Source: Herbaspirillum sp. ST 5-3
Lineage (GTDB): Bacteria; Pseudomonadota; Gammaproteobacteria; Burkholderiales; Burkholderiaceae_D
DNA: 64,000 nucleotides
Reading direction: 5' to 3'
NCBI RefSeq assembly: GCF_004804275.1
Contig: NZ_STGI01000018.1
Span: 1 to 64,000, forward strand
Position 1 is the first letter of the stretch. Each line of letters begins with the position of its first letter. The position numbers and the translations under genes were made by a program. This document shows positions 1 to 64,000 of the stretch, piece by piece. The notes under the pieces were generated by a model, which was given only the letters and a program-made list of their open reading frames with translations, did not search any database and was not told the origin of the DNA.

Positions 1-345
1 GGCGGATCAATATCCGACACAATTGGTGCAGCCGCCAGCGCGGATGAAGTCGCAATTCCTCTTCTCGTTTTGTTAGTAGTCGGCGCATTGCTGCTCTCAT
101 CGCTTTGGATCGTTTATACGGCGCCTACGCTATTCGCCGAATTGCTGGTTGACGGAGCCCTTTCCGCTAGCCTTTACCGAAGGCTTCGGGGCCTCGACAC
201 CCAGCATTGGTTGGCCACTGCTATCAGCCGTACTATCTGGCCGTTCGTCATAACGGCGGTCATCGCCGGTTTCGGCGGTAAGGCTCTACAGTTTTGTGTT
301 CCCACAGCCTACTCACTTGGCGAGGTAATACACTGGCATGAGTGA
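1..345 (+). CDS. Hypothetical membrane protein of an integron cassette (5' end missing)
   Basis: The reading frame is open from the first base of the window, so the N-terminus lies upstream; the stop is at 343-345. The visible C-terminal part has one clear hydrophobic stretch near the start (about residues 20-40) and a second at about residues 80-95, suggesting an integral membrane protein. I do not recognise the family. Its position directly before an attC-like site (352-420) marks it as the gene of an integron cassette, and such genes are often orphan and of unknown function. The only in-frame start in view is a TTG at 70, but the frame reads through upstream of it, so I prefer a truncated gene. 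Confidence 0.6.
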   Translation, partial: GGSISDTIGAAASADEVAIPLLVLLVVGALLLSSLWIVYTAPTLFAELLVDGALSASLYRRLRGLDTQHWLATAISRTIWPFVITAVIAGFGGKALQFCVPTAYSLGEVIHWHE

Positions 346-351
346 GCAGAC

Positions 352-420
352 GGCTAACCTCTCGGTCAACCGGACCTCGCGCATAAAGCCGCGCGAGGTC
401 AGTTACCTCAAACGTTGAAG
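352..420 (+). other. attC-like integron recombination site
   Basis: This is an imperfect palindrome just after the stop codon of the first cassette gene. The left end GGCTAAC (352-358) is the R'' box and the right end GTTGAAG (414-420) is the R' box. Inside lie complementary L''/L'-like segments (CGGTCAAC on the left, GTTACC on the right) and a perfect 10-bp central stem, GACCTCGCGC against GCGCGAGGTC. Reading the right half as reverse complement gives an in-register match to the left half with a few unpaired bases, which is the diagnostic attC design. The last base of R' departs from the GTTRRRY consensus. Confidence 0.72.
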
Positions 421-536
421 CTGTAGAGAAAACCCAAAAATGCCATTCTTGCTAATTCTCAAGCCAAGGGAATCAATGACTTACGCCGCTAAAAAAACCG
501 CAAAACGACTTTTCCTACAGTCTCGTTAGGCAGAAC
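421..536 (+). other. Inter-cassette segment with a second R'-like box
   Basis: No gene is seen here. A perfect GTTRRRY box, GTTAGGC, lies at 525-531, six bases before the ATG of the next cassette gene. That is where a cassette boundary is normally found. Sequence just after the first attC (CTGTAGAGAAAA, from 421) is nearly complementary to CTTTTCCTACAG (510-521). So either an ORF-less mini-cassette with its own attC lies between 414 and 531, or the first attC is unusually long and ends at 531. Confidence 0.45.
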
Positions 537-989
537 ATGTCACGCGAAGGCGATCTCATCAGACGCGAGTTGAAGAAGCATGTGATTCCTCGGTTGGAGG
601 AACTTGGCTTTTCAGGAAAAGGGCTGTACTTTCAACGAAAACGTGAGGTCTTAGATCTTTTGGATTTCCAGTATTGGAAGTACGGGGGAGAGTTCTTGCT
701 TGAATTCGCGTCGTGTGAGCTAGGCGATCTTAAGACGTCTTGGGGCGAGATTGTGCCTGAGAATAAAATCACCGTGGCGCATATTTCCCCATTGAAGAGG
801 GCGCGCCTACAGCAGCAGGGGCCAACACGGGGAAAGAATTTCGGGGGATTTGCATTCGAAGGCTTCGCGGATGACCAAGAACGATACGAGTCACTGGCGC
901 GACAAGTAGCAATGCTCCTGCCTCAAGTCGATCTTTGGCTTCGTATTAGGGAGGTCGGTTCACATGTGCACGTACTTGGAGCTGCCTAA
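537..989 (+). CDS. DUF4304-like hypothetical protein (integron cassette gene)
   Basis: A 150-residue soluble protein with no signal peptide or membrane segment. The N-terminal helix (RRELKKHVIPRLEELGF), the following basic patch and the 'FQRKREVLDLLDFQYWKYGGEFLLEF' style strands resemble the DUF4304 family, whose function is unknown; the match is by eye and moderate. The ATG follows a GTTAGGC core box by six bases, as expected for a cassette gene. Its stop codon TAA is embedded in the R'' box of the next attC (GCCTAAC, 984-990), which is also a normal cassette arrangement. Expression probably depends on an upstream integron promoter outside the window. Confidence 0.6.
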   Translation: MSREGDLIRRELKKHVIPRLEELGFSGKGLYFQRKREVLDLLDFQYWKYGGEFLLEFASCELGDLKTSWGEIVPENKITVAHISPLKRARLQQQGPTRGKNFGGFAFEGFADDQERYESLARQVAMLLPQVDLWLRIREVGSHVHVLGAA

Positions 990-1035
990 CATTTTGATCA
1001 ACGCCGACGGCTGCGTCGCCGGTTATCGCGAACGT
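984..1035 (+). other. 5' part of an attC site interrupted by a group II intron
   Basis: The R'' box GCCTAAC (984-990) is followed by an L''-like ATCAACG, a hairpin with arms CGACG/CGTCG, and an L'-like CGGTTATCG. The right-hand R' box is missing here. Joining base 1035 to base 2871, across the intron, creates AACGTTGACC, which gives the core GTT of an R' box and matches the AACGTTGAAG at the first attC. The intron therefore sits inside the R' core. Confidence 0.65.
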
Positions 1036-1426
1036 GTGTGCCGGGCATGGCACGTAACTATGCAGGTGCAAGTCCTGCAGCCAGGTTTTCGTAGAGCCGA
1101 AGGCTAGGAGAACGGCAAGGGCGTCGCCGCGAGGCGGGGTCTGAAGGAAGCCGAATCCAAAACTGCGGGGCGACGAACAGAAACCGGATATGAGGCGTGA
1201 TGCATTCGGGGCGAGCGGGCACGTGACTGCGAAGCCCTCCATCTACGATTGGGATGCATTTTGTAAATCCGGCGCTCGCGCAGTGAAAGTGACGTGTCTT
1301 ACCCCGGGAGGCCTGTCCGGTGCCACAGGAGTGGCTGGGAACTGAGAGATTGGTTTTGACCGCCGGGCAGGAGTCAGCAGAAGGCATAGTAGGTGCAAGG
1401 CCCTGCACCGAAGGCCGGAACAATAA

Positions 1427-2779
1427 ATGATGCCAAACCTTGTAATGAGAAACGGGACTGCCCCTGATCGACAGCTAACGCTGCCGCTGGCCGAAAGGCC
1501 AGAGGGTGAACTCGTGGCTGGAGAGCAAGGGCTTCGTGCATCAACGGAAGACCTTACCCTGATGGCGCAGATACTCGCACGCGAGAATCTGAAACGCGCC
1601 TTGAAGCAGGTTCGTCAGAATCAGGGCGCACCGGGCATCGACGGCATGACGGTCGATGAACTTCCGGCGTACCTGAAACAGCATTGGCCGGAAATACGCG
1701 CCCAACTGGAGGCGGGACAATACCACCCGCAAGCGGTCAAGCGCGTGGAAATTCCCAAGCCCGACGGCAAGAAACGGCCATTGGGCATTCCGACCGTGTT
1801 GGACCGCTTCATTCAGCAAGCCATTGCGCAAGTAATACAAGCGCAATGGGAACCGGCATTCCACGCCGACAGTTACGGCTTTCGACCCAACCGGAATGCA
1901 CATCTGGCTATCTGGCAGGCGCAACGCACTATCCGTGAAGGCCATGGCTGGGTGGTGGATATCGACCTTGAAGCGTTCTTCGACCGCGTCAATCATGACC
2001 GGCTGATGCAGCGGCTCAAGCAGCATGTTCCCGACCAGCAGGTACTGCGGCTCATCAACCGCTATCTGAAGGCGGGGGTGCGGATTGGCAGCCAAACACA
2101 GGCAACGACAGCAGGCGTGCCGCAAGGCGGCCCACTGTCTCCGGTGTTAGCCAATGTCGTGCTGGATGAACTGGACTGGGAACTGGACAAGCGTGGCCAT
2201 CGCTTTGCCCGCTATGCGGATGATTGCAACATCTTCGTGCGCAGTCAGCGTGCCGGCGAAAGGGTGATGGCAAGCATAGAGCGTTTCGTGCGTGACCGGC
2301 TGAAGCTCACAGTCAATTCACGCAAGAGCGCAGTCGACCGACCATGGAATCGAAAATTCCTGGGCTTTACCATCAGCGCCAAGACCAAAGTGAAAGTGGC
2401 CGAACAGGCCATCTTCAAGCTCAAGGCGAAGGTAAAGGAGTTGACCCGTCGTACCAGAGGCCACCGTTTGAGCGATATCATCGTGGAGCTGAGAGAAACC
2501 CTGCTTGGTTGGAAAGCGTATTTCGGCATTGCCGAGGTACTGAGCCCTCTGCGGGATATAGACAAATGGATACGACGGCGGTTACGCTGCTATCAATGGA
2601 AACAATGGGGGCGAGCGGGATACCGTGAGCTGAGAAAGCGCGGTGTGACTGTGCGAGAAGCATGGAACTGCAGCAAATCGGCGCATGGACCTTGGCGCAT
2701 CAGTATGGCTCCAGCCTTGCTGCTTGCGATGCCGAACCGATTGTTTCGCCAAATGGGGCTGCCTTCACTGGCAGCATGA
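1427..2779 (+). CDS. ltrA: Group II intron reverse transcriptase/maturase
   Basis: A 450-residue intron-encoded protein. The RT0-RT7 domain spans about residues 50-320, with 'GAPGIDGMTVDEL' near residue 67, 'SYGFRPNRNAH' near 149, 'VPQGGPLSPVLAN' near 231 and the catalytic YADD at 263-266. The maturase/X domain follows to the end ('LLGWKAYFGIAEVLSPL', then 'GPWRISMAPALLLAMPN'). No HNH endonuclease domain follows, as expected for class C. The protein binds the unspliced intron RNA to help splicing and copies it into target DNA during retromobility. The frame is intact and all catalytic motifs are present, so the intron may still be active. Start is the ATG at 1427. Confidence 0.93.
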   Translation: MMPNLVMRNGTAPDRQLTLPLAERPEGELVAGEQGLRASTEDLTLMAQILARENLKRALKQVRQNQGAPGIDGMTVDELPAYLKQHWPEIRAQLEAGQYHPQAVKRVEIPKPDGKKRPLGIPTVLDRFIQQAIAQVIQAQWEPAFHADSYGFRPNRNAHLAIWQAQRTIREGHGWVVDIDLEAFFDRVNHDRLMQRLKQHVPDQQVLRLINRYLKAGVRIGSQTQATTAGVPQGGPLSPVLANVVLDELDWELDKRGHRFARYADDCNIFVRSQRAGERVMASIERFVRDRLKLTVNSRKSAVDRPWNRKFLGFTISAKTKVKVAEQAIFKLKAKVKELTRRTRGHRLSDIIVELRETLLGWKAYFGIAEVLSPLRDIDKWIRRRLRCYQWKQWGRAGYRELRKRGVTVREAWNCSKSAHGPWRISMAPALLLAMPNRLFRQMGLPSLAA

Positions 2780-2796
2780 GATCAACCGTATTTATT

Positions 2797-2870
2797 GAAC
2801 CGCCGTGTACGTGACCCGTATGCACGGTGGTGTGGGAGGGAGGGGCTGCGAGGCTTCTTCCTATCCCGAT
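2797..2870 (+). ncRNA. Group II intron domains V and VI
   Basis: The segment contains the compact domain V hairpin (CCGTGTACGTGACCCGTATG followed by CACGGTGGTGTG). A second G-rich/C-rich hairpin ends in CCTATCCCGAT and fits domain VI and the intron 3' end. Domain V forms the ribozyme's catalytic core. The overall pattern is the familiar one of bacterial class C introns. Confidence 0.75.
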
Positions 2871-3136
2871 TGACCGGCCGCTTTCCCGTATTTAGCCGAC
2901 GGTGGCGAAGACCACCGGACTGAATGCATACTTCGCCGATCACGCTGAAAACGAACATCGGAGCATGCAAAGGACTTATTCCGTGCCTTCCATGTATTCC
3001 GCGGACATCCATCACGTCCTCGATTTCCCCTGATGTCAGACCGCCGCCGACGCGGTGAACAGCCCTCTCGAACCGGCTGGATAAAGCCTGTCGCATGGGC
3101 TAAGCTGACAGGATTTCCAACCCTGATCTGAACGCG
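2871..3136. other. Intergenic flank of the cassette array, with a degenerate repeat half
   Basis: No gene is visible. The first bases, TGACC, complete the split attC core, so the array ends here or continues only as eroded DNA. At 2979-3006 there is a degenerate single arm of the palindromic repeat found intact at 7719-7792, with about four mismatches over 28 bases. The rest is presumably the leader of the isocitrate dehydrogenase gene; no strong promoter stands out. Confidence 0.45.
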
Positions 3137-4159
3137 ATGACCAAGAAGACAATCCCCGCTACCCTTATTCCCGGCGATGGCATCGGCCCCGAAGTCACCG
3201 CGGCCACCGTCAAGGCGCTGGAGGCGCTCGGCAGCCCCTTTGCGTGGGAGACGCAGTACGCCGGCATGGCCGGTGTCGAGCGCTGCGGCGATCCGCTGCC
3301 GCAGGAGACGCTGGACAGCATCCGCCGCAATGGGCTGGCCTTGAAAGGTCCGCTGACCACGCCGGTCGGCGCGGGGTTCCGTTCGGCCAACGTGCGCATG
3401 CGCGAGGCCTTCAAGCTGTTCGCCAATGTGCGTCCGGTGCGCACCATCATTCCCGGCCGCTACGAAGACATCGACATCGTGCTGATCCGCGAGAACATCG
3501 AAGGCTTGTACGTCGCGCATGAACACTTCATCCCGGTCGGCGACGACCCGCAGGCGGTGGCGGTTTCCACCGGCGTGAATACGCGCGAAGGCGCGCGCCG
3601 CATCGCGCGCTATGCCTTCGAGTACGCGGTCAAGCATGGGCGCAAGAAGATCACCATCGTGCACAAGGCCAACGTGCTGAAAGCCTTGACCGGCATCTTC
3701 CTGGAAGCCGGGCGCGAGGTGGCCAAGGAATACGAAGGCCGGGTTGCGGTCGATGACCGCATCGTCGATGCCTGCGCGATGCAGCTGGTGCTCAATCCCT
3801 GGCAGTTCGACATGCTGCTGTGCACCAACCTGTTCGGCGACATTTTGTCAGATGAGCTGGCCGGACTGGTCGGCGGATTGGGGCTGGCGCCCGGCGCCAA
3901 CATCGGCAAGGACGCGGCGATCTTCGAGGCGGTGCATGGCTCCGCGCCGGACATCGCAGGCAAGGGCCTGGCCAATCCGATATCGCTGTTGCTGGCCGCC
4001 GGCCTGATGCTGGATCACGTCGGGCAGAGCGATCTGGCGACACGCCTGCGCAACGGCATCCAGCAAACCCTGATGGAAGACCAGGTCCGCACCCGCGATC
4101 TCGGCGGCAGCGCCTCGACCGACGAATTCACCGCGGCCCTGGTCAAGCGCCTCGCCTGA
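3137..4159 (+). CDS. Isocitrate dehydrogenase, NAD-type (isocitrate/isopropylmalate dehydrogenase family)
   Basis: The enzyme oxidatively decarboxylates a 2-hydroxy-3-carboxy acid, most likely isocitrate to 2-oxoglutarate in the TCA cycle. The 340-residue length is that of the short dimeric or tetrameric NAD-type enzymes. Near the N-terminus is 'IPGDGIGPEV'. The substrate loop 'KGPLTTPVGAGFRSANVRMR' (about 70-88) has the Ser and Arg residues that bind isocitrate, and 'LFANVRPVRT' follows. The metal-binding region 'NLFGDILSDELAGLVGG' is near 235 and the nucleotide loop 'AVHGSAPDIAGKGLANP' near 260. Isopropylmalate and tartrate dehydrogenases belong to the same family, but the 'TTPxGxGFRS' loop favours isocitrate. 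It stands alone on the + strand, next to the integron remnant. The ATG at 3137 is used. Confidence 0.8.
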   Translation: MTKKTIPATLIPGDGIGPEVTAATVKALEALGSPFAWETQYAGMAGVERCGDPLPQETLDSIRRNGLALKGPLTTPVGAGFRSANVRMREAFKLFANVRPVRTIIPGRYEDIDIVLIRENIEGLYVAHEHFIPVGDDPQAVAVSTGVNTREGARRIARYAFEYAVKHGRKKITIVHKANVLKALTGIFLEAGREVAKEYEGRVAVDDRIVDACAMQLVLNPWQFDMLLCTNLFGDILSDELAGLVGGLGLAPGANIGKDAAIFEAVHGSAPDIAGKGLANPISLLLAAGLMLDHVGQSDLATRLRNGIQQTLMEDQVRTRDLGGSASTDEFTAALVKRLA

Positions 4160-4276
4160 AGCGCCCTGCGGGCGCGCTCAGGAAAACAAATCTTTCCGAT
4201 GCTACACTGGACGCAGCTTCGCGCTGCGTCGGTGGCATCCTGAATCCGGCCGGCGCGTTTCACTCTCAGGGAAAAC

Positions 4277-5257
4277 GTGAAAGACGCTGCGACACCATCC
4301 GGGATAGAAACCGAGCTCGAAAAATATCGTCGCCTGTTCCGCTCGATGCCGGACTATGCGACCTTCTCCATTCTGAAGACGGGCGAGTTCATCGACGTCA
4401 ATCCCGGCTTCGAACGGCTGACCGGCTATCGGCGTGACGAAGTCATCGGCCGGACCTCGGCCAGCATCGATCTCTGGGTGCATCCCGAACATCGCGCGGC
4501 AATTGTCCAGCGCTTGCAGACGACGGAGACGACCTCCATCGAGACCCAGTTCCGCGACCGCTCCGGCAACATCTACGACGTGGATGCCTCCATGGCCATC
4601 TTCAACGTCAATGGCGAGGCATTGCTGGTGGCGACGGCGCGCGACGTGACCGCGCGCAAGCGCCAGGAGCAGGAGCTGGAGCAGTACCGCACGACGCTCG
4701 AAAAGCTGGTGGAACAGCGCACCATGGAGCTGGAATCGGCGATGCAAAAGCTCAAGGACCTGGCGGCGCATGATGAGCTGACGGGCGTCGGCAACCGGCG
4801 CGACCTCAACACCCATCTTGAGCAGGAATGCGCGACATTCAAGCGGCTGGCCGTGCCGTCGAGCGTCGCAGTGTTCGACCTCGACAACTTCAAGATGGTC
4901 AACGACCGTTACGGCCACGCGGCCGGCGACGAAGTGATCAAGGCATTTGCGCAGATCATCCGGCGCGAAATGCGGGTCGTCGATTATGTCGCGCGTTACG
5001 GCGGCGACGAGTTCGTGCTGCTGCTGAAAGGAATCACGGCGGAGGCGGCGCTGGTTCCGCTGGGCCGCATCCGCGAGGCGGTGCTGGCACATCCGTGGTC
5101 AGCGCTGATTCCGGATGTCGCGCTGACGACCTCGATCGGCGTGGCCTCCTTCCATCCGTCCGAATCGGCGGACGACACCTTCCGCCGCGCCGACAAGGCC
5201 TTGTATCAGGCCAAGCTGGAGGGACGCAACCGGGTTGTCATCGCAGCGGCCCCATAG
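4277..5257 (+). CDS. PAS-GGDEF diguanylate cyclase
   Basis: A cytosolic sensor that makes cyclic di-GMP from two GTP. The 326-residue protein begins with a PAS domain (about residues 12-130, 'LFRSMPDYATFSILKTGEF', 'GFERLTGYRRDEVIG'). A coiled coil (about 130-165, rich in Glu, Gln and Arg) leads into a GGDEF domain starting at 'HDELTGVGNRRDL'. The active site GGDEF is intact ('RYGGDEFVLLL') and an RxxD inhibitory site (RVVD) lies five residues before it, so product inhibition is likely. There are no membrane segments. The start is a GTG at 4277 preceded by AGGGAAAAC. The signal sensed by the PAS domain is unknown. Confidence 0.9.
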   Translation: MKDAATPSGIETELEKYRRLFRSMPDYATFSILKTGEFIDVNPGFERLTGYRRDEVIGRTSASIDLWVHPEHRAAIVQRLQTTETTSIETQFRDRSGNIYDVDASMAIFNVNGEALLVATARDVTARKRQEQELEQYRTTLEKLVEQRTMELESAMQKLKDLAAHDELTGVGNRRDLNTHLEQECATFKRLAVPSSVAVFDLDNFKMVNDRYGHAAGDEVIKAFAQIIRREMRVVDYVARYGGDEFVLLLKGITAEAALVPLGRIREAVLAHPWSALIPDVALTTSIGVASFHPSESADDTFRRADKALYQAKLEGRNRVVIAAAP

Positions 5258-5261
5258 AGCG

Positions 5262-5376
5262 CCTATCAAAATGCTACTGCGCAGCCCGATCCTGAACCTG
5301 CGATGCTCACCGTACATCACGTACGGCTGCGCTTCTCGATTCAGGCTAGGGCTGCTCGCTACGCATTTTGAAAGGC
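5262..5376. repeat. Long imperfect palindrome (repeat family B, copy 1)
   Basis: Bases from GCCTATCAAAATGC on the left pair with GCATTTTGAAAGGC on the right, with further matching blocks inward (GCAGCCC/GGGCTGC, CCTGAA/TTCAGG) and a centre of CCGTAC/GTACGG around ATCAC. It fills the gap between the convergent GGDEF gene and the peptide operon and may work as a two-way terminator. A diverged relative is at 56654-56752. Confidence 0.7.
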
Positions 5377-5410
5377 ACTCTTGGCAAGCGCGGCGAGTGC
5401 TCATTCGCAC

Positions 5411-5593
5411 TTAGCTGCGCTCGACGGATTTCCTGTCCGATGCAGACGGCTGCGGGCGCAGCGCAGCCATCACCACCAGGCGTATGAGTTCCCTGTTCGT
5501 CTCCGCGTCCTCCCGGCGGGGATGACGCGGCAGCAGGCCTGCCTCGATCGCTTTCTTGATGGCCGCCTGCAGCATTTCATCAGTGAGGTTCAT
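5411..5593 (-). CDS. Small hypothetical protein, last gene of the GG-peptide operon
   Basis: A 60-residue protein: an amphipathic helix (NLTDEMLQAAIKKAIEAGLL), a basic loop (PRHPRREDAETNREL) and a second helix (IRLVVMAALRP), with a polar tail. I do not recognise the family. The ATG at 5593 is chosen because the composition becomes protein-like there; the frame extends upstream, but that part is Ser/Arg-rich shadow. It starts 31 bases after the stop of the upstream peptide gene and is probably co-transcribed with it. Its composition suggests a helical DNA- or protein-binding accessory such as a regulator or immunity factor, but this is only a guess. Confidence 0.5.
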   Translation of the reverse strand: MNLTDEMLQAAIKKAIEAGLLPRHPRREDAETNRELIRLVVMAALRPQPSASDRKSVERS

Positions 5594-5624
5594 GGCGTAC
5601 CTCGTCCTGGAACGGTTGCTATGC

Positions 5625-5888
5625 TCAGAAGCTCGCGTTGGCGTTCGCAAACTGCGTCGGGCTGACATCGAGCTTGAGCGGGCCGAAGCCGGCACCGATC
5701 ACGCCAACGTTGTTCAGCGCGTTGACGTTGATGTTCTGCAGCTGGACGATGTTCTGGTTCACGCCGACGTTGACGTTGGCTACCGGGCCGAGCCCGGCGA
5801 GCCAGGAATTGCCGCCGCGTACGGATGACATGCTCTTGCGGTCGAGTTCCCTGGTCTGGTCGAGGTCGTGAATCGTGATGTGCGACAT
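5625..5888 (-). CDS. Double-glycine leader peptide A
   Basis: An 87-residue precursor. Residues 1-26 form a leader, 'HDLDQTRELDRKSMSSVRGG', ending in Gly25-Gly26, the pattern cut by C39-type peptidases of bacteriocin and peptide ABC exporters. The predicted mature part (61 residues) is rich in Asn, Val and Gly with alternating N-x-N patterns (VANVNVGVNQN, NINVNALNNVGV). It has no cysteine and no membrane segment. A ribosome site, AAGGAGAAC, lies just before the ATG at 5888. The next gene upstream (5952-6254) shares the leader, so the two are paralogues of one family. No C39 peptidase or exporter is in the window. Function could be a bacteriocin, a signal or a secreted structural peptide. Confidence 0.7.
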   Translation of the reverse strand: MSHITIHDLDQTRELDRKSMSSVRGGNSWLAGLGPVANVNVGVNQNIVQLQNINVNALNNVGVIGAGFGPLKLDVSPTQFANANASF

Positions 5889-5951
5889 GCTGTTCTCCTT
5901 GAATGCGTTGCGAACGGGCGGAGGCATTCGGCGCCTCCGCCGCAAATTGGA

Positions 5952-6254
5952 TTAGTGGCCGAAGTTGATGGTGTTGGTGCCGGTCTGGTGCGGGTTCACG
6001 TTGGCCGTGATGTTGTCCGCGAAGGCGACGTTGTTGCCGTTGTTGACGAGCGTGTTCTGGCTCTGGCCCAGCGCTTGCGTGGCGCTGAAGTTGAAGTCGC
6101 TCTTCGAGATGTCGGTCATCGGGCCGAAGAAGGACGGCATGTAAGGCGATGCGCCGGAATATTTGCTCATGCCCGTGCCGCCATGCACGCTGGCCATGGC
6201 TTTGCGGTCGAGTTCTTCGTTGCGGACGAGGTCTTTGATGATCAAGGTTTTCAT
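5952..6254 (-). CDS. Double-glycine leader peptide B
   Basis: A 100-residue precursor, first gene of the small minus-strand operon. Its leader, 'KDLVRNEELDRKAMASVHGG', ends at Gly25-Gly26 at exactly the same position as in peptide A, sharing ELDRK-x-M-x-SV-x-GG. The predicted 74-residue mature part is rich in Asn, Thr, Ser and Gly ('NNGNNVAFADNITANVN') and has no cysteine; it differs from peptide A in sequence though similar in composition. A GGAG-type ribosome site lies just before the ATG at 6254. A sigma-54 type promoter is about 75 bases upstream. The leader implies export through a C39-peptidase ABC transporter encoded elsewhere. Confidence 0.7.
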   Translation of the reverse strand: MKTLIIKDLVRNEELDRKAMASVHGGTGMSKYSGASPYMPSFFGPMTDISKSDFNFSATQALGQSQNTLVNNGNNVAFADNITANVNPHQTGTNTINFGH

Positions 6255-6326
6255 TGCGTTTCTCCTGAAAGGAATTAAAGGATTCGGGGTTGGTGTAGCG
6301 CGTTTCCTTGCGCTTGAAGGACATAC

Positions 6327-6342
6327 AGCAGGGAGCGTGCCA
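6327..6342 (-). promoter_or_regulatory. Sigma-54 (RpoN) promoter of the GG-peptide operon
   Basis: On the minus strand the sequence is TGGCACGCTCCCTGCT, against the consensus TGGCACG-N4-TTGCW: the -24 GG and -12 GC are both present with exact spacing and there is one mismatch. It lies 73 bases upstream of the peptide B start, giving a predicted transcript start near 6315. Sigma-54 promoters need an enhancer-binding activator. Confidence 0.72.
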
Positions 6343-6423
6343 GTTGCTGCGAGCGCACCGCGAAGCGCGCGCAAGCGCTTGAAAATAAAGGAGAAATTCG
6401 GATCAGGCCGGCACGGAAGCGGC

Positions 6424-6452
6424 GCGATGCTTGACATGCGGACAAGCATCGC
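6424..6452. promoter_or_regulatory. Long inverted repeat, possible activator binding site
   Basis: A perfect 10-bp inverted repeat, GCGATGCTTG (6424-6433) and CAAGCATCGC (6443-6452), separated by nine bases. It lies about 85-110 bases upstream of the sigma-54 promoter of the peptide operon, a typical place for an enhancer site. The rest of the 6255-6620 gap shows no gene. Confidence 0.5.
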
Positions 6453-6546
6453 TGATGGGGCGGGGCCAACACATTGGGACGCACTGTTCGTTTTGGTGCA
6501 ACAGCTGGTGACGCGTGGGATGGCACGAGGGGGTGGGCGAGCGGAA

Positions 6547-6565
6547 GCGGGTGGCTAGCACCCGC
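6547..6565 (-). terminator. Possible terminator stem-loop after the 2-hydroxyacid dehydrogenase gene
   Basis: A 7-bp perfect stem, GCGGGTG/CACCCGC, with a five-base loop, 56 bases past the stop of the minus-strand dehydrogenase gene. There is no T-run, so intrinsic termination is uncertain. Confidence 0.3.
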
Positions 6566-6620
6566 TACGGCCTTGTCCGTTTGATCATGACGACGCGATG
6601 CGCCGCCTGCGTGTGTGGCC

Positions 6621-7610
6621 TCAGGCTTTCGCGGCCCCGCATTCCGGATTCAGCAGATTGGCCGGGTGGCCGCCGGTGAGCGCGGCAATCAGATTGTTCG
6701 CCGCAGTGTTCGCCATCGCGCGCCGCGTCGGTTCGGATGCGCTGGCGATGTGCGGCGTCAGCACCACGTTCGACAGGCCGAGGAAATCCGGATTGAGTTT
6801 CGGTTCGTTTTCGAACACGTCCAGGCCCGCCGCCGCGATCTTTCCCGATCGCAGCGCCGCGATCAATGCCACATCGTCAACAATGCCGCCGCGCGCAATG
6901 TTCACCAGCGTGGCGGTCGGTTTCATCAGCGCCAGCTCGGCGGCGGCGATCGTGTGATGCGAGGCCGCGGAGTAGGGCAGGACCAGAATCACGTGATCGG
7001 CATTGCGCAGCAGATCTTCCTTGCCGACATAGCGCGCATGGTTGGCGGCGCGTTCCAGGTCTTCGCTCAGGCGCGAACGGTTGTGATAGATCACCTGCAT
7101 GCCGAAGCCGGTCGAGCGGCGTGCAATCGCCTGCCCGATGCGGCCCATGCCGATGATGCCGAGCGTGGCGCCATGCACATCCGCGCCGAGGAAGGCGTCG
7201 TAACGCCATTTCTCCCATTTCCCCGCGCGCAGCCAGTGCTCCGACTCGGTGATGCGGCGCGCGGTTGCCATCAGCAGCGCCCAGCCGAAATCGGCGGTAG
7301 TTTCATTGAGCACGTCGGGCGTGTTGGTCACCATGATGCCGGCCTTCGTCGCCGCATCGAGATCGATGTTGTTGTAGCCGACCGCCATGTTGCAGATCGC
7401 CTTGAGCTTCGGGCAGGCTGCGATGGTTTGCGCCGAGACGCGCTCGCTCGGCGTGGTGTAGACGCCGTCCTTGTCGCGCATTTTCTGCGCCAGCTCCTGC
7501 TCGGAAAAGATGCGGTCTTCCTGATTCGATTCGATGTCGAAATAGTGCGACAGGCGCTCCAGTACGTCGGGAAAGACGGCGCGGGTGACGAGGATGCTGG
7601 GTTTGGTCAT
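6621..7610 (-). CDS. D-2-hydroxyacid dehydrogenase (glyoxylate/hydroxypyruvate reductase type)
   Basis: A 329-residue cytosolic NAD(P)H-dependent reductase of the D-isomer-specific 2-hydroxyacid dehydrogenase family. Such enzymes usually reduce glyoxylate to glycolate or hydroxypyruvate to D-glycerate. The substrate loop 'NMAVGYNNID' is at about 74-83. The Rossmann motif 'GIIGMGRIGQA' is at 151-161, and the catalytic Arg240 ('NIARGG'), Glu269 ('FENEP') and His287 ('PHIASAS') are all present. The length fits the glyoxylate reductase subgroup. The start is the ATG at 7610; the longer upstream frame is low-complexity. It is a single-gene unit, separated from the chemoreceptor gene by a palindromic repeat. 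Confidence 0.85.
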   Translation of the reverse strand: MTKPSILVTRAVFPDVLERLSHYFDIESNQEDRIFSEQELAQKMRDKDGVYTTPSERVSAQTIAACPKLKAICNMAVGYNNIDLDAATKAGIMVTNTPDVLNETTADFGWALLMATARRITESEHWLRAGKWEKWRYDAFLGADVHGATLGIIGMGRIGQAIARRSTGFGMQVIYHNRSRLSEDLERAANHARYVGKEDLLRNADHVILVLPYSAASHHTIAAAELALMKPTATLVNIARGGIVDDVALIAALRSGKIAAAGLDVFENEPKLNPDFLGLSNVVLTPHIASASEPTRRAMANTAANNLIAALTGGHPANLLNPECGAAKA

Positions 7611-7718
7611 GGCTATAGGCGAACGCTGGCTGGGGTGCTGAAATACTAACAGAGCAGCGCCGCGCGCGTTTGCCCGTTCAGGTCGTCGTGCAGGACGCTT
7701 GCATGAACTCACTGCTCT

Positions 7719-7792
7719 GTCCACGGAATACACGGAAATCACGGAAAGAACCGGTGTTGCTTTTTTCCGTGATTTCCGTGTATTCCGTGGAC
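7719..7792. repeat. Palindromic intergenic repeat (family A, copy 1, perfect)
   Basis: Two 29-base arms, 7719-7747 and 7764-7792, are exact reverse complements around a 16-base spacer. The arm contains the tandem unit CACGGAAA. Related copies are at 29068-29121 and 40179-40240, and a degenerate single arm at 2979-3006. The hairpin could act as a terminator or be a REP-like element. Confidence 0.85.
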
Positions 7793-7835
7793 GCTCTGCT
7801 GTTTGCCTCCACGGCGCCGGCCTTCATGCAATCGC

Positions 7836-9479
7836 TCAGGCCGTCAGGCGCCAGGTCGCCGGTTCCTCCAGCACAAGGGTTTCATCCGAAGCAGCAAGGC
7901 GTAGCGCGGCTCGGCCGTGCGCCAGTTCCGTTGGGGCAAAACGGAAGCGCGATACCGAGGCCGACACGCGCATCGATTGCGCGGTCAGATCGTCGATGGC
8001 GCGCACCGCATCCTGCACCAGGTCGGAATTCTGATGCGTCGTTTCGTCGATCCGGTCGATTGACTGGCCGATAGTCAGCAAGTCTTCGGTCTGGCTGTCG
8101 CTCGCGGTCTTGATGTGCGCGACGATCGCCGTGACTTCGTTGATGCTGGTCACGATCTGCTGCATGGTCGCGCCGGCCTGGTCGGCCAGCGTGCTGCCGG
8201 TCGCGATCCGCTCGACCGACTGCGTGATCAACTCGCGGATTTCCTTCGCTGCCGTCGCGGATCGCTGCGACAGCGTCCGCACTTCAGAGGCGACCACCGC
8301 GAAGCCGCGGCCGTGCTCGCCGGCGCGTGCTGCTTCCACGGCGGCGTTGAGCGCGAGGATGTTGGTCTGGAAGGCGATGTTGTCGATGAGGCTGATGATC
8401 TCGACGATGCGCCTGGACGAGGCATTGATCGATCCCATCGTGCGCACCACCTCGGACACGACGGCGCCGCCCTCGGTGGCGACTTGGGCCGCGCCGGCGG
8501 CAAGCTGGTGCGCCTGCTGGGTATGTTCGGCATTGCGCTTGACCGTTGTCGTCATGGCTTCCATCGAACCGGTGATGGCGCGCACCGATTCCGCCTGCGC
8601 GACGGTGCGGCACGACAGGTCTTCATTGTCGCGCGCGATGTCGGTCAGCGCACCGTCGATCTCGGCGACGCCGCCCTGGATGTCGCGCGCCATGTGCGAC
8701 AGGTTTTCATTCATCTGCTGCAGGGCACGCATCAGCTCGCTGATTTCGTCGCGTCCCGGCGCATGGATGGTGGAGCTCAGGTCACCCTCCGCCACGCGCG
8801 TGGCCACCGTCGCGGCGTCGCGCAGCGGCAGCACGATGCTGCGCGACAGGACCACCGCGAGGAAGCCGCTGACCAGCACGGCCGCGCCGCCGACGCCGAT
8901 CAGAATCAGGACGCTGTTGGTGAACAGGTCGTTCGACTCCTGCGCCATGCGGTTGGCCTGCGCCTGCTGATATTCGCCGAGCGATCGGAGTGCCGCCTCG
9001 TAGTTCGCCAGCGAGCTGTCAAGGCGCGAGGACACCAGTTGTTCGACTTCGATGGTCTTGCCGATCGCCTTCAGCCGGAAGACTTCGGTGCGCGTCGTCA
9101 GGTAGGCATTCTCTGCTTCGGTAATCCGGTCCATCAGCTGCGCCTCTGCGGCGCTTGAGGCGGACTTGCGGATGGACGCGCCGAGTTCCGTGATCAGCCT
9201 GTCGCCGTCGACGAGCTGCTTCTCGTAGTAGTCGCCCAGTTCCAGGCTGTCGCTCTTGGCAATCGCGGTTGCGCGGGTGGCATTCAGGGCGACCGCGTTT
9301 TGCCATGACGCGACGCGCTGCAGCCCGGCGAGTTTTTCATTGACCAGGACCTTGGCCATGCGATCCACCGAGTACAGCCGCCAGACCGACAGCCCGGTCG
9401 TGAATGTCATGAGGGCGAGAATGCATGCAAATGCCAGCATCAACCGGGTTTCGATACGCGCGAGCCGAAAATTCATCAT
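7836..9479 (-). CDS. Methyl-accepting chemotaxis protein
   Basis: A 547-residue inner-membrane chemoreceptor. A first membrane helix (about residues 10-32) is followed by a periplasmic four-helix-bundle-like sensor of about 150 residues with no Cache or PAS signature. A second membrane helix is near 190-215 ('SVLILIGVGGAAVLVSGFLAVVL'), then a HAMP linker and a long signalling coiled coil. The hairpin tip has the conserved 'NILALNAAVEAARAGEHGRGFAVVASEVR'-type signature. It should bind CheA and CheW, but no other che genes are here. The C-terminus lacks a CheR-docking NWETF-like tail. Start chosen at the ATG at 9479, which has AGGA just before it; an adjacent ATG at 9476 is equally possible. 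It is divergent from the GGDEF-EAL gene. Confidence 0.9.
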   Translation of the reverse strand: MMNFRLARIETRLMLAFACILALMTFTTGLSVWRLYSVDRMAKVLVNEKLAGLQRVASWQNAVALNATRATAIAKSDSLELGDYYEKQLVDGDRLITELGASIRKSASSAAEAQLMDRITEAENAYLTTRTEVFRLKAIGKTIEVEQLVSSRLDSSLANYEAALRSLGEYQQAQANRMAQESNDLFTNSVLILIGVGGAAVLVSGFLAVVLSRSIVLPLRDAATVATRVAEGDLSSTIHAPGRDEISELMRALQQMNENLSHMARDIQGGVAEIDGALTDIARDNEDLSCRTVAQAESVRAITGSMEAMTTTVKRNAEHTQQAHQLAAGAAQVATEGGAVVSEVVRTMGSINASSRRIVEIISLIDNIAFQTNILALNAAVEAARAGEHGRGFAVVASEVRTLSQRSATAAKEIRELITQSVERIATGSTLADQAGATMQQIVTSINEVTAIVAHIKTASDSQTEDLLTIGQSIDRIDETTHQNSDLVQDAVRAIDDLTAQSMRVSASVSRFRFAPTELAHGRAALRLAASDETLVLEEPATWRLTA

Positions 9480-9670
9480 GTTCCTGTCGTGATTTGAATT
9501 CCACGTAGAGTAAGAAACTATTGCTACATGGATATGACATGCAAATGACGGCCGGTTGTGCGCACACATGGAAGGGCGCAATGTCATCAAGCGGTCATGC
9601 AATGCGGGCAAGATGTTTTGCAAACAAGAAATCTTTCCCGTTCGCATTGCCGCTTTTGCATCTGATAACC

Positions 9671-12409
9671 ATGCTGCTTTCGAAGCCGTCCCAATTCCTG
9701 CGCAGGCGTTTCCTTGCCGCGAGCGAGAGCGGGTTTCGGTATGCCTGGCCCCTGCTTCCCATCGTGGTCGGCATCATCGTGTGGATTTCGGTGGACAAGG
9801 AAATCGCCAAGGAGCGGCAATCCTTCGAGCAGTCGCTGGCCTCTTCCGCGCAGTCGATCGCCGCCGGCTATGCGCGCTACCTGACGCGCTCCATCGATCA
9901 GATGGACCAGGTCACCATGCAGCTCAAATACGACTGGGAGACATCGAAGGGCACGCTCAGGCTCGGCGACCTGGTCGCCAGGGGAATGTTTACGTCGCCG
10001 CAGTATGTCGAGGTCGCGATCATCAATGGCAAGGGCGAGGTGGTGACGACGACCTCCACCGCATCCTTTGCGCAGTCGTATGCCGGGCGAAACTTCTTTC
10101 AATGGCACCGCGCGAACATTTCCTCCGCGCTGCGCATATCCGCTCCGGAAAACGAGCCGCTGAGCGGCAAGCTGCTGGTTCGCTTCACGCGGCGGCTGGA
10201 TTCTTCCGATGACGACTTTGATGGCGTGGTGATCGTCACCGTCACGTCCGATTATTTTTCGACCTTCTACGATGCCGCTGCGCTCGGTAACCACGGCCTG
10301 CTGGCCGTGGTGGGCGACGACGGGCGGGTGCGCGCATCGCGGATCGGGAGCAAGGCGTCCGGGGCGGAGCCGGTTGCGTTGACGTACACACCGCGCTTCG
10401 GCACGCCGCAGGACGGCAATCGGTCTTTCGGGAAGGGCGAAGCCTGGCTTGCCCCGGACTGGTTTGTCGATGGCGAGAAACGATTTGTCGCTTGGCGCAC
10501 ACTTTCCGCCTATCCGGTCACCGTGATGGCAGGATTGTCCGAGCGCGAACAGCTTGCGCCGCTCCAGCGAAAATGGCGCACCTATCGCAGCATGCGCGCC
10601 GCAGCCGAAGCGGCGATCCTCGCGCTGGCTGTCCTCCTTGCCTATGTCGTCCATCTCATCGAACGCAGAAAGACCAGGCAGAGAAGTGTTCAGGCTGCGT
10701 ATCGCCTGGCTACCGAAGCGGGTGAGGAGGGCTTCTACATGCTCTCCCCGATCCGAGACGAGAACCATGCCATTCGCGACTTCCGCATTCTCGACTGCAA
10801 TGAGCGCGGCGCCGGCCTGCTCGGCAAGGAAAAAAAGGCGCTGCTCGGGCAGACCTTGTCGGAGAACTACCGGCGGGAAGAGTTTGCCCGTCTGCTCGAT
10901 GTCTACCTCCGCGCGATGGACCTCGGCTCCTATCGCGAAGAAGATGAATTCCAGCCGATCGGATCGCCCACGCCGCGCTGGGTGCGGCGCAAGCTGGTTC
11001 GCTCCGGCGGAGAACTCGCGGTGACGCTGCGCGACATATCGGATGCCAAGGCGCAGGAAGGCAAGCTGATTCGACTCGCCAACACCGACGAGCTGACCGG
11101 CCTGCCGAATCGCTCGTGGTTCATGAAATCGCTGGAAGCAACCATCGCGAAATCGCAGGACGATGTGGTCGCCTTGCTGTTCATCGACCTGGACAAGTTC
11201 AAGAACGTCAACGACACGCTCGGCCACGCGACCGGCGACAAGGTGCTGCAGGAAGCGGCAGGCAGGTTGCGCCAGGCCTTGCGGCCCTCGGATCACGTCG
11301 CTCGCCTCGGCGGGGACGAGTTCACCGTGGTACTACGGCAGATCGGCGATGACGCAGAGATTGTCCGGGTCGCGAACCGTATCCTGGCGGCGCTCGCGGC
11401 ACCGTTCCATGCAGGAGGCGCGACCATGGAAGTCGGCGCATCGATCGGCATCAGCGTCTATCCGCGCGATGGAACGACGGCCGGCACGCTGCTCAAGCAC
11501 GCCGACATCGCGATGTATTCGGCGAAAGGCAATCGACGTGGCACCTACGCCTTCTATCAGCAAGCCTTGTACGAGGCCCTGAAGACGCGCATCAACACCG
11601 AACGCGAGCTGGCCGAGGCGATCGAACAGGACCAGTTTCTGTTGCACTACCAGCCGCGGGTGGATGCGGCCAGCGGCCGGCTGGTCAGCGTCGAGGCGCT
11701 GGTGCGGTGGCGGCATCCGGCGCGCGGCATGGTGCCGCCGCTCGAGTTCATCCCGATTGCGGAAAGTACCGGTCTGATCGCGAAGCTTGGCGCACTGGTG
11801 CTTGAGAAGGCATGCCGGCAGATCGCGCAATGGCGTTCCGACGGTCTGCATGCCGTGCCTGTTTCCGTCAACGTGTCGGCTGTCCAGTTTCAGCTTGGCG
11901 ATGTCGACGACTTGCTGCGCCGGTGTCTTGCGGAATCCGCAATCTGCCCGAGCCTGATCGAACTCGAAATCACCGAGTCGGCGATGCTGGGCGAGCAAGC
12001 GACCATTGTCGATCGCTTGGCGGCGATTCGCGCGATCGGCGTCAAGATCGCGGTGGACGATTTCGGAACCGGCTATTCCTCGCTTTCGCAATTGCAGCGC
12101 CTGGACATGGATGTGCTGAAAGTGGACCGCGTATTCACCGCGGACCTCGGCCGCTCCGCGGAAAGCCATGTCTTGTTCAAGGCAATCGTCTCGATGGCCC
12201 ATGCGCTCGACATGAAAGTCGTCGCCGAAGGCGTTGAAACCGAACTCCAGGCCGGCATGCTGCGGGAACTCGGTTGCGACGAACTCCAGGGCTACCTGAT
12301 CTCGCGGCCGGTTCCTGCCGACGATATCGCCGCGCTGCTGCGGCAGCCGCACGGCCTGATCGGCGTGGATGTTGATCAACCCCATCTCCGCCTGATCAAA
12401 TCCCACTGA
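9671..12409 (+). CDS. Membrane GGDEF-EAL protein (cyclic di-GMP cyclase/phosphodiesterase)
   Basis: A 912-residue sensor. An N-terminal membrane helix ('YAWPLLPIVVGIIVWISV') is followed by a periplasmic Cache-like sensor domain (about 40-310) and a second membrane helix ('AAAEAAILALAVLLAYVVHLI'). A PAS-like domain spans about 345-465. The GGDEF domain has an intact 'RLGGDEFTVVL' and an RxxD inhibitory site (RPSD). The EAL domain has 'SVEALVRWRHP' and 'DDFGTGYSSL', and all key metal and catalytic motifs look intact. Both activities are therefore possible. Start at ATG 9671 is chosen because the membrane helix follows soon after; an upstream in-frame ATG at 9521 would add 50 non-hydrophobic residues. 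It lies divergent from the chemoreceptor gene, suggesting joint control of motility. Confidence 0.92.
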   Translation: MLLSKPSQFLRRRFLAASESGFRYAWPLLPIVVGIIVWISVDKEIAKERQSFEQSLASSAQSIAAGYARYLTRSIDQMDQVTMQLKYDWETSKGTLRLGDLVARGMFTSPQYVEVAIINGKGEVVTTTSTASFAQSYAGRNFFQWHRANISSALRISAPENEPLSGKLLVRFTRRLDSSDDDFDGVVIVTVTSDYFSTFYDAAALGNHGLLAVVGDDGRVRASRIGSKASGAEPVALTYTPRFGTPQDGNRSFGKGEAWLAPDWFVDGEKRFVAWRTLSAYPVTVMAGLSEREQLAPLQRKWRTYRSMRAAAEAAILALAVLLAYVVHLIERRKTRQRSVQAAYRLATEAGEEGFYMLSPIRDENHAIRDFRILDCNERGAGLLGKEKKALLGQTLSENYRREEFARLLDVYLRAMDLGSYREEDEFQPIGSPTPRWVRRKLVRSGGELAVTLRDISDAKAQEGKLIRLANTDELTGLPNRSWFMKSLEATIAKSQDDVVALLFIDLDKFKNVNDTLGHATGDKVLQEAAGRLRQALRPSDHVARLGGDEFTVVLRQIGDDAEIVRVANRILAALAAPFHAGGATMEVGASIGISVYPRDGTTAGTLLKHADIAMYSAKGNRRGTYAFYQQALYEALKTRINTERELAEAIEQDQFLLHYQPRVDAASGRLVSVEALVRWRHPARGMVPPLEFIPIAESTGLIAKLGALVLEKACRQIAQWRSDGLHAVPVSVNVSAVQFQLGDVDDLLRRCLAESAICPSLIELEITESAMLGEQATIVDRLAAIRAIGVKIAVDDFGTGYSSLSQLQRLDMDVLKVDRVFTADLGRSAESHVLFKAIVSMAHALDMKVVAEGVETELQAGMLRELGCDELQGYLISRPVPADDIAALLRQPHGLIGVDVDQPHLRLIKSH

Positions 12410-12687
12410 GCCTGTCCGACTGCGTTCGTCGACGAGCCGCGTCGACGTGCGTTGCCTCGATTCTTCCGGAAACGCCACTCCCCGCTACCCGCTGCCGTCG
12501 CTGACTGTCTGTGCTGCGGAAAAGTGCATCTTTCCGCCATTGCCGTGCATGCCCGACCTGATTATTGTTTAATATGTATCGGGCAACTTGCAATGCGGAT
12601 GCCTTGGCGCGCAACGATAGCGATCGTACAAGGTCAGAAGGTCTTCACCATGATTCACATGATTTCCAATAACGCATTCACTCAACC

Positions 12688-13662
12688 ATGAGCTTCCAAA
12701 ACCTAGACCTGAACCTGCTGCGCGTTTTCGATGCGGTGATGACGGAGCAGAATCTGACGCGCGCCGCCAATTCGCTCGCGATGACCCAGCCGGCGGTATC
12801 GAATGCGCTCAAGCGCCTGCGCGATGCGCTCGATGACGATCTCCTGATTCGCACCGCGCATGGCGTGCGCGCAACGCCGCGCGCGGAAACCTTGTGGCCG
12901 CCGATACGCCAGGCGCTGGCGTCATTGCAGAATGCCATCGCGCCCGACCTGTTCGACTTGTCGAAAGTGCAAATCACCTTCCGCATGGCCATGGCCGATT
13001 CCACGGCGGTGCTGTTTCTGCCGCCGCTGGTGCGCTCGATCGAGCGCGAGGCACCCGGCATGCGGGTGCAGATGGTGCCGTTGACCACGCGCGAGCCGCG
13101 CCCGATGCTGATCCGCAGCGAAATCGACCTCGCGATCGGTTATTTTCCCGGCGTGCTGGCCCAGATCGCCGGCGCGCAGGGGCCGGTCACGTCCAAGATA
13201 CGGCATCAGCGCCTGTACAGCGGCAAGTACGTATGCGTGATGCGCAAGGATCATCCGCTGGCGGACAAGGACTTGACGCTCGACGCCTATTGCGCGGCAC
13301 ATCACCTGCACGTCAGCTTCTCCGGCCGCGCGCATGGCCTGGTCGATGATGCGCTGGCCAATCTGGAGCGCGAGCGCACCGTCCTGCTTACCGTCAACCA
13401 GTACTTCACGGCGGGCAAGGTGATTGCCAATTCCGATCTGATCACGGTGCTGCCCTTCCACCTGATCGCCGCGACCGGCATGGCCGAGGTGCTGGTCTGG
13501 AAGCGCCTGCCGTTCAATCTGCCGGACATCAACGTCGACATGCTCTGGCATGAGCGCGACACGCAAAGCATGGCGCACAAGTGGATCCGCGAACAGATGA
13601 TCTCGCTGGTGGAAACCAGCGGCAGCGGCACCGGCACGAAATCGGAAGTGGACCGGCGCTGA
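12688..13662 (+). CDS. LysR-family transcriptional regulator
   Basis: A 324-residue regulator. The N-terminal winged helix-turn-helix (about residues 5-65) reads 'LNLLRVFDAVMTEQNLTRAANSLAMTQPAVSNALKRLRDAL', typical of LysR proteins of the NodD/LeuO-like branch. A periplasmic-binding-protein-like effector domain spans about 95-305. The target is not obvious: downstream is a hemerythrin-like gene on the same strand and upstream the GGDEF-EAL gene. No divergently paired gene is present, which is unusual for LysR. The AT-rich stretch at 12565-12590 is the likely promoter zone. Start at ATG 12688. Confidence 0.88.
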   Translation: MSFQNLDLNLLRVFDAVMTEQNLTRAANSLAMTQPAVSNALKRLRDALDDDLLIRTAHGVRATPRAETLWPPIRQALASLQNAIAPDLFDLSKVQITFRMAMADSTAVLFLPPLVRSIEREAPGMRVQMVPLTTREPRPMLIRSEIDLAIGYFPGVLAQIAGAQGPVTSKIRHQRLYSGKYVCVMRKDHPLADKDLTLDAYCAAHHLHVSFSGRAHGLVDDALANLERERTVLLTVNQYFTAGKVIANSDLITVLPFHLIAATGMAEVLVWKRLPFNLPDINVDMLWHERDTQSMAHKWIREQMISLVETSGSGTGTKSEVDRR

Positions 13663-13727
13663 TCGAGTGAAACCCGCATAGCGCGTGTTGGTAATGCCCA
13701 TGCAACAACAGGAGCCTGCAAAATCTG

Positions 13728-13756
13728 CTGACAATTTTCCGTGCAGAAAGTATATT
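13728..13756 (+). promoter_or_regulatory. Sigma-70 type promoter of the hemerythrin-like gene
   Basis: CTGACA (13728-13733) and TATATT (13751-13756) are separated by 17 bases, one mismatch from consensus in each box. They lie 39 bases upstream of the start codon at 13795. Confidence 0.6.
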
Positions 13757-13794
13757 GGCCATGAGGATTTTTCGCCAATCAGAAAGGACACCCA

Positions 13795-14226
13795 ATGGCA
13801 CGCACCGACAAATTCAGACTGCAGCACAATGAACTGATGGCGCTGGCAAACGAGCTTCAGGGCATGCTCAACGAAGACGCCTTGTCCCAGGATGCTGCCG
13901 CGGCGCGCCGCTGCCTCGGCAACCTGATGGGCAAGCTCACCATGCATCTTTCGACCGAGGACAAGGTACTCTACCCGGAACTCGAAGCGAACAAGGATCC
14001 GGCAGTGGCAAGCCTTGCACACCGCTTCGCGTCCGAAATGAAAACCACGGCTGCCAGCATCACCGCGTACAACGGCCGTTGGGGCACGCCGAGCGCGATC
14101 AAGGCGAACGCGCACGCGTTCATCAAGGAAACCAAGGACGTGATCAAGATCCTCGCCGACCGCATCAAGCGCGAGAACCAGGAGTTGTACGCGACGGCGG
14201 ACCGCAGCGAGGGCAAGGCGTTCTAG
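13795..14226 (+). CDS. Hemerythrin-like (HHE) domain protein
   Basis: A 143-residue all-helical protein. The helix with 'RLQHNELMALANEL' and the helix with 'LTMHLSTEDKVLYPEL' carry the His and Glu residues that ligate a di-iron centre in HHE-domain proteins. A further His (HRFASEM) and a C-terminal helix with 'RIKRENQELY' complete the bundle. Such proteins bind oxygen or nitric oxide or store iron; the exact role here is unknown. It has its own promoter at 13728-13756 and ribosome site (AAAGGAC) and is convergent with the carboxyltransferase-like gene, only three bases separating the stops. Confidence 0.8.
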   Translation: MARTDKFRLQHNELMALANELQGMLNEDALSQDAAAARRCLGNLMGKLTMHLSTEDKVLYPELEANKDPAVASLAHRFASEMKTTAASITAYNGRWGTPSAIKANAHAFIKETKDVIKILADRIKRENQELYATADRSEGKAF

Positions 14227-14229
14227 CTT

Positions 14230-15504
14230 TCACCTGGATCGCTTGCTTACGAAACTGCTGACTTGAAGTTCTCGGCCTTGCCCGGGAATGCAAACAAGCC
14301 CGGAATCCATGTCAACCACGTGGCCGGGCGGAAGCGCGCTGTCCACCAGCCCCCATTCGACATACGACGCACGGTTGGCCGTTTCTTGCATTTCGCTGCC
14401 TAAAATATTCACCAGTGAGGAAACAGGCAAGGTACGGATGGTGGCGCCGGGCGCCAGTTCAGTGCTGGAGGCTGCTGCGGCCAGGCCGATGTAGATACCG
14501 CCGGAGAGCGTGCCTGTCACGCGCAGGCGAATGGATACACCTTCGCGCACCAGATGGCGCAGGCTCAATGCCAGGTGAACCAGATACTGCGAGAGAATAA
14601 TCTCTTCATCCTGCAGCGAGGTACTGTGGCCGGGGCAATCCATGACGATCGTGAGGGTCTTCATCGCGCCATTCGAGCATGCCGATTCCGCCAGCTCGGC
14701 CAGCATGATCGCATCGGCTGCCCCAAAAGATCTGTCCATCACGCATCGTAGCGTGTCGCCGTCCAGTACGGGGCCTTCGCCGTTACCGAGGGCACGCCTG
14801 GCATCCTGCGCACCTGCCGACAGTCGCTGCGATAGATGGCGACGCTCCAGAAGCAATGCCTCGCGTGTCACGCACGGCGTTATCGGCTTGGCGACCCATG
14901 CGCGCACGGCTTCCGCATAAGCATCGAGATCGTCGGCGATCAGCTGCTCGGCGTTGCCAACGGCAGCGCGGGAAATGCCATTGATCCGACTTGACACGGT
15001 GTCGCGGGATGCGTCGTCCGTCAGCGCTGCCTGCAGCACGCGCGGCCCTGACATCGCCAGTTGCGTGTTTTCCGAATAAAGGCGCGCATCGGCCGAGAAC
15101 GACAGCATGCTCGCCGAGCCAAAGGCATAGCGCCCGATGACGGCGAGCATGGGCACTTCGGCGAGACGGGCGTCCAGCACTTCCCGCATCAATGCACGTA
15201 TTGCGCCTTGCACAGGCAATCCCGCCGTAAGGCGGGTGCCGGCGGAATCGATTAACAGCAGAACCGGCGCGCCTGTCGCACGCGCACGCAGCAATGCCCA
15301 CTTGAAGTCGACACATTCGGCAACACCGAAGGTGCCCAGGGCCGCAGCGGGCTCGGTGGCAATGACCAGAACCTTGCGATTGGCAATATGCCCCTCTACG
15401 AGGCAAAGATCGGAATTGGTAGCGAGGTATCGCAACGCATCGCCCTTGAACAAGGCGGCGAGTCGCTGTGAAAGTTCAGCCCGGCTGTAGATTTTTTGTT
15501 CCAC
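14230..15504 (-). CDS. Fused biotin-independent carboxyltransferase-like protein (malonate decarboxylase beta+gamma type)
   Basis: A 424-residue protein made of two crotonase-fold halves. The N-terminal half (about 25-215; 'GTFGVAECVDFKWALLRARA', 'LLLIDSAGTRL', 'YAFGSASMLSFSAD') resembles the MdcD/AccD-type carboxyltransferase. The C-terminal half (about 235-400; 'MDCPGHSTSLQDEEI', 'VTGTLSGGIYIGLAAAA', 'ATIRTLPVS') resembles the MdcE/gamma type. Separate MdcD and MdcE together are longer, so this is a compact fusion. It starts nine bases after the mutase chaperone gene, with a GTG at 15504 and an AGGGG ribosome site. By position it may decarboxylate or transfer the carboxyl group of methylmalonyl-CoA, as the unrelated ScpB does in E. 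coli. No acyl-carrier subunit gene is adjacent, arguing against a true malonate decarboxylase. Confidence 0.6.
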   Translation of the reverse strand: MEQKIYSRAELSQRLAALFKGDALRYLATNSDLCLVEGHIANRKVLVIATEPAAALGTFGVAECVDFKWALLRARATGAPVLLLIDSAGTRLTAGLPVQGAIRALMREVLDARLAEVPMLAVIGRYAFGSASMLSFSADARLYSENTQLAMSGPRVLQAALTDDASRDTVSSRINGISRAAVGNAEQLIADDLDAYAEAVRAWVAKPITPCVTREALLLERRHLSQRLSAGAQDARRALGNGEGPVLDGDTLRCVMDRSFGAADAIMLAELAESACSNGAMKTLTIVMDCPGHSTSLQDEEIILSQYLVHLALSLRHLVREGVSIRLRVTGTLSGGIYIGLAAAASSTELAPGATIRTLPVSSLVNILGSEMQETANRASYVEWGLVDSALPPGHVVDMDSGLVCIPGQGRELQVSSFVSKRSR

Positions 15505-15513
15505 GATGACCCC

Positions 15514-16505
15514 TTACAATTTATCTAGAAGGAATGCCGCTGCAGCTGCCGGTGTGGTAAAACCGGCGGCCACGGCGGCGATCTGCTCCGGCAGTGCGGC
15601 TTGCACCGCGCTATGGTTGTGAAAGCGTTTCTGCAGACGCATATCGATGAGTGTCCACATCCAGTCCAAGGCCTGCTTGCGGCGTTTTTCCGTCAGCCGC
15701 CCGCTTGCCGACAGCATCTTGCGGTGTCGCAGAACGGCGTCCCAGAAAGCGTCGATGCCCTCGCCAGATGCCGCACTGACTGCCAGTACCGGCGCGGGGC
15801 CGTGCGACGCGCTGCGCAACAAGCGCAATGCATTTCGCATCTGGCCCATCGCCAGTCGTGTGGCGTTCCGGTCCAGGTCCGCTTTGTTGAACACCATCAG
15901 GTCAGCCAATTCGACAATGCCTTTCTTGATGGCCTGCAAGTCGTCGCCGCCATGCGCCTGCTGCAGCAACACGAAGGTATCGGTCATGGCGGCTACCGCT
16001 GTCTCGCTCTGTCCCACGCCCACCGTTTCGACGATGACGACGTCGAACCCGGCCGCTTCGCACACCAGCATGGCTTCACGCGTATGCGCCGCGACGCCGC
16101 CCAGCGAACCGGCGGCCGGCGATGGACGGATATAGGCATGGGACGTCATCGACAGCCGCTCCATGCGCGTCTTGTCGCCCAATATCGAGCCGCCATTGAC
16201 AGAGCTGGAGGGGTCTACTGCAAGCACCGCCACGCGCTGGCCTTGTCCAATCAAATAAAGCCCGAGCGCTTCGATGAAGGTCGACTTGCCCACGCCCGGT
16301 GCGCCGGAAATGCCGACGCGCACCCGCTGGCCGGTTTCCGGCAACAAGGCATTGATGACCTGTTGCGCCCGCGCCTGATGATCGGCCCGGCTGGATTCGA
16401 TCAGCGTGATGGTCTTGGCCAGAGCCCGGACTTGACGCGCGCGCACGCCCGCGACCAGCGCCGCATCCTCATCCGATAAGCCGGAGCCGGCTGTCATGGC
16501 GTGCG

Positions 16506-16509
<4 letters not shown>
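15514..16509 (-). CDS. meaB: Methylmalonyl-CoA mutase-associated GTPase (MeaB/ArgK)
   Basis: A 331-residue G3E-family GTPase that loads and protects the cobalamin cofactor of methylmalonyl-CoA mutase. Walker A 'GAPGVGKST' is at about 69-77, followed by '[20 protein letters not shown]', '[13 protein letters not shown]', '[10 protein letters not shown]' and the base-recognition 'NKAD'. These are all signature motifs of the family. The ATG at 16509 overlaps the mutase stop as ATGA, indicating translational coupling. An upstream in-frame extension exists but overlaps the mutase gene and lacks family similarity. Confidence 0.93.
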
Positions 16510-18716
<2,207 letters not shown>

Positions 18717-18904
18717 GGGCTGGATTCCACTGCGAATGGTTCGTTGGAAAATGTCTGCCGGAATCTGATGGGCTCTGAGCGCGGCACCACTTTGCCACCC
18801 TCGTCGGTGGCATTAGTCGAGGGCGTCAAATGCATCCGGCGCTGCGCAGTCTGTTTCTATGCGAGCGCTGATGGGAGAGATACGTTCGGATCAAGCCGGT
18901 CGTG
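18717..18904. promoter_or_regulatory. Leader region of the mutase operon
   Basis: There is no gene. The region must hold the minus-strand promoter for the mutase operon. No convincing -35/-10 or riboswitch was recognised; in particular I could not make out a cobalamin riboswitch box. Confidence 0.3.
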
Positions 18905-19126
18905 TCACTCTTGCTGAACAACGCGTTGTTCTTGTTCGATGGCATGGCCGATGACCCGCTGTGCCTGTTGCAGGACCAGGAGCCGCGCCGATCGCAACGA
19001 ATGGTTCTCGTTTGGAATTTGCGCTTTGATCGTGACGCTGGTCTGTTGAAACTCGACGGCAGTTTCGGCAAGCAAAGTGTGGCCGCTCGAGATGAAATTT
19101 AACTGTTCAAAAGTTGGAATGCTCAT
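18905..19126 (-). CDS. Small hypothetical protein
   Basis: A 73-residue protein with a normal amino-acid mix, unlike the Arg/Ala/Pro-rich shadow frames nearby. It begins 'MSIPTFEQLNFISSGHTLL' and ends with a Gln-rich helical tail ('ARLLVLQQAQRVIGHAIEQEQRVVQQE'). There is no membrane segment and no family I recognise. The ATG at 19126 has a weak GAGGG upstream. The tail could form a coiled coil. It may be a single gene on the minus strand ahead of the mutase operon; whether it is expressed is unclear. Confidence 0.45.
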   Translation of the reverse strand: MSIPTFEQLNFISSGHTLLAETAVEFQQTSVTIKAQIPNENHSLRSARLLVLQQAQRVIGHAIEQEQRVVQQE

Positions 19127-19508
19127 GCGTATGCCCTCGACAATCCGTTAAGAACGTGAACAATGTGATGTTGATCCATCGATCCGGATGGACAACGCGT
19201 GCCGGCTAACAGGTGCTACACGGTATTGGGTATTGGCTTGGGGCAGGTCATCAGTTCATTCGGGATGAATCGCCGGTGCCACTCTGCTTTTAACTGGGTG
19301 TATCGCGTTTGTGAGACGCTATGTTGGCCGCGGAGTCGTTGACCGGTTCTGACCGGCGTCAAGTGATGGGCACAAGATCGCATGGGAAAGTCGCGAAGTC
19401 GGCGCATGACGTCCTCCGGTCCTTGATGCGGAAAAAGATTGCGTCATCGACGCTTTGCACAACGATGATTTGACAGGCGATCGCTGTCGAAACTTGTTCA
19501 ATCCTGAT
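19127..19508. other. Intergenic region, nothing recognised
   Basis: This 380-base gap lies between the small gene and the MFS gene. Base composition is more balanced than in the genes. I see no coding frame with a plausible start and composition, no strong palindrome and no repeat match to the rest of the window. Confidence 0.4.
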
Positions 19509-20696
19509 TCACGTCGCTAGCCCTGCCGTCTTGCCATGCTTCGGGCCAAGCGATGCAACCACGGCAGCCAGACCAAGCGCGCTGGCTCCGATCGCAAACA
19601 GCGACGTGAACGAATGCGTGGACGCGTACAGCGTCGCCATTGCGTGCCCGCCTATCGCCTGCAGCACAGAATAGAAGAAGGTCAGCAAGGCCCAGTTGCG
19701 CTGGTGTCCGCCGACGCCTTCCAGTTCGATCACGCGGCCCGACACCACCGCCCCCATGCCCGGCGTCAGCGCGCCGACTAGCAATGAGGAAGCAAACAGC
19801 GCAAGCGTCGAGGTAGACAGCAGCGGGAGCGCAACCGACGCGCCCTTGAGCGCGAGGCAACCGATCACGGTGGTGCGGAAACCGATACGATCGGCGATCA
19901 ATCCGCACACCGGCGGGCCGAGCGCGGCGCCGACGCCGAACACCACCCAGAACGCGCCGCCGGCGGAAACCGGCTTGCCGAGTCCGTGCACCAGATACTC
20001 CACCCAGAACACGGTGTGCGGCAAATAGCCGATTGCATCGAGCGCATAGGCCACCAGCAAGGCAAGCAGCGCGCCGCGTGGCAGCATCTTTCCCTGCGCC
20101 GCAGTCGCGTGTGCCGGCGCGGCGGCCAGTGGCTTGTCATAGCGCTTCCAGGAAACCGCCACGCACAGCCCGATCATGGCGGCGAGCGCCGACCACGCCA
20201 GCGCCAGATGCTCGGCACCAAACACCGGTGCGGCGAAACCGGACAGCACGATGCCCCAGCCGACCCCGGAGAACATGATGCCGGCCGCCTTGCCGCGCTG
20301 TGCGACGGGAAGCTGGCTCAGCAGATAGGGCGCGGCGAGGATCATCAGCAGCGCGCCGGAAATGCCGGCCACGAAGCGCCAGCCCCAGAACCAGGCCAGC
20401 CCGAAATTGAACGCGCAGGCGATGAAACTGAGCAGGATGGCGACCATGGCCACACGCACCACACGCGCGGTACCAAGCATCAGGGCAAGGCGATGCGCCA
20501 CCAGCGCACCGAGCAGATAGCCGATCAGGTTGGCGGCGGCGATCTGGGCCGCGCCGCCGGGCGCCGCCCAGTGTGCATCGATCATCAGCGGCAGCAAGGC
20601 GACATAGGAAAAGCGGCCCAGCCCGATGCCGATCAGCAGGGCGCACAAGCCGGCGACCGCAACGGGCCGCCAGGGTGACGAAGCGTGTTTGTTCAT
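19509..20696 (-). CDS. YbfB/YjiJ-type MFS transporter
   Basis: A 395-residue integral inner-membrane protein with about 12 membrane helices. The first helix, 'VAGLCALLIGIGLGRFSYVALLPLMI', has the GxGRFxxxxLLP pattern of the YbfB/YjiJ (MFS_4) family. The substrate of this family is generally unknown. It starts 57 bases after livM on the same strand, so it is probably the last gene of the liv-type operon driven by the sigma-54 promoter at 24279-24294. It may carry the same compound as the ABC transporter or export a product. Confidence 0.8.
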   Translation of the reverse strand: MNKHASSPWRPVAVAGLCALLIGIGLGRFSYVALLPLMIDAHWAAPGGAAQIAAANLIGYLLGALVAHRLALMLGTARVVRVAMVAILLSFIACAFNFGLAWFWGWRFVAGISGALLMILAAPYLLSQLPVAQRGKAAGIMFSGVGWGIVLSGFAAPVFGAEHLALAWSALAAMIGLCVAVSWKRYDKPLAAAPAHATAAQGKMLPRGALLALLVAYALDAIGYLPHTVFWVEYLVHGLGKPVSAGGAFWVVFGVGAALGPPVCGLIADRIGFRTTVIGCLALKGASVALPLLSTSTLALFASSLLVGALTPGMGAVVSGRVIELEGVGGHQRNWALLTFFYSVLQAIGGHAMATLYASTHSFTSLFAIGASALGLAAVVASLGPKHGKTAGLAT

Positions 20697-20753
20697 GCGT
20701 TGAATTCAAAAAGCGTGACGAGCGCTTCGTTCCCTTTCTGTGCCGGTCGAAAC

Positions 20754-21743
20754 TTAGCGGGCAGGCGCGCGCTTGAACAGGGCGCTGATCTCGCCGACGA
20801 TGCCGCGGCGGAACGCCAGCACGCAGAAGATGAAGATCAGGCCGGTGACGATGGTGACCGATTCGCCGATGGAAGTGAACCATTCGATATGGGTCGCGGA
20901 TGCCAGCCAGGAACCGAGGTCGCCCAGCTTGTTCTCCAGCGCGATGATGAGCAGCGCGCCGACAATCGGCCCGGCCAGCGTGCCCAGTCCGCCGACGAGC
21001 GTCATCAGCACCACCAGGCCCGACATGGTCCAGTGCACATCGGTCAGCGTCTCGAAGCCGAGCACTACCGTCTTGGTCGCGCCGGCCAGCCCCGCCAGCG
21101 CGGCTGACAGCACGAAGGCCAGCAGCTTGTACTTGTCCGTGTCGTATCCCAGCGAAATCCCGCGCGGCTCGTTGTCCTTGACCGCCTTGAGCACCTGCCC
21201 GAAAGGCGAATGCACAGTGCGCACGATGAGCGCGAAGGCAGCGACGGCGATGCCGAGCACCACGTAATACAGCGTCATGTCGTTCGACAGATCCACCATG
21301 CCCAGCAGCTTCCCTCGCGGCACGCCTTGCAGCCCGTCCTCGCCGCCGGTGAACGGCGCCTGCAGGAACACGAAGAACAGCATCTGCGCCAGCGCCAGCG
21401 TGATCATGGTGAAGTAGATGCCCTGCCGGCGAATCGCCAGCAGGCCCATCAGCAGGCCGATGAAGGCAGCGAAGGCGGTACCGAGCAGCAGGCCCGCTTC
21501 GAAGGGCAGGCCCATGGTCTTGATGGCGTAGCCGGCCACATAGCCGGCACCGCCGAAGAAGGCGGCGTGGCCGAAGGAGAGCAGGCCGGTGAAGCCGATC
21601 AGGAGATTGAACGCGCAGGCAAACAGCGCGAAGCAGAGCACTTTCATCAGGAACACCGGGTAGGCGGCGAAGGGTGCCGCCAGTGCCACTGCCAGCGCGA
21701 TTGCATATCCAACTTTCTTGTCCATGCCAGACTTCCTTTTCAT
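20754..21743 (-). CDS. livM: Branched-chain amino acid-type ABC transporter permease LivM
   Basis: A permease of about 329 residues in the HAAT family, with 8-10 membrane helices. Typical LivM motifs are present: 'LIGFTGLLSFGHAAFFGGAGYVAGY' and 'GLQGVPRG', and the EAA-like loop region 'LKAVKDNEPRGISLGYDTDKYKL'. It forms the membrane channel with LivH and is powered by LivG and LivF. The ATG at 21743 overlaps the livH stop (ATGA), implying coupling; a second ATG at 21725 with a better AAGGAAG site is an alternative start. The genetic setting (catabolic genes) suggests an aromatic or aliphatic acid substrate rather than amino acids. Confidence 0.9.
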   Translation of the reverse strand: MKRKSGMDKKVGYAIALAVALAAPFAAYPVFLMKVLCFALFACAFNLLIGFTGLLSFGHAAFFGGAGYVAGYAIKTMGLPFEAGLLLGTAFAAFIGLLMGLLAIRRQGIYFTMITLALAQMLFFVFLQAPFTGGEDGLQGVPRGKLLGMVDLSNDMTLYYVVLGIAVAAFALIVRTVHSPFGQVLKAVKDNEPRGISLGYDTDKYKLLAFVLSAALAGLAGATKTVVLGFETLTDVHWTMSGLVVLMTLVGGLGTLAGPIVGALLIIALENKLGDLGSWLASATHIEWFTSIGESVTIVTGLIFIFCVLAFRRGIVGEISALFKRAPAR

Positions 21744-22624
21744 TTCTCTTTGCCGAACAAACCTGCCGGCCGAATCATCAATACGATCGCCATGATGATG
21801 AACACCACCGTGGCCGACAGTTCCGGATAGAACACGCGCGACAGGCCTTCGATCACGCCCAGCCCGAGGCCGGTCAGGATGGAGCCGAGGATGGAACCCA
21901 TGCCGCCGATCACCACGACCGCGAACACGACGATGATCAGATTCGATCCCATCAGCGGCGATACCTGGATCACGGGCGCGGCCAGCACGCCGGCGAAGGC
22001 AGCCAGCGCGACGCCGAAACCGTAGGTCGCGGTCACCATCAGCGGTACGTTGATGCCGAAAGCTTCCACCATCTTCGGGTTCTCGGTGCCGGCGCGCAGG
22101 TAGGCGCCGAGCTTGGTCTTTTCAATCACATACCAGGTCGACAGGCAGACCACGAGGGACGCCACCACGACCCAGGCGCGATACTTCGGCAGGATCATGA
22201 AGCCGAGGTCGAAGGCGCCCGACAAGGCGTCCGGCACCGAATAGGGCTGGCCCGACACGCCATAGAAGGAACGGAACAGGCCCTCCAGCAGCAGCGTGAT
22301 GCCGAAGGTCAGCAGCAGGCCGTACAAATGATCCAGCTTGTACAAATGGCGCAGCATGGTCTTCTCGATCACGATGCCGAACACGCCGACCACGACCGGC
22401 GCCAGGATCAGCATCACGAAATAGTTCAGCTCGAAGTAGGACAGGCCCATCCATGCGAGGAAGGCACCGACCATGTACACCGCGCCGTGCGAAAAGTTGA
22501 TGACGTTGAGCAGACCGAAGATCACCGCGAGGCCGAGCGACAGCATCGCGTAGAACGATCCGTTGACCAGGCCCAGCAGCAGCTGGCTCAACATCGCCTG
22601 CAAGGGAATACCGAAAATATCCAT
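21740..22624 (-). CDS. livH: Branched-chain amino acid-type ABC transporter permease LivH
   Basis: A 294-residue inner-membrane permease. LivH hallmarks are the N-terminal 'LVNGSFYAMLSLGLAVIFGLLNVINFSHGAVYMVGAF', the central 'LRAGTENPKMVEAFGINV' cytoplasmic loop, and 'IVVFAVVVIGGMGSILGSILTGL' near the end. It pairs with LivM to form the transmembrane part of a HAAT-type importer. It follows livF by 61 bases and overlaps livM by four bases within one minus-strand operon. Confidence 0.92.
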   Translation of the reverse strand: MDIFGIPLQAMLSQLLLGLVNGSFYAMLSLGLAVIFGLLNVINFSHGAVYMVGAFLAWMGLSYFELNYFVMLILAPVVVGVFGIVIEKTMLRHLYKLDHLYGLLLTFGITLLLEGLFRSFYGVSGQPYSVPDALSGAFDLGFMILPKYRAWVVVASLVVCLSTWYVIEKTKLGAYLRAGTENPKMVEAFGINVPLMVTATYGFGVALAAFAGVLAAPVIQVSPLMGSNLIIVVFAVVVIGGMGSILGSILTGLGLGVIEGLSRVFYPELSATVVFIIMAIVLMIRPAGLFGKEK

Positions 22625-22685
22625 ACGAATAGCCTTAAAGAAAAACCGGGGAGGACATGCGGGCCGCCGCTTTTACACGCCGCAC

Positions 22686-23438
22686 TTACACGCCGAGCAG
22701 CTCGTTGAGCACGGGCATCATGCTGTCGAGCTTTTCGGAGGGGAAATGCTCGACGATCTGGCCGTGCTCCATCACATAGAAGCGGTCCGCCAGCGGCGCG
22801 GCGAAGCGGAAGTTCTGCTCCACCATGACGATGGTGTAGCCCTTGCTCTTCAAGGTGGTGATCATGCGCGCCAGCGCCTGCACGATCACCGGCGCCAGGC
22901 CTTCCGAGATTTCATCGAGCAGCAGCAGCTTCGCGCCGGTGCGCAGAATGCGCGCCACCGCCAGCATCTGCTGTTCGCCGCCGGACAGGCGCGTACCCTG
23001 GCTGGCGCGACGCTCGGCCAGGTTGGGGAACATGTCGTAGATCTCTTCGAGCGACATGCCCTTGTCGGTCTTCGACACCATGGGCGGCAGCATCAGGTTT
23101 TCTTCCGTGGACAGCGAAGAAAAGATGCCGCGCTCTTCCGGACAGTAGCCGACGCCGGTGTGGGCCACCTTGTAAGTCGGCAGCGCGATGGTTTCGCGGC
23201 CCTTGACCTTGATCGAGCCCTTGCGGCGCCCCGTGAGGCCCATGATGGCACGCATGGTGGTGGTGCGCCCGGCGCCGTTGCGGCCCAGCAGCGTGACTAC
23301 TTCGCCCTGGCCGACCGACAGGTTCACGCCGTGCAGGATGTGCGATTCGCCGTACCAGGCGTGGAGATCGACGATGTCGAGTGCTTGTGATTTCATTTGA
23401 GCGAGGTTCTGGATGTTGTGATGAACGGCGGCATGCAT
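22686..23438 (-). CDS. livF: Branched-chain amino acid-type ABC transporter ATPase LivF
   Basis: A 250-residue nucleotide-binding subunit. Walker A is 'GRNGAGRTTT', with Arg in place of the usual Lys. The signature is 'RLSGGEQQMLAVARIL', Walker B is 'LLLLDEISEGLAP', and the switch His of other ABC proteins is replaced by Gln ('MVEQN'), as is normal for LivF. The Arg substitution is known in LivF relatives, so it need not mean inactivity. The start at 23438 has a strong AAGGAG site and overlaps the livG stop (TGATG). Confidence 0.92.
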   Translation of the reverse strand: MHAAVHHNIQNLAQMKSQALDIVDLHAWYGESHILHGVNLSVGQGEVVTLLGRNGAGRTTTMRAIMGLTGRRKGSIKVKGRETIALPTYKVAHTGVGYCPEERGIFSSLSTEENLMLPPMVSKTDKGMSLEEIYDMFPNLAERRASQGTRLSGGEQQMLAVARILRTGAKLLLLDEISEGLAPVIVQALARMITTLKSKGYTIVMVEQNFRFAAPLADRFYVMEHGQIVEHFPSEKLDSMMPVLNELLGV

Positions 23439-24208
23439 CAGTGCGCTCCTTCCAGCGCGGCGCTGGCGCTTCCCATATAGGCTTCCATCACCTGCGCGTC
23501 TTGCGAGACTTCCCGGTAGCTGCCTTCGGCCAGCACGGCGCCGCGCTGCAGCACCGTGATCCGGTCGCAGATGCCGGATACCACGGCCATGTTGTGTTCC
23601 ACCATCAGGATGGTGCGGCCGGTGGAAACCCGCTTGATCAGCTCGGTCACGCGACTCACGTCCTCATGTCCCATGCCTTGCGTCGGCTCGTCGAGCAGCA
23701 TCAGTTCCGGCTCCATCGCGAGCGTGGTGGCGATCTCCAGCGCGCGCTTGCGGCCATACGGCAGATCGACCGTCAGCGTGTCGGCGAAGGATGCCAGGTC
23801 GACCTGCGTCAGCAACTCCATGGCGCGATCGTTCAGGCGCGACAGGCTGGCTTCGCTCTTCCAGAAATGAAAGGACGTGCCGAGCGCGCGCTGCAGTCCG
23901 ATGCGCACGTTTTCCAGCACCGACAAGTGCGGGAACACGGCCGAGATCTGGAAGGACCGGATCACGCCCTGCCGCGCAATCCGGGCCGGCGTCGCATGGG
24001 TGATGTCACGCTTGTTGAACAGGATCTGGCCCGCAGTCGGCGTCAGAAACTTGGTCAGAAGATTGAAGCAGGTGGTCTTGCCTGCTCCGTTGGGGCCGAT
24101 CAGCGCGTGGATATGACCGCGCGTGACCTGCAGGTTGACGTCGTTGACCGCGGTGAATCCCTTGAACTCCTTCGTCAGGCTTCTCGTCTCGAGAATGAAG
24201 TCGACCAT
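23438..24208 (-). CDS. livG: Branched-chain amino acid-type ABC transporter ATPase LivG
   Basis: A 256-residue nucleotide-binding subunit with the usual Lys in Walker A ('GPNGAGKTT'). The LivG-specific insertion 'GVIRSFQISAVFPHLSVLENV' is present. The ABC signature segment at 'LPYGRKRALEIATTLAMEP' is of the non-canonical LivG type, and Walker B is 'LMLLDEPTQGMGHED'. It is the first gene of the minus-strand operon livG-livF-livH-livM-MFS. The ribosome site is AAGGAG, and a near-perfect sigma-54 promoter lies about 70-86 bases upstream. Confidence 0.93.
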   Translation of the reverse strand: MVDFILETRSLTKEFKGFTAVNDVNLQVTRGHIHALIGPNGAGKTTCFNLLTKFLTPTAGQILFNKRDITHATPARIARQGVIRSFQISAVFPHLSVLENVRIGLQRALGTSFHFWKSEASLSRLNDRAMELLTQVDLASFADTLTVDLPYGRKRALEIATTLAMEPELMLLDEPTQGMGHEDVSRVTELIKRVSTGRTILMVEHNMAVVSGICDRITVLQRGAVLAEGSYREVSQDAQVMEAYMGSASAALEGAH

Positions 24209-24278
24209 TGATGCTCCTTGCTGTTTATCACGGACTCAAGATCCGGATCTGTTCTGATATTGATGCGGGCGCAACAGG

Positions 24279-24294
24279 TGCAACAAGCGTGCCA
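24279..24294 (-). promoter_or_regulatory. Sigma-54 promoter of the livGFHM operon
   Basis: On the minus strand it reads TGGCACGCTTGTTGCA, an exact match to TGGCACG-N4-TTGCW. The predicted transcript start is near 24267, about 60 bases before livG. It implies activation by an enhancer-binding protein, the obvious candidate being the one at 29130-30767. The 24209-24658 gap holds no gene; it contains this promoter, the divergent one at 24507, and a GTGTT-N7-AACAC inverted repeat at 24395-24411 that could be an activator site. Confidence 0.78.
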
Positions 24295-24506
24295 TACCGT
24301 GCGCGAAGGCAATCGATGGCGATGACGGGCATAGCTTTCCCTGTCGGCGCAGCGGTTTGGCGATCCGATAACACTTCGCAACTTCTCGCCGCGTGTGTTT
24401 GCCGTGAACACTCTCCATGAAAGCCACTGTCTTCTGCGCACACATGTTTCGTTCAAAAAAGCATGAAAGCGGCTGCTCTACGAGAAAAGGCGCGCTTTCC
24501 CGTGCG

Positions 24507-24522
24507 TGGAACGGAATTTGCT
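24507..24522 (+). promoter_or_regulatory. Sigma-54 promoter of the substrate-binding-protein operon
   Basis: TGGAACGGAATTTGCT matches TGGCACG-N4-TTGCW with one mismatch, and the -24 GG and -12 GC have correct spacing. It lies 136 bases upstream of the start at 24659, leaving a leader of about 125 bases. It is divergent from the sigma-54 promoter at 24279-24294. Confidence 0.68.
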
Positions 24523-24658
24523 GACAGGCTTACAGAGCACCAACTTCGCGGAAGAACGTGCCGACATCAACAAGGAATGCGCGAGCAGCGGCTGATGAGA
24601 ATCGTTGCCTGCATCCCTACCCAGCCACATGTTTGAACAGGAAAACGGAGAACGAGAT

Positions 24659-25882
24659 ATGAAGCGCACTGCTTATTCCACATTAAGCACGACTCTCACC
24701 GCGATCGCGGCGGCAACACTTTCAGCCCATGCCGCAGCCCAGATTTCGGACGATGTCGTCAAGATCGGCGTGATCGTCGACAAGACCGGCGTGTATTCCG
24801 CCAACGGCGGCCCGGGCGCAGTCAGGGCGGTTGAAATGGCTGTCAAGGATTTCGGCGGCAAGGTGAACGGCAAGCCGATCGAGATCGTCTCCGCCGACTA
24901 TCAGAACAAGGTGGACATCGCACTGTCGAAGGCGCGCGAATGGATCGACCGCGACAAGGTCGACATGATCATCGAGTCGACCGACTCCGCCGCCGCCATC
25001 GCGATGCAGAAGCTGGGCGCGGAGAAGAAGCGCGTGATGATCTTCGCCGGCTCGGCCAGCACCGCGCTCACCAACAAGGAGTGCTCGCCCTACGGCATCC
25101 ACTATGTATATGACACCTATGCGCTGGCCACCGGCACCGGCCGCGCGGTGATGCAGGAAGGCGGCGACACCTGGTACTTCATCACGGCGGACTACGCCTT
25201 CGGCCATGCTCTGGAAAAGGACACCACCAAGGTCATCAACGAGATGGGCGGCAAGGTACTCGGCTCCATCAATCATCCGCTGTCGGCTTCCGACTTCTCT
25301 TCCTTCCTGCTGCAGGCGCAGGCTTCGAAGGCGAAGGTGATCGGCCTGGCCAACGCCGGCAAGGACACCCAGAACTCGGTGCGCCAGGCGGCCGAATTCG
25401 GCATTACCAAGGGCGGCCAGAAGCTGGCCACGCTGCTGGTGTTCGATACCGACATCAAGGGCCTCGGCCTGAACGCTGCGCAGGGCCTGCTGTTCACCAC
25501 CGGCTACTACTGGGATTTCAACGACGAGACGCGCAAGTGGTCAAAGCGTTTCTATGACATCCACAAGGCCATGCCGACCATGATCCAGGCCGGCGCGTAT
25601 TCGGCGACCATGCATTATCTGAAGGCGATCCAGGCCACCGGCAGCGACAATGCCGACACCGTGATGAAGAAGATGAAGGATACGCACATCAACGACTTCT
25701 TCGCCAAGGACGGCATCATCCGCGCCGACGGCCGCATGGTGCATGACATGTACCTGGCCGAAGCCAAGAAGCCGAGCGAGTCGAAGGGCGAGTGGGACAT
25801 CATGCACATCAAACGCACGATCCCGCGCGACCAGGCTTTCCAGCCGCTCGCCGAAAGCACCTGCCCGCTGGTGAAGAAGTAA
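24659..25882 (+). CDS. ABC transporter substrate-binding protein (HAAT/LivK family)
   Basis: A 407-residue periplasmic receptor for the adjacent LivGFHM transporter. Residues 1-27 form a signal peptide ending in 'LSAHAAAQ'. The mature part has the Peripla_BP_6 fold: 'VKIGVIVDKTGVYSANGGPGAVRAVEMAV', 'NKVDIALSKAREWIDRDKVDMIIE', and 'YFITADYAFGHALEKDT'. Related proteins in catabolic clusters bind aromatic or aliphatic carboxylates. It has its own sigma-54 promoter and is divergent from the transporter genes, followed by four or five small metabolic genes. The ATG at 24659 is chosen because the signal peptide starts there. Confidence 0.9.
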   Translation: MKRTAYSTLSTTLTAIAAATLSAHAAAQISDDVVKIGVIVDKTGVYSANGGPGAVRAVEMAVKDFGGKVNGKPIEIVSADYQNKVDIALSKAREWIDRDKVDMIIESTDSAAAIAMQKLGAEKKRVMIFAGSASTALTNKECSPYGIHYVYDTYALATGTGRAVMQEGGDTWYFITADYAFGHALEKDTTKVINEMGGKVLGSINHPLSASDFSSFLLQAQASKAKVIGLANAGKDTQNSVRQAAEFGITKGGQKLATLLVFDTDIKGLGLNAAQGLLFTTGYYWDFNDETRKWSKRFYDIHKAMPTMIQAGAYSATMHYLKAIQATGSDNADTVMKKMKDTHINDFFAKDGIIRADGRMVHDMYLAEAKKPSESKGEWDIMHIKRTIPRDQAFQPLAESTCPLVKK

Positions 25883-25957
25883 TCGCATGACACCGGAGGC
25901 CGGCGTTTGTGCGCCGCCTCCGGCGCATTCCACGGCAACAGTGAGCAGAAATCCATC

Positions 25958-26158
25958 ATGAGCAATCCACTTTCCAAGGAACTGGTCCGCGCCTGGCTGA
26001 AGCGGCGTCTGGAGAACCGCGAACCGCCGCCCGAGCTGGACCAGATACGGCGCGAAGTCGGCTGGGACGACACGGGCAAGAAGATGGAAAAGGAACTGGA
26101 CAAGGGAAAGCAGGAGCTGGTCTTGCGGCCGGGAGAGAGCGATGCGCTTTTCGCCTGA
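25958..26158 (+). CDS. Small hypothetical protein of the uptake/catabolic operon
   Basis: A 66-residue highly charged protein, mostly helical (ELVRAWLKRRLENREPPPEL, KKMEKELDKGKQEL). It has no membrane segment and no family I recognise. The start ATG at 25958 lies 75 bases after the binding-protein gene, and its end overlaps the next gene by 17 bases, suggesting a coupled, expressed gene. The reading frame carries normal third-position GC bias. Confidence 0.5.
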   Translation: MSNPLSKELVRAWLKRRLENREPPPELDQIRREVGWDDTGKKMEKELDKGKQELVLRPGESDALFA

Positions 26159-26849
26159 CGCGCGCAACGATGCGCCCGGCGTGCTGCTGGTCCTGAACGA
26201 CGTCGTCAAGGACATGGAAGACGAATTCAACCGCTGGTACCAGCAGCAGCATCTCGATGACCGCCTAGGCGTCAGCGGCTTCAGGCGCGCACGCCGCTAT
26301 CGCTCGGTGGACGGGCAGCCGAACTACATGGCGCTCTTCGACTGCCAGTCGATCGATGTGCTCGCTTCACCCGCCTATCACCGGCGCCTCGCCAATCCGA
26401 CCGACTGGACCAGGAAGGTGATGCCCGCCTTTCGCAACATGCAGCGCTCGGCCTGCCGGGAAACCTGGTCGATCGGCGCCGGCATCGGTGGCAGCGCGAT
26501 CGTCGTGCAATGCAAGCCGATCCAGGGCAGGGAAGACGATGCGCGGCGCTTCATCAGGGACAAGTTCGGCCCCGGCCTGATGCAGTCGACCTGCACCGTG
26601 CGCATCGCGCTGTGGGAAACCGATGCCGCCGTCACCGCCGCACCCACGTCCGAGATGGCGCTGCGTGGCAGCCAGGACAGCGTCGCCGACTGGGTGCTGT
26701 TCATCGAATGCTATGACCTGGGGCAAATGGCGCTTGCCCTGCATACCCAGATCCTGAGCGGCGAAGGCGCCAGGACCGGCCTGCTGATCGGCTCCTGGAT
26801 GCGCTACCAGCTGATCTGCGAGCGCAGTGCGCAGCGCGAGGCTGCCTGA
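26142..26849 (+). CDS. EthD/dimeric alpha-beta barrel-like hypothetical protein
   Basis: A 235-residue cytosolic protein with two repeats of a ferredoxin-like pattern. The first starts 'GVLLVLNDVVKDMEDEFNRWYQQQHLDDRLGVSGFRRARRY', with the NxWYxxxH pattern of EthD-like dimeric alpha/beta barrels. The second starts at about residue 110 ('GSAIVVQCKPIQGREDDARRFI'). Such proteins are frequent accessories of aromatic and other catabolic operons, and some act on lactones or as small-molecule isomerases, but no reaction can be assigned. It overlaps the small gene before it. The ATG is at 26142. Confidence 0.6.
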   Translation: MRFSPDARNDAPGVLLVLNDVVKDMEDEFNRWYQQQHLDDRLGVSGFRRARRYRSVDGQPNYMALFDCQSIDVLASPAYHRRLANPTDWTRKVMPAFRNMQRSACRETWSIGAGIGGSAIVVQCKPIQGREDDARRFIRDKFGPGLMQSTCTVRIALWETDAAVTAAPTSEMALRGSQDSVADWVLFIECYDLGQMALALHTQILSGEGARTGLLIGSWMRYQLICERSAQREAA

Positions 26850-26905
26850 CCGGTCGCCCTAGCTACCGAATTCATTATTTACACCAACCTCCCAAGGAGA
26901 ACCGC

Positions 26906-27283
26906 ATGAACAAGGAATTGTTTGACAAAGGCCTCAAGACCCGCCGCGAAGTGCTCGGCGCCGAATACGTCGATGCGTCGATCAAGAATGCCGACGAGTT
27001 CAACATGCCGATGCAGGAACTCGTGACGCAATACTGCTGGGGCGATGTCTGGAACCGCCCGGGCCTGGAGCGCCGCACGCGCAGCTTCCTGAACCTCGCC
27101 ATGATCACCGCGCTCAACCGCCCGCACGAACTGAAGCTGCATGTGCGCGGCGCGATCAACAACGGCCTGACCAAGGACGAGATCAAGGAAGTCTTCCTGC
27201 AGGCCGCCATCTACTGCGGCGTGCCGGCCGCCATCGACAGCTTCCGCGTCGCCAAGGAAGTCTTCAAGGAAATGGGGATCTGA
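26906..27283 (+). CDS. Carboxymuconolactone decarboxylase family protein
   Basis: A 125-residue all-helical protein of the PcaC type. The pattern 'TQYCWGDVWNRPGLERRTRSFLNLAMITALNRPHELKLHVRGA', then 'GLTKDEIKEVFLQAAIYCGVPAA', matches 4-carboxymuconolactone decarboxylase. That enzyme acts in the protocatechuate branch of the beta-ketoadipate pathway, but family members also include peroxidase-like and unknown proteins. No other protocatechuate genes are near, so a decarboxylase acting on a different lactone or 3-oxo acid is possible. It ends one base into the next gene (coupling). A good ribosome site (AAGGAG) precedes the ATG. Confidence 0.8.
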   Translation: MNKELFDKGLKTRREVLGAEYVDASIKNADEFNMPMQELVTQYCWGDVWNRPGLERRTRSFLNLAMITALNRPHELKLHVRGAINNGLTKDEIKEVFLQAAIYCGVPAAIDSFRVAKEVFKEMGI

Positions 27284-28167
27284 TGAAGATCGGATTTATC
27301 GGACTGGGCATGATGGGCAATCCGATGGCCCATCTGCTGGCGCAGGCGGGGCATGCGCTTGCGGTCATGGACCTGAACGCGGCGACGGCGGAGCGCTTCG
27401 CGGCCGAACATGCCGGCGCGACGGCAGTCACCGAACTGAAGGATTTCAGCGATGCCGACATCGTCATCACCATGCTGCCGGACTCCAACGCGGTGGAAGC
27501 GGTTGTGCTCGGCAGCGCCGACAAGCCGGGCTTGCTTTCCATCCTGAAGAAGGGGGCGACGCTGATCGACATGAGTTCCGCCGAGCCGATGCGTTCGCGC
27601 AAGCTGGCGCAGACGCTGCAGGACAAGGGACTGCAGTATCTCGACGCGCCGGTCTCCGGCGGTGTCAAGCGCGCGGTGGATGGCACGCTGGCCATCATGG
27701 TCGGCGGCGATGCGGCGGTGCTGGCGCAATGCGAGCCGGTCCTGAAGATGCTCGGCAAGAACGTCACGCACGTCGGCCAGCATGGCGCGGGCCACGCGAT
27801 GAAGGCGCTGAACAACTACGTCTCCGCCGCCGGCCTGATCGCCACGGTCGAAGCCTTGCAGGTTGGGCAGTCGTTCGGCCTCGACCCCGAGATCATGGTG
27901 GCTATCCTCAATAGCTCCACCGGCAAGAACAACACGACCGAAAACAAGGCGAAGCAGTTCATGCTGTCGGGCGCGTACAACTCCGGTTTTTCGCTGGCGC
28001 TGATGGCCAAGGATCTCGGCATCGCGATGGGGCTGGGCGAGTCGGTGGGTTTCGACATGCCGCTGGGCGACGAAGTGCTGCAGATCTGGCGCGATGCCAA
28101 CGAGGCGCTCGGCAAGGGTGCGGACCATACAGAGATGTATCGCTATTTCCGGAACAGGAAACAGTGA
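27283..28167 (+). CDS. 3-hydroxyisobutyrate dehydrogenase-like NAD(P)-dependent oxidoreductase
   Basis: A 294-residue beta-hydroxyacid dehydrogenase. The N-terminal Rossmann motif is 'IGFIGLGMMGNPMAHLL'. The substrate motif 'DAPVSGGVKRAVDGTLAIMVGG' is near 124, the catalytic-Lys region 'GAGHAMKALNNYVSAA' near 165-180, and the C-terminal helical domain follows. The family oxidises 3-hydroxyisobutyrate, tartronate semialdehyde, or related beta-hydroxyacids. The operon setting suggests oxidation of a hydroxyacid intermediate of the compound imported by the adjacent transporter. Its ATG overlaps the previous stop (TGATG). Confidence 0.85.
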   Translation: MKIGFIGLGMMGNPMAHLLAQAGHALAVMDLNAATAERFAAEHAGATAVTELKDFSDADIVITMLPDSNAVEAVVLGSADKPGLLSILKKGATLIDMSSAEPMRSRKLAQTLQDKGLQYLDAPVSGGVKRAVDGTLAIMVGGDAAVLAQCEPVLKMLGKNVTHVGQHGAGHAMKALNNYVSAAGLIATVEALQVGQSFGLDPEIMVAILNSSTGKNNTTENKAKQFMLSGAYNSGFSLALMAKDLGIAMGLGESVGFDMPLGDEVLQIWRDANEALGKGADHTEMYRYFRNRKQ

Positions 28168-28174
28168 TCTGACT

Positions 28175-28999
28175 ATGGAAAACACCACGCTGCCGACCTA
28201 CGAAGTCTTCGCGCTGCGCTATGCCACGGTGGCGCGGCGCAGGCCGGAAAACTTCATGGTGCCGGACCCGCATGACGGTCCGATGCCGATGGATTATTTC
28301 GTCTGGCTGATCCGCGGCGCGGGCCGGACCTGGCTGGTTGACACCGGCTTCAACCGGGCCGCCGCCGACGAGCGCAAGCGCAATTTCCTGCGCTGCCCCA
28401 TCGCCTCGCTGGCGGCGCTCGGCCTGCAACCGGAGGATGTGAGCGACGTCATCATCACCCATTTGCATTACGATCACGCGGGCAACGTGAATTTGCTGCC
28501 GAAGGCGCGCATTCACCTGCAGGAAAAGGAGTTGCACTACGCCACCGGCCGCTACATGACGCAGCCCCTGCTAAGGCATCCGTACGCGGTGGACGACGTG
28601 GTGGAAATCGTGCGCGGCGTCTACAAGGATCGTGTCGTGTTTTACGCCGGTGATGCGGAGCTCGCGCCCGGCATCCAGTTGCTGCTGGTGGGCGGGCACA
28701 CTGCAGGGCTGCAGGCGGTGCGCGTGCACACAGCGCGGGGTTGGGTAGTGCTGGCATCGGATGCATCGCACTTCTACGAGAACATCCATCGTGACTCGCC
28801 GTTCCCGATTGTCTTCCATGTCGGCGACATGCTGGACGCGTACCGAAGATTGCTGTCGCTGTCGGACACGCCGGATCACCTGATCCCCGGTCACGATCCG
28901 CTGGTGCTGCAACGCTATCCCGCGTTCGGCGATCCGGCATCGGAAATCGCATGCCTGCATGAACCGGCGTTGCGGCCGCTGGTGTTGGGTGGGGAGTGA
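28175..28999 (+). CDS. MBL-fold metallohydrolase (N-acyl homoserine lactonase-like)
   Basis: A 274-residue metallo-beta-lactamase-fold hydrolase. The metal-binding 'THLHYDHAGN' is near residue 96, with later ligands in 'GGHTAGLQ', 'SDASHFYEN' and 'PGHDP'. The arrangement resembles AttM/AiiB-like lactonases, which open homoserine or other lactone rings. In this operon, next to a carboxymuconolactone decarboxylase family gene, a lactone intermediate of catabolism is an equally plausible substrate. The ATG at 28175 is eight bases after the dehydrogenase stop. It is the last gene of the operon, followed by a palindromic repeat. Confidence 0.8.
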   Translation: MENTTLPTYEVFALRYATVARRRPENFMVPDPHDGPMPMDYFVWLIRGAGRTWLVDTGFNRAAADERKRNFLRCPIASLAALGLQPEDVSDVIITHLHYDHAGNVNLLPKARIHLQEKELHYATGRYMTQPLLRHPYAVDDVVEIVRGVYKDRVVFYAGDAELAPGIQLLLVGGHTAGLQAVRVHTARGWVVLASDASHFYENIHRDSPFPIVFHVGDMLDAYRRLLSLSDTPDHLIPGHDPLVLQRYPAFGDPASEIACLHEPALRPLVLGGE

Positions 29000-29067
29000 C
29001 GCGTCAATCCACGGAGGAAGCAGTCGGACCTTAACAGCTTAATGTCCACTGAAAACACTCGGCGTGC

Positions 29068-29121
29068 CCCACGGAAATCACGGAAAAAATTCCTTGGTTT
29101 CTTTCCGTGTTTTCCGTGGAC
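29068..29121. repeat. Palindromic intergenic repeat (family A, copy 2)
   Basis: The left arm CCACGGAAATCACGGAAA and right arm TTTCCGTGTTTTCCGTGG pair with one mismatch. It sits between two convergent genes (stops at 28999 and 29130), where it could serve as a bidirectional terminator. It is clearly related to 7719-7792. Confidence 0.8.
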
Positions 29122-29129
29122 AATCCGAA

Positions 29130-30767
29130 TCACCCAGCCATGCCCAGCTTCTTGTACAGATAAGCGCGCGAGATCCCCAGCTCCTCGGCGACCTTTTTCT
29201 TGTTGCCGCCGTGCTTGAGCATGGCGTCGCGAATCATCGCCTGTTCCATGTCATCGATGGCGTCCTGTATCTTTCCGGTAGGACGCGCCGCGACCGTGAC
29301 CGGGGCCGGCTTTTCGCCAAACCCCTCGGGTATCGGACGGAAATTCTGCAGCGTGATTTCCGGGCCGTCGCAGAAGATCGCGGCCTTCTCCACTTCATGC
29401 AGCAATTGCCTGACGTTGCCCGGCCAGGGCAGCTCTTTCAGATAATCGTAGACGCGCCGGTCGACGCGCTTCACCGAGGTGCGGTGGCGCTCGGCGAACG
29501 CGACGAGGAAACTTTGCACCAGGTCCGGGATGTCTTCCGGGCGCTCGCGCAGGCTCGGCATGTGGATGGTGACGCCGCTGATGCGGTAATACAGGTCGAG
29601 GCGGAATTCACCGTTGCTGATCATCTCCTGGAAGTTGCGGTTGGTCGCGCAGATCAGGCGGAAATCCGAATGACGCGCACGGTCGCCCCCGACGCGTTCG
29701 AAGATGCCGTCCTGCAATACGCGCAGCAGCTTCACCTGGATTTCCGGCGGCATGTCGCCGATCTCGTCGAAGAACAGCGAGCTCTGGTCCGCCAGTTCGA
29801 ACTTGCCCTTGCGTCCCTTTTTTTCCGCGCCGGTGAAGGCGCCCGCTTCGTAGCCGAACAGTTCGCTTTCGACCAGTCCGCTCGGCAATGCGGCCGCATT
29901 GACGAAGACCATCGGGTTTTCATTGCGCGGACTGAGGGCATGGATCGCATGCGCGGCCAGTTCCTTGCCGGTGCCGCTCTCGCCGACGATCAGCACCGGC
30001 ACGTACAGCGGCGCGACCTTCAGGATGTCGGCCTTCAGCTGACGGATGGCATCGCTATTGCCCACCATCTTTTCCAGGCCATACGAGCGGCGCTTCAGGC
30101 CGGACAGTTCATTGCGGTAGAACTCGACTTCGGAGCGCAGCTTGGCCACTTCGCTGCTCAGTTCCAGCACCGTTTCCGGTCCCTTGAACATCACGCGGCC
30201 GAGCGCGCCGAGGACCTTGCCATTCTCCAGCAGCGGGATGCGCGCCACCACGCGGGTGACGCCGCCCATCTCCTGCAGCTTGCCGATTTCCGCCTTGCCG
30301 GTCTGCACGACTTCATGCAGGTTGGTGTTTTCGATGACCTCGGTGACATGCTTGCCGATGGCTTCGCCGCGCTTGATGCCGAAGAATTTTTCATGCACCG
30401 GAGGAATGAACTGGATGCGCGCCTGATCGTCGACGACGACCATCGACTCGTAAGGGTTGTTCAAAAAATAGTCAAACACCGCCTGCGCGAAATCCACGCT
30501 GGAAACAAATTCGAACAGCGTCGATCTGCCCTTCACAGGTTGAATCAGGAACACGACAGCGTCGGGGCTGGTCCGGTAGCTGGCGATCAGTTCCGGCTCA
30601 CCTTCCAGCGCAATCATGCCGCGCTCCGCGCCTTTTTCCTTGAAACGCTCCAGCAATGCGCGGCGAATTTCAGGATCGCAAGCGAATCCCGTCTGGCAAA
30701 TAGTTTCGAGTTGTCGATTCAGCACCAGCATGCCGAATTCGGGCAACTTTTCGTCAACCGATTTCAT
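29130..30767 (-). CDS. Sigma-54-dependent transcriptional activator (PAS-AAA+-Fis)
   Basis: A 545-residue enhancer-binding protein. A PAS-like domain spans about residues 95-205 ('DYFLNNPYESMVVVDDQARIQFI'), followed by a short coiled coil. The AAA+ domain has Walker A 'VGESGTGKELAA', the sigma-54-contacting GAFTGA loop, Walker B 'SLFFDEIGDMPP' and the arginine-finger segment 'LYYRISGVTIHMPSLRERPEDI'. The C-terminal Fis-type helix-turn-helix reads 'VAEELGISRAYLYKKLGM'. All elements for sigma-54 activation are present. It lies divergent from the CoA-transferase operon. The window has sigma-54 promoters at 24279, 24507 and 30986, so those operons are likely its regulon. The ATG at 30767 is taken; the longer upstream frame is shadow sequence. 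Confidence 0.92.
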   Translation of the reverse strand: MKSVDEKLPEFGMLVLNRQLETICQTGFACDPEIRRALLERFKEKGAERGMIALEGEPELIASYRTSPDAVVFLIQPVKGRSTLFEFVSSVDFAQAVFDYFLNNPYESMVVVDDQARIQFIPPVHEKFFGIKRGEAIGKHVTEVIENTNLHEVVQTGKAEIGKLQEMGGVTRVVARIPLLENGKVLGALGRVMFKGPETVLELSSEVAKLRSEVEFYRNELSGLKRRSYGLEKMVGNSDAIRQLKADILKVAPLYVPVLIVGESGTGKELAAHAIHALSPRNENPMVFVNAAALPSGLVESELFGYEAGAFTGAEKKGRKGKFELADQSSLFFDEIGDMPPEIQVKLLRVLQDGIFERVGGDRARHSDFRLICATNRNFQEMISNGEFRLDLYYRISGVTIHMPSLRERPEDIPDLVQSFLVAFAERHRTSVKRVDRRVYDYLKELPWPGNVRQLLHEVEKAAIFCDGPEITLQNFRPIPEGFGEKPAPVTVAARPTGKIQDAIDDMEQAMIRDAMLKHGGNKKKVAEELGISRAYLYKKLGMAG

Positions 30768-30985
30768 CCTGTGTCTTTTCAAAAAACAGATTTCGCGAAA
30801 TGCATTGTCTCTCAAAAAGACATTCCTTTCACGACGGAAGTTCAATTGCGGCAAGCATCGGCTCCGCGACGCAGTGGCATGCGGCACGCAAAGCGCCATA
30901 CGGCGCTGTATTGCGCGGCATCGAGGCCCGAACGCGGCGCAATGCCCGCGCGACACGATCAGTGCGGGAAGCGCCGTAAATCGGA

Positions 30986-31001
30986 TGGCATGGAGGTTGC
31001 T
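30986..31001 (+). promoter_or_regulatory. Sigma-54 promoter at the start of the CoA-transferase operon
   Basis: TGGCATGGAGGTTGCT matches TGGCACG-N4-TTGCW with one mismatch and correct spacing. It overlaps the GGAGG that would be the ribosome site for the ATG at 31003. If it is used, transcription would start near 31012, and translation would have to begin at a later codon such as the ATG at 31042. A weaker candidate (TGGCATGCGGCACGCA, 30875-30890) lies upstream and would leave the first ATG intact. Confidence 0.5.
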
Positions 31002-31002
31002 C

Positions 31003-32271
31003 ATGCATATGCAGAACTTGTCCATCAAAGATCTTGCAACCATGCTTCCTGCCGATTCATTACCGCCTCCGCAATCCGAGAACCCGCTGCGCCTGCTTGA
31101 CGGCATCCGCGTGCTCGACCTCACCACCTCGATCGCGGGCCCCTATGCTTCCCTGCTGCTGGCCGACCTCGGCGCGTCCGTCGTCAAGCTGGAGCGGCCC
31201 GGCCGCGGCGACGATGCCCGTGCATGGGGACCGCCCTTCCTCGACGGCGAGTCGCTCTGGTTTCTCAGCGTCAATCGCAACAAGGACAGCGTCACGCTCG
31301 ACTATGCCAAACCGGCCGGGCTGGAGGCCCTGCATGCGCTGGTCAAAGTGGCCGACGTCATCATCGTCAACCAGGTTGCGCGCAGCCAGAAGAAGCTCGG
31401 CATCGATTACGCCACGCTCAAGGCACTCAACCCGAGGCTGATCCACGTGTCGATTACCGGCTTCGGACTGTCCGGTGCAAGCGCCGACCAGCCCTGCTAT
31501 GATTTGATCGCCGAGGGATACAGCGGCGTGATGGACATGACCGGCGAAGCCGATCAGGATCCGCAGAAGGTTGGCACGCCGGCGGCGGATCTTCTGTCCG
31601 GCGCGGATGCGGCACTCGCGACGCTGGCCGCATTGATTGATCGAGGCCGCACCGGCAACGGACATGCGGTCGATGTCGCCATGGTGGAAAGCATGACCCG
31701 TTTCATGACCCCGCGCATCATTCCCTATCTTGGCTCCGGCGAGCTGCTGCGCCGCAGCGGCGGAAAAGACAGTGTGATCGCGATCTACCAAACCTTCCAT
31801 ACCGCCGACGACCCGATCACTCTCGGCCTCGGCAACGACAATATCTGGACGCGTTTCTGCGATGCAATCGGGCGCCCGGACATGGGGAGCGATCCGCGCT
31901 TTGCCGACAACGTCGGGCGCCGCGAAGGCCGTGCGGAAATCGTGCGCGAAATCCAAACCATTCTGCTCACGCAGCCGCGCGCGCACTGGCTTGCGCTGTT
32001 CGCCAAGGCCCGCATCCCGGCCGGCCCGATCAACCGCATCGACCAGGTCGTGAGCGCGCCGGTACTGACGGAAAGAGGCCTGTTCTACGCCGCGCAGCGC
32101 GACGGCGTCCCGGTTCCCCAGGTCGGCCTCGGCATCCGCTTCGACGACAACCACCAGACCTTCCGCAAGGCCCCGCCACGACTCGGCGAAGACACGCAAT
32201 CCGTCTTCACCTCCTGGCTCGGCTGGAGCGAAGAAAAGATCCAGCAACTCGGCTCCGCAGGACTGCTCTGA
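31003..32271 (+). CDS. Class III (CaiB/BaiF family) CoA transferase
   Basis: A 422-residue enzyme moving CoA between acyl-CoA and a carboxylic acid. The family N-terminus 'LLDGIRVLDLTTSIAGPYASLLLADLGASVVKLERPGRGDDAR' is preceded here by about 25 extra residues; without them (ATG at 31042) the length would be 409. The conserved catalytic Asp is in the 'ADQPCYDLIAEGYSGVMDMTGEAD' region, and 'NRIDQVVSAPVLTERGLF' is near the C-terminus. As first gene of the operon it probably activates the substrate to its CoA ester. The first ATG has a good GGAGG site, but see the overlapping sigma-54 promoter. Confidence 0.88.
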   Translation: MHMQNLSIKDLATMLPADSLPPPQSENPLRLLDGIRVLDLTTSIAGPYASLLLADLGASVVKLERPGRGDDARAWGPPFLDGESLWFLSVNRNKDSVTLDYAKPAGLEALHALVKVADVIIVNQVARSQKKLGIDYATLKALNPRLIHVSITGFGLSGASADQPCYDLIAEGYSGVMDMTGEADQDPQKVGTPAADLLSGADAALATLAALIDRGRTGNGHAVDVAMVESMTRFMTPRIIPYLGSGELLRRSGGKDSVIAIYQTFHTADDPITLGLGNDNIWTRFCDAIGRPDMGSDPRFADNVGRREGRAEIVREIQTILLTQPRAHWLALFAKARIPAGPINRIDQVVSAPVLTERGLFYAAQRDGVPVPQVGLGIRFDDNHQTFRKAPPRLGEDTQSVFTSWLGWSEEKIQQLGSAGLL

Positions 32272-32304
32272 CTGCGCCCGCCCATACCGTAAAGGAAAAC
32301 TCCC

Positions 32305-33090
32305 ATGACACGCAAATTCGAAACCATTCTCTACGCCGAAGACGGTCCTATCGGCACCATCACCTTGAACCGCCCGAACAACGGCAACATGTTCAACGAG
32401 ACCATGTGCCATGAAATCCGCGACTGCCTCAACGACATCCGCCGCGAGACGCGCACCCGCGTCATCGTCATCACCGGCGCCGGCGACAAGTTCTTCTGCA
32501 TCGGCGGCGAAAAGACCGGCATGGAAGACACCAACCTGTACGCCGGCGTGCTGCCGGTGCTCGACATGTACGAAGCGATCGACCGCCTGCAGAAGCCGGT
32601 GATCGCGTCCGTGAACGGCTTCGCGGTGGGCGGCGGCCATGTGCTGCAGGTGATGTGCGACATCACCATCGCCAAGGAAAGCGCGATCTTCCGCCAGGTC
32701 GGCCCGATGATGGGCAGCTTCGATGCCGGCTTCGGCACCTGGTACCTGGAAGACCTGGTCGGCAAGAAGAAGGCCAAGGAAATCTGGTTCCGCAATCCCA
32801 AGATCACCGCCGCCGAAGCGGTGCAGATGGGCCTGATCAACAAGGCCGTTCCGGATGACCAGCTGGCCGCCGCCACGCGCGAGATGGCGCTGGAAATCGC
32901 CGATCGGGGCGCGTTCGCGCTGGCGGCTATCAAGAGCGCCTTCCTGGCACGTCACGGCGGCGTCGCCGGCCTGTCGCGCGTGACGCATGACATGCTGCTG
33001 CGCCTGAATCTCAACACCGAGGAATCGAAGGAGCTGTCGAAGTCCTTCGCCGAGAAGCGCAAGCCCGACTCCGACAAGTTCGGTCACTGA
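32305..33090 (+). CDS. MenB/BadI-like crotonase (C-C hydrolase or ring-opening/closing type)
   Basis: A 261-residue crotonase. It resembles dihydroxynaphthoyl-CoA synthase (MenB) and 2-ketocyclohexanecarboxyl-CoA hydrolase (BadI) more than ordinary hydratases. The evidence is 'FCIGGEKTG' near 64, 'VNGFAVGGGHVLQVMCDITIA' near 103, 'GPMMGSFDAGFGTWYL' near 133 with Ser138 and Asp140 in the positions used by MenB, and 'GKKKAKEIWF'. The glutamates of true enoyl-CoA hydratases are not in the usual places. BadI hydrolytically opens a 2-oxocyclohexane ring. In this operon the enzyme could cleave a cyclic or branched 3-oxoacyl-CoA. Confidence 0.75.
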   Translation: MTRKFETILYAEDGPIGTITLNRPNNGNMFNETMCHEIRDCLNDIRRETRTRVIVITGAGDKFFCIGGEKTGMEDTNLYAGVLPVLDMYEAIDRLQKPVIASVNGFAVGGGHVLQVMCDITIAKESAIFRQVGPMMGSFDAGFGTWYLEDLVGKKKAKEIWFRNPKITAAEAVQMGLINKAVPDDQLAAATREMALEIADRGAFALAAIKSAFLARHGGVAGLSRVTHDMLLRLNLNTEESKELSKSFAEKRKPDSDKFGH

Positions 33091-33104
33091 CAGGACACCG
33101 GCGC

Positions 33105-34784
33105 ATGAATACGATTCTTACACTTCACGATCCGCAACAGGCACGCGCCTGGTATGACGCCGGGGTCTGGCAGGACAAGACCCTGTACGGCCTGCTGCAA
33201 CAACACGCCGGCAGGCAGCCGGACGCCTTCGCGCTGCGCGACAGCGTGCATCGCCTGACATGGAGCCAGTTGCTCGCATGGACCGAGGCGGTGGCGGCGG
33301 ATCTGGAAGAGGCGGGATTGCGCAAGGGTTCGCGCGTGTCGATCTGGCTGCCGAATCGCGTGGAAGCGCTGGTGGTATTCCTGGCCTGTTCGCGCAACGG
33401 CTACATCTGCAATCCGTCGCTGCACCAGAACTACACGGTGGCGGAGATCGTGCGCCTGCTCGAACGCATCGACTGCGAAGCCTTCTTCGGGCAGAACGGC
33501 TACGGCGCGGACGCCAACCGTCCCGGCGTGGCGGAGCAGATCGGTGCCGTCCCGTCACTGCGTCGCACCTGCTGGCTGGAGGCGCGCCAGGGGCGCGCCG
33601 ACGTGGCGGGCGGCAACTTCCCCGCGCCCGGCAGCAAGCAGCCGGTGCATGTGCCGGACAACAATCCCGACAAGATCGTCTATCTCGCCTTCACGTCCGG
33701 CACCACCGGCATTCCGAAGGCGGTCATGCACAGCGATAACACCCTGCTCGCCAACGGGCGCGCGATGGTGCAGGACTGGCATCACGACAACAACACCATC
33801 CTGCTCACGCTCAGCCCCATCAGCCACCACATCGGCACGGTGGCGCTGGAGCAGATGCTGTCGGCCGGCTTCGAACTGGCGGTGAACGATTTGCCGCCCG
33901 GCCTCAAGCCGATCGACTGGATCCTCGAGACCGGCGCGACCTACGTGATGGGCGTGCCGACGCATGCGATGGACATCCTCGCCGAGATGAAACGGCGCGA
34001 CATGGAGAAACTCGGCCGCGTGAAGGTGTTCTACATGGCCGGCGCGGCGATTCCGCGCGAAACGGCGCAGGGCTTCCTGAACCGGGGCATCCTGCCGCAG
34101 AACGTGTACGGCATGACCGAGAACGGTTCGCACCAGTACACACTGCCGAGCGACAGTGCCGACACCATCGTCGGCACCTGCGGACGGTCCTGCGCCGCCT
34201 ACGAGATCAGGCTGTGGAACCAGGAGAACCCGGACCTCGAAGCGGGGCCGGGCGAGATCGGCGAAATCGGCGGACGCGGCGGCTGCCTGATGCTGGGCTA
34301 CTTCAACAACCAGAGCGCCACTGAGAAGTCCTTCAACGCGCAAGGCTGGTTCATGAGCGGCGACCTCGGCATGCTGGACGAGAACGGCTGTCTCATCATC
34401 ATGGGGCGCAAGAAGGATCTGATCATTCGCGGCGGGCACAACATCCATCCGTCCACCATCGAAGACCTTGCCGTTACGCACACAGCGGTGCTCAAGGCGG
34501 CGGCCTTTCCGATCGCCGACGAACGCCTCGGCGAAAAGGTCTGCCTCGCCATCACGACCAACGGCGCGCAGGCACCCGACGCGCAGCAGATGCTGCAGCA
34601 CCTGCATGCGGCCGGCCTGTCGAAGTTCGACATGCCGGAGTACTACATCCCGCTCGAGGAGTTTCCCCTGACGGCTAGCGGCAAGATCCTCAAGCGCGAG
34701 CTGGTGGAATGGGTGAAGCAGGGCCGCATCGCGCCGACGCCGGTGCGCTTCACCGAGAAACAAACAAGCAAAGAGACAAGCTGA
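33105..34784 (+). CDS. Acyl-CoA synthetase (AMP-forming)
   Basis: A 559-residue ligase of the ANL superfamily. The P-loop 'YLAFTSGTTGIPKAVMHSDN' is near residue 190, the A5-type motif 'VYGMTENGSHQYTLPS' near 332, the A7 motif 'WFMSGDLGMLDENGCLIIMGRKKDLIIRGGHNIHPSTIE' near 410-450 and the catalytic Lys in 'PLTASGKILKRELVEW' near the end. It adenylates a carboxylic acid and forms the CoA thioester. By neighbourhood it is comparable to cyclohexanecarboxylate-CoA ligase (AliA), but substrate cannot be read from sequence alone. It is tightly packed: 14 bases after the crotonase gene and one base before the next. Confidence 0.9.
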   Translation: MNTILTLHDPQQARAWYDAGVWQDKTLYGLLQQHAGRQPDAFALRDSVHRLTWSQLLAWTEAVAADLEEAGLRKGSRVSIWLPNRVEALVVFLACSRNGYICNPSLHQNYTVAEIVRLLERIDCEAFFGQNGYGADANRPGVAEQIGAVPSLRRTCWLEARQGRADVAGGNFPAPGSKQPVHVPDNNPDKIVYLAFTSGTTGIPKAVMHSDNTLLANGRAMVQDWHHDNNTILLTLSPISHHIGTVALEQMLSAGFELAVNDLPPGLKPIDWILETGATYVMGVPTHAMDILAEMKRRDMEKLGRVKVFYMAGAAIPRETAQGFLNRGILPQNVYGMTENGSHQYTLPSDSADTIVGTCGRSCAAYEIRLWNQENPDLEAGPGEIGEIGGRGGCLMLGYFNNQSATEKSFNAQGWFMSGDLGMLDENGCLIIMGRKKDLIIRGGHNIHPSTIEDLAVTHTAVLKAAAFPIADERLGEKVCLAITTNGAQAPDAQQMLQHLHAAGLSKFDMPEYYIPLEEFPLTASGKILKRELVEWVKQGRIAPTPVRFTEKQTSKETS

Positions 34785-34785
34785 C

Positions 34786-35553
34786 ATGCCCATCAACCTA
34801 AGCTATCGCGACGAGTTCGCGATTCTCACCATCGACCGCCAGGAAGCGCTCAACGCATTGAGCTTTTCCCTGATCGGCGATATCGACAAGATCTTCGACG
34901 AGGTCGAAAAATCGGATGCCCGCGCACTGCTCATCACCGGCGCGGGCCAGAAGGCATTCTGCGCGGGCGCCGACATCAGCGAACTGATGAACCGCGATCT
35001 GGAAGCGCAGAAGCGCGGTGCGGAATTCGGCCAGCGCGTATTCGCGCGGCTGGACAACTTTCCGATTCCGTCGGTCGCGATCATCAACGGCTATGCCTTC
35101 GGCGGTGGGCTGGAACTGGCGCTGGCCTGCACCTTCCGCCTGGCCACGGCCAACGCCAAGGTCGGCCTGCCGGAAATCAAGCTCGGCCTGATTCCCGGCT
35201 ACGGCGGCACGCAGCGCCTGCCGCGCGCGATCGGCGAAGCGCGTGCAATGGAAATGATTCTGAGCGGGCGCACCGTGGCGGCGGATGAGGCGCATCGCAT
35301 CGGCCTGGTGAATCGCCTGGTCGAAGGCGACGCGATCGAAGCCGGCATCGCCTTCGCGCGCGAATTCAGCGGCCACGGCATGGTCGCGCTGCGACTGGCG
35401 CGCGGCGCGGTGCAACGTGCGCTGCAGACCTCGCTCGCCGAAGGGCTGAAGATCGAAGCCGACCTGTCCACCCTCGCTTACCAGACCAGGGACGCGGCGG
35501 AAGGCATGGCCGCTTTCCTCGAAAAGCGCAAACCCCAATTCAAGGACTGCTGA
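34786..35553 (+). CDS. Enoyl-CoA hydratase
   Basis: A 255-residue crotonase with the standard hydratase motifs. The oxyanion loop 'AFCAGADISELMNRD' is near 62, 'INGYAFGGGLELALACTFRLA' follows near 100, and 'GLPEIKLGLIPGYGGTQRLPRAIG' near 127-150 carries both catalytic glutamates. It hydrates a 2-enoyl-CoA to the 3-hydroxyacyl-CoA, between the acyl-CoA dehydrogenase and the hydroxyacyl dehydrogenase encoded nearby. The ribosome site AAGAGACAAG lies inside the end of the ligase gene. Confidence 0.92.
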   Translation: MPINLSYRDEFAILTIDRQEALNALSFSLIGDIDKIFDEVEKSDARALLITGAGQKAFCAGADISELMNRDLEAQKRGAEFGQRVFARLDNFPIPSVAIINGYAFGGGLELALACTFRLATANAKVGLPEIKLGLIPGYGGTQRLPRAIGEARAMEMILSGRTVAADEAHRIGLVNRLVEGDAIEAGIAFAREFSGHGMVALRLARGAVQRALQTSLAEGLKIEADLSTLAYQTRDAAEGMAAFLEKRKPQFKDC

Positions 35554-35557
35554 AAAA

Positions 35558-36301
35558 ATGAGCAAGCAAGGCACCATCATCGTCACCGGCGCAAGCCGAG
35601 GCATCGGCGCGGCGATCGCGATCGCACTGGCCGATCAGGGTTTCAACGTGGCCTGCCTGTCACGCAGGGGCGAATTGCCGGCTGTGCCGGATGCGAGCGA
35701 AGCGGCGCTCGCACGCTGCAAGGCGTATTCCTGCGACGTCACGAAGAGCGACAGCCTGCGTGACGCCTTCGCCCAGGTCGCCATGTCCGGTCCCATCGTC
35801 GGCCTCGTCAACAATGCCGGCGTGCATCTGGAAGGACCGAGCGCCACTTTCTCGCTCGAAGATTACGAAACAGTGTTCTCCACCAACTCGACCTCGGTGT
35901 TCACCAGCTGCCAGCACATCTATCCGCACCTCGTCGCAGCGGGCGGCGGCCTGATCGTCAACATCGGCTCCTTCTTCGACAAGATGGGTGTCAAGCGCAA
36001 TCTCGCCTACTGCGCGTCGAAGGCGGCGGTCGGCGCGATCACGCGCTGCCTCGCGGTGGAATGGGCAGGCAAGGGCATCCGCGTGCTGGACGTGGCGCCG
36101 GGCTACATCATGACCGACCTGAACAAGGAAGCGATGTCGGCCGGACCCTTGCGCGAGTATCTCGACAAGCGCATTCCCGGCCGGCAGCCGGGCACCTCGG
36201 AGGACGTGGCGAAGCTGGTGAAGGCGCTGTACTCCGCCGACATGCCTTTCCTGTCGGGTGAGACGATTTATATCGATGGTGCGCAAGGCATCGCGCATTA
36301 A
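35558..36301 (+). CDS. Short-chain dehydrogenase/reductase
   Basis: A 247-residue classical SDR. The cofactor motif is 'VTGASRGIGAAIA'. 'LVNNAG' is near 86, the catalytic Ser near 138 ('NIGSFFDKMG') and YxxxK at 'YCASKAAVGA' near 151. The C-terminal 'GETIYIDGAQGIAH' is the usual quaternary-structure segment. It probably oxidises a 3-hydroxyacyl-CoA or a cyclic hydroxyacyl-CoA to the 3-oxo form, comparable by position to BadH of the cyclohexanecarboxylate pathway. It follows the hydratase gene by four bases. Confidence 0.88.
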   Translation: MSKQGTIIVTGASRGIGAAIAIALADQGFNVACLSRRGELPAVPDASEAALARCKAYSCDVTKSDSLRDAFAQVAMSGPIVGLVNNAGVHLEGPSATFSLEDYETVFSTNSTSVFTSCQHIYPHLVAAGGGLIVNIGSFFDKMGVKRNLAYCASKAAVGAITRCLAVEWAGKGIRVLDVAPGYIMTDLNKEAMSAGPLREYLDKRIPGRQPGTSEDVAKLVKALYSADMPFLSGETIYIDGAQGIAH

Positions 36302-36320
36302 TTTTTGAAAAGAGAACGCT

Positions 36321-37487
36321 GTGAATATCTTTGAACGGCTCGACGCCGACATCCCGCTCAACGAGGATGAAAAACTCCTGCTCGACAGCGTGCGGTCACT
36401 GGCGCAAGACGAAATCATGCCGCGCGCGGAGCATTACGACAAGACCGGCGAATTCCCCTGGGAGAACGTCAAGGCCATCAACAATCTCGGCCTGAATGCG
36501 ATGTTCATTCCCGAGCAGTACGGCGGCGCGCAGTTGTCGTACACCGCCTACCTCGCCTGCGTGCGCGAAATCGCGAAAGCATGCGCCTCGACCGGCATCA
36601 TCTGGGCCACCAATTTCCATGCGATCAAACCGGTGATCGACTTCGGTTCGGAAGAACAGAAGGCGCGCCTCTTGCCGCGCATCGCAGAAGGCGGGCTGGC
36701 CGCGCTGGCGATCACCGAGCCGAACGCCGGCTCCGACGCGACCGGCATGCGCACGCGCTTCACGCCGGACGGCGACGAGATCGTGATCGACGGCGGCAAG
36801 ACCTTCATCACCAACGGCGACGTGGCCGATCTCTATGTGCTGTTCGGCAAATGGAGCGAGATCGACGATCCGAAGCAGGCGATCTCGGTCGTCGTGCTGG
36901 AAAAGGGAACGCCCGGCCTGTCGGTAGTGCGCACCGAAGACAAGATGGGCCATCGCGGCTCCAGCACCGCCACCATCTCCTTCGACAATTGCCGCGTGCC
37001 GCGCGCCAACCTGCTGTGCAAGCCGGGCGACGGTCTGAAGATCCTGTTCTCCTCGCTCAACAAGTCGCGCCCCAGCGTCGCCGCACACGCGCTGGGCATC
37101 GCACGCGCCGCCTTCGAGGACGGCGTGGCCTACATCAACGAGCGCAAGCAGTCGGGCCGCAAGATCATCGAATTCCAGGGCATCCAGTTCATGCTGGCCG
37201 ACATGGCGACCGATCTTGCGATGTGCGAATCCTTCCTGTGGCGTCTCGCCAGGCTGGTGGACGGCGGCGGCAGCGATTTCGGCATCGATGCGTCGATGCT
37301 GAAGATGCGCGCTTCCGATCTGGCCATGCGCATCACCACCGACGTGGTGCAGTTCTTCGGCGGCTACGGCTACTGCAGCGATTTCCGCGTCGAGCGCCTG
37401 ATGCGCGACGCCAAGATCACGCAGATCTGGGAAGGCACCAATCAAGTCCATCGCCAGTTGATCGGACGCAGTTTTTTGACCAAATGA
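36321..37487 (+). CDS. Acyl-CoA dehydrogenase
   Basis: A 388-residue FAD enzyme of the medium/short-chain type, introducing the C2-C3 double bond. The motifs are 'LAITEPNAGSDATGMRT' near 130, 'ITNGDVADLYVLFG' near 160, 'EDKMGHRGSSTATISFDNCRVP' near 208-230 and 'FFGGYGYCSDFRVERLMRDAKITQIWEGTNQVHRQLIGR' at the C-terminus. The catalytic base is expected to be the Glu of 'IWEGTNQ', as in short-chain enzymes. It passes electrons to ETF, encoded elsewhere. The start is a GTG at 36321 with AAAAGAGAAC upstream. Confidence 0.93.
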   Translation: MNIFERLDADIPLNEDEKLLLDSVRSLAQDEIMPRAEHYDKTGEFPWENVKAINNLGLNAMFIPEQYGGAQLSYTAYLACVREIAKACASTGIIWATNFHAIKPVIDFGSEEQKARLLPRIAEGGLAALAITEPNAGSDATGMRTRFTPDGDEIVIDGGKTFITNGDVADLYVLFGKWSEIDDPKQAISVVVLEKGTPGLSVVRTEDKMGHRGSSTATISFDNCRVPRANLLCKPGDGLKILFSSLNKSRPSVAAHALGIARAAFEDGVAYINERKQSGRKIIEFQGIQFMLADMATDLAMCESFLWRLARLVDGGGSDFGIDASMLKMRASDLAMRITTDVVQFFGGYGYCSDFRVERLMRDAKITQIWEGTNQVHRQLIGRSFLTK

Positions 37488-37497
37488 GGACTCCACA

Positions 37498-38373
37498 ATG
37501 AGTGAGATCAACACCATCGGCATCGCCGGCTGCGGCACCATGGGCGCCGGCATCGCCATCGTGGCTGCGCGCGCGGGCTTCCGCACGGTCGTGTACGACA
37601 CGCGCCAGGAAGCGCTGGAACGTTCGCAGAAGCAGACCAGGGACTTCTTCGCCAAGTCGGTCCAGCGCGGCAAGCTGACCGAGGAACAAATGGCGACCGC
37701 CATCAACAACCTGGTGACCACCACCAAGCTGGCCGACATGGCGCAGTGCGACCTGGTGATCGACGCCGTGTTCGAAGACCTGCGCGTCAAGCATGAGCTG
37801 TTCGGCAAGCTGAATGAAGTCTGTCCGCAGCACACCATTTTCGCGTCCAACACCTCGACGCTGTCGATCACCGAAATCGCCGCCGGCTCCGGCCGCGACG
37901 ACCGTTTCGTCGGCATGCACTTCTGCCTGCCGGCGCAGTTGATGAAGCTGGTCGAGATGTCGCCCGGCCTGAACACCTCCGAGGAAACCTTCGCCAAGGC
38001 CTGGGCGGCCTGTGAAGCGCTGGGCCAGCGTCCGGTGAAGACCAAGGACAACCCCGGCTTCATCCTCAATTACTTCCTGGTGCCTTACAACAATGACGCG
38101 ATCCGCCTGGTGGAAGCCGGCGTCGCCGCGCCGGCCGACATCGACCGTGCGATCAAGGAAGGTCTCGGTTATCCGATGGGGCCGCTGGAGCTGCTCGACC
38201 TGATCGGCCTCGACACGCAACTGCTGCTGTGCGATGCGCTTTACGGCATCACGAATGAACCGCGCGCCGCCTGCCCGCCGCTGGTGCGGCGCATGATCGC
38301 CGCCGGCCATCTGGGCCGCAAGTCCGGGCGCGGTTTCTATACCTATCAAGGCAATGCCATGTTCGGGAGCTGA
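37498..38373 (+). CDS. 3-hydroxyacyl-CoA dehydrogenase (NAD-binding plus one C-terminal domain)
   Basis: A 291-residue enzyme. The Rossmann motif 'GIAGCGTMGAGIAIVAARAG' is at the N-terminus. The catalytic His is in 'MHFCLPAQLMKLVE' near 140 and the Glu in 'KLVEM'; then 'NPGFILNYFLVPYNNDAIRLVEAG' and 'GLGYPMGPLELLDLIGLD' make up the dimerisation domain. It oxidises L-3-hydroxyacyl-CoA with NAD. The next gene encodes a second, free-standing C-terminal domain; together they equal the architecture of the 510-residue fused protein at 41285-42817. Confidence 0.9.
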   Translation: MSEINTIGIAGCGTMGAGIAIVAARAGFRTVVYDTRQEALERSQKQTRDFFAKSVQRGKLTEEQMATAINNLVTTTKLADMAQCDLVIDAVFEDLRVKHELFGKLNEVCPQHTIFASNTSTLSITEIAAGSGRDDRFVGMHFCLPAQLMKLVEMSPGLNTSEETFAKAWAACEALGQRPVKTKDNPGFILNYFLVPYNNDAIRLVEAGVAAPADIDRAIKEGLGYPMGPLELLDLIGLDTQLLLCDALYGITNEPRAACPPLVRRMIAAGHLGRKSGRGFYTYQGNAMFGS

Positions 38374-38376
38374 CAC

Positions 38377-39033
38377 ATGAACTATTCCATTATCGATACC
38401 GGCAACAGCCGCTCCTTCCCAGCCGCGCATGCCTTGCTGGAAGGGCAGGCGGCGGATGGTGAGGTCGTCATCCTGATCGGACAACAAGCCGGCGATGCGC
38501 TGGCGAAGGTGCAGGGCGCGGACAAGAAGGCTGCCATCCTGATCGAGCTTGGCACCGAATGCCTCGGCGTGCATACCGGCGAAAGCCGCGGCAAGGAAGG
38601 CTCCAACGTGCTCGGCTTCAACCGCTTCCGCCTCGGCGACGCCGATCCGTCCAACCTGGTCGAACTGGTGCGCCAGCCGAATACGCCGGAGTCCGCGATC
38701 AATGCCGCCAAGGCGGTGCTGGAAGGCGCGGGACTGAAGGTCGCGGTGTGCTTCGACTTCGCCGGACGCATCATCGACCGCCTGGTGCGGCCTTACTACA
38801 ACGCCGCGCTGCGCCGCCTCGACGAAGGCCTCGCTACCGCCGATGACATGGATCTCACGCTGCGTCTCGGCCTCGGCTATCCGGAAGGCCCGATCGCGCT
38901 GCTGGAGCGCACCGGTCTTGAACATCACTTCGATGTGACGCAGTCGCTGTTCGACGCGCTGGGTGAATCGCCCTACGCGCCGGCCCGCCGCGCCCGCGTG
39001 GCGAAGGTGCGCGCCCAGAAGAAGGAAGGCTGA
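38377..39033 (+). CDS. 3-hydroxyacyl-CoA dehydrogenase C-terminal-domain protein
   Basis: A 218-residue protein without a Rossmann motif. The second half ('DFAGRIIDRLVRPYYNAALRRLDEGLATADDMDLTLRLGLGYPEGPIALLERTGLEHH') is a 3-hydroxyacyl-CoA dehydrogenase C-terminal domain. The first half (about 1-105) is a divergent segment similar in layout to the inter-domain part of PaaH proteins. It cannot bind NAD on its own and presumably assembles with the 291-residue enzyme encoded four bases upstream. This split arrangement is less common than the fused form. Confidence 0.75.
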   Translation: MNYSIIDTGNSRSFPAAHALLEGQAADGEVVILIGQQAGDALAKVQGADKKAAILIELGTECLGVHTGESRGKEGSNVLGFNRFRLGDADPSNLVELVRQPNTPESAINAAKAVLEGAGLKVAVCFDFAGRIIDRLVRPYYNAALRRLDEGLATADDMDLTLRLGLGYPEGPIALLERTGLEHHFDVTQSLFDALGESPYAPARRARVAKVRAQKKEG

Positions 39034-39034
39034 C

Positions 39035-40153
39035 ATGATGCGTCCGCTAGAAGGGGTGCGCGTCCTCGACTTCAGCACGCTGCTCCCCGGTCCGCTGGCG
39101 ACACTGGTGCTGGCCGAGGCCGGCGCCGAGGTGATCAAGATCGAACGTCCCGGCCGGGGCGACGAGATGCGCAGCTACGTGCCGAAGTTCGGCGACGACA
39201 GCGTCAACTTCGCGCTGCTCAACCGCGGCAAGCGCAGCATCGCCATCGACCTGAAAGAGAAGGGCGTGGTCGACAAGCTGCGCGGCCTGATCGAAAGCGC
39301 CGACATCGTGGTCGAGCAATTCCGCCCCGGCGTGATGGATCGCCTCGGCCTCGGTTATGAAGCGCTGTCGGCGATCAACGACAAGATCATCTATTGCGCG
39401 ATCACCGGCTACGGCCAGTCCGGTCCGCGCGCCAACGTCGCTGCGCACGACCTGAACTACGTCGCGGAATCGGGCATGCTGGGCCTGACGGCCGGGTCGG
39501 ATGGCGCACCGGTGCTGCCGCCCGCGCTGATCGCGGACATCGCCGGCGGCACCTATCCGGCGGTCGTCAACATCCTGCTCGCCCTGCGCCAACGCGACCG
39601 CAGCGGCAAGGGCTGCAAGCTGGACATCGCGATGGCGGACAACCTGTTCACCTTCCTCTACTGGGCGCTGGGCAACGGTCAGGTAGCGGGGCAGTGGCCG
39701 ACACCGGGCGGCGACCTGGTGACCGGCGGCACGCCGCGCTACCAGATCTATCGCACGAAGGACAACAAGTTCCTCGCCGCCGCGCCACTGGAAGACAAGT
39801 TCTGGGCGAACTTCATCGAGGCAATCAATGCGCCGCGCGAACTGCTCGACGACAGCCAGTCGCCCGCGACGGTGAAGGCGCGCATCCAGGAAATCATCGG
39901 CGCGCAGACCGCCGAGCACTGGCGTGCGGTGTTCGAAGGCAAGGATGTGTGCTGCGCGATTGTCGCCACCATGCAGGAAGCGATGGCGGATGCGCATTTC
40001 CGCGAACGCGGCGTGTTTTCGCGCGAACTGGCCAGCGGCGGCAAGCACATCACCGCGCTGCCGGTGCCGGTGCAGGATGCCTTCCGCGGTCAAGACCAAT
40101 CCAGCGGCTATCCGGGACTGGGCGAGGCCAACAAGGATTTCGGCATCGACTGA
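39035..40153 (+). CDS. Class III (CaiB/BaiF family) CoA transferase
   Basis: A 372-residue CoA transferase or racemase-like protein. The N-terminus 'RPLEGVRVLDFSTLLPGPLATLVLAEAGAEVIKIERPGRGDEMRSY' matches the family, including alpha-methylacyl-CoA racemase relatives. The catalytic Asp is in 'AAHDLNYVAESGMLGLTAG' near 150. The C-terminal domain ends near 'VQDAFRGQDQSSGYPGLGEAN'. It is the second CoA transferase of this operon and may handle a different acyl group, recycle CoA, or epimerise a methyl-branched intermediate. The ATG at 39035 or the adjacent one at 39038 may be used; the stop of the previous gene is one base away. Confidence 0.88.
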   Translation: MMRPLEGVRVLDFSTLLPGPLATLVLAEAGAEVIKIERPGRGDEMRSYVPKFGDDSVNFALLNRGKRSIAIDLKEKGVVDKLRGLIESADIVVEQFRPGVMDRLGLGYEALSAINDKIIYCAITGYGQSGPRANVAAHDLNYVAESGMLGLTAGSDGAPVLPPALIADIAGGTYPAVVNILLALRQRDRSGKGCKLDIAMADNLFTFLYWALGNGQVAGQWPTPGGDLVTGGTPRYQIYRTKDNKFLAAAPLEDKFWANFIEAINAPRELLDDSQSPATVKARIQEIIGAQTAEHWRAVFEGKDVCCAIVATMQEAMADAHFRERGVFSRELASGGKHITALPVPVQDAFRGQDQSSGYPGLGEANKDFGID

Positions 40154-40178
40154 TGCCTGGCGCGGCAATGATTCAACT

Positions 40179-40240
40179 GTCCACGGAAAACACGGAAAAA
40201 ACCAGAGAATATTTCCGTGTATTTCGTGCCTTCCGTGGGC
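40179..40240. repeat. Palindromic intergenic repeat (family A, copy 3)
   Basis: The left arm GTCCACGGAAAACACGGAAA (40179-40198) and a diverged right arm at about 40211-40240 (TTTCCGTGTATTTCGTG, then CCTTCCGTGGGC) belong to the same family as 7719-7792. This copy lies inside the catabolic operon, between a CoA-transferase and an oxidoreductase gene. Confidence 0.78.
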
Positions 40241-40267
40241 TCCTCAAATTCAACGAGAACAATTCCT

Positions 40268-41269
40268 ATGCGAGCAATCCTGATCAGGGAACACGGTGAG
40301 CCGGAGACCCTCAAGATCGAAGAAGTGCCCACTCCCAAATTCGGAGACGACGATGTATTGATCGATGTGCATGCAATCGGCGTGAACTATCCCGACCTGC
40401 TGGTGATCAGCGGCCAGTACCAGATCCTGCCAGCGCGTCCGTTCAGCCCCGGCAAGGATGCTGCCGGCGTGGTCGCGGCGGTCGGGCGCAAGGTCAAGTC
40501 CTGCAAGCCGGGCGACCGCGTGGTGGCGCAGGTGGAATCCGGCGCTTATGCGGAACAACTGGTGGCGCGCGCCAGCAATACCTTCGTGATGCCCGACAGC
40601 ATGCCGTTCACCGATGCGGCCGCGATGGGCCTGGTGTACCAGACCGCGCACTTCGCATTGGTCGAGCGCGGCCAGTACCAGAAGGGTGAAACCGTGCTGG
40701 TCAATGGCGCGGCCGGCGGTGTCGGCCTAGCCGCAGTGCAGATCGCCAAGGGGCTCGGCGCGACGGTGCTGGCAGGTGTCAACAATGACGAACATGCGAA
40801 GCTCGCGAAGGCGAATGGCGCCGACACCATCATCAATCTCGCCGCCGACAACCTGCATGAGTCGCTGCGTCAGCAGGTGTACGGCGTGACCGGCGGACGC
40901 GGCGTCGACGTGGTGCTCGATCCGCTGGGCGGCGATGTGTTCGACGCGGCGCTGCGCGCAATGGCGTGGCGCGGACGCATGGTGGTGATCGGTTTCGCGG
41001 CCGGACGCATTCCCGTCATCAAGGCCAACTATCTGTTGGTCAAGAACATCCTCGTCTCGGGCCTGCAATGGAGCGATTATCGCGAGCGCGATCCGGAGTG
41101 GGTGCGCCGCGTGCAGGATGAACTGTTCGCGCTCTACACCGACGGCAAGATCAAGCCGAACGTCATGCGGAGCTTTCCGATGGAAGAGTTCGCCACCGCG
41201 CTCGCGCTGGTCAAGGCGGGCAAGGTGCAGGGCAAGGTGGTGCTGACCACGCCGCGCGCCCAGGCTTGA
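40268..41269 (+). CDS. Zinc-independent NADPH:quinone oxidoreductase (MDR family)
   Basis: A 333-residue medium-chain dehydrogenase/reductase. The N-terminal GroES-like domain contains 'VNYPDLLVISGQYQILPARPFSPGKDAAGVVAAVG', without zinc ligands. The cofactor motif is 'VNGAAGGVGLAAVQIAKGLGATVLA' near 145, and 'GGDVFDAALRAMAWRGRMVVIGFAAGRIP' near 220 is typical of quinone reductase-like and enoyl reductase-like members. In this operon it may reduce an enoyl-CoA or a quinone-type side product. ATG at 40268. Confidence 0.85.
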   Translation: MRAILIREHGEPETLKIEEVPTPKFGDDDVLIDVHAIGVNYPDLLVISGQYQILPARPFSPGKDAAGVVAAVGRKVKSCKPGDRVVAQVESGAYAEQLVARASNTFVMPDSMPFTDAAAMGLVYQTAHFALVERGQYQKGETVLVNGAAGGVGLAAVQIAKGLGATVLAGVNNDEHAKLAKANGADTIINLAADNLHESLRQQVYGVTGGRGVDVVLDPLGGDVFDAALRAMAWRGRMVVIGFAAGRIPVIKANYLLVKNILVSGLQWSDYRERDPEWVRRVQDELFALYTDGKIKPNVMRSFPMEEFATALALVKAGKVQGKVVLTTPRAQA

Positions 41270-41284
41270 GCGGGAGTGACCAGC

Positions 41285-42817
41285 ATGAATCATCCATTGG
41301 CATCTCCCAGCATCGTCGGCGTCGTCGGCAGCGGCGCGATGGGTTCCGGTATCGCGCAAGTCGCCGCGGCCGCCGGCCATCCGGTCAGGCTGTACGACAC
41401 CCGCCCGGAGGCGGTCGAGAAAGCAATCGCCAGCATACGCAAGACCTTCGGCATGCTCGCCGAGAAGGGCCGCATGACGGCGGAAGCGGCGGACGCCGCC
41501 GGTCAGCGCCTGAGCGCGGCGGATTCGCTCGCAGGCTTCGCCGATGCCGGCCTGGTGATCGAGGCGATTGTCGAAGACCTCGACGTCAAGCGTCGCCTGT
41601 TCGCCGACCTCGAAGGCATCGTCGGCGACAGCTGCATTCTCGCCACCAACACCTCCTCGATTTCCGTCACCGCGCTCGCCGCCAACCTGCGCCTGCCGGG
41701 CCGCTTCGCCGGCATGCATTTCTTCAATCCGGTGCCGCTGATGGCGCTGGTGGAAGTCATCAGCGGACTGGCGACCGATCCGCACGTTGCGCAAACAATC
41801 TACGCGACCGCCTCCGCCTGGGGCAAGAGCCCGGTCTACGCGCGCTCGACGCCCGGCTTCATTGTCAATCGCGTGGCGCGTCCCTATTACGCCGAAGCGC
41901 TGCGCCTGCTGAACGAGCAGGCCGGCGAACCGGCCACCATCGACGCCATCCTGCGCGAAGCCGGCGGATTTCGCATGGGGCCCTTCGAGCTGATGGACCT
42001 GATCGGCCACGATGTGAATTTCGCGGTCACGCAATCGGTGTTCCAGGCCTACTTCAACGATCCGCGCTTCACGCCCTCGCTGGTGCAGCAGGAACTGGTC
42101 AACGGCGGTTTTCTCGGGCGCAAATCGGGCCGCGGCTTTTACCGCTACGGCGATGACAGCACGCCGCCCGCGCCGCACACCGAAGCGCAAGCGGACGCGC
42201 CGCAGCAAGTGACGGTAAAGAGTTCCGGGCTGGTCGCCGAGGCGATCGCATCGCGTGCGGCCGCTGCCTGCGTGACGGTGACGCGCATGTTGGGATCGCA
42301 GGAAGACGACGCCCTGCTGGAATGCGGCGGCGCGGTGCTCTATCTGACCGACGGCCGCAGCGCGACGCAACGCGCCGCCGACAACGGCATCGCGAACACC
42401 GTTCTGCTCGACCTTGCGCTCGACTACACGAAGGCGACAAGGGCAGCCTTGTGCCCGGCCGACCAGTGCACGCCCGAGGCCTATCGCGCCGTCGTCGGCC
42501 TGCTGCAGGCATGCGGCTTCAAGGTATCGCGCCTGGGCGACGTGCCCGGCATGGCGGTGATGCGCACCGTGGCGATGCTGGCCAATGAAGCGGCCGATGC
42601 GGTCAACCAGGACGTGTGCGATGCGGCGGCGGCCGACACCGCGATGCTCAAGGGCGTCAATTATCCGCGCGGACCGCTTGCCTGGGCCGACACGATCGGC
42701 TTGCATTACCTGATGCGCGTGCTGGGCAACCTGGGGCGCAGCTATGGCGAAGACCGCTATCGCATTTCGCCGCTGATCCTGCGCAAGGTGTGGAACGGCA
42801 GCGTGTTTCATGGCTGA
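41285..42817 (+). CDS. paaH: 3-hydroxyacyl-CoA dehydrogenase, fused two-C-domain type (PaaH-like)
   Basis: A 510-residue enzyme. It has a Rossmann domain ('GVVGSGAMGSGIAQVAAAAG'), the catalytic region 'GMHFFNPVPLMALVEVISG' and a first C-terminal domain ('PGFIVNRVARPYYAEALRLLNEQAG', 'RMGPFELMDLIGHDVNFAVTQSV'). A second C-terminal domain ends the protein ('MRTVAMLANEAADAVNQDVC', 'NYPRGPLAWADTIG'). This is the layout of 3-hydroxyadipyl-CoA dehydrogenase (PaaH/PaaC) of phenylacetate catabolism. With the thiolase downstream it suggests a C6-dicarboxylyl-CoA route to 3-oxoadipyl-CoA. ATG at 41285 is preferred (GGGAG at good distance); a GTG at 41276 is possible. Confidence 0.85.
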   Translation: MNHPLASPSIVGVVGSGAMGSGIAQVAAAAGHPVRLYDTRPEAVEKAIASIRKTFGMLAEKGRMTAEAADAAGQRLSAADSLAGFADAGLVIEAIVEDLDVKRRLFADLEGIVGDSCILATNTSSISVTALAANLRLPGRFAGMHFFNPVPLMALVEVISGLATDPHVAQTIYATASAWGKSPVYARSTPGFIVNRVARPYYAEALRLLNEQAGEPATIDAILREAGGFRMGPFELMDLIGHDVNFAVTQSVFQAYFNDPRFTPSLVQQELVNGGFLGRKSGRGFYRYGDDSTPPAPHTEAQADAPQQVTVKSSGLVAEAIASRAAAACVTVTRMLGSQEDDALLECGGAVLYLTDGRSATQRAADNGIANTVLLDLALDYTKATRAALCPADQCTPEAYRAVVGLLQACGFKVSRLGDVPGMAVMRTVAMLANEAADAVNQDVCDAAAADTAMLKGVNYPRGPLAWADTIGLHYLMRVLGNLGRSYGEDRYRISPLILRKVWNGSVFHG

Positions 42818-42870
42818 CGTCCGCAGCCGCCGAGCGGACGAGCCGAACCATTACTATCGAGGAAAACAAC

Positions 42871-44076
42871 ATGACTGAAGCCTTCATTTGCGACGCCATC
42901 CGTACGCCCTTCGGCCGCTACGGCGGCGCGCTGGCGCAAGTGCGTGCCGACGACCTGGCAGCGATTCCGATCCGGGCGCTGATGGAGCGCCATGCGGGCG
43001 TGGACTGGGCGGCGCTGGACGATGTCGCTTACGGCTGCGCCAACCAGGCCGGCGAAGACAACCGCAACGTCGGCCGCATGGCCGCCTTGCTGGCCGGTCT
43101 GCCGGAAAGCGTTCCGGCCAACACCATCAACCGCCTGTGCGGATCGAGCATGGACGCGGTAGGCAGCGCGGCGCGCGCCATCAAGTCGGGCGAGACATCG
43201 CTGATGATCGCCGGCGGCGTGGAAAGCATGACGCGCGCGCCCTTTGTCATGGGCAAGGCCGACAGTGCGTTCTCGCGCAGCGCGAAGATCGAGGACACCA
43301 CCATCGGCTGGCGCTTCGTCAATGCGCTGATGAAGGCGAAGTACGGCGTCGACAGCATGCCGGAGACGGCGGAAAACGTCGCGCGCGAATTCGGCATTGC
43401 ACGCGCCGATCAGGACGGTGTGGCGATCAGGAGCCAGCAGCGCTGGGCAGCGGCCAATGCGGCCGGCTTCTTCCGGAACGAAATCGTGCCGGTCACCATT
43501 CCGCAGAAGAAGGGCGAGCCGAAGGTGTTTGCCGTCGACGAGCATCCGCGCCCCGACACCACGCTGGAAGCCCTGGCGAAACTGAAGGGTGTGGTCAGCC
43601 CCGACGGCAGCGTCACCGCCGGCAATGCCTCCGGCGTGAACGACGGTGCCTGCGCGCTGCTGCTGGCATCGGAAGCCGCCGCCGGCCGCCACGGCCTGAC
43701 GCCGCGTGCGCGCATCCTCGGCATGGCGACCGCCGGCGTGGCGCCGCGCATCATGGGTTTCGGCCCGTCGCCCGCCTCGAAAAAGGTTTTGGCCCTGACC
43801 GGCCTGCGCATCGATCAGATGGATGTCATCGAACTCAACGAAGCCTTCGCCGCACAGGCGCTCGCCGTCACGCGCGATCTCGGCCTCGCCGACGATGCCG
43901 CGCAGGTCAACCCCAACGGCGGCGCCATCGCGATCGGCCATCCGCTCGGCGCATCCGGCGCGCGCCTGGTCACCACGGCGCTCAACCAGCTGGAACGCAC
44001 CAGGAGCCGCTATGCGCTGTGCACCATGTGCATCGGCGTGGGGCAGGGCATCGCGCTGATCATCGAGCGCGTGTGA
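42871..44076 (+). CDS. pcaF: 3-oxoadipyl-CoA thiolase-type acetyl-CoA acyltransferase
   Basis: A 401-residue thiolase, the usual length of PcaF/PaaJ. The nucleophile Cys90 is in '[12 protein letters not shown]', the His in '[17 protein letters not shown]' near 350, and the second Cys near 386 in '[12 protein letters not shown]', a form typical of beta-ketoadipyl-CoA thiolases. The reaction is 3-oxoadipyl-CoA plus CoA giving succinyl-CoA and acetyl-CoA. It closes the operon. The ribosome site is GAGGAAAAC before the ATG. Other 3-oxoacyl-CoAs could be substrates. Confidence 0.87.
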
Positions 44077-44217
44077 GTCGCGCGGAAGGTGCGGCCAAGG
44101 TGCGGTTCCCGTCGATCCGGTTTTCGCGAATTTCCAACAAAGTGCGGGAAACAAGTGTGACAGCGGATCAATCGCGGGGCTACAATCTCTTTCAAATCGG
44201 ATAGATTGGAGTGCGAC

Positions 44218-45327
44218 TTGTCACAATCGCAGCCCCGTGATATTGCGTCTGCCCAGCGACTGAGGCTCGTCCGGACACTGCTTGCCATCGGTTTCTATGT
44301 GCTGTGCGACGTCGTCATGGCGTTTTGCGCCTGGTACGGCCTGTATCCGCTGTTCCCCTTGGCCGGGTATTCCATCGGCGTCGTCGCGGTGTCCGCCACC
44401 TTCCTTGCGCTCATCCGCTCCGGATGGAACCTGCGATTCAACGATCCAAGCATGACCAAGGCGCAGACCATCGGTTCGATCCTCCTGTGCAGTTACACCA
44501 TCATCTATGCCGGCCCGCTGCGCGGCACCTTCATCTATGCGTATGTCATCAGCATCATGTTCGCCGGCATGCATCTCTCGTTCCGGCAACTGATCCATCT
44601 TGCGCTGCTGCCGCTGACCCTGTTCCCCTTCATCGTCGCGCTCGCTTCCCGCTATGACCCGGCAGGCGTCGACTGGCGCATCGAGTTCGTGCACTGGATC
44701 ACGCTGTGGGTGATCCTGGGATTCACCACCATGTTGACCGGCTCGCTGAGCCAGTTGCGGGCAAGCCTGAAAGCCAGCAATGCGGAACTGAAAGCGGCAC
44801 TGGCGCGGCTGACCGAAATGGCCGAGCGCGATGCGCTGACCGGGCTGTACAACCGGCGCTACCTGCTCGACATGCTGCACCGGGAGAAGAACAGGGCGGA
44901 ACGCAGCAATGGCAGCTTCTGCGTGTGCGTCATCGATATCGATCATTTCAAGCGCATCAACGACACCTGGGGCCACGGCGGGGGCGACATCGTGTTGCGC
45001 GCCTTCGCCGGACTGGCCGCACGCTGCATCCGGTCGACCGATCTGCTGGGCCGATGGGGCGGGGAGGAATTCCTGCTGATTCTGCCGGAAACCTCGATCG
45101 CCGTTGCCGAGTCCTGCATCCTGCGCATACAGCGCGAGCTGGCGCATGTCGAATTCGCCGCTCTTGAACCGGATTTCCGCGTCACCGTTTCTGCCGGCGT
45201 TGCACCCTACGTCCCGAGCCAGACCATGGACGAACTGATCGACAACGCCGATCAGGCGATGTACGCAGCCAAGCGCGCCGGCCGCAACCGCGTGGTCAAG
45301 GCCGACGAGCAAGCCTGCGTGAAATGA
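44218..45327 (+). CDS. Membrane-bound GGDEF diguanylate cyclase
   Basis: A protein of about 369 residues. The N-terminal half has roughly five or six membrane helices (from about residue 15 to 185) without a recognised sensor domain. A short coiled coil ('LRASLKASNAELKAALARLTEMAERDALTG') leads to a GGDEF domain. The active site is GGEEF ('RWGGEEFLLIL'), an active variant, and an RxxD inhibitory site (RSTD) is five residues upstream. The start is uncertain: a TTG at 44218 has GGAG seven bases upstream, and a TTG at 44206 is also in frame. Confidence 0.88.
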   Translation: MSQSQPRDIASAQRLRLVRTLLAIGFYVLCDVVMAFCAWYGLYPLFPLAGYSIGVVAVSATFLALIRSGWNLRFNDPSMTKAQTIGSILLCSYTIIYAGPLRGTFIYAYVISIMFAGMHLSFRQLIHLALLPLTLFPFIVALASRYDPAGVDWRIEFVHWITLWVILGFTTMLTGSLSQLRASLKASNAELKAALARLTEMAERDALTGLYNRRYLLDMLHREKNRAERSNGSFCVCVIDIDHFKRINDTWGHGGGDIVLRAFAGLAARCIRSTDLLGRWGGEEFLLILPETSIAVAESCILRIQRELAHVEFAALEPDFRVTVSAGVAPYVPSQTMDELIDNADQAMYAAKRAGRNRVVKADEQACVK

Positions 45328-45399
45328 TCTGGCGCAGCATGCGTTGCGCTTTGTCCGGCTAGAATTTCCTGCAGGTCCACCCTTGCCAAGGCACCAATC

Positions 45400-46944
45400 A
45401 TGCCGCCAAAGCTCATCCGGGCACTTTTTTCGCTGCTGATGCGCATCGCCTTGGGCGCCGGAAAGATGATCGCCATTCTCGCCGTGCCGGGTGTCGCATG
45501 CCTGCCCGGAGCGTTGTACGGTGCCGACCTGCCGTACGACGAGGCAAAAGCCGCGTCGGTGGATGCGGTGATCCGGTACCACGCGCTGTCATCCAGTTCC
45601 CGCAACAGCATGATCAAGCCTGCCCCGGCGGTGGAATGGGGCGCGGCTCCTCCGCCCTTCAAGAATTATCCGGGCGCAAGCCATGTCGCACTGGAGCGAA
45701 GAGCGGCCGGCGCGCGTGGCTTGAGCGACGCGCTGCGCAGCCCCGCCCCGCACAAGCAGCGCCTGCGGCGCGACGAGCTGGGCGAGATGCTGTACCTGTC
45801 GGCCGGCGTGACCGGGCGGCGAGAGGGTAACGCATTGCGCGCCGCACCCTCCGCCGGCGGACTGTACCCGATTGAACTGTACGTCGTGGCACGCGCAGTC
45901 GATGGTCTCCCGGCCGGCTTGTATCACTACGATCCCGAGCATCATCGTCTCGATACGCTGGGCGCCGCACCGACGCACTTCGGCGCACCCGATTCGGAAG
46001 GCGCCGATGCCGTGGTGCTGCTCAGCGCCGTGTTCCGCCGCACCGGCAACAAGTATCGCGACCGTGCCTACCGTCTTGCGGTGGCGGACGCCGGCCACCT
46101 GCTGGAAAACCTGCGGCTGGCAGCGCACCAGGCCGGCATGCAGGCGAGGCCGCTCGCGCAATTCGACGACGCGCTCGCCGCCAGGGCGCTTGGCATCGAC
46201 GGCGTCGAGGAGGGCGTGCTTGCCGTCATGCACCTGCGGCAGGCGGCAGATGCGCAGCCTGCAGACGTACGGTCGCCAGCGCATTTCATCCCGGCGCCGG
46301 TGCCGGAGAGCACGGCGATCGGCATCACCGGCATGGTGCAAGGCGCGACTTCCTTGCGCCTTGTGCCGGAAGAGAAGCAAGCGGGAGCCATCGCATTGCC
46401 GCCTCCGCTTCCCGCCACGCAAGACCTGCGTGAAATCATCGCCCGTCGCCGCAGCACGCGCCGCTTCCTCGCTGAACCGGTGCCGCTGGCCATGCTGTCC
46501 TCGATGCTGGCCGACATGGCCTTGCCGCCGCTACTATCGGATGCGATCAATATTCATCTCATCGTCAACCGTGTTGCAGGATTGCCCGCGGGCGTCTACC
46601 GCTATGTTCCCGGCCATGCGCTGGCACCGGTGCGCCAGGGCGATTTCGCCGCCGCCGCGCAATCGGCCGCCTTGTCGCAGCCGGTGATCGGCAATGCCGC
46701 CGTGGTGCTGGTGCTGTCGGCCGATCGTGAACGCATGCTGGCGCAGGGGCCGCGCGGCTATCGCCATGCCTATCTCGAAGCGGGCATGCTCGGCGAACGC
46801 TGGCTGCTCGGCGCCGTCGCGCGCGGACTGGCGGCTTGCCCGGTCGGTGCGTTTTACGATGATGAAGCCGCGGCGCTGGTCGGCGTGGATGCGCAGCGCG
46901 AATGGGTGCTGCATTTTGCCGCGCTGGGGAAGGCGGAGAAATAG
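45400..46944 (+). CDS. SagB/ThcOx-type nitroreductase-family protein with two domains
   Basis: A 514-residue flavoprotein-like protein. A hydrophobic segment (about residues 8-42) could be a signal or membrane anchor. The first nitroreductase-like domain (about 90-285) has 'LSAGVTGRREGNALRAAPSAGGLYPIELYVV', the SagB-type FMN motif. The second (about 345-512) begins 'LREIIARRRSTRRF'. SagB enzymes oxidise azolines to azoles in peptide toxins, but single copies like this are also found without any peptide cluster. No cyclodehydratase gene is nearby. The gene stands alone on the + strand and is convergent with the patatin-like gene (7 bases apart). Confidence 0.8.
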   Translation: MPPKLIRALFSLLMRIALGAGKMIAILAVPGVACLPGALYGADLPYDEAKAASVDAVIRYHALSSSSRNSMIKPAPAVEWGAAPPPFKNYPGASHVALERRAAGARGLSDALRSPAPHKQRLRRDELGEMLYLSAGVTGRREGNALRAAPSAGGLYPIELYVVARAVDGLPAGLYHYDPEHHRLDTLGAAPTHFGAPDSEGADAVVLLSAVFRRTGNKYRDRAYRLAVADAGHLLENLRLAAHQAGMQARPLAQFDDALAARALGIDGVEEGVLAVMHLRQAADAQPADVRSPAHFIPAPVPESTAIGITGMVQGATSLRLVPEEKQAGAIALPPPLPATQDLREIIARRRSTRRFLAEPVPLAMLSSMLADMALPPLLSDAINIHLIVNRVAGLPAGVYRYVPGHALAPVRQGDFAAAAQSAALSQPVIGNAAVVLVLSADRERMLAQGPRGYRHAYLEAGMLGERWLLGAVARGLAACPVGAFYDDEAAALVGVDAQREWVLHFAALGKAEK

Positions 46945-46951
46945 CGCTCGT

Positions 46952-48163
46952 TCATTCGGCCATCGTCTCGAACCCGGCACGCGTCATGCGCACGCCTTGC
47001 ATCGCTTGCGGCAGGGCCTGGGCTTCCGGCCGATGCGGGTCGATGAACAGGTCGCCGAGGTTGGTATCCGACGATTTCCCCAGCAGCGACGCGCCGCCGC
47101 CGTCGATGCGGCCGGCCAGCCAGGCGTCCGCCACTTCCCGTCCGAGTTCCTTCAAATGCTGCAGGAAGGCCAGCGCCGTGTTGCTCTTGCTCGCCACGCC
47201 GTAGCCTGCCATGTCCGCATGCGGCGGAATGTAGTGCATCAGGATTTCCTTCTTGTTGTACAGCTTGCCGCCGGCCTGCCTGGCATAAGCCTCGGGCGGC
47301 ACCTGGCGCAGCAGTTCGTTGACCTCGTTGATGCGCTTGATCTCGGCGATCAGCGAGGCATTGAAGGTGATCTCGTTCATGCGGTCGATGATTTCCCAGG
47401 CCGTATCCGGCGGCATCTCGGACTTCGCCGCGACGATGGGGTTGACGCCGACGATGACCATGTCGCGCGTTGCCTGCTTGTGATGCTCGATCAGCGGCGC
47501 CAGCGCGGGGTCGGCGACATAGCCGCCATCCCAGTAGTACTCGCCGTCGATCTGGACCGCCCGATCCACCACCGGCAGGCAGGCGGAGGCGAGCAGGTGC
47601 GGAATGCCGATTTCCTCCTTCGTGAAGCTCTTCGGCTGACTGGTGCGCACATTCGTGGCGCAGACATACAGCGCGGGACCGATGCGGCTGTGGTTGAGCA
47701 CCTCCAGATCGATGCAGTCCGCGATCGCCAGCGCAATCGGATTCTGTCTCGGTGCGAACGACGACTGATACGGCGAACTGACGAGCGAGAGCGCATTGAG
47801 CGCAACCGGCACCGGCAAGCCGTCGATGTTCCACGAGGGGTGCAGCGGATTGGCGGCGAAGCGGTAGGGGTTCCAGAACAGGTTGCCGAGCGCCGCCACG
47901 TCGATCCAGAACTTGTCCAGCAGCGCGCGGGTATTGGTGCGGCGCGCGGCGGCGTCGAGCGGATGGCCGTTGAGGTCATGCTCCAGCGAGAGGCCGTAGG
48001 CCAGCACAGCGGCGATCATCGCGCCGCCGCTGGTGCCGCTGACGGCGACGATGTCGATGCGCTCCTCCTGCAGCAAGCGGTCGACCACGCCCCACACATA
48101 TGCGGTGTGCGCGCCACCGCCCTGCAGCGCCAGCACGATCCTGTTCCTGTTTTGCGTCGCCAT
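46952..48163 (-). CDS. Patatin-like phospholipase
   Basis: A 403-residue lipid acyl hydrolase. The oxyanion segment is 'LALQGGGAHTAYVWGVVDRLL', the nucleophile elbow GxSxG is 'VSGTSGGAM' near residue 55, and the catalytic Asp is in 'YYWDGGYVADPAL' near 200. These three elements define the Ser-Asp dyad of patatins. There is no signal peptide from the ATG at 48163, so it probably acts in the cytoplasm or is delivered by a secretion system. ATGs further upstream (48187 and earlier) would add a short extension; 48163 is preferred for its AAAGG site and family-like N-terminus. Confidence 0.88.
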   Translation of the reverse strand: MATQNRNRIVLALQGGGAHTAYVWGVVDRLLQEERIDIVAVSGTSGGAMIAAVLAYGLSLEHDLNGHPLDAAARRTNTRALLDKFWIDVAALGNLFWNPYRFAANPLHPSWNIDGLPVPVALNALSLVSSPYQSSFAPRQNPIALAIADCIDLEVLNHSRIGPALYVCATNVRTSQPKSFTKEEIGIPHLLASACLPVVDRAVQIDGEYYWDGGYVADPALAPLIEHHKQATRDMVIVGVNPIVAAKSEMPPDTAWEIIDRMNEITFNASLIAEIKRINEVNELLRQVPPEAYARQAGGKLYNKKEILMHYIPPHADMAGYGVASKSNTALAFLQHLKELGREVADAWLAGRIDGGGASLLGKSSDTNLGDLFIDPHRPEAQALPQAMQGVRMTRAGFETMAE

Positions 48164-48340
48164 GATGGAAGCCTTTCGGGTTGCCATGAGGATGCGCCGC
48201 GCCGAAGGCGCGGGCTGGAAACAATGTAATGAACCGGACATGCGCACGCAAATCCGGATGCATGCCGCGCGACATGCGTCAATAGCGATGGCGCGTGCGG
48301 TGCCTGCGCGTAATAAATTCGCCGCAAGCGGCAGGCGCGA

Positions 48341-48440
48341 TCACGCCGCTTGTTCCTGCAGCGCTGCGTTCTTCCAGAACAGGGATTGCCCGGTCAGGTA
48401 CTCCATGCCTGCGGTGCTCTGCGTACCAGTCGTACGCGTG
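48341..48440 (-). pseudogene. Possible remnant of a short gene tail
   Basis: In the gap before the patatin-like gene one minus-strand frame ends with a protein-like stretch, 'MEYLTGQSLFWKNAALQEQAA', then a stop at 48341. Its composition is unlike a shadow frame, but it is cut by a stop about 33 codons upstream (near 48442). It may be the 3' tail of a decayed gene. The evidence is thin. Confidence 0.2.
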
Positions 48441-48489
48441 CGTTCCTAGGCCCCATTGGCGGCAGCCAGTGACGGGACGGCGTTCGGTG

Positions 48490-48777
48490 TCAGGGCGATG
48501 CCGGTGTTCCTGCGGGCGGAGCGTCCACTGCGGACATCACCGGTGCCGGGGACACACTCATGCGGCCCTGCCCGGGCTCTGTTTGAACCGGGGCCACCGG
48601 GGCTGCGCTGGTAAGGCTCGGCGAGGATTGCACACTGCTCAACTGTGTCTCGGACAGATCGCTTCCGCCGCCGCAGCCGGCGAAGGCAAACAAGGCGGTT
48701 GAAGCACAGGCGGCGCGGCGCAGAAAACGCGATGACAGACCATGATCGGTTTGCCGAGCCCGGGATGAATTCAGCAT
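48490..48777 (-). CDS. Small putative lipoprotein
   Basis: A 95-residue protein with a positively charged N-terminus, a short hydrophobic segment and a lipobox-like 'FAFAGC' near residue 35 followed by GGGSD, typical of a lipid-modified Cys. The remainder is a flexible Ser/Pro/Ala/Val-rich tail without a fold signature. It would be exported, acylated and held at a membrane. The start ATG at 48777 has a GAGGAG ribosome site. It is an unrecognised family and of low complexity, so function is unknown. Confidence 0.6.
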   Translation of the reverse strand: MLNSSRARQTDHGLSSRFLRRAACASTALFAFAGCGGGSDLSETQLSSVQSSPSLTSAAPVAPVQTEPGQGRMSVSPAPVMSAVDAPPAGTPASP

Positions 48778-48962
48778 GAACAACTCCTCAGGAAAGTGAC
48801 GGTGATGTCACTGTTGGCGCACTGTTGGTGGATAGCGCTTGTCTGAGTTTTGACGCGTAGAAATAGTTCCGTAATTAAAAATTCTGGAGAGGCGGCATCC
48901 GCTGCCTGCGGTACTGACGGATTGCCAATGATAAGCGCGCCATTGAAAGGAGAGCAAGAAGA

Positions 48963-49529
48963 TCAGCTCAGCAGGCGGCTATGCTTGGGCAGTTGTGCGG
49001 CGAGATAGTCGTGCTGATCCGCCAACACATTCCTGCCGCTGAGCAGGTAATGTTCGGCGCGGCAGGGAACATAGGGAACATACAGCAGTGGACGGAAGTG
49101 CTGGACCAGCTTGTCGCCCTTTTCCTGGTTGCAGCGGCGGCAGGCGGTCACGCAATTCATCCAGGTGTCCTTGCCGCCACGCACGCGCGGAAGGATGTGA
49201 TCGCGCGACAAGTCCTTGTGACTGAAGCGATCACCGCAATACGCGCAGGTATAGCGGTCGCGCTTGAACAGCAGGTAGTTCTGGTTGCCGAGCGGGAGTT
49301 CGTTGCGCAGCTTGCGCGCCATGTGCTCGCTGCCGGCAATCGCGATGATCGGCTTGATGGTGATTCTCGACTGCAGTCCCGAGCGCTGGAAGCCGCCACG
49401 GAACACCATGCTCAGCCCGCCCAGCTCCCACGCGACCTTGCCGGTCGCGTAGTAGATCACTGCGTCTTGCGCCGGAATCCAGCCGAAAGGATTTCCCGCG
49501 ATATCGAGCGCCAGAATATGGGCAATCAT
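48963..49529 (-). CDS. HNH endonuclease family protein
   Basis: A 188-residue protein. The C-terminal half has a zinc-supported HNH motif: 'CAYCGDRFSHKDLSRDHILPRVRGG' followed by 'NCVTACRRCNQEKGD', with the CxxC pairs, catalytic His and final Asn. The N-terminal half ('AHILALDIAGNPFGWIPAQDAVIYYATGKVAWELG') is the domain commonly found with stand-alone HNH proteins in proteobacteria. Its role is not defined; it could be a nicking enzyme in DNA repair or defence. The ATG at 49529 has an AGGTGA site. It is a single gene; no partner gene is seen. Confidence 0.85.
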   Translation of the reverse strand: MIAHILALDIAGNPFGWIPAQDAVIYYATGKVAWELGGLSMVFRGGFQRSGLQSRITIKPIIAIAGSEHMARKLRNELPLGNQNYLLFKRDRYTCAYCGDRFSHKDLSRDHILPRVRGGKDTWMNCVTACRRCNQEKGDKLVQHFRPLLYVPYVPCRAEHYLLSGRNVLADQHDYLAAQLPKHSRLLS

Positions 49530-50479
49530 TGCATCACCTGTGTTGCATCGTATGAACACCTGTTGTGTGCCGGGAGTGCGTCCCTCTGCCGGATTGCTGA
49601 AACGGAGTGCCGCCGGATTTCGACCGGCGTCTTTCGATCGTGCAGACGCGCACTTGTTTTTCCGGGCCTTTGCAGACCCTGTGCAGACTATAGGCTGATA
49701 ATAAAACTAAATGTTGACGGAGTGAATGATTCAGAGTAATTCCGTGTTCCTATCACACATTTTGTGTATGGCGCGCAACTATGGAAAGCGTGTGCGGCCC
49801 CTATGCGGAGCGCCGGCCTTTCCCGCACACGCCACCTGCGGCAAGGTGTTCACCACCTCCACCGGATCCCGCTGCGCCTCCATTACGCTGCGCGGAACCT
49901 CCTGTTGGATTCGACAGCAACCGGCCCATCGGGTTTCCATGCGAGCAAGAAGAGAGCAATTCTGCTGGGCGGCTGTCTTGTGAGAGGGCATAAACGAAAC
50001 CACGATATCATCACTCACCTCCTTTGCCACCGCGCGATTTCAGAAGCTCCGAACAGCTTGTGCGCACGGCACGCTGTCAAGGCCGCTCGCAAGAATCGCG
50101 AAAACCTCAGCGTGCTCAGGCGTCTGCCCGAAGCATTGGAAGTGCAACGGTAAGCAACGAAATTTGCAAGCCGGCCTTCGGAAAACGTCCGCCGCTTATC
50201 TAAACTCGTCTCGAGCGTACTGGTGGCGGTGCCATGTTATTGGAAGGCAGTCAACAAATGGCACTATTCGCAAGTTTTATTGTTTTTTTGACGTCTTGTA
50301 CGTCAAGCACAAATCCGGAATGGGCGTCCTTGATGTATATCAAAAATAAAAAATGCGGTAATATTTTCGGGTAGTATTTCTGCAGCTGGCGCGGATCATT
50401 CTTATAAAGAGCAGGCAAAGACACTGCTCACATCATGCGCGCCGCATAGCGGGGGAGACAGTCTGAGTGATGGATTCGT
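49530..50479. other. Long intergenic region ahead of the AraC-type regulator
   Basis: No convincing gene is seen in this 950-base gap; the open frames have shadow-like composition. Bases around 50170-50400 are AT-richer than the surroundings. An inverted repeat, TTGACG-N7-CGTCAA, lies at 50288-50306 and could be an operator. The gap separates housekeeping-like genes from the second catabolic island, so it may be the edge of acquired DNA. Confidence 0.4.
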
Positions 50480-51574
50480 GTGCCGCACATTTTGTTTGAT
50501 GTGCAGGGCAGCGAGGGGGATTTCAGCGCGCTCGGAAAACTGAACCCTACTTGTTCATCATTTATCCAAGACACCATGGTACAAAGTATCTTTCCATCTC
50601 TGACTCCCGCCGACTCCGTGTTGTCAGCCTATGGCCTGTGTCGGACGTCCGATATTGAAGAGGCGCGTTCGGTTGGCGAGCGTCTCTTTTGCAAAAACGC
50701 TATCTACTCGAAAGACCCGCAGTTCAATACACGCGTCAACTATCGGCGTGCAGGAAGCTTGGGTGTGGGGCGCATGACCTATGGCGGCGAGACCATCATC
50801 GATCCGGATGTGATGGAATCGTTTTCGCTGATTCAGGTTCCGATCAGGGGACGCGAATTCATCGAGAGTGACGGCAAGCGCGCCTTGTTCGAGTCCGATC
50901 AGGGCGTGGTGCTGAATGCGCATGCCCGCACGCGCATTCAGCACATGGGGGATACCGAGAAAATCATCATCCGCGTCGATAACGAAGTGGTAAGGCGCCA
51001 GTGCCAGCAGCACCTGGGCCGCACCTTGCAGAAGGATGTCGAGTTCAAGATGGAGATGGCTCTGGATACGCCCGACGGCCGCAGCCTGGTCCAGATGCTG
51101 GCGTGGATGTGCGATGTCCTGTCGAATACGGACAAGCTGTCGCCGTTGTTGAGCACCCAGCTCGAATCCACGTTCGTGGGCATGCTGTTGAATAGTCAGC
51201 CTAACAACTACAGTGCGGAATTGTGCGAAGACAAGGGTCACTCCCTTGCGCCGTCCTTCATCAAGCGAATCGAGCAGTACATCGAAGAGCATGCCCATGA
51301 GCCGATCGCGGTGGGCGACCTGGCGGAACATGCCGGCGTCAGCACCCGCACCCTGTTCTCCGGTTTTCGCCGCTTCCGCAACATCTCGCCGATGCATTAC
51401 CTGAAGGAGGTTCGCTTGCGTCGCGTGCACGACGAACTCCTGCAGGCCCAGGCTTCCAGCGGAACCGTGACTGCCATCGCGTTCCGCTGGGGCTTCAGTC
51501 ATCTTGGTCACTTCACGACCGACTACAAGCGCCGCTTCGGCGAAACGCCGTCCGAAACATTGATGCGCTCCTGA
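50480..51574 (+). CDS. AraC/XylS-family transcriptional regulator
   Basis: A protein of up to 364 residues. The N-terminal half is a cupin-like AraC-binding-2 domain as in XylS-type regulators ('FSLIQVPIRGREFIESDGKRALFESDQGVVLNAH'). The C-terminal AraC domain has two helix-turn-helices ('IAVGDLAEHAGVSTRTLFSGFRRFRNISPMHYLKEVRLRRVHDELL' and 'VTAIAFRWGFSHLGHFTTDYKRRFGETPSETL'). It probably activates the two operons downstream, whose leader regions share a TGCA-N6-GGATA box like the XylS half-site. The start is unclear: the GTG at 50480 gives full length, while the ATG at 50577 would give about 332 residues, closer to relatives. Confidence 0.85.
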   Translation: MPHILFDVQGSEGDFSALGKLNPTCSSFIQDTMVQSIFPSLTPADSVLSAYGLCRTSDIEEARSVGERLFCKNAIYSKDPQFNTRVNYRRAGSLGVGRMTYGGETIIDPDVMESFSLIQVPIRGREFIESDGKRALFESDQGVVLNAHARTRIQHMGDTEKIIIRVDNEVVRRQCQQHLGRTLQKDVEFKMEMALDTPDGRSLVQMLAWMCDVLSNTDKLSPLLSTQLESTFVGMLLNSQPNNYSAELCEDKGHSLAPSFIKRIEQYIEEHAHEPIAVGDLAEHAGVSTRTLFSGFRRFRNISPMHYLKEVRLRRVHDELLQAQASSGTVTAIAFRWGFSHLGHFTTDYKRRFGETPSETLMRS

Positions 51575-51577
51575 TAC

Positions 51578-51770
51578 ACCACATCTCTCCGATGCATTAG
51601 CTGAAGGAAGTTCGCTTGCGCCGCGTGCAGGCGAACTTCTGACGGCGCCATTTTTCAGCGGGGTGGCGACTGCCGTCGCATTCCACTGGGTCTTCAGCCA
51701 GCCTGACCACTTCACAACCGATACCCAGCGTGGCTTCGGTGAAATTCCTCCGAAACATCAACGTTCCTGA
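51578..51770 (+). pseudogene. Degenerate duplicate of the 3' end of the AraC-type gene
   Basis: The DNA from about 51579 repeats the final 190 or so bases of the intact regulator gene (from about 51380 to 51574) with many substitutions and gaps. For example, ATCTCGCCGATGCATTAC becomes ATCTCTCCGATGCATTAG, introducing a stop. Later landmarks also recur in order: CTGAAGGA, TTCGCTTGCG, GCGACTGCCGTCGCATTCC, CACTTCAC, TCCGAAACAT. It cannot encode a functional protein. Confidence 0.85.
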
Positions 51771-51885
51771 TCGCTGTCGTGCTGTCATCGTCCATGCCGA
51801 TGCGTGCGGAAAGCGGCTGCTTTTCTGCACTCGCGGGATAGTGGATTCGCCTGCGGGAGTGTCAGCCGGGATCTGCCTGCCATAG
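51749..51885 (+). repeat. Duplicated regulatory block, copy 1
   Basis: From TCCGAAACAT (51749) to CAGCCGGGAT (51863-51872) and slightly beyond, the sequence recurs at 55090-55218 with about 70-75 percent similarity by eye. Conserved islands are GCTGTCGT, CCATGCCGATG, TTTTCTGCA, CGGGATAGTGG, TTCGCCT and CAGCCGGGAT. The block starts with the tail of the AraC-type gene, so the duplicated unit was regulator 3' end plus promoter region. Confidence 0.75.
51826..51840 (+). promoter_or_regulatory. XylS-type activator box upstream of the dehydrogenase operon
   Basis: TGCACTCGCGGGATA fits TGCA-N6-GGNTA, the half-site consensus known for XylS. The same box occurs at 55170-55184 within the other copy of the duplicated block. 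It lies about 150 bases before the start codon at 51993. Confidence 0.6.
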
Positions 51886-51992
51886 GATCGTAGCCGTAAC
51901 CGGGGCTGTCGGCTGCGCCATGCGCGGTGTACCCCAGCATCCTGCTGCTGTACGGCAGGGCTCGAGCCTATTACCAGATCAAGGAGACCGAA

Positions 51993-53108
51993 ATGAATGC
52001 TTCGAACCAGATGAAGGCAATGCGCGTCCACGACGCCAGCGGCCGTTTTCAGCTTGACACACTGCCGCGTCCGGAGCTGTTGCGCCCCACGGATGTGCTC
52101 GTCGAAGTCAAGGCGTCCGGCGTCGTGCCGAACCTGCGCAACGTGATTAGCCACTATGGCGAACGTTCCTACCTGACGCTGCCGGACTTGCCCGCGATTT
52201 TTGGTCTCGATACCGCAGGCGTCGTCGCCGAGGTCGGTACGGCTGTGACCGGCGTCGTGCCAGGCGATCGTGTGTACATTAATCCTGGCCGTTCATGCGG
52301 ATCGTGCCATGCCTGCCGTAGCGGCGAGCCGACAAACTGCGTTGCGTACACCTTCCAGGGCTATTTCGGTTTCGGACCGCGCTCGAAGCAGATTTACAAG
52401 CAATATCCGTACGGCGGCTTCGGTCAGTATGCAACCGCGCCGGCTGACGGTCTGGTCAAGCTGCCGCCAGCGGTCAGCTTCGAGCAGGCCGCCCGCTTCG
52501 GCTATCTGGGCACGGCCTATTCGGGCTTGCGCAAGGCAGGTGTCGGCGCCGGCAAGACTGTCCTGATCAGTGGCGCCAGCGGCACGCTGGGTCTCGGCGC
52601 AGTGCAGATCGCGCGGGCGATGGGCGCGGTCAAGATTTTCTGCGTTGCCCGCAACCCTGAGCTGCTCGAACGTGTGCGTGCGCTCGATCCGCAGCGCATC
52701 CGCACCTTCTCGTATGGTTCTGGCGATCTCGGTGAATGGGTAAGGAGCGAGACGGGCGGCGTGGGTGTCGACGCGGTGCTCGACGCGATCGGCCCTGGCG
52801 CGTCGCACCAGGTCACGCTCGATTGCTTGAGGTCGCTAGCCCGTGGCGGCCGTCTGGTTGAAGTGGGCGCCATGTCCGATCCGCTGCCCTTGAACCTGCA
52901 CGAAATGATGTGCTCGCAGATCAGCCTGATGAGCTCCCTGTGGTTCACGGTCGGCGAAGGCCAGGATCTTGCCTATATGGCCGCAGCGGGGACGCTGGAC
53001 TTGAGCGTGTTCGATCATCACCGGTATGCGCTGGAGCAGGCTAACGAGGCGCTCGCCGACGCCGAGCAGCGCAAGGGCGGTTTCGTCAACGTGGTCATTG
53101 TGCAGTAA
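51993..53108 (+). CDS. Alcohol dehydrogenase-like protein (MDR family)
   Basis: A 371-residue medium-chain dehydrogenase. The structural-zinc cluster 'RSCGSCHACRSGEPTNC' is present near 105-121. The catalytic-zinc positions are altered: the usual Cys after the first strand is missing ('VKASGVVPNLRNV') and the GHE motif is GLD ('AIFGLDTAGVVAEVG'). The cofactor motif is 'ISGASGTLGLGAVQIARAMG' near 203. It may therefore be a reductase working without catalytic zinc. It opens a four-gene operon, with AAGGAG before the ATG, downstream of an XylS-type box. The substrate is unknown. Confidence 0.8.
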   Translation: MNASNQMKAMRVHDASGRFQLDTLPRPELLRPTDVLVEVKASGVVPNLRNVISHYGERSYLTLPDLPAIFGLDTAGVVAEVGTAVTGVVPGDRVYINPGRSCGSCHACRSGEPTNCVAYTFQGYFGFGPRSKQIYKQYPYGGFGQYATAPADGLVKLPPAVSFEQAARFGYLGTAYSGLRKAGVGAGKTVLISGASGTLGLGAVQIARAMGAVKIFCVARNPELLERVRALDPQRIRTFSYGSGDLGEWVRSETGGVGVDAVLDAIGPGASHQVTLDCLRSLARGGRLVEVGAMSDPLPLNLHEMMCSQISLMSSLWFTVGEGQDLAYMAAAGTLDLSVFDHHRYALEQANEALADAEQRKGGFVNVVIVQ

Positions 53109-53146
53109 GCGCACGGTCCACATACAACAAGGTCAAGGAGCTTGAA

Positions 53147-53680
53147 ATGGTAAGACGTATCGTAACTGGTGAGCGCAACGGCAAGTCGGTGGTGGTGTCA
53201 GATGGTCAGGTGGAGAATACCCACGACTACGCGTCGGTGCCAGGTTTCCGCACCACGTTGGCCTGGGCCACTACCGGGGCCGAGCCCACGTTACCTTTCG
53301 ATGGACGCGACCCGGTGGTGGGCATCGAATCCATGTTGCCCGCGCCGCACGGCACGCGCGTCATTGTCGTGCAGTTTCCGCCCGATAGCGTGATGGCTGC
53401 GCCTGGCTTCGACGGTGCTGCGGCCGGCGCGGAATACGCAAAGTACCTGCCGGGTCTCGCCGAGAGCTTCGATACCGACGGCTCCGGTTTTCACCGCACC
53501 ACGACGGTCGACTACGATGTGATCCTGTCCGGGGAACTCTGGCTCGAGCTCGATGATGGCGAGCTTCGTCATCTGAAGGCAGGCGATATCGTGATCCAGA
53601 ACGGCACACGCCATGCATGGCGCAACAAGACTGAAACGCCGGCAGTGATGCTGTCCGTGCTGATTGGCGCCACAACCTGA
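53147..53680 (+). CDS. Cupin-domain protein
   Basis: A 177-residue protein. The C-terminal part (about 110-175) has the two cupin motifs: 'FHRTTTVDYDVILSGELWLELDDGE' and 'GDIVIQNGTRHAWRNKT', with His and Glu/Asp positions able to bind a metal. The N-terminal part is a beta-rich extension. Members found in catabolic operons act as dioxygenase-like or isomerase enzymes, or as small-molecule sensors; no reaction can be assigned. AAGGAG precedes the ATG, 38 bases after the dehydrogenase gene. Confidence 0.8.
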   Translation: MVRRIVTGERNGKSVVVSDGQVENTHDYASVPGFRTTLAWATTGAEPTLPFDGRDPVVGIESMLPAPHGTRVIVVQFPPDSVMAAPGFDGAAAGAEYAKYLPGLAESFDTDGSGFHRTTTVDYDVILSGELWLELDDGELRHLKAGDIVIQNGTRHAWRNKTETPAVMLSVLIGATT

Positions 53681-53703
53681 CAGTCCGACACAGGAGTCTC
53701 CAC

Positions 53704-54216
53704 ATGTCACATCATCATTCACACGCGCATCAGGGCGGATTCGATGAGAACGCCGCCGAGCAGCTCGCGTGGAGCGACGCGATGTTGCTCGGCCATGGTC
53801 CGATGGACGACACGCATGAAGAATTTGTGCATGTTGTCAAGGCGCTTGCCGCATGCAATGCGGTAACGGCCCTCGGCTGCCTGCAGACGGTCGAGGATCA
53901 TCTGCTTGCGCATTTCGAGGCGGAGCGGGAGTGGATGGTGCGGACGGAGTATCCGAACATGGATTGCCATCTCGACGAGCATCAGAAGGTGCTCGACACG
54001 GTGCTGCGGGTAAACCAGCTTGCGAAGGACGGACAGGTCGGCCTGCGCGATGTGCGGCGCCTTGCCGCCGCGCTCGCGGACTGGTTCCCGAAGCACGCCA
54101 CTTATCTGGATTCCGCGCTGTCCGCCTGGATCAGCAAACGCAGGCATGGGGGCGTACCGGTGATTCTGCGACGCGACCTCGCTGCCGGTGTGCAGCAAGA
54201 ATCGACATTCGCCTGA
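53704..54216 (+). CDS. Bacteriohemerythrin
   Basis: A 170-residue di-iron oxygen-binding protein. The iron ligands follow the hemerythrin pattern: 'GHGPMDDTHEEFV', 'HLLAHFEAEREWMVRTEYPNMDCHLDEHQKVL' and 'WFPKHATYLD'. The N-terminus is His-rich (MSHHHSHAH), perhaps a metal-binding tail. Lying among oxidative catabolic genes it may supply oxygen to, or protect, the oxygenase encoded downstream. AGGAG precedes the ATG, and the gene is 23 bases after the cupin gene. Confidence 0.88.
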   Translation: MSHHHSHAHQGGFDENAAEQLAWSDAMLLGHGPMDDTHEEFVHVVKALAACNAVTALGCLQTVEDHLLAHFEAEREWMVRTEYPNMDCHLDEHQKVLDTVLRVNQLAKDGQVGLRDVRRLAAALADWFPKHATYLDSALSAWISKRRHGGVPVILRRDLAAGVQQESTFA

Positions 54217-54231
54217 CCGGCGAAGGGCTGT

Positions 54232-54975
54232 ATGTTGATGAGAGATAAGGTTGGCCTGGTGACGGGCGGCGGTTCCGGCATGGGGCGCGCGGCTGCGCTG
54301 AGCCTCGCCGCGGAAGGTGCGACGGTGGTGCTCGCCGGCCGTAGCGAAGACAAGCTTGCCATCGTGCGCAACGAAATCGTCACGTCGGGCGGCAAGGCCG
54401 AGATCAGGGTGATGGACGCCGCGCGCCGCGAAGACAACGAAGCGCTCGTCCAGTTCATCGAGTCACGCTTCGGCCGTCTCGATTTCGCGTTCAACAATGC
54501 GGGCGGTCACGCCGATTTCAAGCCGATTCATCAGACATCGGTCGAGGAGTCGGAATGGATCATCGACCTCAACTTCAAGGGTGTCTATTACGGTGTGAAG
54601 TATCAGGTCGAGGCAATGCTGCGAGCGGGCGGTGGTGCAATCGTGAACAATGCGTCGATCTTTGGCCTGCGCGGCATGAATGGCATCGCTCACTATGTCG
54701 CGGCCAAGCACGCGGTGGTTGGTCTCACGAAGGCGGTTGCGAAAGAGTGCGCAGGCCGGAACATCCGTATCAACGCGGTTTGCCCGGGCGCGACCGAGAC
54801 GCCGAATTACATGCGTTCGACGGGCGGCGACGTTCATCTGCTCGACGACATGATCCCGATGCGCCGCATTGGCCAGCCGCAGGAAGTGGCCGAGGCGGTG
54901 CTCTACCTGCTGTCGGAAAGATCGGCCTACGTGACGGGGACGACGCTGTCGGTTGACGGCGGCATGACGGCCTGA
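54232..54975 (+). CDS. Short-chain dehydrogenase/reductase
   Basis: A 247-residue classical SDR. The motifs are the cofactor motif 'VTGGGSGMGRAAALSLA', 'FNNAGG' near 89, the catalytic Ser in 'NNASIFGLRG' near 142, YxxxK in 'YVAAKHAVVG' near 158, and the C-terminal 'GTTLSVDGGMTA'. It probably oxidises an alcohol or dihydrodiol made in this pathway. It is the last gene of the first XylS-box operon and is followed by a strong hairpin terminator. The ATG at 54232 or the one at 54238 may be used. Confidence 0.9.
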   Translation: MLMRDKVGLVTGGGSGMGRAAALSLAAEGATVVLAGRSEDKLAIVRNEIVTSGGKAEIRVMDAARREDNEALVQFIESRFGRLDFAFNNAGGHADFKPIHQTSVEESEWIIDLNFKGVYYGVKYQVEAMLRAGGGAIVNNASIFGLRGMNGIAHYVAAKHAVVGLTKAVAKECAGRNIRINAVCPGATETPNYMRSTGGDVHLLDDMIPMRRIGQPQEVAEAVLYLLSERSAYVTGTTLSVDGGMTA

Positions 54976-55003
54976 CCAGTAATCACGAACGCATCAAATT
55001 CAC

Positions 55004-55046
55004 CGCAAGGGCTGAGTCCTGTGCAATACAGGACTCGGCCCTTGCG
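55004..55046 (+). terminator. Strong hairpin terminator after the SDR gene
   Basis: A near-perfect stem of about 19 pairs (CGCAAGGGCTGAGTCCTGT against ACAGGACTCGGCCCTTGCG, one T-G pair) with a GCAAT loop, followed by CATTTT. It separates the two catabolic operons. Confidence 0.82.
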
Positions 55047-55089
55047 CATTTTGGCGTCTGGTTTCGCTGTCCACCGGCCCAAAAGCCAG

Positions 55090-55218
55090 TCCGAAACATG
55101 GATGTGTTTTTGATTGCTGTCGTCCGCTCATTGCCATGCCGATGAATGCACACTGAGCGCGTGTTTTTCTGCATTGACGGGATAGTGGGTTCGCCTATGG
55201 GAGCGCCAGCCGGGATGC
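55090..55218 (+). repeat. Duplicated regulatory block, copy 2
   Basis: This is the second copy of the block at 51749-51885. It begins TCCGAAACAT, the end of the AraC-type gene in eroded form, and ends at CAGCCGGGAT. It lies directly upstream of the Rieske oxygenase gene, so the two operons have the same control region. Confidence 0.75.
55170..55184 (+). promoter_or_regulatory. XylS-type activator box upstream of the Rieske oxygenase operon
   Basis: TGCATTGACGGGATA fits TGCA-N6-GGNTA. It lies about 100 bases before the start at 55287 and is the counterpart of 51826-51840. Confidence 0.6.
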
Positions 55219-55286
55219 CGCTACGTATTATGAAATCACTGCTTCGCATAGCACGAAGCGTTTTTCCCATACAGTAGGAGACTTTC

Positions 55287-56627
55287 ATGGCAGACCAACC
55301 CGTTGTCCGTCGCCGCGTCGTCAAGAACGGCATCAGCGAAAAGCGCACCAATAACAGCAAAGTTCAGAGCCAGTATCAGCCATACAAGGATGCGGCCTGG
55401 GGCTTCATCAATCATTGGTATCCGGCCTTGTTCAGCAATGAACTGCCGGAAGACCATGTCGAGGGCATCCAGATCTGCGGCATTCCCATCGTGTTGCGCC
55501 GTGTGGACGGCAAGATCTATGCACTGAAGGATCAATGCGTGCACCGCGGCGTTCGCCTGTCGGAAAAGCCAATGTGCTTCAACAAGGAAACGATCTCCTG
55601 CTGGTACCACGGTTTCACGTTCGATCTCGAGTCGGGCGTGTTGTCCACCATCGTGGCCAACCCTGATGACAAGCTGATCGGCACGACCGGAATCACCACT
55701 TATCCGGTGCAGGAAGTGGCCGGCATGATTTTCGTGTTCGTACGCGAAGACGATTTCCCAGATGCCGATGTCCCGCCGCTGTCCGATGACTTGCCGTTCC
55801 GTTTCCCGGAAAACAGCGAGCGCTTCCCGCACCCGCTGTGGCCGTCCGCGCCGAGCGTGCTGGATGACAACGCCGTGGCGCTGGGCATGCATCGCACCGG
55901 CTTCGGCAACTGGCGCATCGCTTGCGAGAACGGCTTCGACAATGCCCACATCCTGGTCCACAAGGACAACACGATCGTCCACGCTATGGATTGGGTTCTG
56001 CCCTTGGGTATCTTGCCGACCAGCGATGACTGCATTGCCACGGTCGAGGACGACAAGGGGCCGAAGGGGCTGATGCAGTGGCTGTTCACCGACAAGTGGG
56101 CGCCTGTACTCGAAAACGAAAAGCTGGGGCTCAAGGTGGAAGGCATCAAGGGCCGCTACTACCGTACCTCGGTGGTGTTGCCGGGCGTACTGATGGTGGA
56201 GAACTGGCCGGAAGAGCACGTGGTGCAGTACGAATGGTACGTGCCGATCACCGACGACACGCACGAATACTGGGAAGTGCTGGTGCGCGTCTGCCCGACC
56301 GAGGAAGATCGCAAGAAATTCCAGTATCGCTTCGACCGCGTCTACAAGCCGCTCGCGCTGCACGGCTTCAACGATTGCGATCTGTATGCCCGCGAAGCGA
56401 TGCAGAACTTCTACGCCGACGGCACAGGCTGGGATAACGAGCAGTTGGTGGCGACCGACGTGTCTCCCATCACCTGGCGCAAGATGGCGTCGCGCTGGAA
56501 CCGCGGGATCGCCAAGCCAGGGCGCGGCGTGGCCGGCGCACTGAAGACCACCAGCCTGCGCTTCAAGGACACCGCCGACGGCATGCGTCCCGGCTACAAG
56601 GTGCCGAAGATTCCGGACGAAGAGTAA
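55287..56627 (+). CDS. Rieske-type aromatic ring-hydroxylating oxygenase, alpha subunit
   Basis: A 446-residue oxygenase. The Rieske [2Fe-2S] ligands are Cys84-x-His86 and Cys105-x2-His108 ('QCVHRGVRL', 'SCWYHGFTF'). The mononuclear iron region is 'ENGFDNAHILVHKD' (214-227), with His221 and His225 as candidate ligands; many relatives have wider His spacing, so ligand assignment is tentative. The overall type is that of alpha-only oxygenases such as carbazole 1,9a-dioxygenase; no beta subunit gene is present. Electrons likely come from the reductase at 58347-59372. Substrate is unknown; amidase genes alongside suggest a nitrogen-containing ring or amide. The start follows a GTAGGAG site. Confidence 0.9.
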   Translation: MADQPVVRRRVVKNGISEKRTNNSKVQSQYQPYKDAAWGFINHWYPALFSNELPEDHVEGIQICGIPIVLRRVDGKIYALKDQCVHRGVRLSEKPMCFNKETISCWYHGFTFDLESGVLSTIVANPDDKLIGTTGITTYPVQEVAGMIFVFVREDDFPDADVPPLSDDLPFRFPENSERFPHPLWPSAPSVLDDNAVALGMHRTGFGNWRIACENGFDNAHILVHKDNTIVHAMDWVLPLGILPTSDDCIATVEDDKGPKGLMQWLFTDKWAPVLENEKLGLKVEGIKGRYYRTSVVLPGVLMVENWPEEHVVQYEWYVPITDDTHEYWEVLVRVCPTEEDRKKFQYRFDRVYKPLALHGFNDCDLYAREAMQNFYADGTGWDNEQLVATDVSPITWRKMASRWNRGIAKPGRGVAGALKTTSLRFKDTADGMRPGYKVPKIPDEE

Positions 56628-56653
56628 GAGCTCCGGACAGAGGATGTGAACAA

Positions 56654-56752
56654 GTCCGCTGCGCGGTCCCGTCTCGCCCCTGCCATGCTCGCCGTGCAGT
56701 CTTGCGGCTGCGCTTCTCGGGCGAGCATGACCGCTCACAGCGATTTCTTCAT
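56654..56752. repeat. Imperfect palindrome (repeat family B, copy 2, diverged)
   Basis: This 100-base segment aligns with the palindrome at 5262-5376: GCTGCGC, ATGCTC-CCGT and especially CGGCTGCGCTTCTCG are shared in order. It is itself an imperfect palindrome (GAGCGGTC and CTCGCCC arms). It lies in the 56628-56938 gap between the oxygenase and amidase genes, where I see nothing else. Confidence 0.5.
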
Positions 56753-56938
56753 AGCGTCAAAGGGCCTGCGCCATCGCGCGCGGCCCTGTTTCGCTGACCG
56801 CTGTCCGCCTTCTTCCGGGTTCACAAAGATCTTCTCTGTTTTTTTCGCATGGCGACGTTCTCGGCAGCCGCGACTGCAGCAACGCCGTCTGAGCGCCGAG
56901 ACCTTCGCATTGCCCTTCTTCCGTGGCCTGGAGTCAGC

Positions 56939-58336
56939 ATGGAAAACGAATTGCACTATTTGGAAATGTCCGAGCTGTCGCAGCTGATCCGCAGCGGCCG
57001 GCTCTCGCCTGTCGAAGTCACGAAGGCGCAATTGGCGCGCATCGAGAAGCTCGACGGCCGACTCAACAGTTATGCGTACGTCGCAGCGGAGCAGGCACTG
57101 GCGCAGGCGCGCCAGGCCGAGGCCGAACTCGCGCGCGGCGAATATCGCAGTCCCTTGCACGGCGTTCCGGTTGCCGTCAAAGACCTGTTCTGGACGCAGG
57201 ACATGCCGACCACGGCGGGCACCACGATTTACCGCGACTTTCTGCCGCCGGAAGACGCCACGGTTGTGACGCGCCTGATAGCAGCGGGTGCGGTGATCCT
57301 CGGCAAGCTGCGCATGACTGAGGGCGCGTTCGCCATTCATCACCCCGACTTGCCGGCGCCGACCAATCCGTGGGGCGCCGCGCACTGGGCCGGTGCCTCA
57401 TCCAGCGGCAGTGGCGTGGCTACGGCGGCTGGCCTGTGCTATGCGGCGCTGGGCACCGACACCGGCGGCTCGATCCGTTTCCCTTGCGCGGCAAATGGCC
57501 TGACCGGCCTCAAGCCGACCTGGGGCCGTGTGAGCCGGCACGGCGTGTTCGAGCTGGCGGCCAGCCTTGACCACGTCGGTCCCATGGCACGCAGCGCCAG
57601 GGACGTGCTCTACCTGCTGTGCGCCATCGCCGGCCACGACCCCAAGGATCCAACTTCGCTGCCCGGCGCATGCCTGGAAATTCCTGGAATCGACGAAACG
57701 TTCAAGGGCCTGCGCGTCGGCGTGGACGAGTCATGGTTGAGCGACGGCGTTGATCCTGCCATCCAGCACGGCCTGCAACAGATCATGGCGCTCATCCGTG
57801 AAGGCGGCGGCATTTTGCAAAGCGTGCGCATGCCTGATACCCGTGCCGTGAGCGCGAACTGGGAGCGCCATTGCGGTGTGCAGACCGCGATCGCGCACGA
57901 GGCCACTTATCCAAGTCGCGCCGCCGAATACGGCCCTGCGCTGAGCCGCCTGATTGACGGCGGGCGCGAACTCGGTGGCATGGACTACCAGCGCATCCTG
58001 CTGGCGGCACAGCGCTTTACCGGTGAAGTCGATGCCTTGCTTAATCAAGTCGATCTGGTGCTGGCGCCGGTGCAGCCCTATGCCGCGCCGACCTATGAAC
58101 AGCTGGCCGATCTCGCGCTGGACCCTGAGGCGAATCGCCGTCTGATCCAGTTCACCTCGCCATTCAACGTGAGCGGACATCCGTGCCTGAGCCTGCCTTA
58201 CGGCTGCACGCAGCAGGGCCTCCCGCTGGGCGCGCAATTCATCGGGAAAAAGGGCTCGGAAGGTGTCTTGTGCCGCGCCGGCATGGCCGTGCAGCGCGTC
58301 AGCGACTGGCACAAGCAGCATCCACCCGGAATCTGA
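56939..58336 (+). CDS. Amidase (amidase signature family)
   Basis: A 465-residue amidohydrolase. The Ser-cisSer-Lys triad is intact: Lys81 in 'PVAVKDLF', a Ser at about 155 in 'GASSSGSG' and nucleophile Ser178 in 'DTGGSIRFP'. It hydrolyses a carboxamide to acid and ammonia. The substrate cannot be read from sequence. It follows the oxygenase gene after a 310-base gap containing a repeat, so it may have a separate start of transcription. The ATG at 56939 has GGAG at good distance; an upstream in-frame ATG at 56849 would add 30 residues of non-family sequence. Confidence 0.9.
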   Translation: MENELHYLEMSELSQLIRSGRLSPVEVTKAQLARIEKLDGRLNSYAYVAAEQALAQARQAEAELARGEYRSPLHGVPVAVKDLFWTQDMPTTAGTTIYRDFLPPEDATVVTRLIAAGAVILGKLRMTEGAFAIHHPDLPAPTNPWGAAHWAGASSSGSGVATAAGLCYAALGTDTGGSIRFPCAANGLTGLKPTWGRVSRHGVFELAASLDHVGPMARSARDVLYLLCAIAGHDPKDPTSLPGACLEIPGIDETFKGLRVGVDESWLSDGVDPAIQHGLQQIMALIREGGGILQSVRMPDTRAVSANWERHCGVQTAIAHEATYPSRAAEYGPALSRLIDGGRELGGMDYQRILLAAQRFTGEVDALLNQVDLVLAPVQPYAAPTYEQLADLALDPEANRRLIQFTSPFNVSGHPCLSLPYGCTQQGLPLGAQFIGKKGSEGVLCRAGMAVQRVSDWHKQHPPGI

Positions 58337-58346
58337 ATTCATCGTA

Positions 58347-59372
58347 ATGAGACACATCATGCATCACGTCAAATTTAACTATGCCGATGGCATCAGCCGC
58401 AGTTTTGAAATCGCTCCCGGCGAGCTCATTCTCGATGCCGCCATCGCCGCCGAGGTTCCCGTGCTGTACCAGTGCCAGTCTGGCAGCTGCTCCACCTGCG
58501 CGGCCCAACTGTCGTCCGGCGACGCGCCGACGCGCGCTGGCGTCAGCTCGACCTTGCTGGCCAGCGAAGTGGCCGCCGGCACGCGCCTGCTGTGCGTGTG
58601 CGAAGCCAATTCGGATTGCAGCTTCGACCTTGCCTACACCAGTGAAGCCGGTAGCAGCGTCGCGCACAATGTCCATGCCTTCATCGACTCGGTCGAGCAG
58701 ATCGCCAGCAATGCCGTGCGCCTGACGGTGGAACTGGCGGACGGAGAGTGGATGGAATTCCGCCCCGGCCAGTTCATGCAGATCGAGGTGCCCGGACTTG
58801 GCGTACTGCGCAGCTATTCGCCGTCGAGTGTGGGCACCGACGTGCCGAAAATGGAGTTCCTGATCCGCATCCTGCCCGAGGGCGCGATGTCCAACTTCCT
58901 GTCGAAGGAAGCCGCGCCGGAGCAGGTGCTCAAGCTGAGAGGCCCGTACGGCTCCTTCTTCCTGCGTGAAGAGAAAAGGCGTGCGCCGCACATTTTCGTG
59001 GCGGGCGGCACCGGCCTCGCGCCCATCCTGTCGATGATCGACACGCTGCGTCAAAGCGGCGGACGCAAGCCGCCCATGCTGCTCAGTTTCGGCTGCGCCA
59101 CGCCGGATGCGCTGTTCTGCCTGGAAGACATCGCGTTGCGCAAGCAATGGCTGCCGACGCTCGAAACGCGCATCTGTGTCGACCGCGATCCGCAGGAAGG
59201 CATGCATCACGGTAATCCGGTCAGCGCCCTGCGCGAAGGCGATGTCACGCCTGACACCGTCGCCTATCTCTGCGGGCCGCAAGTCATGATCGACGCCGCC
59301 ACCAGGCGTTTGATCGAGCTCGGCGCCGATCCGGCCAACATCTACAGCGAACAATTCACGCCGAGCAATTAG
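58347..59372 (+). CDS. Oxygenase reductase: ferredoxin-FAD-NAD(P)H type
   Basis: A 341-residue electron-transfer protein. The N-terminal plant-type [2Fe-2S] domain has Cys43, Cys48, Cys51 and Cys83 ('CQSGSCSTC', 'LLCVC'). The FAD-binding domain has 'FRPGQFMQIEVPGLGVLRSYSPSS' near 150, and the NAD(P)H domain has 'VAGGTGLAPILSMIDTL' near 220. This is the BenC-like class IB order. It should reduce the Rieske oxygenase encoded at 55287-56627. The start is not firm: ATG at 58347 or 58359, neither with a strong ribosome site, and the gene starts ten bases after the amidase stop. Confidence 0.9.
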   Translation: MRHIMHHVKFNYADGISRSFEIAPGELILDAAIAAEVPVLYQCQSGSCSTCAAQLSSGDAPTRAGVSSTLLASEVAAGTRLLCVCEANSDCSFDLAYTSEAGSSVAHNVHAFIDSVEQIASNAVRLTVELADGEWMEFRPGQFMQIEVPGLGVLRSYSPSSVGTDVPKMEFLIRILPEGAMSNFLSKEAAPEQVLKLRGPYGSFFLREEKRRAPHIFVAGGTGLAPILSMIDTLRQSGGRKPPMLLSFGCATPDALFCLEDIALRKQWLPTLETRICVDRDPQEGMHHGNPVSALREGDVTPDTVAYLCGPQVMIDAATRRLIELGADPANIYSEQFTPSN

Positions 59373-59400
59373 AAACAGAAGTAACGCAAAGGAGCCATCT

Positions 59401-60732
59401 ATGCTGCCCGTCACCACCCCCGTCCCGTTTTCCGCCGAACAGAAGAAATGGTATGAGCAGGCCTGCGCGAAGATCGATCCCAGGCGCCTGCAACAACTGC
59501 TGTTCGATCTTACCGACATCCACAGTCCGACCGGTGCCACGCGCGCGGCCAGCGAATTCATGGTCGCTCATCTAGGCAAGGTTGGCTTCGAGGCCGACTA
59601 CCAGCCGCTGACCGACATCAGCGGTAACGTCAAGGCGCAGTACAAGGGCACGGGCGGCGGTGCGTCAGTGATGCTGTACGCGCCGATCGACACGCATCTC
59701 GACTGCACGCCGGAAGAAAGGGAACTGCTGACCGGGCCGGCCACCGAAGCCGACATGCAGCCGCGCGCACAACAGATCGATGACTGGGTATTCGGCCTGG
59801 GCGCGTCCAACCCCAAGGGCATGATCGCCACCTTGACAGAAGTCGCCACTGCGTTGATCGAGGCGAAGGTGCCGCTGCGAGGCGACCTGCTGATGGGCAT
59901 GGCCGATGGCGGCATGCCGGTGGACATCTCCTCGCGCCAGCACGCCGGCATGTCCGGCGGTGTCCTGCACCTGCTCAATCGTGGCATGTATCCCGATTTC
60001 GCCATCATCATGAAGCCATGGAACTGGGTCTATCACGAAGAGCCCGGCATGGCCTGGTTCAAACTGCGCGTCTACGGCACGCTGGGCTATGCGGGCGTGC
60101 CGCACGACATTCCCGGCTTCCGCAGTTCGGTCGGCGCCACCGCCACCGTCATTCCCGAGCTGGAGAAATGGATCATCGACTATGCCGAGAAAAACACCTC
60201 GGGTGTGGTCAAGCCGCACGGCTGGATTGCCGGCGTGCGCGGCGGCGATCCTGAGCGCCCGGCCTTCCCGTCCTTCCTGACCGAATTGTTCTTCGATGTG
60301 CGGGTCAATCCGCGCACCTCGCCGGCCGAGGTGAGAGCGCAGTTCGCGGCCTTCGTTGCCGACCTCAAGGCGCGCCGGCCCGAGCTGCAGATGGATTGGG
60401 AAATGTACGGCTCCGTGCCAGGCGGTACCACCGATCCGCACAACTGGATCATCCAGTCCTGCAAGCGCGGTTGGGAACATGTCGAAGACAAGCCGCATGG
60501 TACGCCCGACTGGCTGGGCGGACAGACCGACGGCGCCGCCTTGCGCCGCTGGGGTGTGCCGACGGCACGGATCGGTTGGCCGTGGCCGGCGCAAGGGGCG
60601 CCGCTGCCGGTGGCCGAAGGACTGGGTGGCATGGGTGCGACCTACATCCCCGAACTCATCCCCTGTGCCAGGAAAATCATGTACGCGCTCATTGATACCT
60701 TGACGCGCTCTCGCAGCGAATTGGGTTTGTAA
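59401..60732 (+). CDS. M20-family amidohydrolase-like protein with altered active site
   Basis: A 443-residue protein of the M20/ArgE/carbamoylase fold. The first metal site is present as 'PIDTHLD' (His99, Asp101). The bridging Asp of the usual GRGAxDxKG motif is Asn137 ('GASNPKG'). The catalytic and metal-binding Glu-Glu pair is absent at its expected place ('MADGGMP', about 167-173). The His of the usual GxxAHxxxP in the lid domain also looks replaced ('GTLGYAGVP'). The later 'GGQTDGAALRRWGVP' is kept. It is likely a hydrolase with a different metal use, or a non-catalytic homologue. AAAGGAG precedes the ATG. Confidence 0.75.
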   Translation: MLPVTTPVPFSAEQKKWYEQACAKIDPRRLQQLLFDLTDIHSPTGATRAASEFMVAHLGKVGFEADYQPLTDISGNVKAQYKGTGGGASVMLYAPIDTHLDCTPEERELLTGPATEADMQPRAQQIDDWVFGLGASNPKGMIATLTEVATALIEAKVPLRGDLLMGMADGGMPVDISSRQHAGMSGGVLHLLNRGMYPDFAIIMKPWNWVYHEEPGMAWFKLRVYGTLGYAGVPHDIPGFRSSVGATATVIPELEKWIIDYAEKNTSGVVKPHGWIAGVRGGDPERPAFPSFLTELFFDVRVNPRTSPAEVRAQFAAFVADLKARRPELQMDWEMYGSVPGGTTDPHNWIIQSCKRGWEHVEDKPHGTPDWLGGQTDGAALRRWGVPTARIGWPWPAQGAPLPVAEGLGGMGATYIPELIPCARKIMYALIDTLTRSRSELGL

Positions 60733-60763
60733 ACGCCCTGTGGAAAAACGAAAGGATCCGACC

Positions 60764-61504
60764 ATGAAGAAGAAACGCATCAAGCTCATTGTCCCAGTGC
60801 CGATGAGCGAACAAACCAAAGCGATGTTCGCCTCCCAGCTTCCTCCGGGCATGGTGCGCGACGACATCGACGTGGAGTTCGTCGGCGCCGGCAGCGTGCT
60901 CAGCCTGGCCGACAGCTATTACGACACGACCCTGATGGATGCCGCGGTGCTGGCCGCCGGCATGAAGGCCGAGGAAGAGGGTTTCGATGCGGTATGCATC
61001 AATACCGTCAGCGATTCCGGCCTCTACGGTTTGCGCTCGCGCCTGTCGATTCCCGTGATGGCGCCGGGCCAGAGCGCATTCCACCTGGCGTGCACGCTGG
61101 GTCACAAGTTCAGCGTCCTGACCATGTGGCCGCAGTGGTTCGCGCTCTACCGCAAGACGCTCAAGGAATACAACCTCGAGTCGCGTGTGGCATCGATACG
61201 CTCCATCAACGTGCGTCCGGATACCGAGTCCTTGTTGCAGGGCAAGGAGGAAGTCGTGTTCGGCAAGCTGCTGGAGCAGGCCAGGCTGGCCATCGAGGAA
61301 GACGGCGCGGACGTGCTGGTACTGGGTTCAACCACCATGCATCAGTCGCACGCCTATCTGGCGGCCAACTTGCCGGTGCCGGTCCTCAACCCCGGCGTGA
61401 TTGCCTACAAGATGTGCGAAATGCTGCTCGACCTTGGCATCGCGCACAGCAAGACCGCCTTCCCCAGTCCGGAAGTGATCAAGGATCAGGCCTTCCGTAT
61501 TTAA
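60764..61504 (+). CDS. Asp/Glu/hydantoin racemase-superfamily protein lacking both catalytic cysteines
   Basis: A 246-residue protein with the two-domain fold of the Asp/Glu racemase superfamily (hydantoin racemase, maleate isomerase, arylmalonate decarboxylase). In the first motif the usual Cys position is Thr81 ('INTVSDSGLYGLR'), and in the second it is Ser189 ('VLGSTTMHQSHAYLA'). Neither proton-transfer cysteine is therefore present. The superfamily framework ('PVMAPGQSAFHLA', 'VPVLNPGVIAYKMCEML') is otherwise kept. It may act as a lyase or hydrolase on an acid intermediate. The ATG at 60764 has AAAGGA upstream. Confidence 0.75.
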   Translation: MKKKRIKLIVPVPMSEQTKAMFASQLPPGMVRDDIDVEFVGAGSVLSLADSYYDTTLMDAAVLAAGMKAEEEGFDAVCINTVSDSGLYGLRSRLSIPVMAPGQSAFHLACTLGHKFSVLTMWPQWFALYRKTLKEYNLESRVASIRSINVRPDTESLLQGKEEVVFGKLLEQARLAIEEDGADVLVLGSTTMHQSHAYLAANLPVPVLNPGVIAYKMCEMLLDLGIAHSKTAFPSPEVIKDQAFRI

Positions 61505-61538
61505 TTCGGCATATGACATGGCAGCACAGGAGCCTTGC

Positions 61539-62987
61539 ATGAAAACGTCTCACGTGGCAGCTGATGCGCTGTCGACCGATCTCACCATTTACCAGGCGAT
61601 TGAAGCGTTCCGCGACGGCACGCTGACCAGCACGGCACTGGTCGAGGCCTGTTTGCGGCGCATCGAGGAACTCAAGCATCTCAATGTCTTTGTGACGGTC
61701 GATGCAGCCGGCGCGCTCAAGGCCGCCGCGCACGCCGACATGGAGCGCGCGGCGGGGAAGCCGGGGAAGCCGCTGGCCGGCATCCCCATCGTGGTCAAGG
61801 ACAATATCCACGCCGCCGGCCTGCCGTGCACGGCAGGTTCCCCGGCACTGGCCGATTTTGTGCCCGAAAAGGATGCACCCACATTGCAGAAGCTGCGCGA
61901 TGCGGGCGCCGTGCTGCTGGGCAAGACCAACATGAACGAGTTCGCCTTTGGCGCGACGGGCTATAACCCCTCATTCAATACGGGCAGCAAGGTGGGCGTG
62001 CGCAACGCGTATGACAGCGAACGGATTGCCGGCGGTTCGTCCTCGGGCAGCGCGGCAGCGATCGGCGCACGCATGTCGCTGGCGGCACTGGGCACGGACA
62101 CGGGCGGATCGATGCGCATCCCCTGTGCGCTGAACGGGTGCGCATCGCTGCGGCCCAGCAGCGGCCGTTACCAAAGCCTGGGCACGATTCCCATTTCGAC
62201 CAGCCGGGACACCGTCGGGCCGATGGCGCAATGCATGTCGGATGTGGCCCTGCTCGATGCACTGATTACCGATGACTATGCCTTGCCGCCCATCGCGCTG
62301 GCCGAGTTGCGTCTTGGCGTGCCTGCCGAATTCTGGGTCAGGCTGGACGAGGAAACGCAGGCATGCGCCGAGGCTGCACTGAACAAGTTGCGCGAGCACG
62401 GCGTGACGCTGATCGACATTCCGGATGCCGGACTATTCGATCTGAATCAGCCGATCGGCTTTCCCGTCGTGATCCACGAGGCGCGCGTCGGCATGCAGGC
62501 CTGGCTGCGCGAGCAGGGGCCGGGGATATCCATCGAGGCCATGGTCGAGAAGATCAACAGCCCGGATGTGAAAGCCATTTATGAGCAATGGGTTCTTCCC
62601 GGAAAATTGCCGACCCCGCAGGGCATGATCGATGTCGAACCCTTGTACGAGGTTGCCGAGAAGATTGGCCGCAACGCGCTGAAGCAGCGCTATCAAACCC
62701 TGTACGAAAGCTTGTCGATTGACGCCTTGGTATTTCCCACGACCACCATTGTGGCACCGCCGGCGGGCCCGGAAGTCAACGAACCGGAAACATTCGAACG
62801 CCTGATCCGTAATACCGAACCCGCCGCCAGCGCAGGACTGGCGTGCATCCAGCTACCGGTCGGCCTCGGCCGGTGCAGCGGCCTGCCGGTCGGGCTGGAA
62901 CTGGATGCGCCGGCAGGAAGCGATCGCCGCCTGCTCGCAATCGGCGTCGCCATCGAATCCGTGCTCGGCCGCATACCGCCAGCCTGA
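61539..62987 (+). CDS. Amidase (amidase signature family)
   Basis: A 482-residue amidohydrolase, paralogous in family but not close in sequence to the amidase at 56939-58336. The triad is intact: Lys87 in 'IPIVVKDN', a Ser near 168 in 'GGSSSGS' and nucleophile Ser191 in 'DTGGSMRIP'. The C-terminal region ('AGLACIQLPVGLGRCSGLPVGLELDAPAGSDRRLL') resembles indoleacetamide hydrolase or mandelamide amidase types. AGGAG precedes the ATG at 61539. Two amidases in one operon suggest two amide bonds are cut in the pathway. Confidence 0.9.
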   Translation: MKTSHVAADALSTDLTIYQAIEAFRDGTLTSTALVEACLRRIEELKHLNVFVTVDAAGALKAAAHADMERAAGKPGKPLAGIPIVVKDNIHAAGLPCTAGSPALADFVPEKDAPTLQKLRDAGAVLLGKTNMNEFAFGATGYNPSFNTGSKVGVRNAYDSERIAGGSSSGSAAAIGARMSLAALGTDTGGSMRIPCALNGCASLRPSSGRYQSLGTIPISTSRDTVGPMAQCMSDVALLDALITDDYALPPIALAELRLGVPAEFWVRLDEETQACAEAALNKLREHGVTLIDIPDAGLFDLNQPIGFPVVIHEARVGMQAWLREQGPGISIEAMVEKINSPDVKAIYEQWVLPGKLPTPQGMIDVEPLYEVAEKIGRNALKQRYQTLYESLSIDALVFPTTTIVAPPAGPEVNEPETFERLIRNTEPAASAGLACIQLPVGLGRCSGLPVGLELDAPAGSDRRLLAIGVAIESVLGRIPPA

Positions 62988-63006
62988 AAACGCTCCGACT
63001 TGCCAT

Positions 63007-63024
63007 GTGCTGGCGCGCCAGCAC
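63007..63024. terminator. Perfect 18-bp palindrome after the amidase gene
   Basis: GTGCTGGCGCGCCAGCAC lies 20 bases past the stop, with further pairing TGCC/GGCA just outside. There is no T-run, so it could be a weak terminator or an operator for the next gene. Confidence 0.35.
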
Positions 63025-63186
63025 GGCAGCATCTCGCACTCGCGCATATCCAATATGTGACGCCGACATCATGAATAGTGCAGGCAAGGGATAAGCGCGC
63101 GGTGTTCGGATAGCCGCACATGTTCCAGATCAAGAAAATCGATTCATGGAAGCTGTTTTTTTCATTTCAACTTTGTGGATTTCTCT

Positions 63187-64000
63187 ATGAACAAACCGTC
63201 CAGTCTTCGCGTGGCGGGCTCGCCCCGGCCGAGCGGGAAACAGCGCCTGGTCAATCTCCTCGTGTCGGCACTGCCGTGGATGATCATCGCCGGTCTGTTG
63301 TATGCCGGTCTGTTCATCAAACCGCAGGCAGTCGGCGCGAGCGTCACGCCGCCCGTGCTGGAGCGCCGGGACCGCGTCTACGGCCTCGCACAAGGAGAGG
63401 GCGGCACACTGCTGGCTGCCGCTTCCAACGGCAAGATTCTGGCCGTCGGCGCGGACCGCAAGATTGCGCGCCAGGCAACGCCAGTCGACCTGTCCTTGCA
63501 GGATATCGCCGCATTCGATGCGACGCATGCCGTGGCGGTCGGCAACGACAACGTGATTCTCACCACCGAGGACGGCGGCAGGCACTGGATCAAGGCCGAC
63601 AAGGTGCCGCGCTCGCAAGTCGCCAACAAGCTCAACCGCGTGCGCGCTGGTGCCAATGGCGTGGCGGTCGCCGTGGGCGAGATGGGCGCACTGCTGCGCA
63701 CGCAGGACTACGGCAAGACCTGGGAGCGCTTGCGCGAAGAAGAAGACGTGGCCTGGAACGACGTTGCCATCCTCGACGGCGGTGCGTTCGTGGTGGTCGG
63801 CGAGTTCGGCAAGATCCTGCGCAGCGCTGACGGCGGCAAGAGCTGGGAGATGGTGCAGATGCGGGAACAAGCCCCGGTGGAGGGCTCGCTGATGGCGGTC
63901 GCATTCCGTGATGCGTCCAATGGTGTCGCCGTCGGGCTCGACGGCGTCGTGCTGACCAGCAGCGACGGTGGGCGCAAGTGGAGCAGCGTCAAGCTGCCCG
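63187..64000 (+). CDS. YCF48/BNR-like beta-propeller protein (3' end beyond the window)
   Basis: The reading frame starts at the ATG at 63187 and is open to the end of the window (271 codons seen). An N-terminal membrane or signal-anchor helix ('LVNLLVSALPWMIIAGLLYAGLFI', about 22-45) is followed by repeated propeller blades with the BNR-like pattern: 'TTEDGGRHWIKAD', 'RTQDYGKTWERL', 'RSADGGKSWEMV' and 'TSSDGGRKWSSV'. YCF48-like proteins of this sort often sit next to RND-type exporter genes in catabolic clusters and may be periplasmic accessory proteins. It is the last visible gene of the island. Confidence 0.85.
   Translation, partial: MNKPSSLRVAGSPRPSGKQRLVNLLVSALPWMIIAGLLYAGLFIKPQAVGASVTPPVLERRDRVYGLAQGEGGTLLAAASNGKILAVGADRKIARQATPVDLSLQDIAAFDATHAVAVGNDNVILTTEDGGRHWIKADKVPRSQVANKLNRVRAGANGVAVAVGEMGALLRTQDYGKTWERLREEEDVAWNDVAILDGGAFVVVGEFGKILRSADGGKSWEMVQMREQAPVEGSLMAVAFRDASNGVAVGLDGVVLTSSDGGRKWSSVKLP

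Follow-up and report, generated by a model that had tools for sequence, protein, structure and literature searches.

Two described systems are among the closest to the locus analyzed here. According to the accessible parts of two papers (PMC4997328, PMC9981879), the secreted GG-motif proteins EbfG1-4 of Synechococcus elongatus are needed for biofilm, EbfG1-3 formed amyloid in a heterologous assay, and the C39 peptidase transporter PteB is involved in EbfG release. The second system is HetC of Nostoc PCC 7120, which combines an N-terminal cNMP-binding domain with a C39 peptidase and ABC parts. Its substrate was given as unknown in 2024, and the accessible part of that account places neither a GG peptide gene nor a fusion protein gene nearby (PMC10986499).

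The window, by which we mean the whole stretch of 64,000 nucleotides that was analyzed, carries two small genes for peptides with double-glycine (GG) leaders. These genes, a third small ORF and the predicted upstream elements are as follows:

6485..6503, minus strand: the farther of two enhancer-like repeats, TGTTGC-N7-CGAACA, agreeing with the consensus at 11 of 12 positions and lying 161 bp upstream of the -24 element (repeat scoring).
6453..6471, minus strand: the nearer enhancer-like inverted repeat, TGTTGG-N7-CCATCA, agreeing with the consensus at 12 of 12 positions and lying 129 bp upstream of the -24 element (repeat scoring).
6328..6342, minus strand: predicted sigma-54 (-24/-12) promoter TGGCACGCTCCCTGC; the 100-aa peptide has its ATG 73 bp downstream (promoter scoring).
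5952..6254, minus strand: class A peptide of 100 aa, with its leader at 6177-6254 and a mature part of 74 aa at 5955-6176 (ORF listing, homologues, leader profile E 1.4e-14).
5625..5888, minus strand: class B peptide of 87 aa, with its leader at 5811-5888 and a mature part of 61 aa at 5628-5810 (ORF listing, homologues, leader profile E 1.9e-14).
5411..5593, minus strand: ORF of 60 aa downstream of the peptide pair (ORF listing, homologue search).

An earlier sequence-only reading of this locus had described two GG-leader peptides with a common 26-residue leader ending at the same Gly-Gly, and the ORFs bear this out. The leaders of the 100-aa and 87-aa peptides are identical at 14 of 26 residues (54%), and cleavage is expected after the GG at residue 26. 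The mature parts had been called Asn-rich and cysteine-free. Both were indeed found to lack Cys, and N+Q make up 20% of the class A and 26% of the class B mature part, levels seen in 0.6% and 0% of 318 other gene calls, respectively. The net charge of the two cargoes is -1 and 0. A search of 100 relatives found each peptide in 17 genomes (union 18, of which 15 belong to one genus), and dN was lower than dS in all eight orthologue pairs, one of them near neutral (dN 0.149, dS 0.164). Because of these relatives and dN/dS comparisons, the ORFs are judged not to be chance ORFs and to encode genuine GG leader peptides.

No Pfam or NCBIfam model matched either window peptide above cut-off. The best relevant family match was Bacteriocin_IIc, in the leader region of the class B peptide (E 0.02, 15.3 bits against a cut-off of 27.1). 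Neither the window peptides nor the sets of 24 and 14 homologues had an amyloid-repeat Pfam model among their matches, and no solved structure matched the peptides. A viral origin was considered for the 100-aa peptide, the one peptide searched against viral contigs, and was rejected as these contigs contained no relative. We recognized no published description of the peptides in a literature search that had most subscription journals outside its range.

The leader profile identified 15 leader peptides in the genome that contains the window, all at E 1.5e-8 or better, with nothing further up to E 1. They fall into six groups: the window pair, three peptides on contig C3, a single one on contig C4, and three groups of three on contig C23, of which two lie near 454-457 kb and the third near 29 kb. 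Classes A and B are represented in this genome by 12 copies. We grouped the 277 distinct peptides from the fetched loci into six cargo classes by our own rules, using motifs after the GG: 116 belong to class A, 62 to B, 49 to C, 16 to D, 13 to E and 4 to F, while 17 were unclassified, most of them resembling class A or B. The conservation of the leader in relatives, for which the sequence-only reading had proposed to look, was found in both class A and class B homologues. G25 and G26 were invariant in 14 class B and 24 class A homologues, likewise I6 and L15, this invariance being partly by construction as a leader pattern helped select the homologues. In class D, GG is replaced by GA or GS in some relatives. 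The small cargo of class F differs from that of the other classes; it includes the stretch VYVDGVLVNS (L048:7736-7942) and is closely alike in all four class F sequences.

A scan of named genomes with two conserved class B stretches returned 57 loci, from Noviherbaspirillum, Paraburkholderia, Caballeronia, Burkholderia, Cupriavidus, Paucimonas and Aromatoleum as well as some isolates and bins. The class A profile matched just 3 of 300 genomes of the order and 2 of 299 of the phylum, the window's own genome counted in each, so the family is patchy in its distribution as judged by profile matches.

The mature parts of the two peptides had been read as different, which holds in part only: they follow a common register, Q-x3-Q-x-Q-N-x2-V-N-x2-N-N. 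We compared class profiles of the mature parts only with hhalign, using 30 column shuffles per class pair as control. The A-B comparison scored 24.8 (probability 56%) against a best shuffle of 13.9, A-D 26.0 (64%) against 14.8, A-E 45.4 (96%) against 15.6, and B-D 30.0 (83%) against 18.4. The scores for B-E and D-E were inside the shuffle range, and class C, whose cargo is basic, was unrelated to the other classes in this comparison. The similarity of the cores is moderate (probability 56-96%) and non-uniform across classes.

The sequence-only reading had also proposed a three-gene operon. All three ORFs are on the minus strand, but homologues of the 60-aa ORF, found in 13 of 60 genomes with the window's own counted, sit elsewhere: by coordinates, only the copy in genome G001 adjoins a peptide pair. 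We therefore rejected this ORF as a member of the system and left it out; it probably represents an unrelated small protein family. Between this ORF and a gene at 4277-5257, which is PAS/GGDEF-like by eye, lies an inverted repeat (5241-5396) with 34-nt arms that are 74% complementary and 88 nt apart; a 60-base stretch of it occurs a single time in the window. A 450-aa ORF at 1427-2779 resembles, by eye, a group II intron-type reverse transcriptase.

No maturation or export gene had been noticed near the peptides, and this was confirmed: the window gave no exporter, PpiC or kinase match and one generic sigma-54-activator match, and all C39 domains of the genome are on other contigs. PF03412 detected four of these domains, three above cut-off, and only one of the four lies in a long frame (1048 aa). 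This is the C39-peptidase ABC exporter that had been suggested as a thing to look for elsewhere in the genome:

C23:411684-414794 (L049:8185-11298): cNMP-C39-ABC exporter of 1037 aa (Pfam scan, orthologue search).

Its Pfam domains are PF00027 (twice), PF03412, PF00664 (ABC_membrane) and PF00005 (ABC_tran). Full-length orthologues with 78-100% identity were found in 18 of the 100 relatives, which are exactly the union of the peptide carriers; with 15 of the 18 in one genus, this co-occurrence does not represent 18 independent events. In the other 82 there was no full-length orthologue among the matches listed; the remaining exporter matches listed have at most 44% identity and start at residue 287 or later, leaving the cNMP domains uncovered. 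The exporter reading in G001 has three in-frame stops. Neither a fusion partner nor an outer-membrane partner of the exporter was recognized among the genes covered here. Among 12 genomes chosen outside Noviherbaspirillum, all of them peptide-bearing and with no peptide-free controls included, each has one exporter orthologue (73-82% identity), with PpiC and sigma-54-activator genes beside it in all 12. The exporter operon also encodes a PpiC-type protein, just before the exporter, and a sigma-54 activator; in the window's own genome the activator and exporter genes have 4 bp in common. The C39 motif QAEEMDCGAAC, with downstream His and Asp, was present in 17 of 20 loci given (two genomes are counted twice among the 17, and the other three loci were not recognized by the motif pattern).

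Two of the other C39 matches, L002:1321-2115 and L003:1393-2166, are stand-alone peptidases. They are less likely to be the processing enzymes, since their N-termini are signal-like by eye and they have no ABC part. L002:1321-2115 adjoins a 339-aa protein of the Pfam family Phenol_MetA_deg, a set that we take to be reminiscent of Fap. The fourth match, L004, was below cut-off. Comparison between genomes supports, at the level of sequence, the reading of the window peptides as secreted GG-leader substrates of a peptidase-containing ABC transporter (PCAT). The idea of a secreted pair with unlike cargo was too narrow: the window holds 2 of 15 leaders, and the cargoes share a core.

We then consider how the peptide genes may be regulated. 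Sigma-54 promoters have a -24/-12 element with GG and GC at fixed spacing, and this textbook element was used to score the regions upstream of the first gene of each array. A score of at least 9 of 11 was reached by 109 of 122 distinct upstreams, where Markov shuffles expect 5.0; upstreams were made distinct by their last 120 bases only, so that close relatives count apart. Five of the 109 sites are more than 200 bp from the start, and distances in this survey were sometimes taken to an internal start (the true distance in the window is 73 bp). A stricter pattern, written after inspecting the list of 122 upstreams, matched at five places in the genome (5.8 Mb), each of them ahead of a leader peptide, against one match for the reversed control. 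On C4, where the sixth group lies, a site is recognized with the looser score, giving predicted sigma-54 promoters in six of six groups. Of 99 promoter sites across loci, which include regions fetched twice, 91 precede a peptide found by pattern, 4 precede peptides that the pattern missed, 1 is located 431 bp ahead of a peptide and 3 are unexplained. These three promoter-like sites (L066:10552, L074:10889 and L080:3788) have no recognized peptide within 560 bp downstream and are possible further members of the regulon. A sigma-70 promoter for the peptide pair was rejected, none being found in window positions 5200-6700.

Counting of dyads in the upstreams pointed to an inverted repeat. Of 75 non-redundant upstreams, 46 had at least one site of the form TGTYGN-N7-NCRWCA (shuffles averaged 0.54 and never exceeded 3), 11 had both sites, and 29 had none by this strict pattern. 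The motif was learned from the same upstreams on which it was tested; the independent part is its fixed spacing and positions. The spacing was 7 in all 57 sites even though 6 to 9 were allowed, and the repeats were located 124-128 or 157-162 bp from the -24 element. At these fixed positions in the window's own genome, the near repeat matched 10-12 of 12 positions in all six groups; the far repeat matched 10-11 of 12 in five of them and was absent on C4. The strict form fits the window group only. A related strict pattern had 42 matches in the whole genome against 15 in the reversed control, with one at a peptide group (that of the window), so the sequence of the repeat alone is not specific, and it is specific only in combination with promoter and position. 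We also considered sigma-54 control of the exporter operon itself and rejected it, as strict promoter and repeat patterns were absent upstream of PpiC in 10 loci (8 with the full 600 bp, L055 with 406 bp and L121 with 5 bp). Overall, the export and the regulation of the peptides are well supported by these sequence comparisons.

The genes around arrays elsewhere were also surveyed. A kinase-DUF4384 protein, a caspase-FGE protein and a DUF4399 protein occur together in 34 of the 57 named loci, while exporter and activator genes are found at the array in 8 of the 57. In Noviherbaspirillum, several arrays are further accompanied by a MORN-repeat kinase, a PP2C protein whose gene directly follows the peptides, an FHA-GAF-HD-GYP protein and a Cu/Zn SOD. 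Among 36 named loci outside Noviherbaspirillum (L081, which is G001, omitted), PP2C was present in 6 and FHA-HD-GYP in 3. The HD-GYP motif was found in 12 of 13 FHA proteins. At least one TM-like segment was present in 48 of 53 kinase frames; in these membrane kinases the DUF4384 or MORN part lies on the far side of such a segment from the kinase. Among the small non-leader genes that recur in 21 regions, DUF4399 has 14 members and SOD 4, and the others form groups of 2-4. The DUF4399 proteins (L064:15188-16151 and relatives) have conserved His-rich motifs and are often paired. Proteins with a caspase domain and an FGE-like part are found beside arrays (L045:14271-16403 and relatives). They are probably not formylglycine-generating enzymes, since the C-terminal motif, where it was matched in the FGE-like parts, never contained Cys (with a slightly narrower pattern, 24 of 39 matched). 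Neighbors of the kinds listed in this survey are absent around the window pair, which is a satellite.

Taken together, the reading we prefer, and hold to be somewhat more probable than its negation, is that the peptides are exported subunits, under sigma-54 control, of a surface fiber or matrix that would work in the manner of EbfG and PteB. The sigma-54 regulon would comprise six transcription groups, the window pair being one of them. The sigma-54 activator from the exporter operon would drive the -24/-12 promoter before the 100-aa peptide, and may do so by binding the inverted repeats that lie some 128 and 160 bp upstream. The 26-residue leader would be recognized, and the C39 domain of the single cNMP-C39-ABC exporter would cut after Gly-Gly before export. 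The PpiC-type protein probably holds the precursors unfolded, and the twin cNMP domains probably gate the exporter. Outside the cell, the Asn/Gln-rich mature peptides may co-assemble into a surface fiber or biofilm matrix, in which the basic class C could have an accessory role. At arrays elsewhere, the neighborhood suggests that membrane kinases, the PP2C phosphatase and the FHA-GAF-HD-GYP protein could tune production to surface conditions and c-di-GMP. We infer the role in a fiber or matrix from the composition, the shared core, the HD-GYP and kinase setting, and the analogy to EbfG1-4. A surface fiber is also the best of the options that the sequence-only reading had named.

The same exporter could instead release the peptides as secreted signals, sensed by the membrane kinases encoded around the arrays. 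Many GG peptides of other bacteria are signals, the kinase-DUF4384 genes accompany caspase-FGE and DUF4399 at most named loci, nearly all kinase frames have a TM-like segment, and the FHA-HD-GYP protein could serve as readout. However, the window cargoes are long for this role (74 and 61 aa), a single genome carries 12 copies of classes A and B, and the core is conserved between genera, whereas pheromones are strain-specific and diversifying. We regard signaling as rather unlikely. The exporter could also deliver the peptides into the periplasm only, where they would act as envelope or developmental factors, as proposed for HetC. This would fit the cNMP-C39-ABC architecture, shared with HetC, for which no fusion protein gene is placed nearby in the accessible part of its description, and a Pfam scan of 7 of the 19 exporter-locus gene calls revealed no HlyD-type fusion gene. 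Genomes of this kind often encode HlyD and TolC partners at unlinked sites, and we consider a purely periplasmic destination improbable.

Two further explanations concern the cargo itself. A GG leader and paired genes are what a two-peptide (class IIb-like) bacteriocin or a microcin set would have, and in the leader region a weak resemblance to Bacteriocin_IIc was found for 8 of 14 members of class B (the lowest E being 0.011) and to ComC for 3 of 14. The two-component bacteriocin suggested by the sequence-only reading is nevertheless disfavored by charge and copy number: the cargoes, at -1 and 0, are not cationic, and one genome has 15 leader peptides, with 12 copies of classes A and B. Furthermore, no Pfam or NCBIfam bacteriocin model scored over cut-off, no immunity-like partner was recognized among the recurrent small genes of the 21 regions (an unclustered or very small one could have escaped this comparison), and the DUF4399 and Cu/Zn SOD neighbors are, by eye, unlike immunity proteins. 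This suggestion was accordingly dropped as a likely account, and we give the bacteriocin or microcin set little chance. Least probable of all, in our judgment, are RiPP precursors whose Asn-rich core is modified before export. Pointing in that direction are the resemblance of the PpiC protein to the peptide-maturation family TIGR04500 (95.9 bits, below the cut-off of 180), the weak match of one class E and one class A relative to the TIGR04149 leader of rSAM-modified RiPPs (15.2 of 25 bits), and the FGE-like domains next to arrays. Against it, the FGE-like parts are without Cys in the matched motif, and radical SAM, lanthionine and YcaO families were absent from the part of the neighbor genes scanned by Pfam.

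The comparison places what had seemed a lone gene pair within a defined regulon, which has its own exporter and activator as well as promoter and enhancer-like sites and occurs in several Burkholderiales genera. The exporter of HetC architecture has candidate substrates here that can be named and tested, and if the surface-matrix reading is true, the HetC-type exporter gains evident candidate substrates. If the peptides build a matrix, this would be a biofilm material with up to fifteen related subunits per cell, for which we found no description. More tentatively, and at a little under even confidence, we propose a new surface-matrix system of Burkholderiales. Multi-class Asn/Gln-rich GG subunits would form one sigma-54 regulon, with the activator co-encoded with a twin-cNMP HetC-type exporter, and would be governed by receptor kinases, PP2C and FHA-gated HD-GYP proteins. 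The assembly of the coat would then be coupled to phosphorylation and cyclic-nucleotide signaling.

Compared with known systems, class II microcins and class IIb bacteriocins share the GG leader and C39-ABC export, but the cargo here is nearly uncharged, Asn/Gln-rich and multi-copy, and the genes have sigma-54 type promoters with no immunity partner recognized. The curli (CsgA) and Fap (FapC) subunits are similar in kind, being short and Asn/Gln-rich with fixed Q/N spacing. However, they have a Sec signal where the peptides here have a GG leader, and the peptides have no Pfam amyloid match and one core instead of several repeats. The exporter resembles HetC, as far as the accessible description of HetC extends, in the fusion of a cNMP domain before the C39 and ABC parts; it differs in having two cNMP domains by Pfam and in the evident candidate substrates. 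The EbfG1-4/PteB system, likened here by its partly accessible description, would be a functional analogue, with an operon of several small GG-motif peptides and a C39 transporter. It differs in belonging to another phylum, and fifteen copies and more cargo classes are found here. Kinases accompany the arrays here, whereas the word kinase is absent from the accessible part of the EbfG/PteB paper (PMC4997328).
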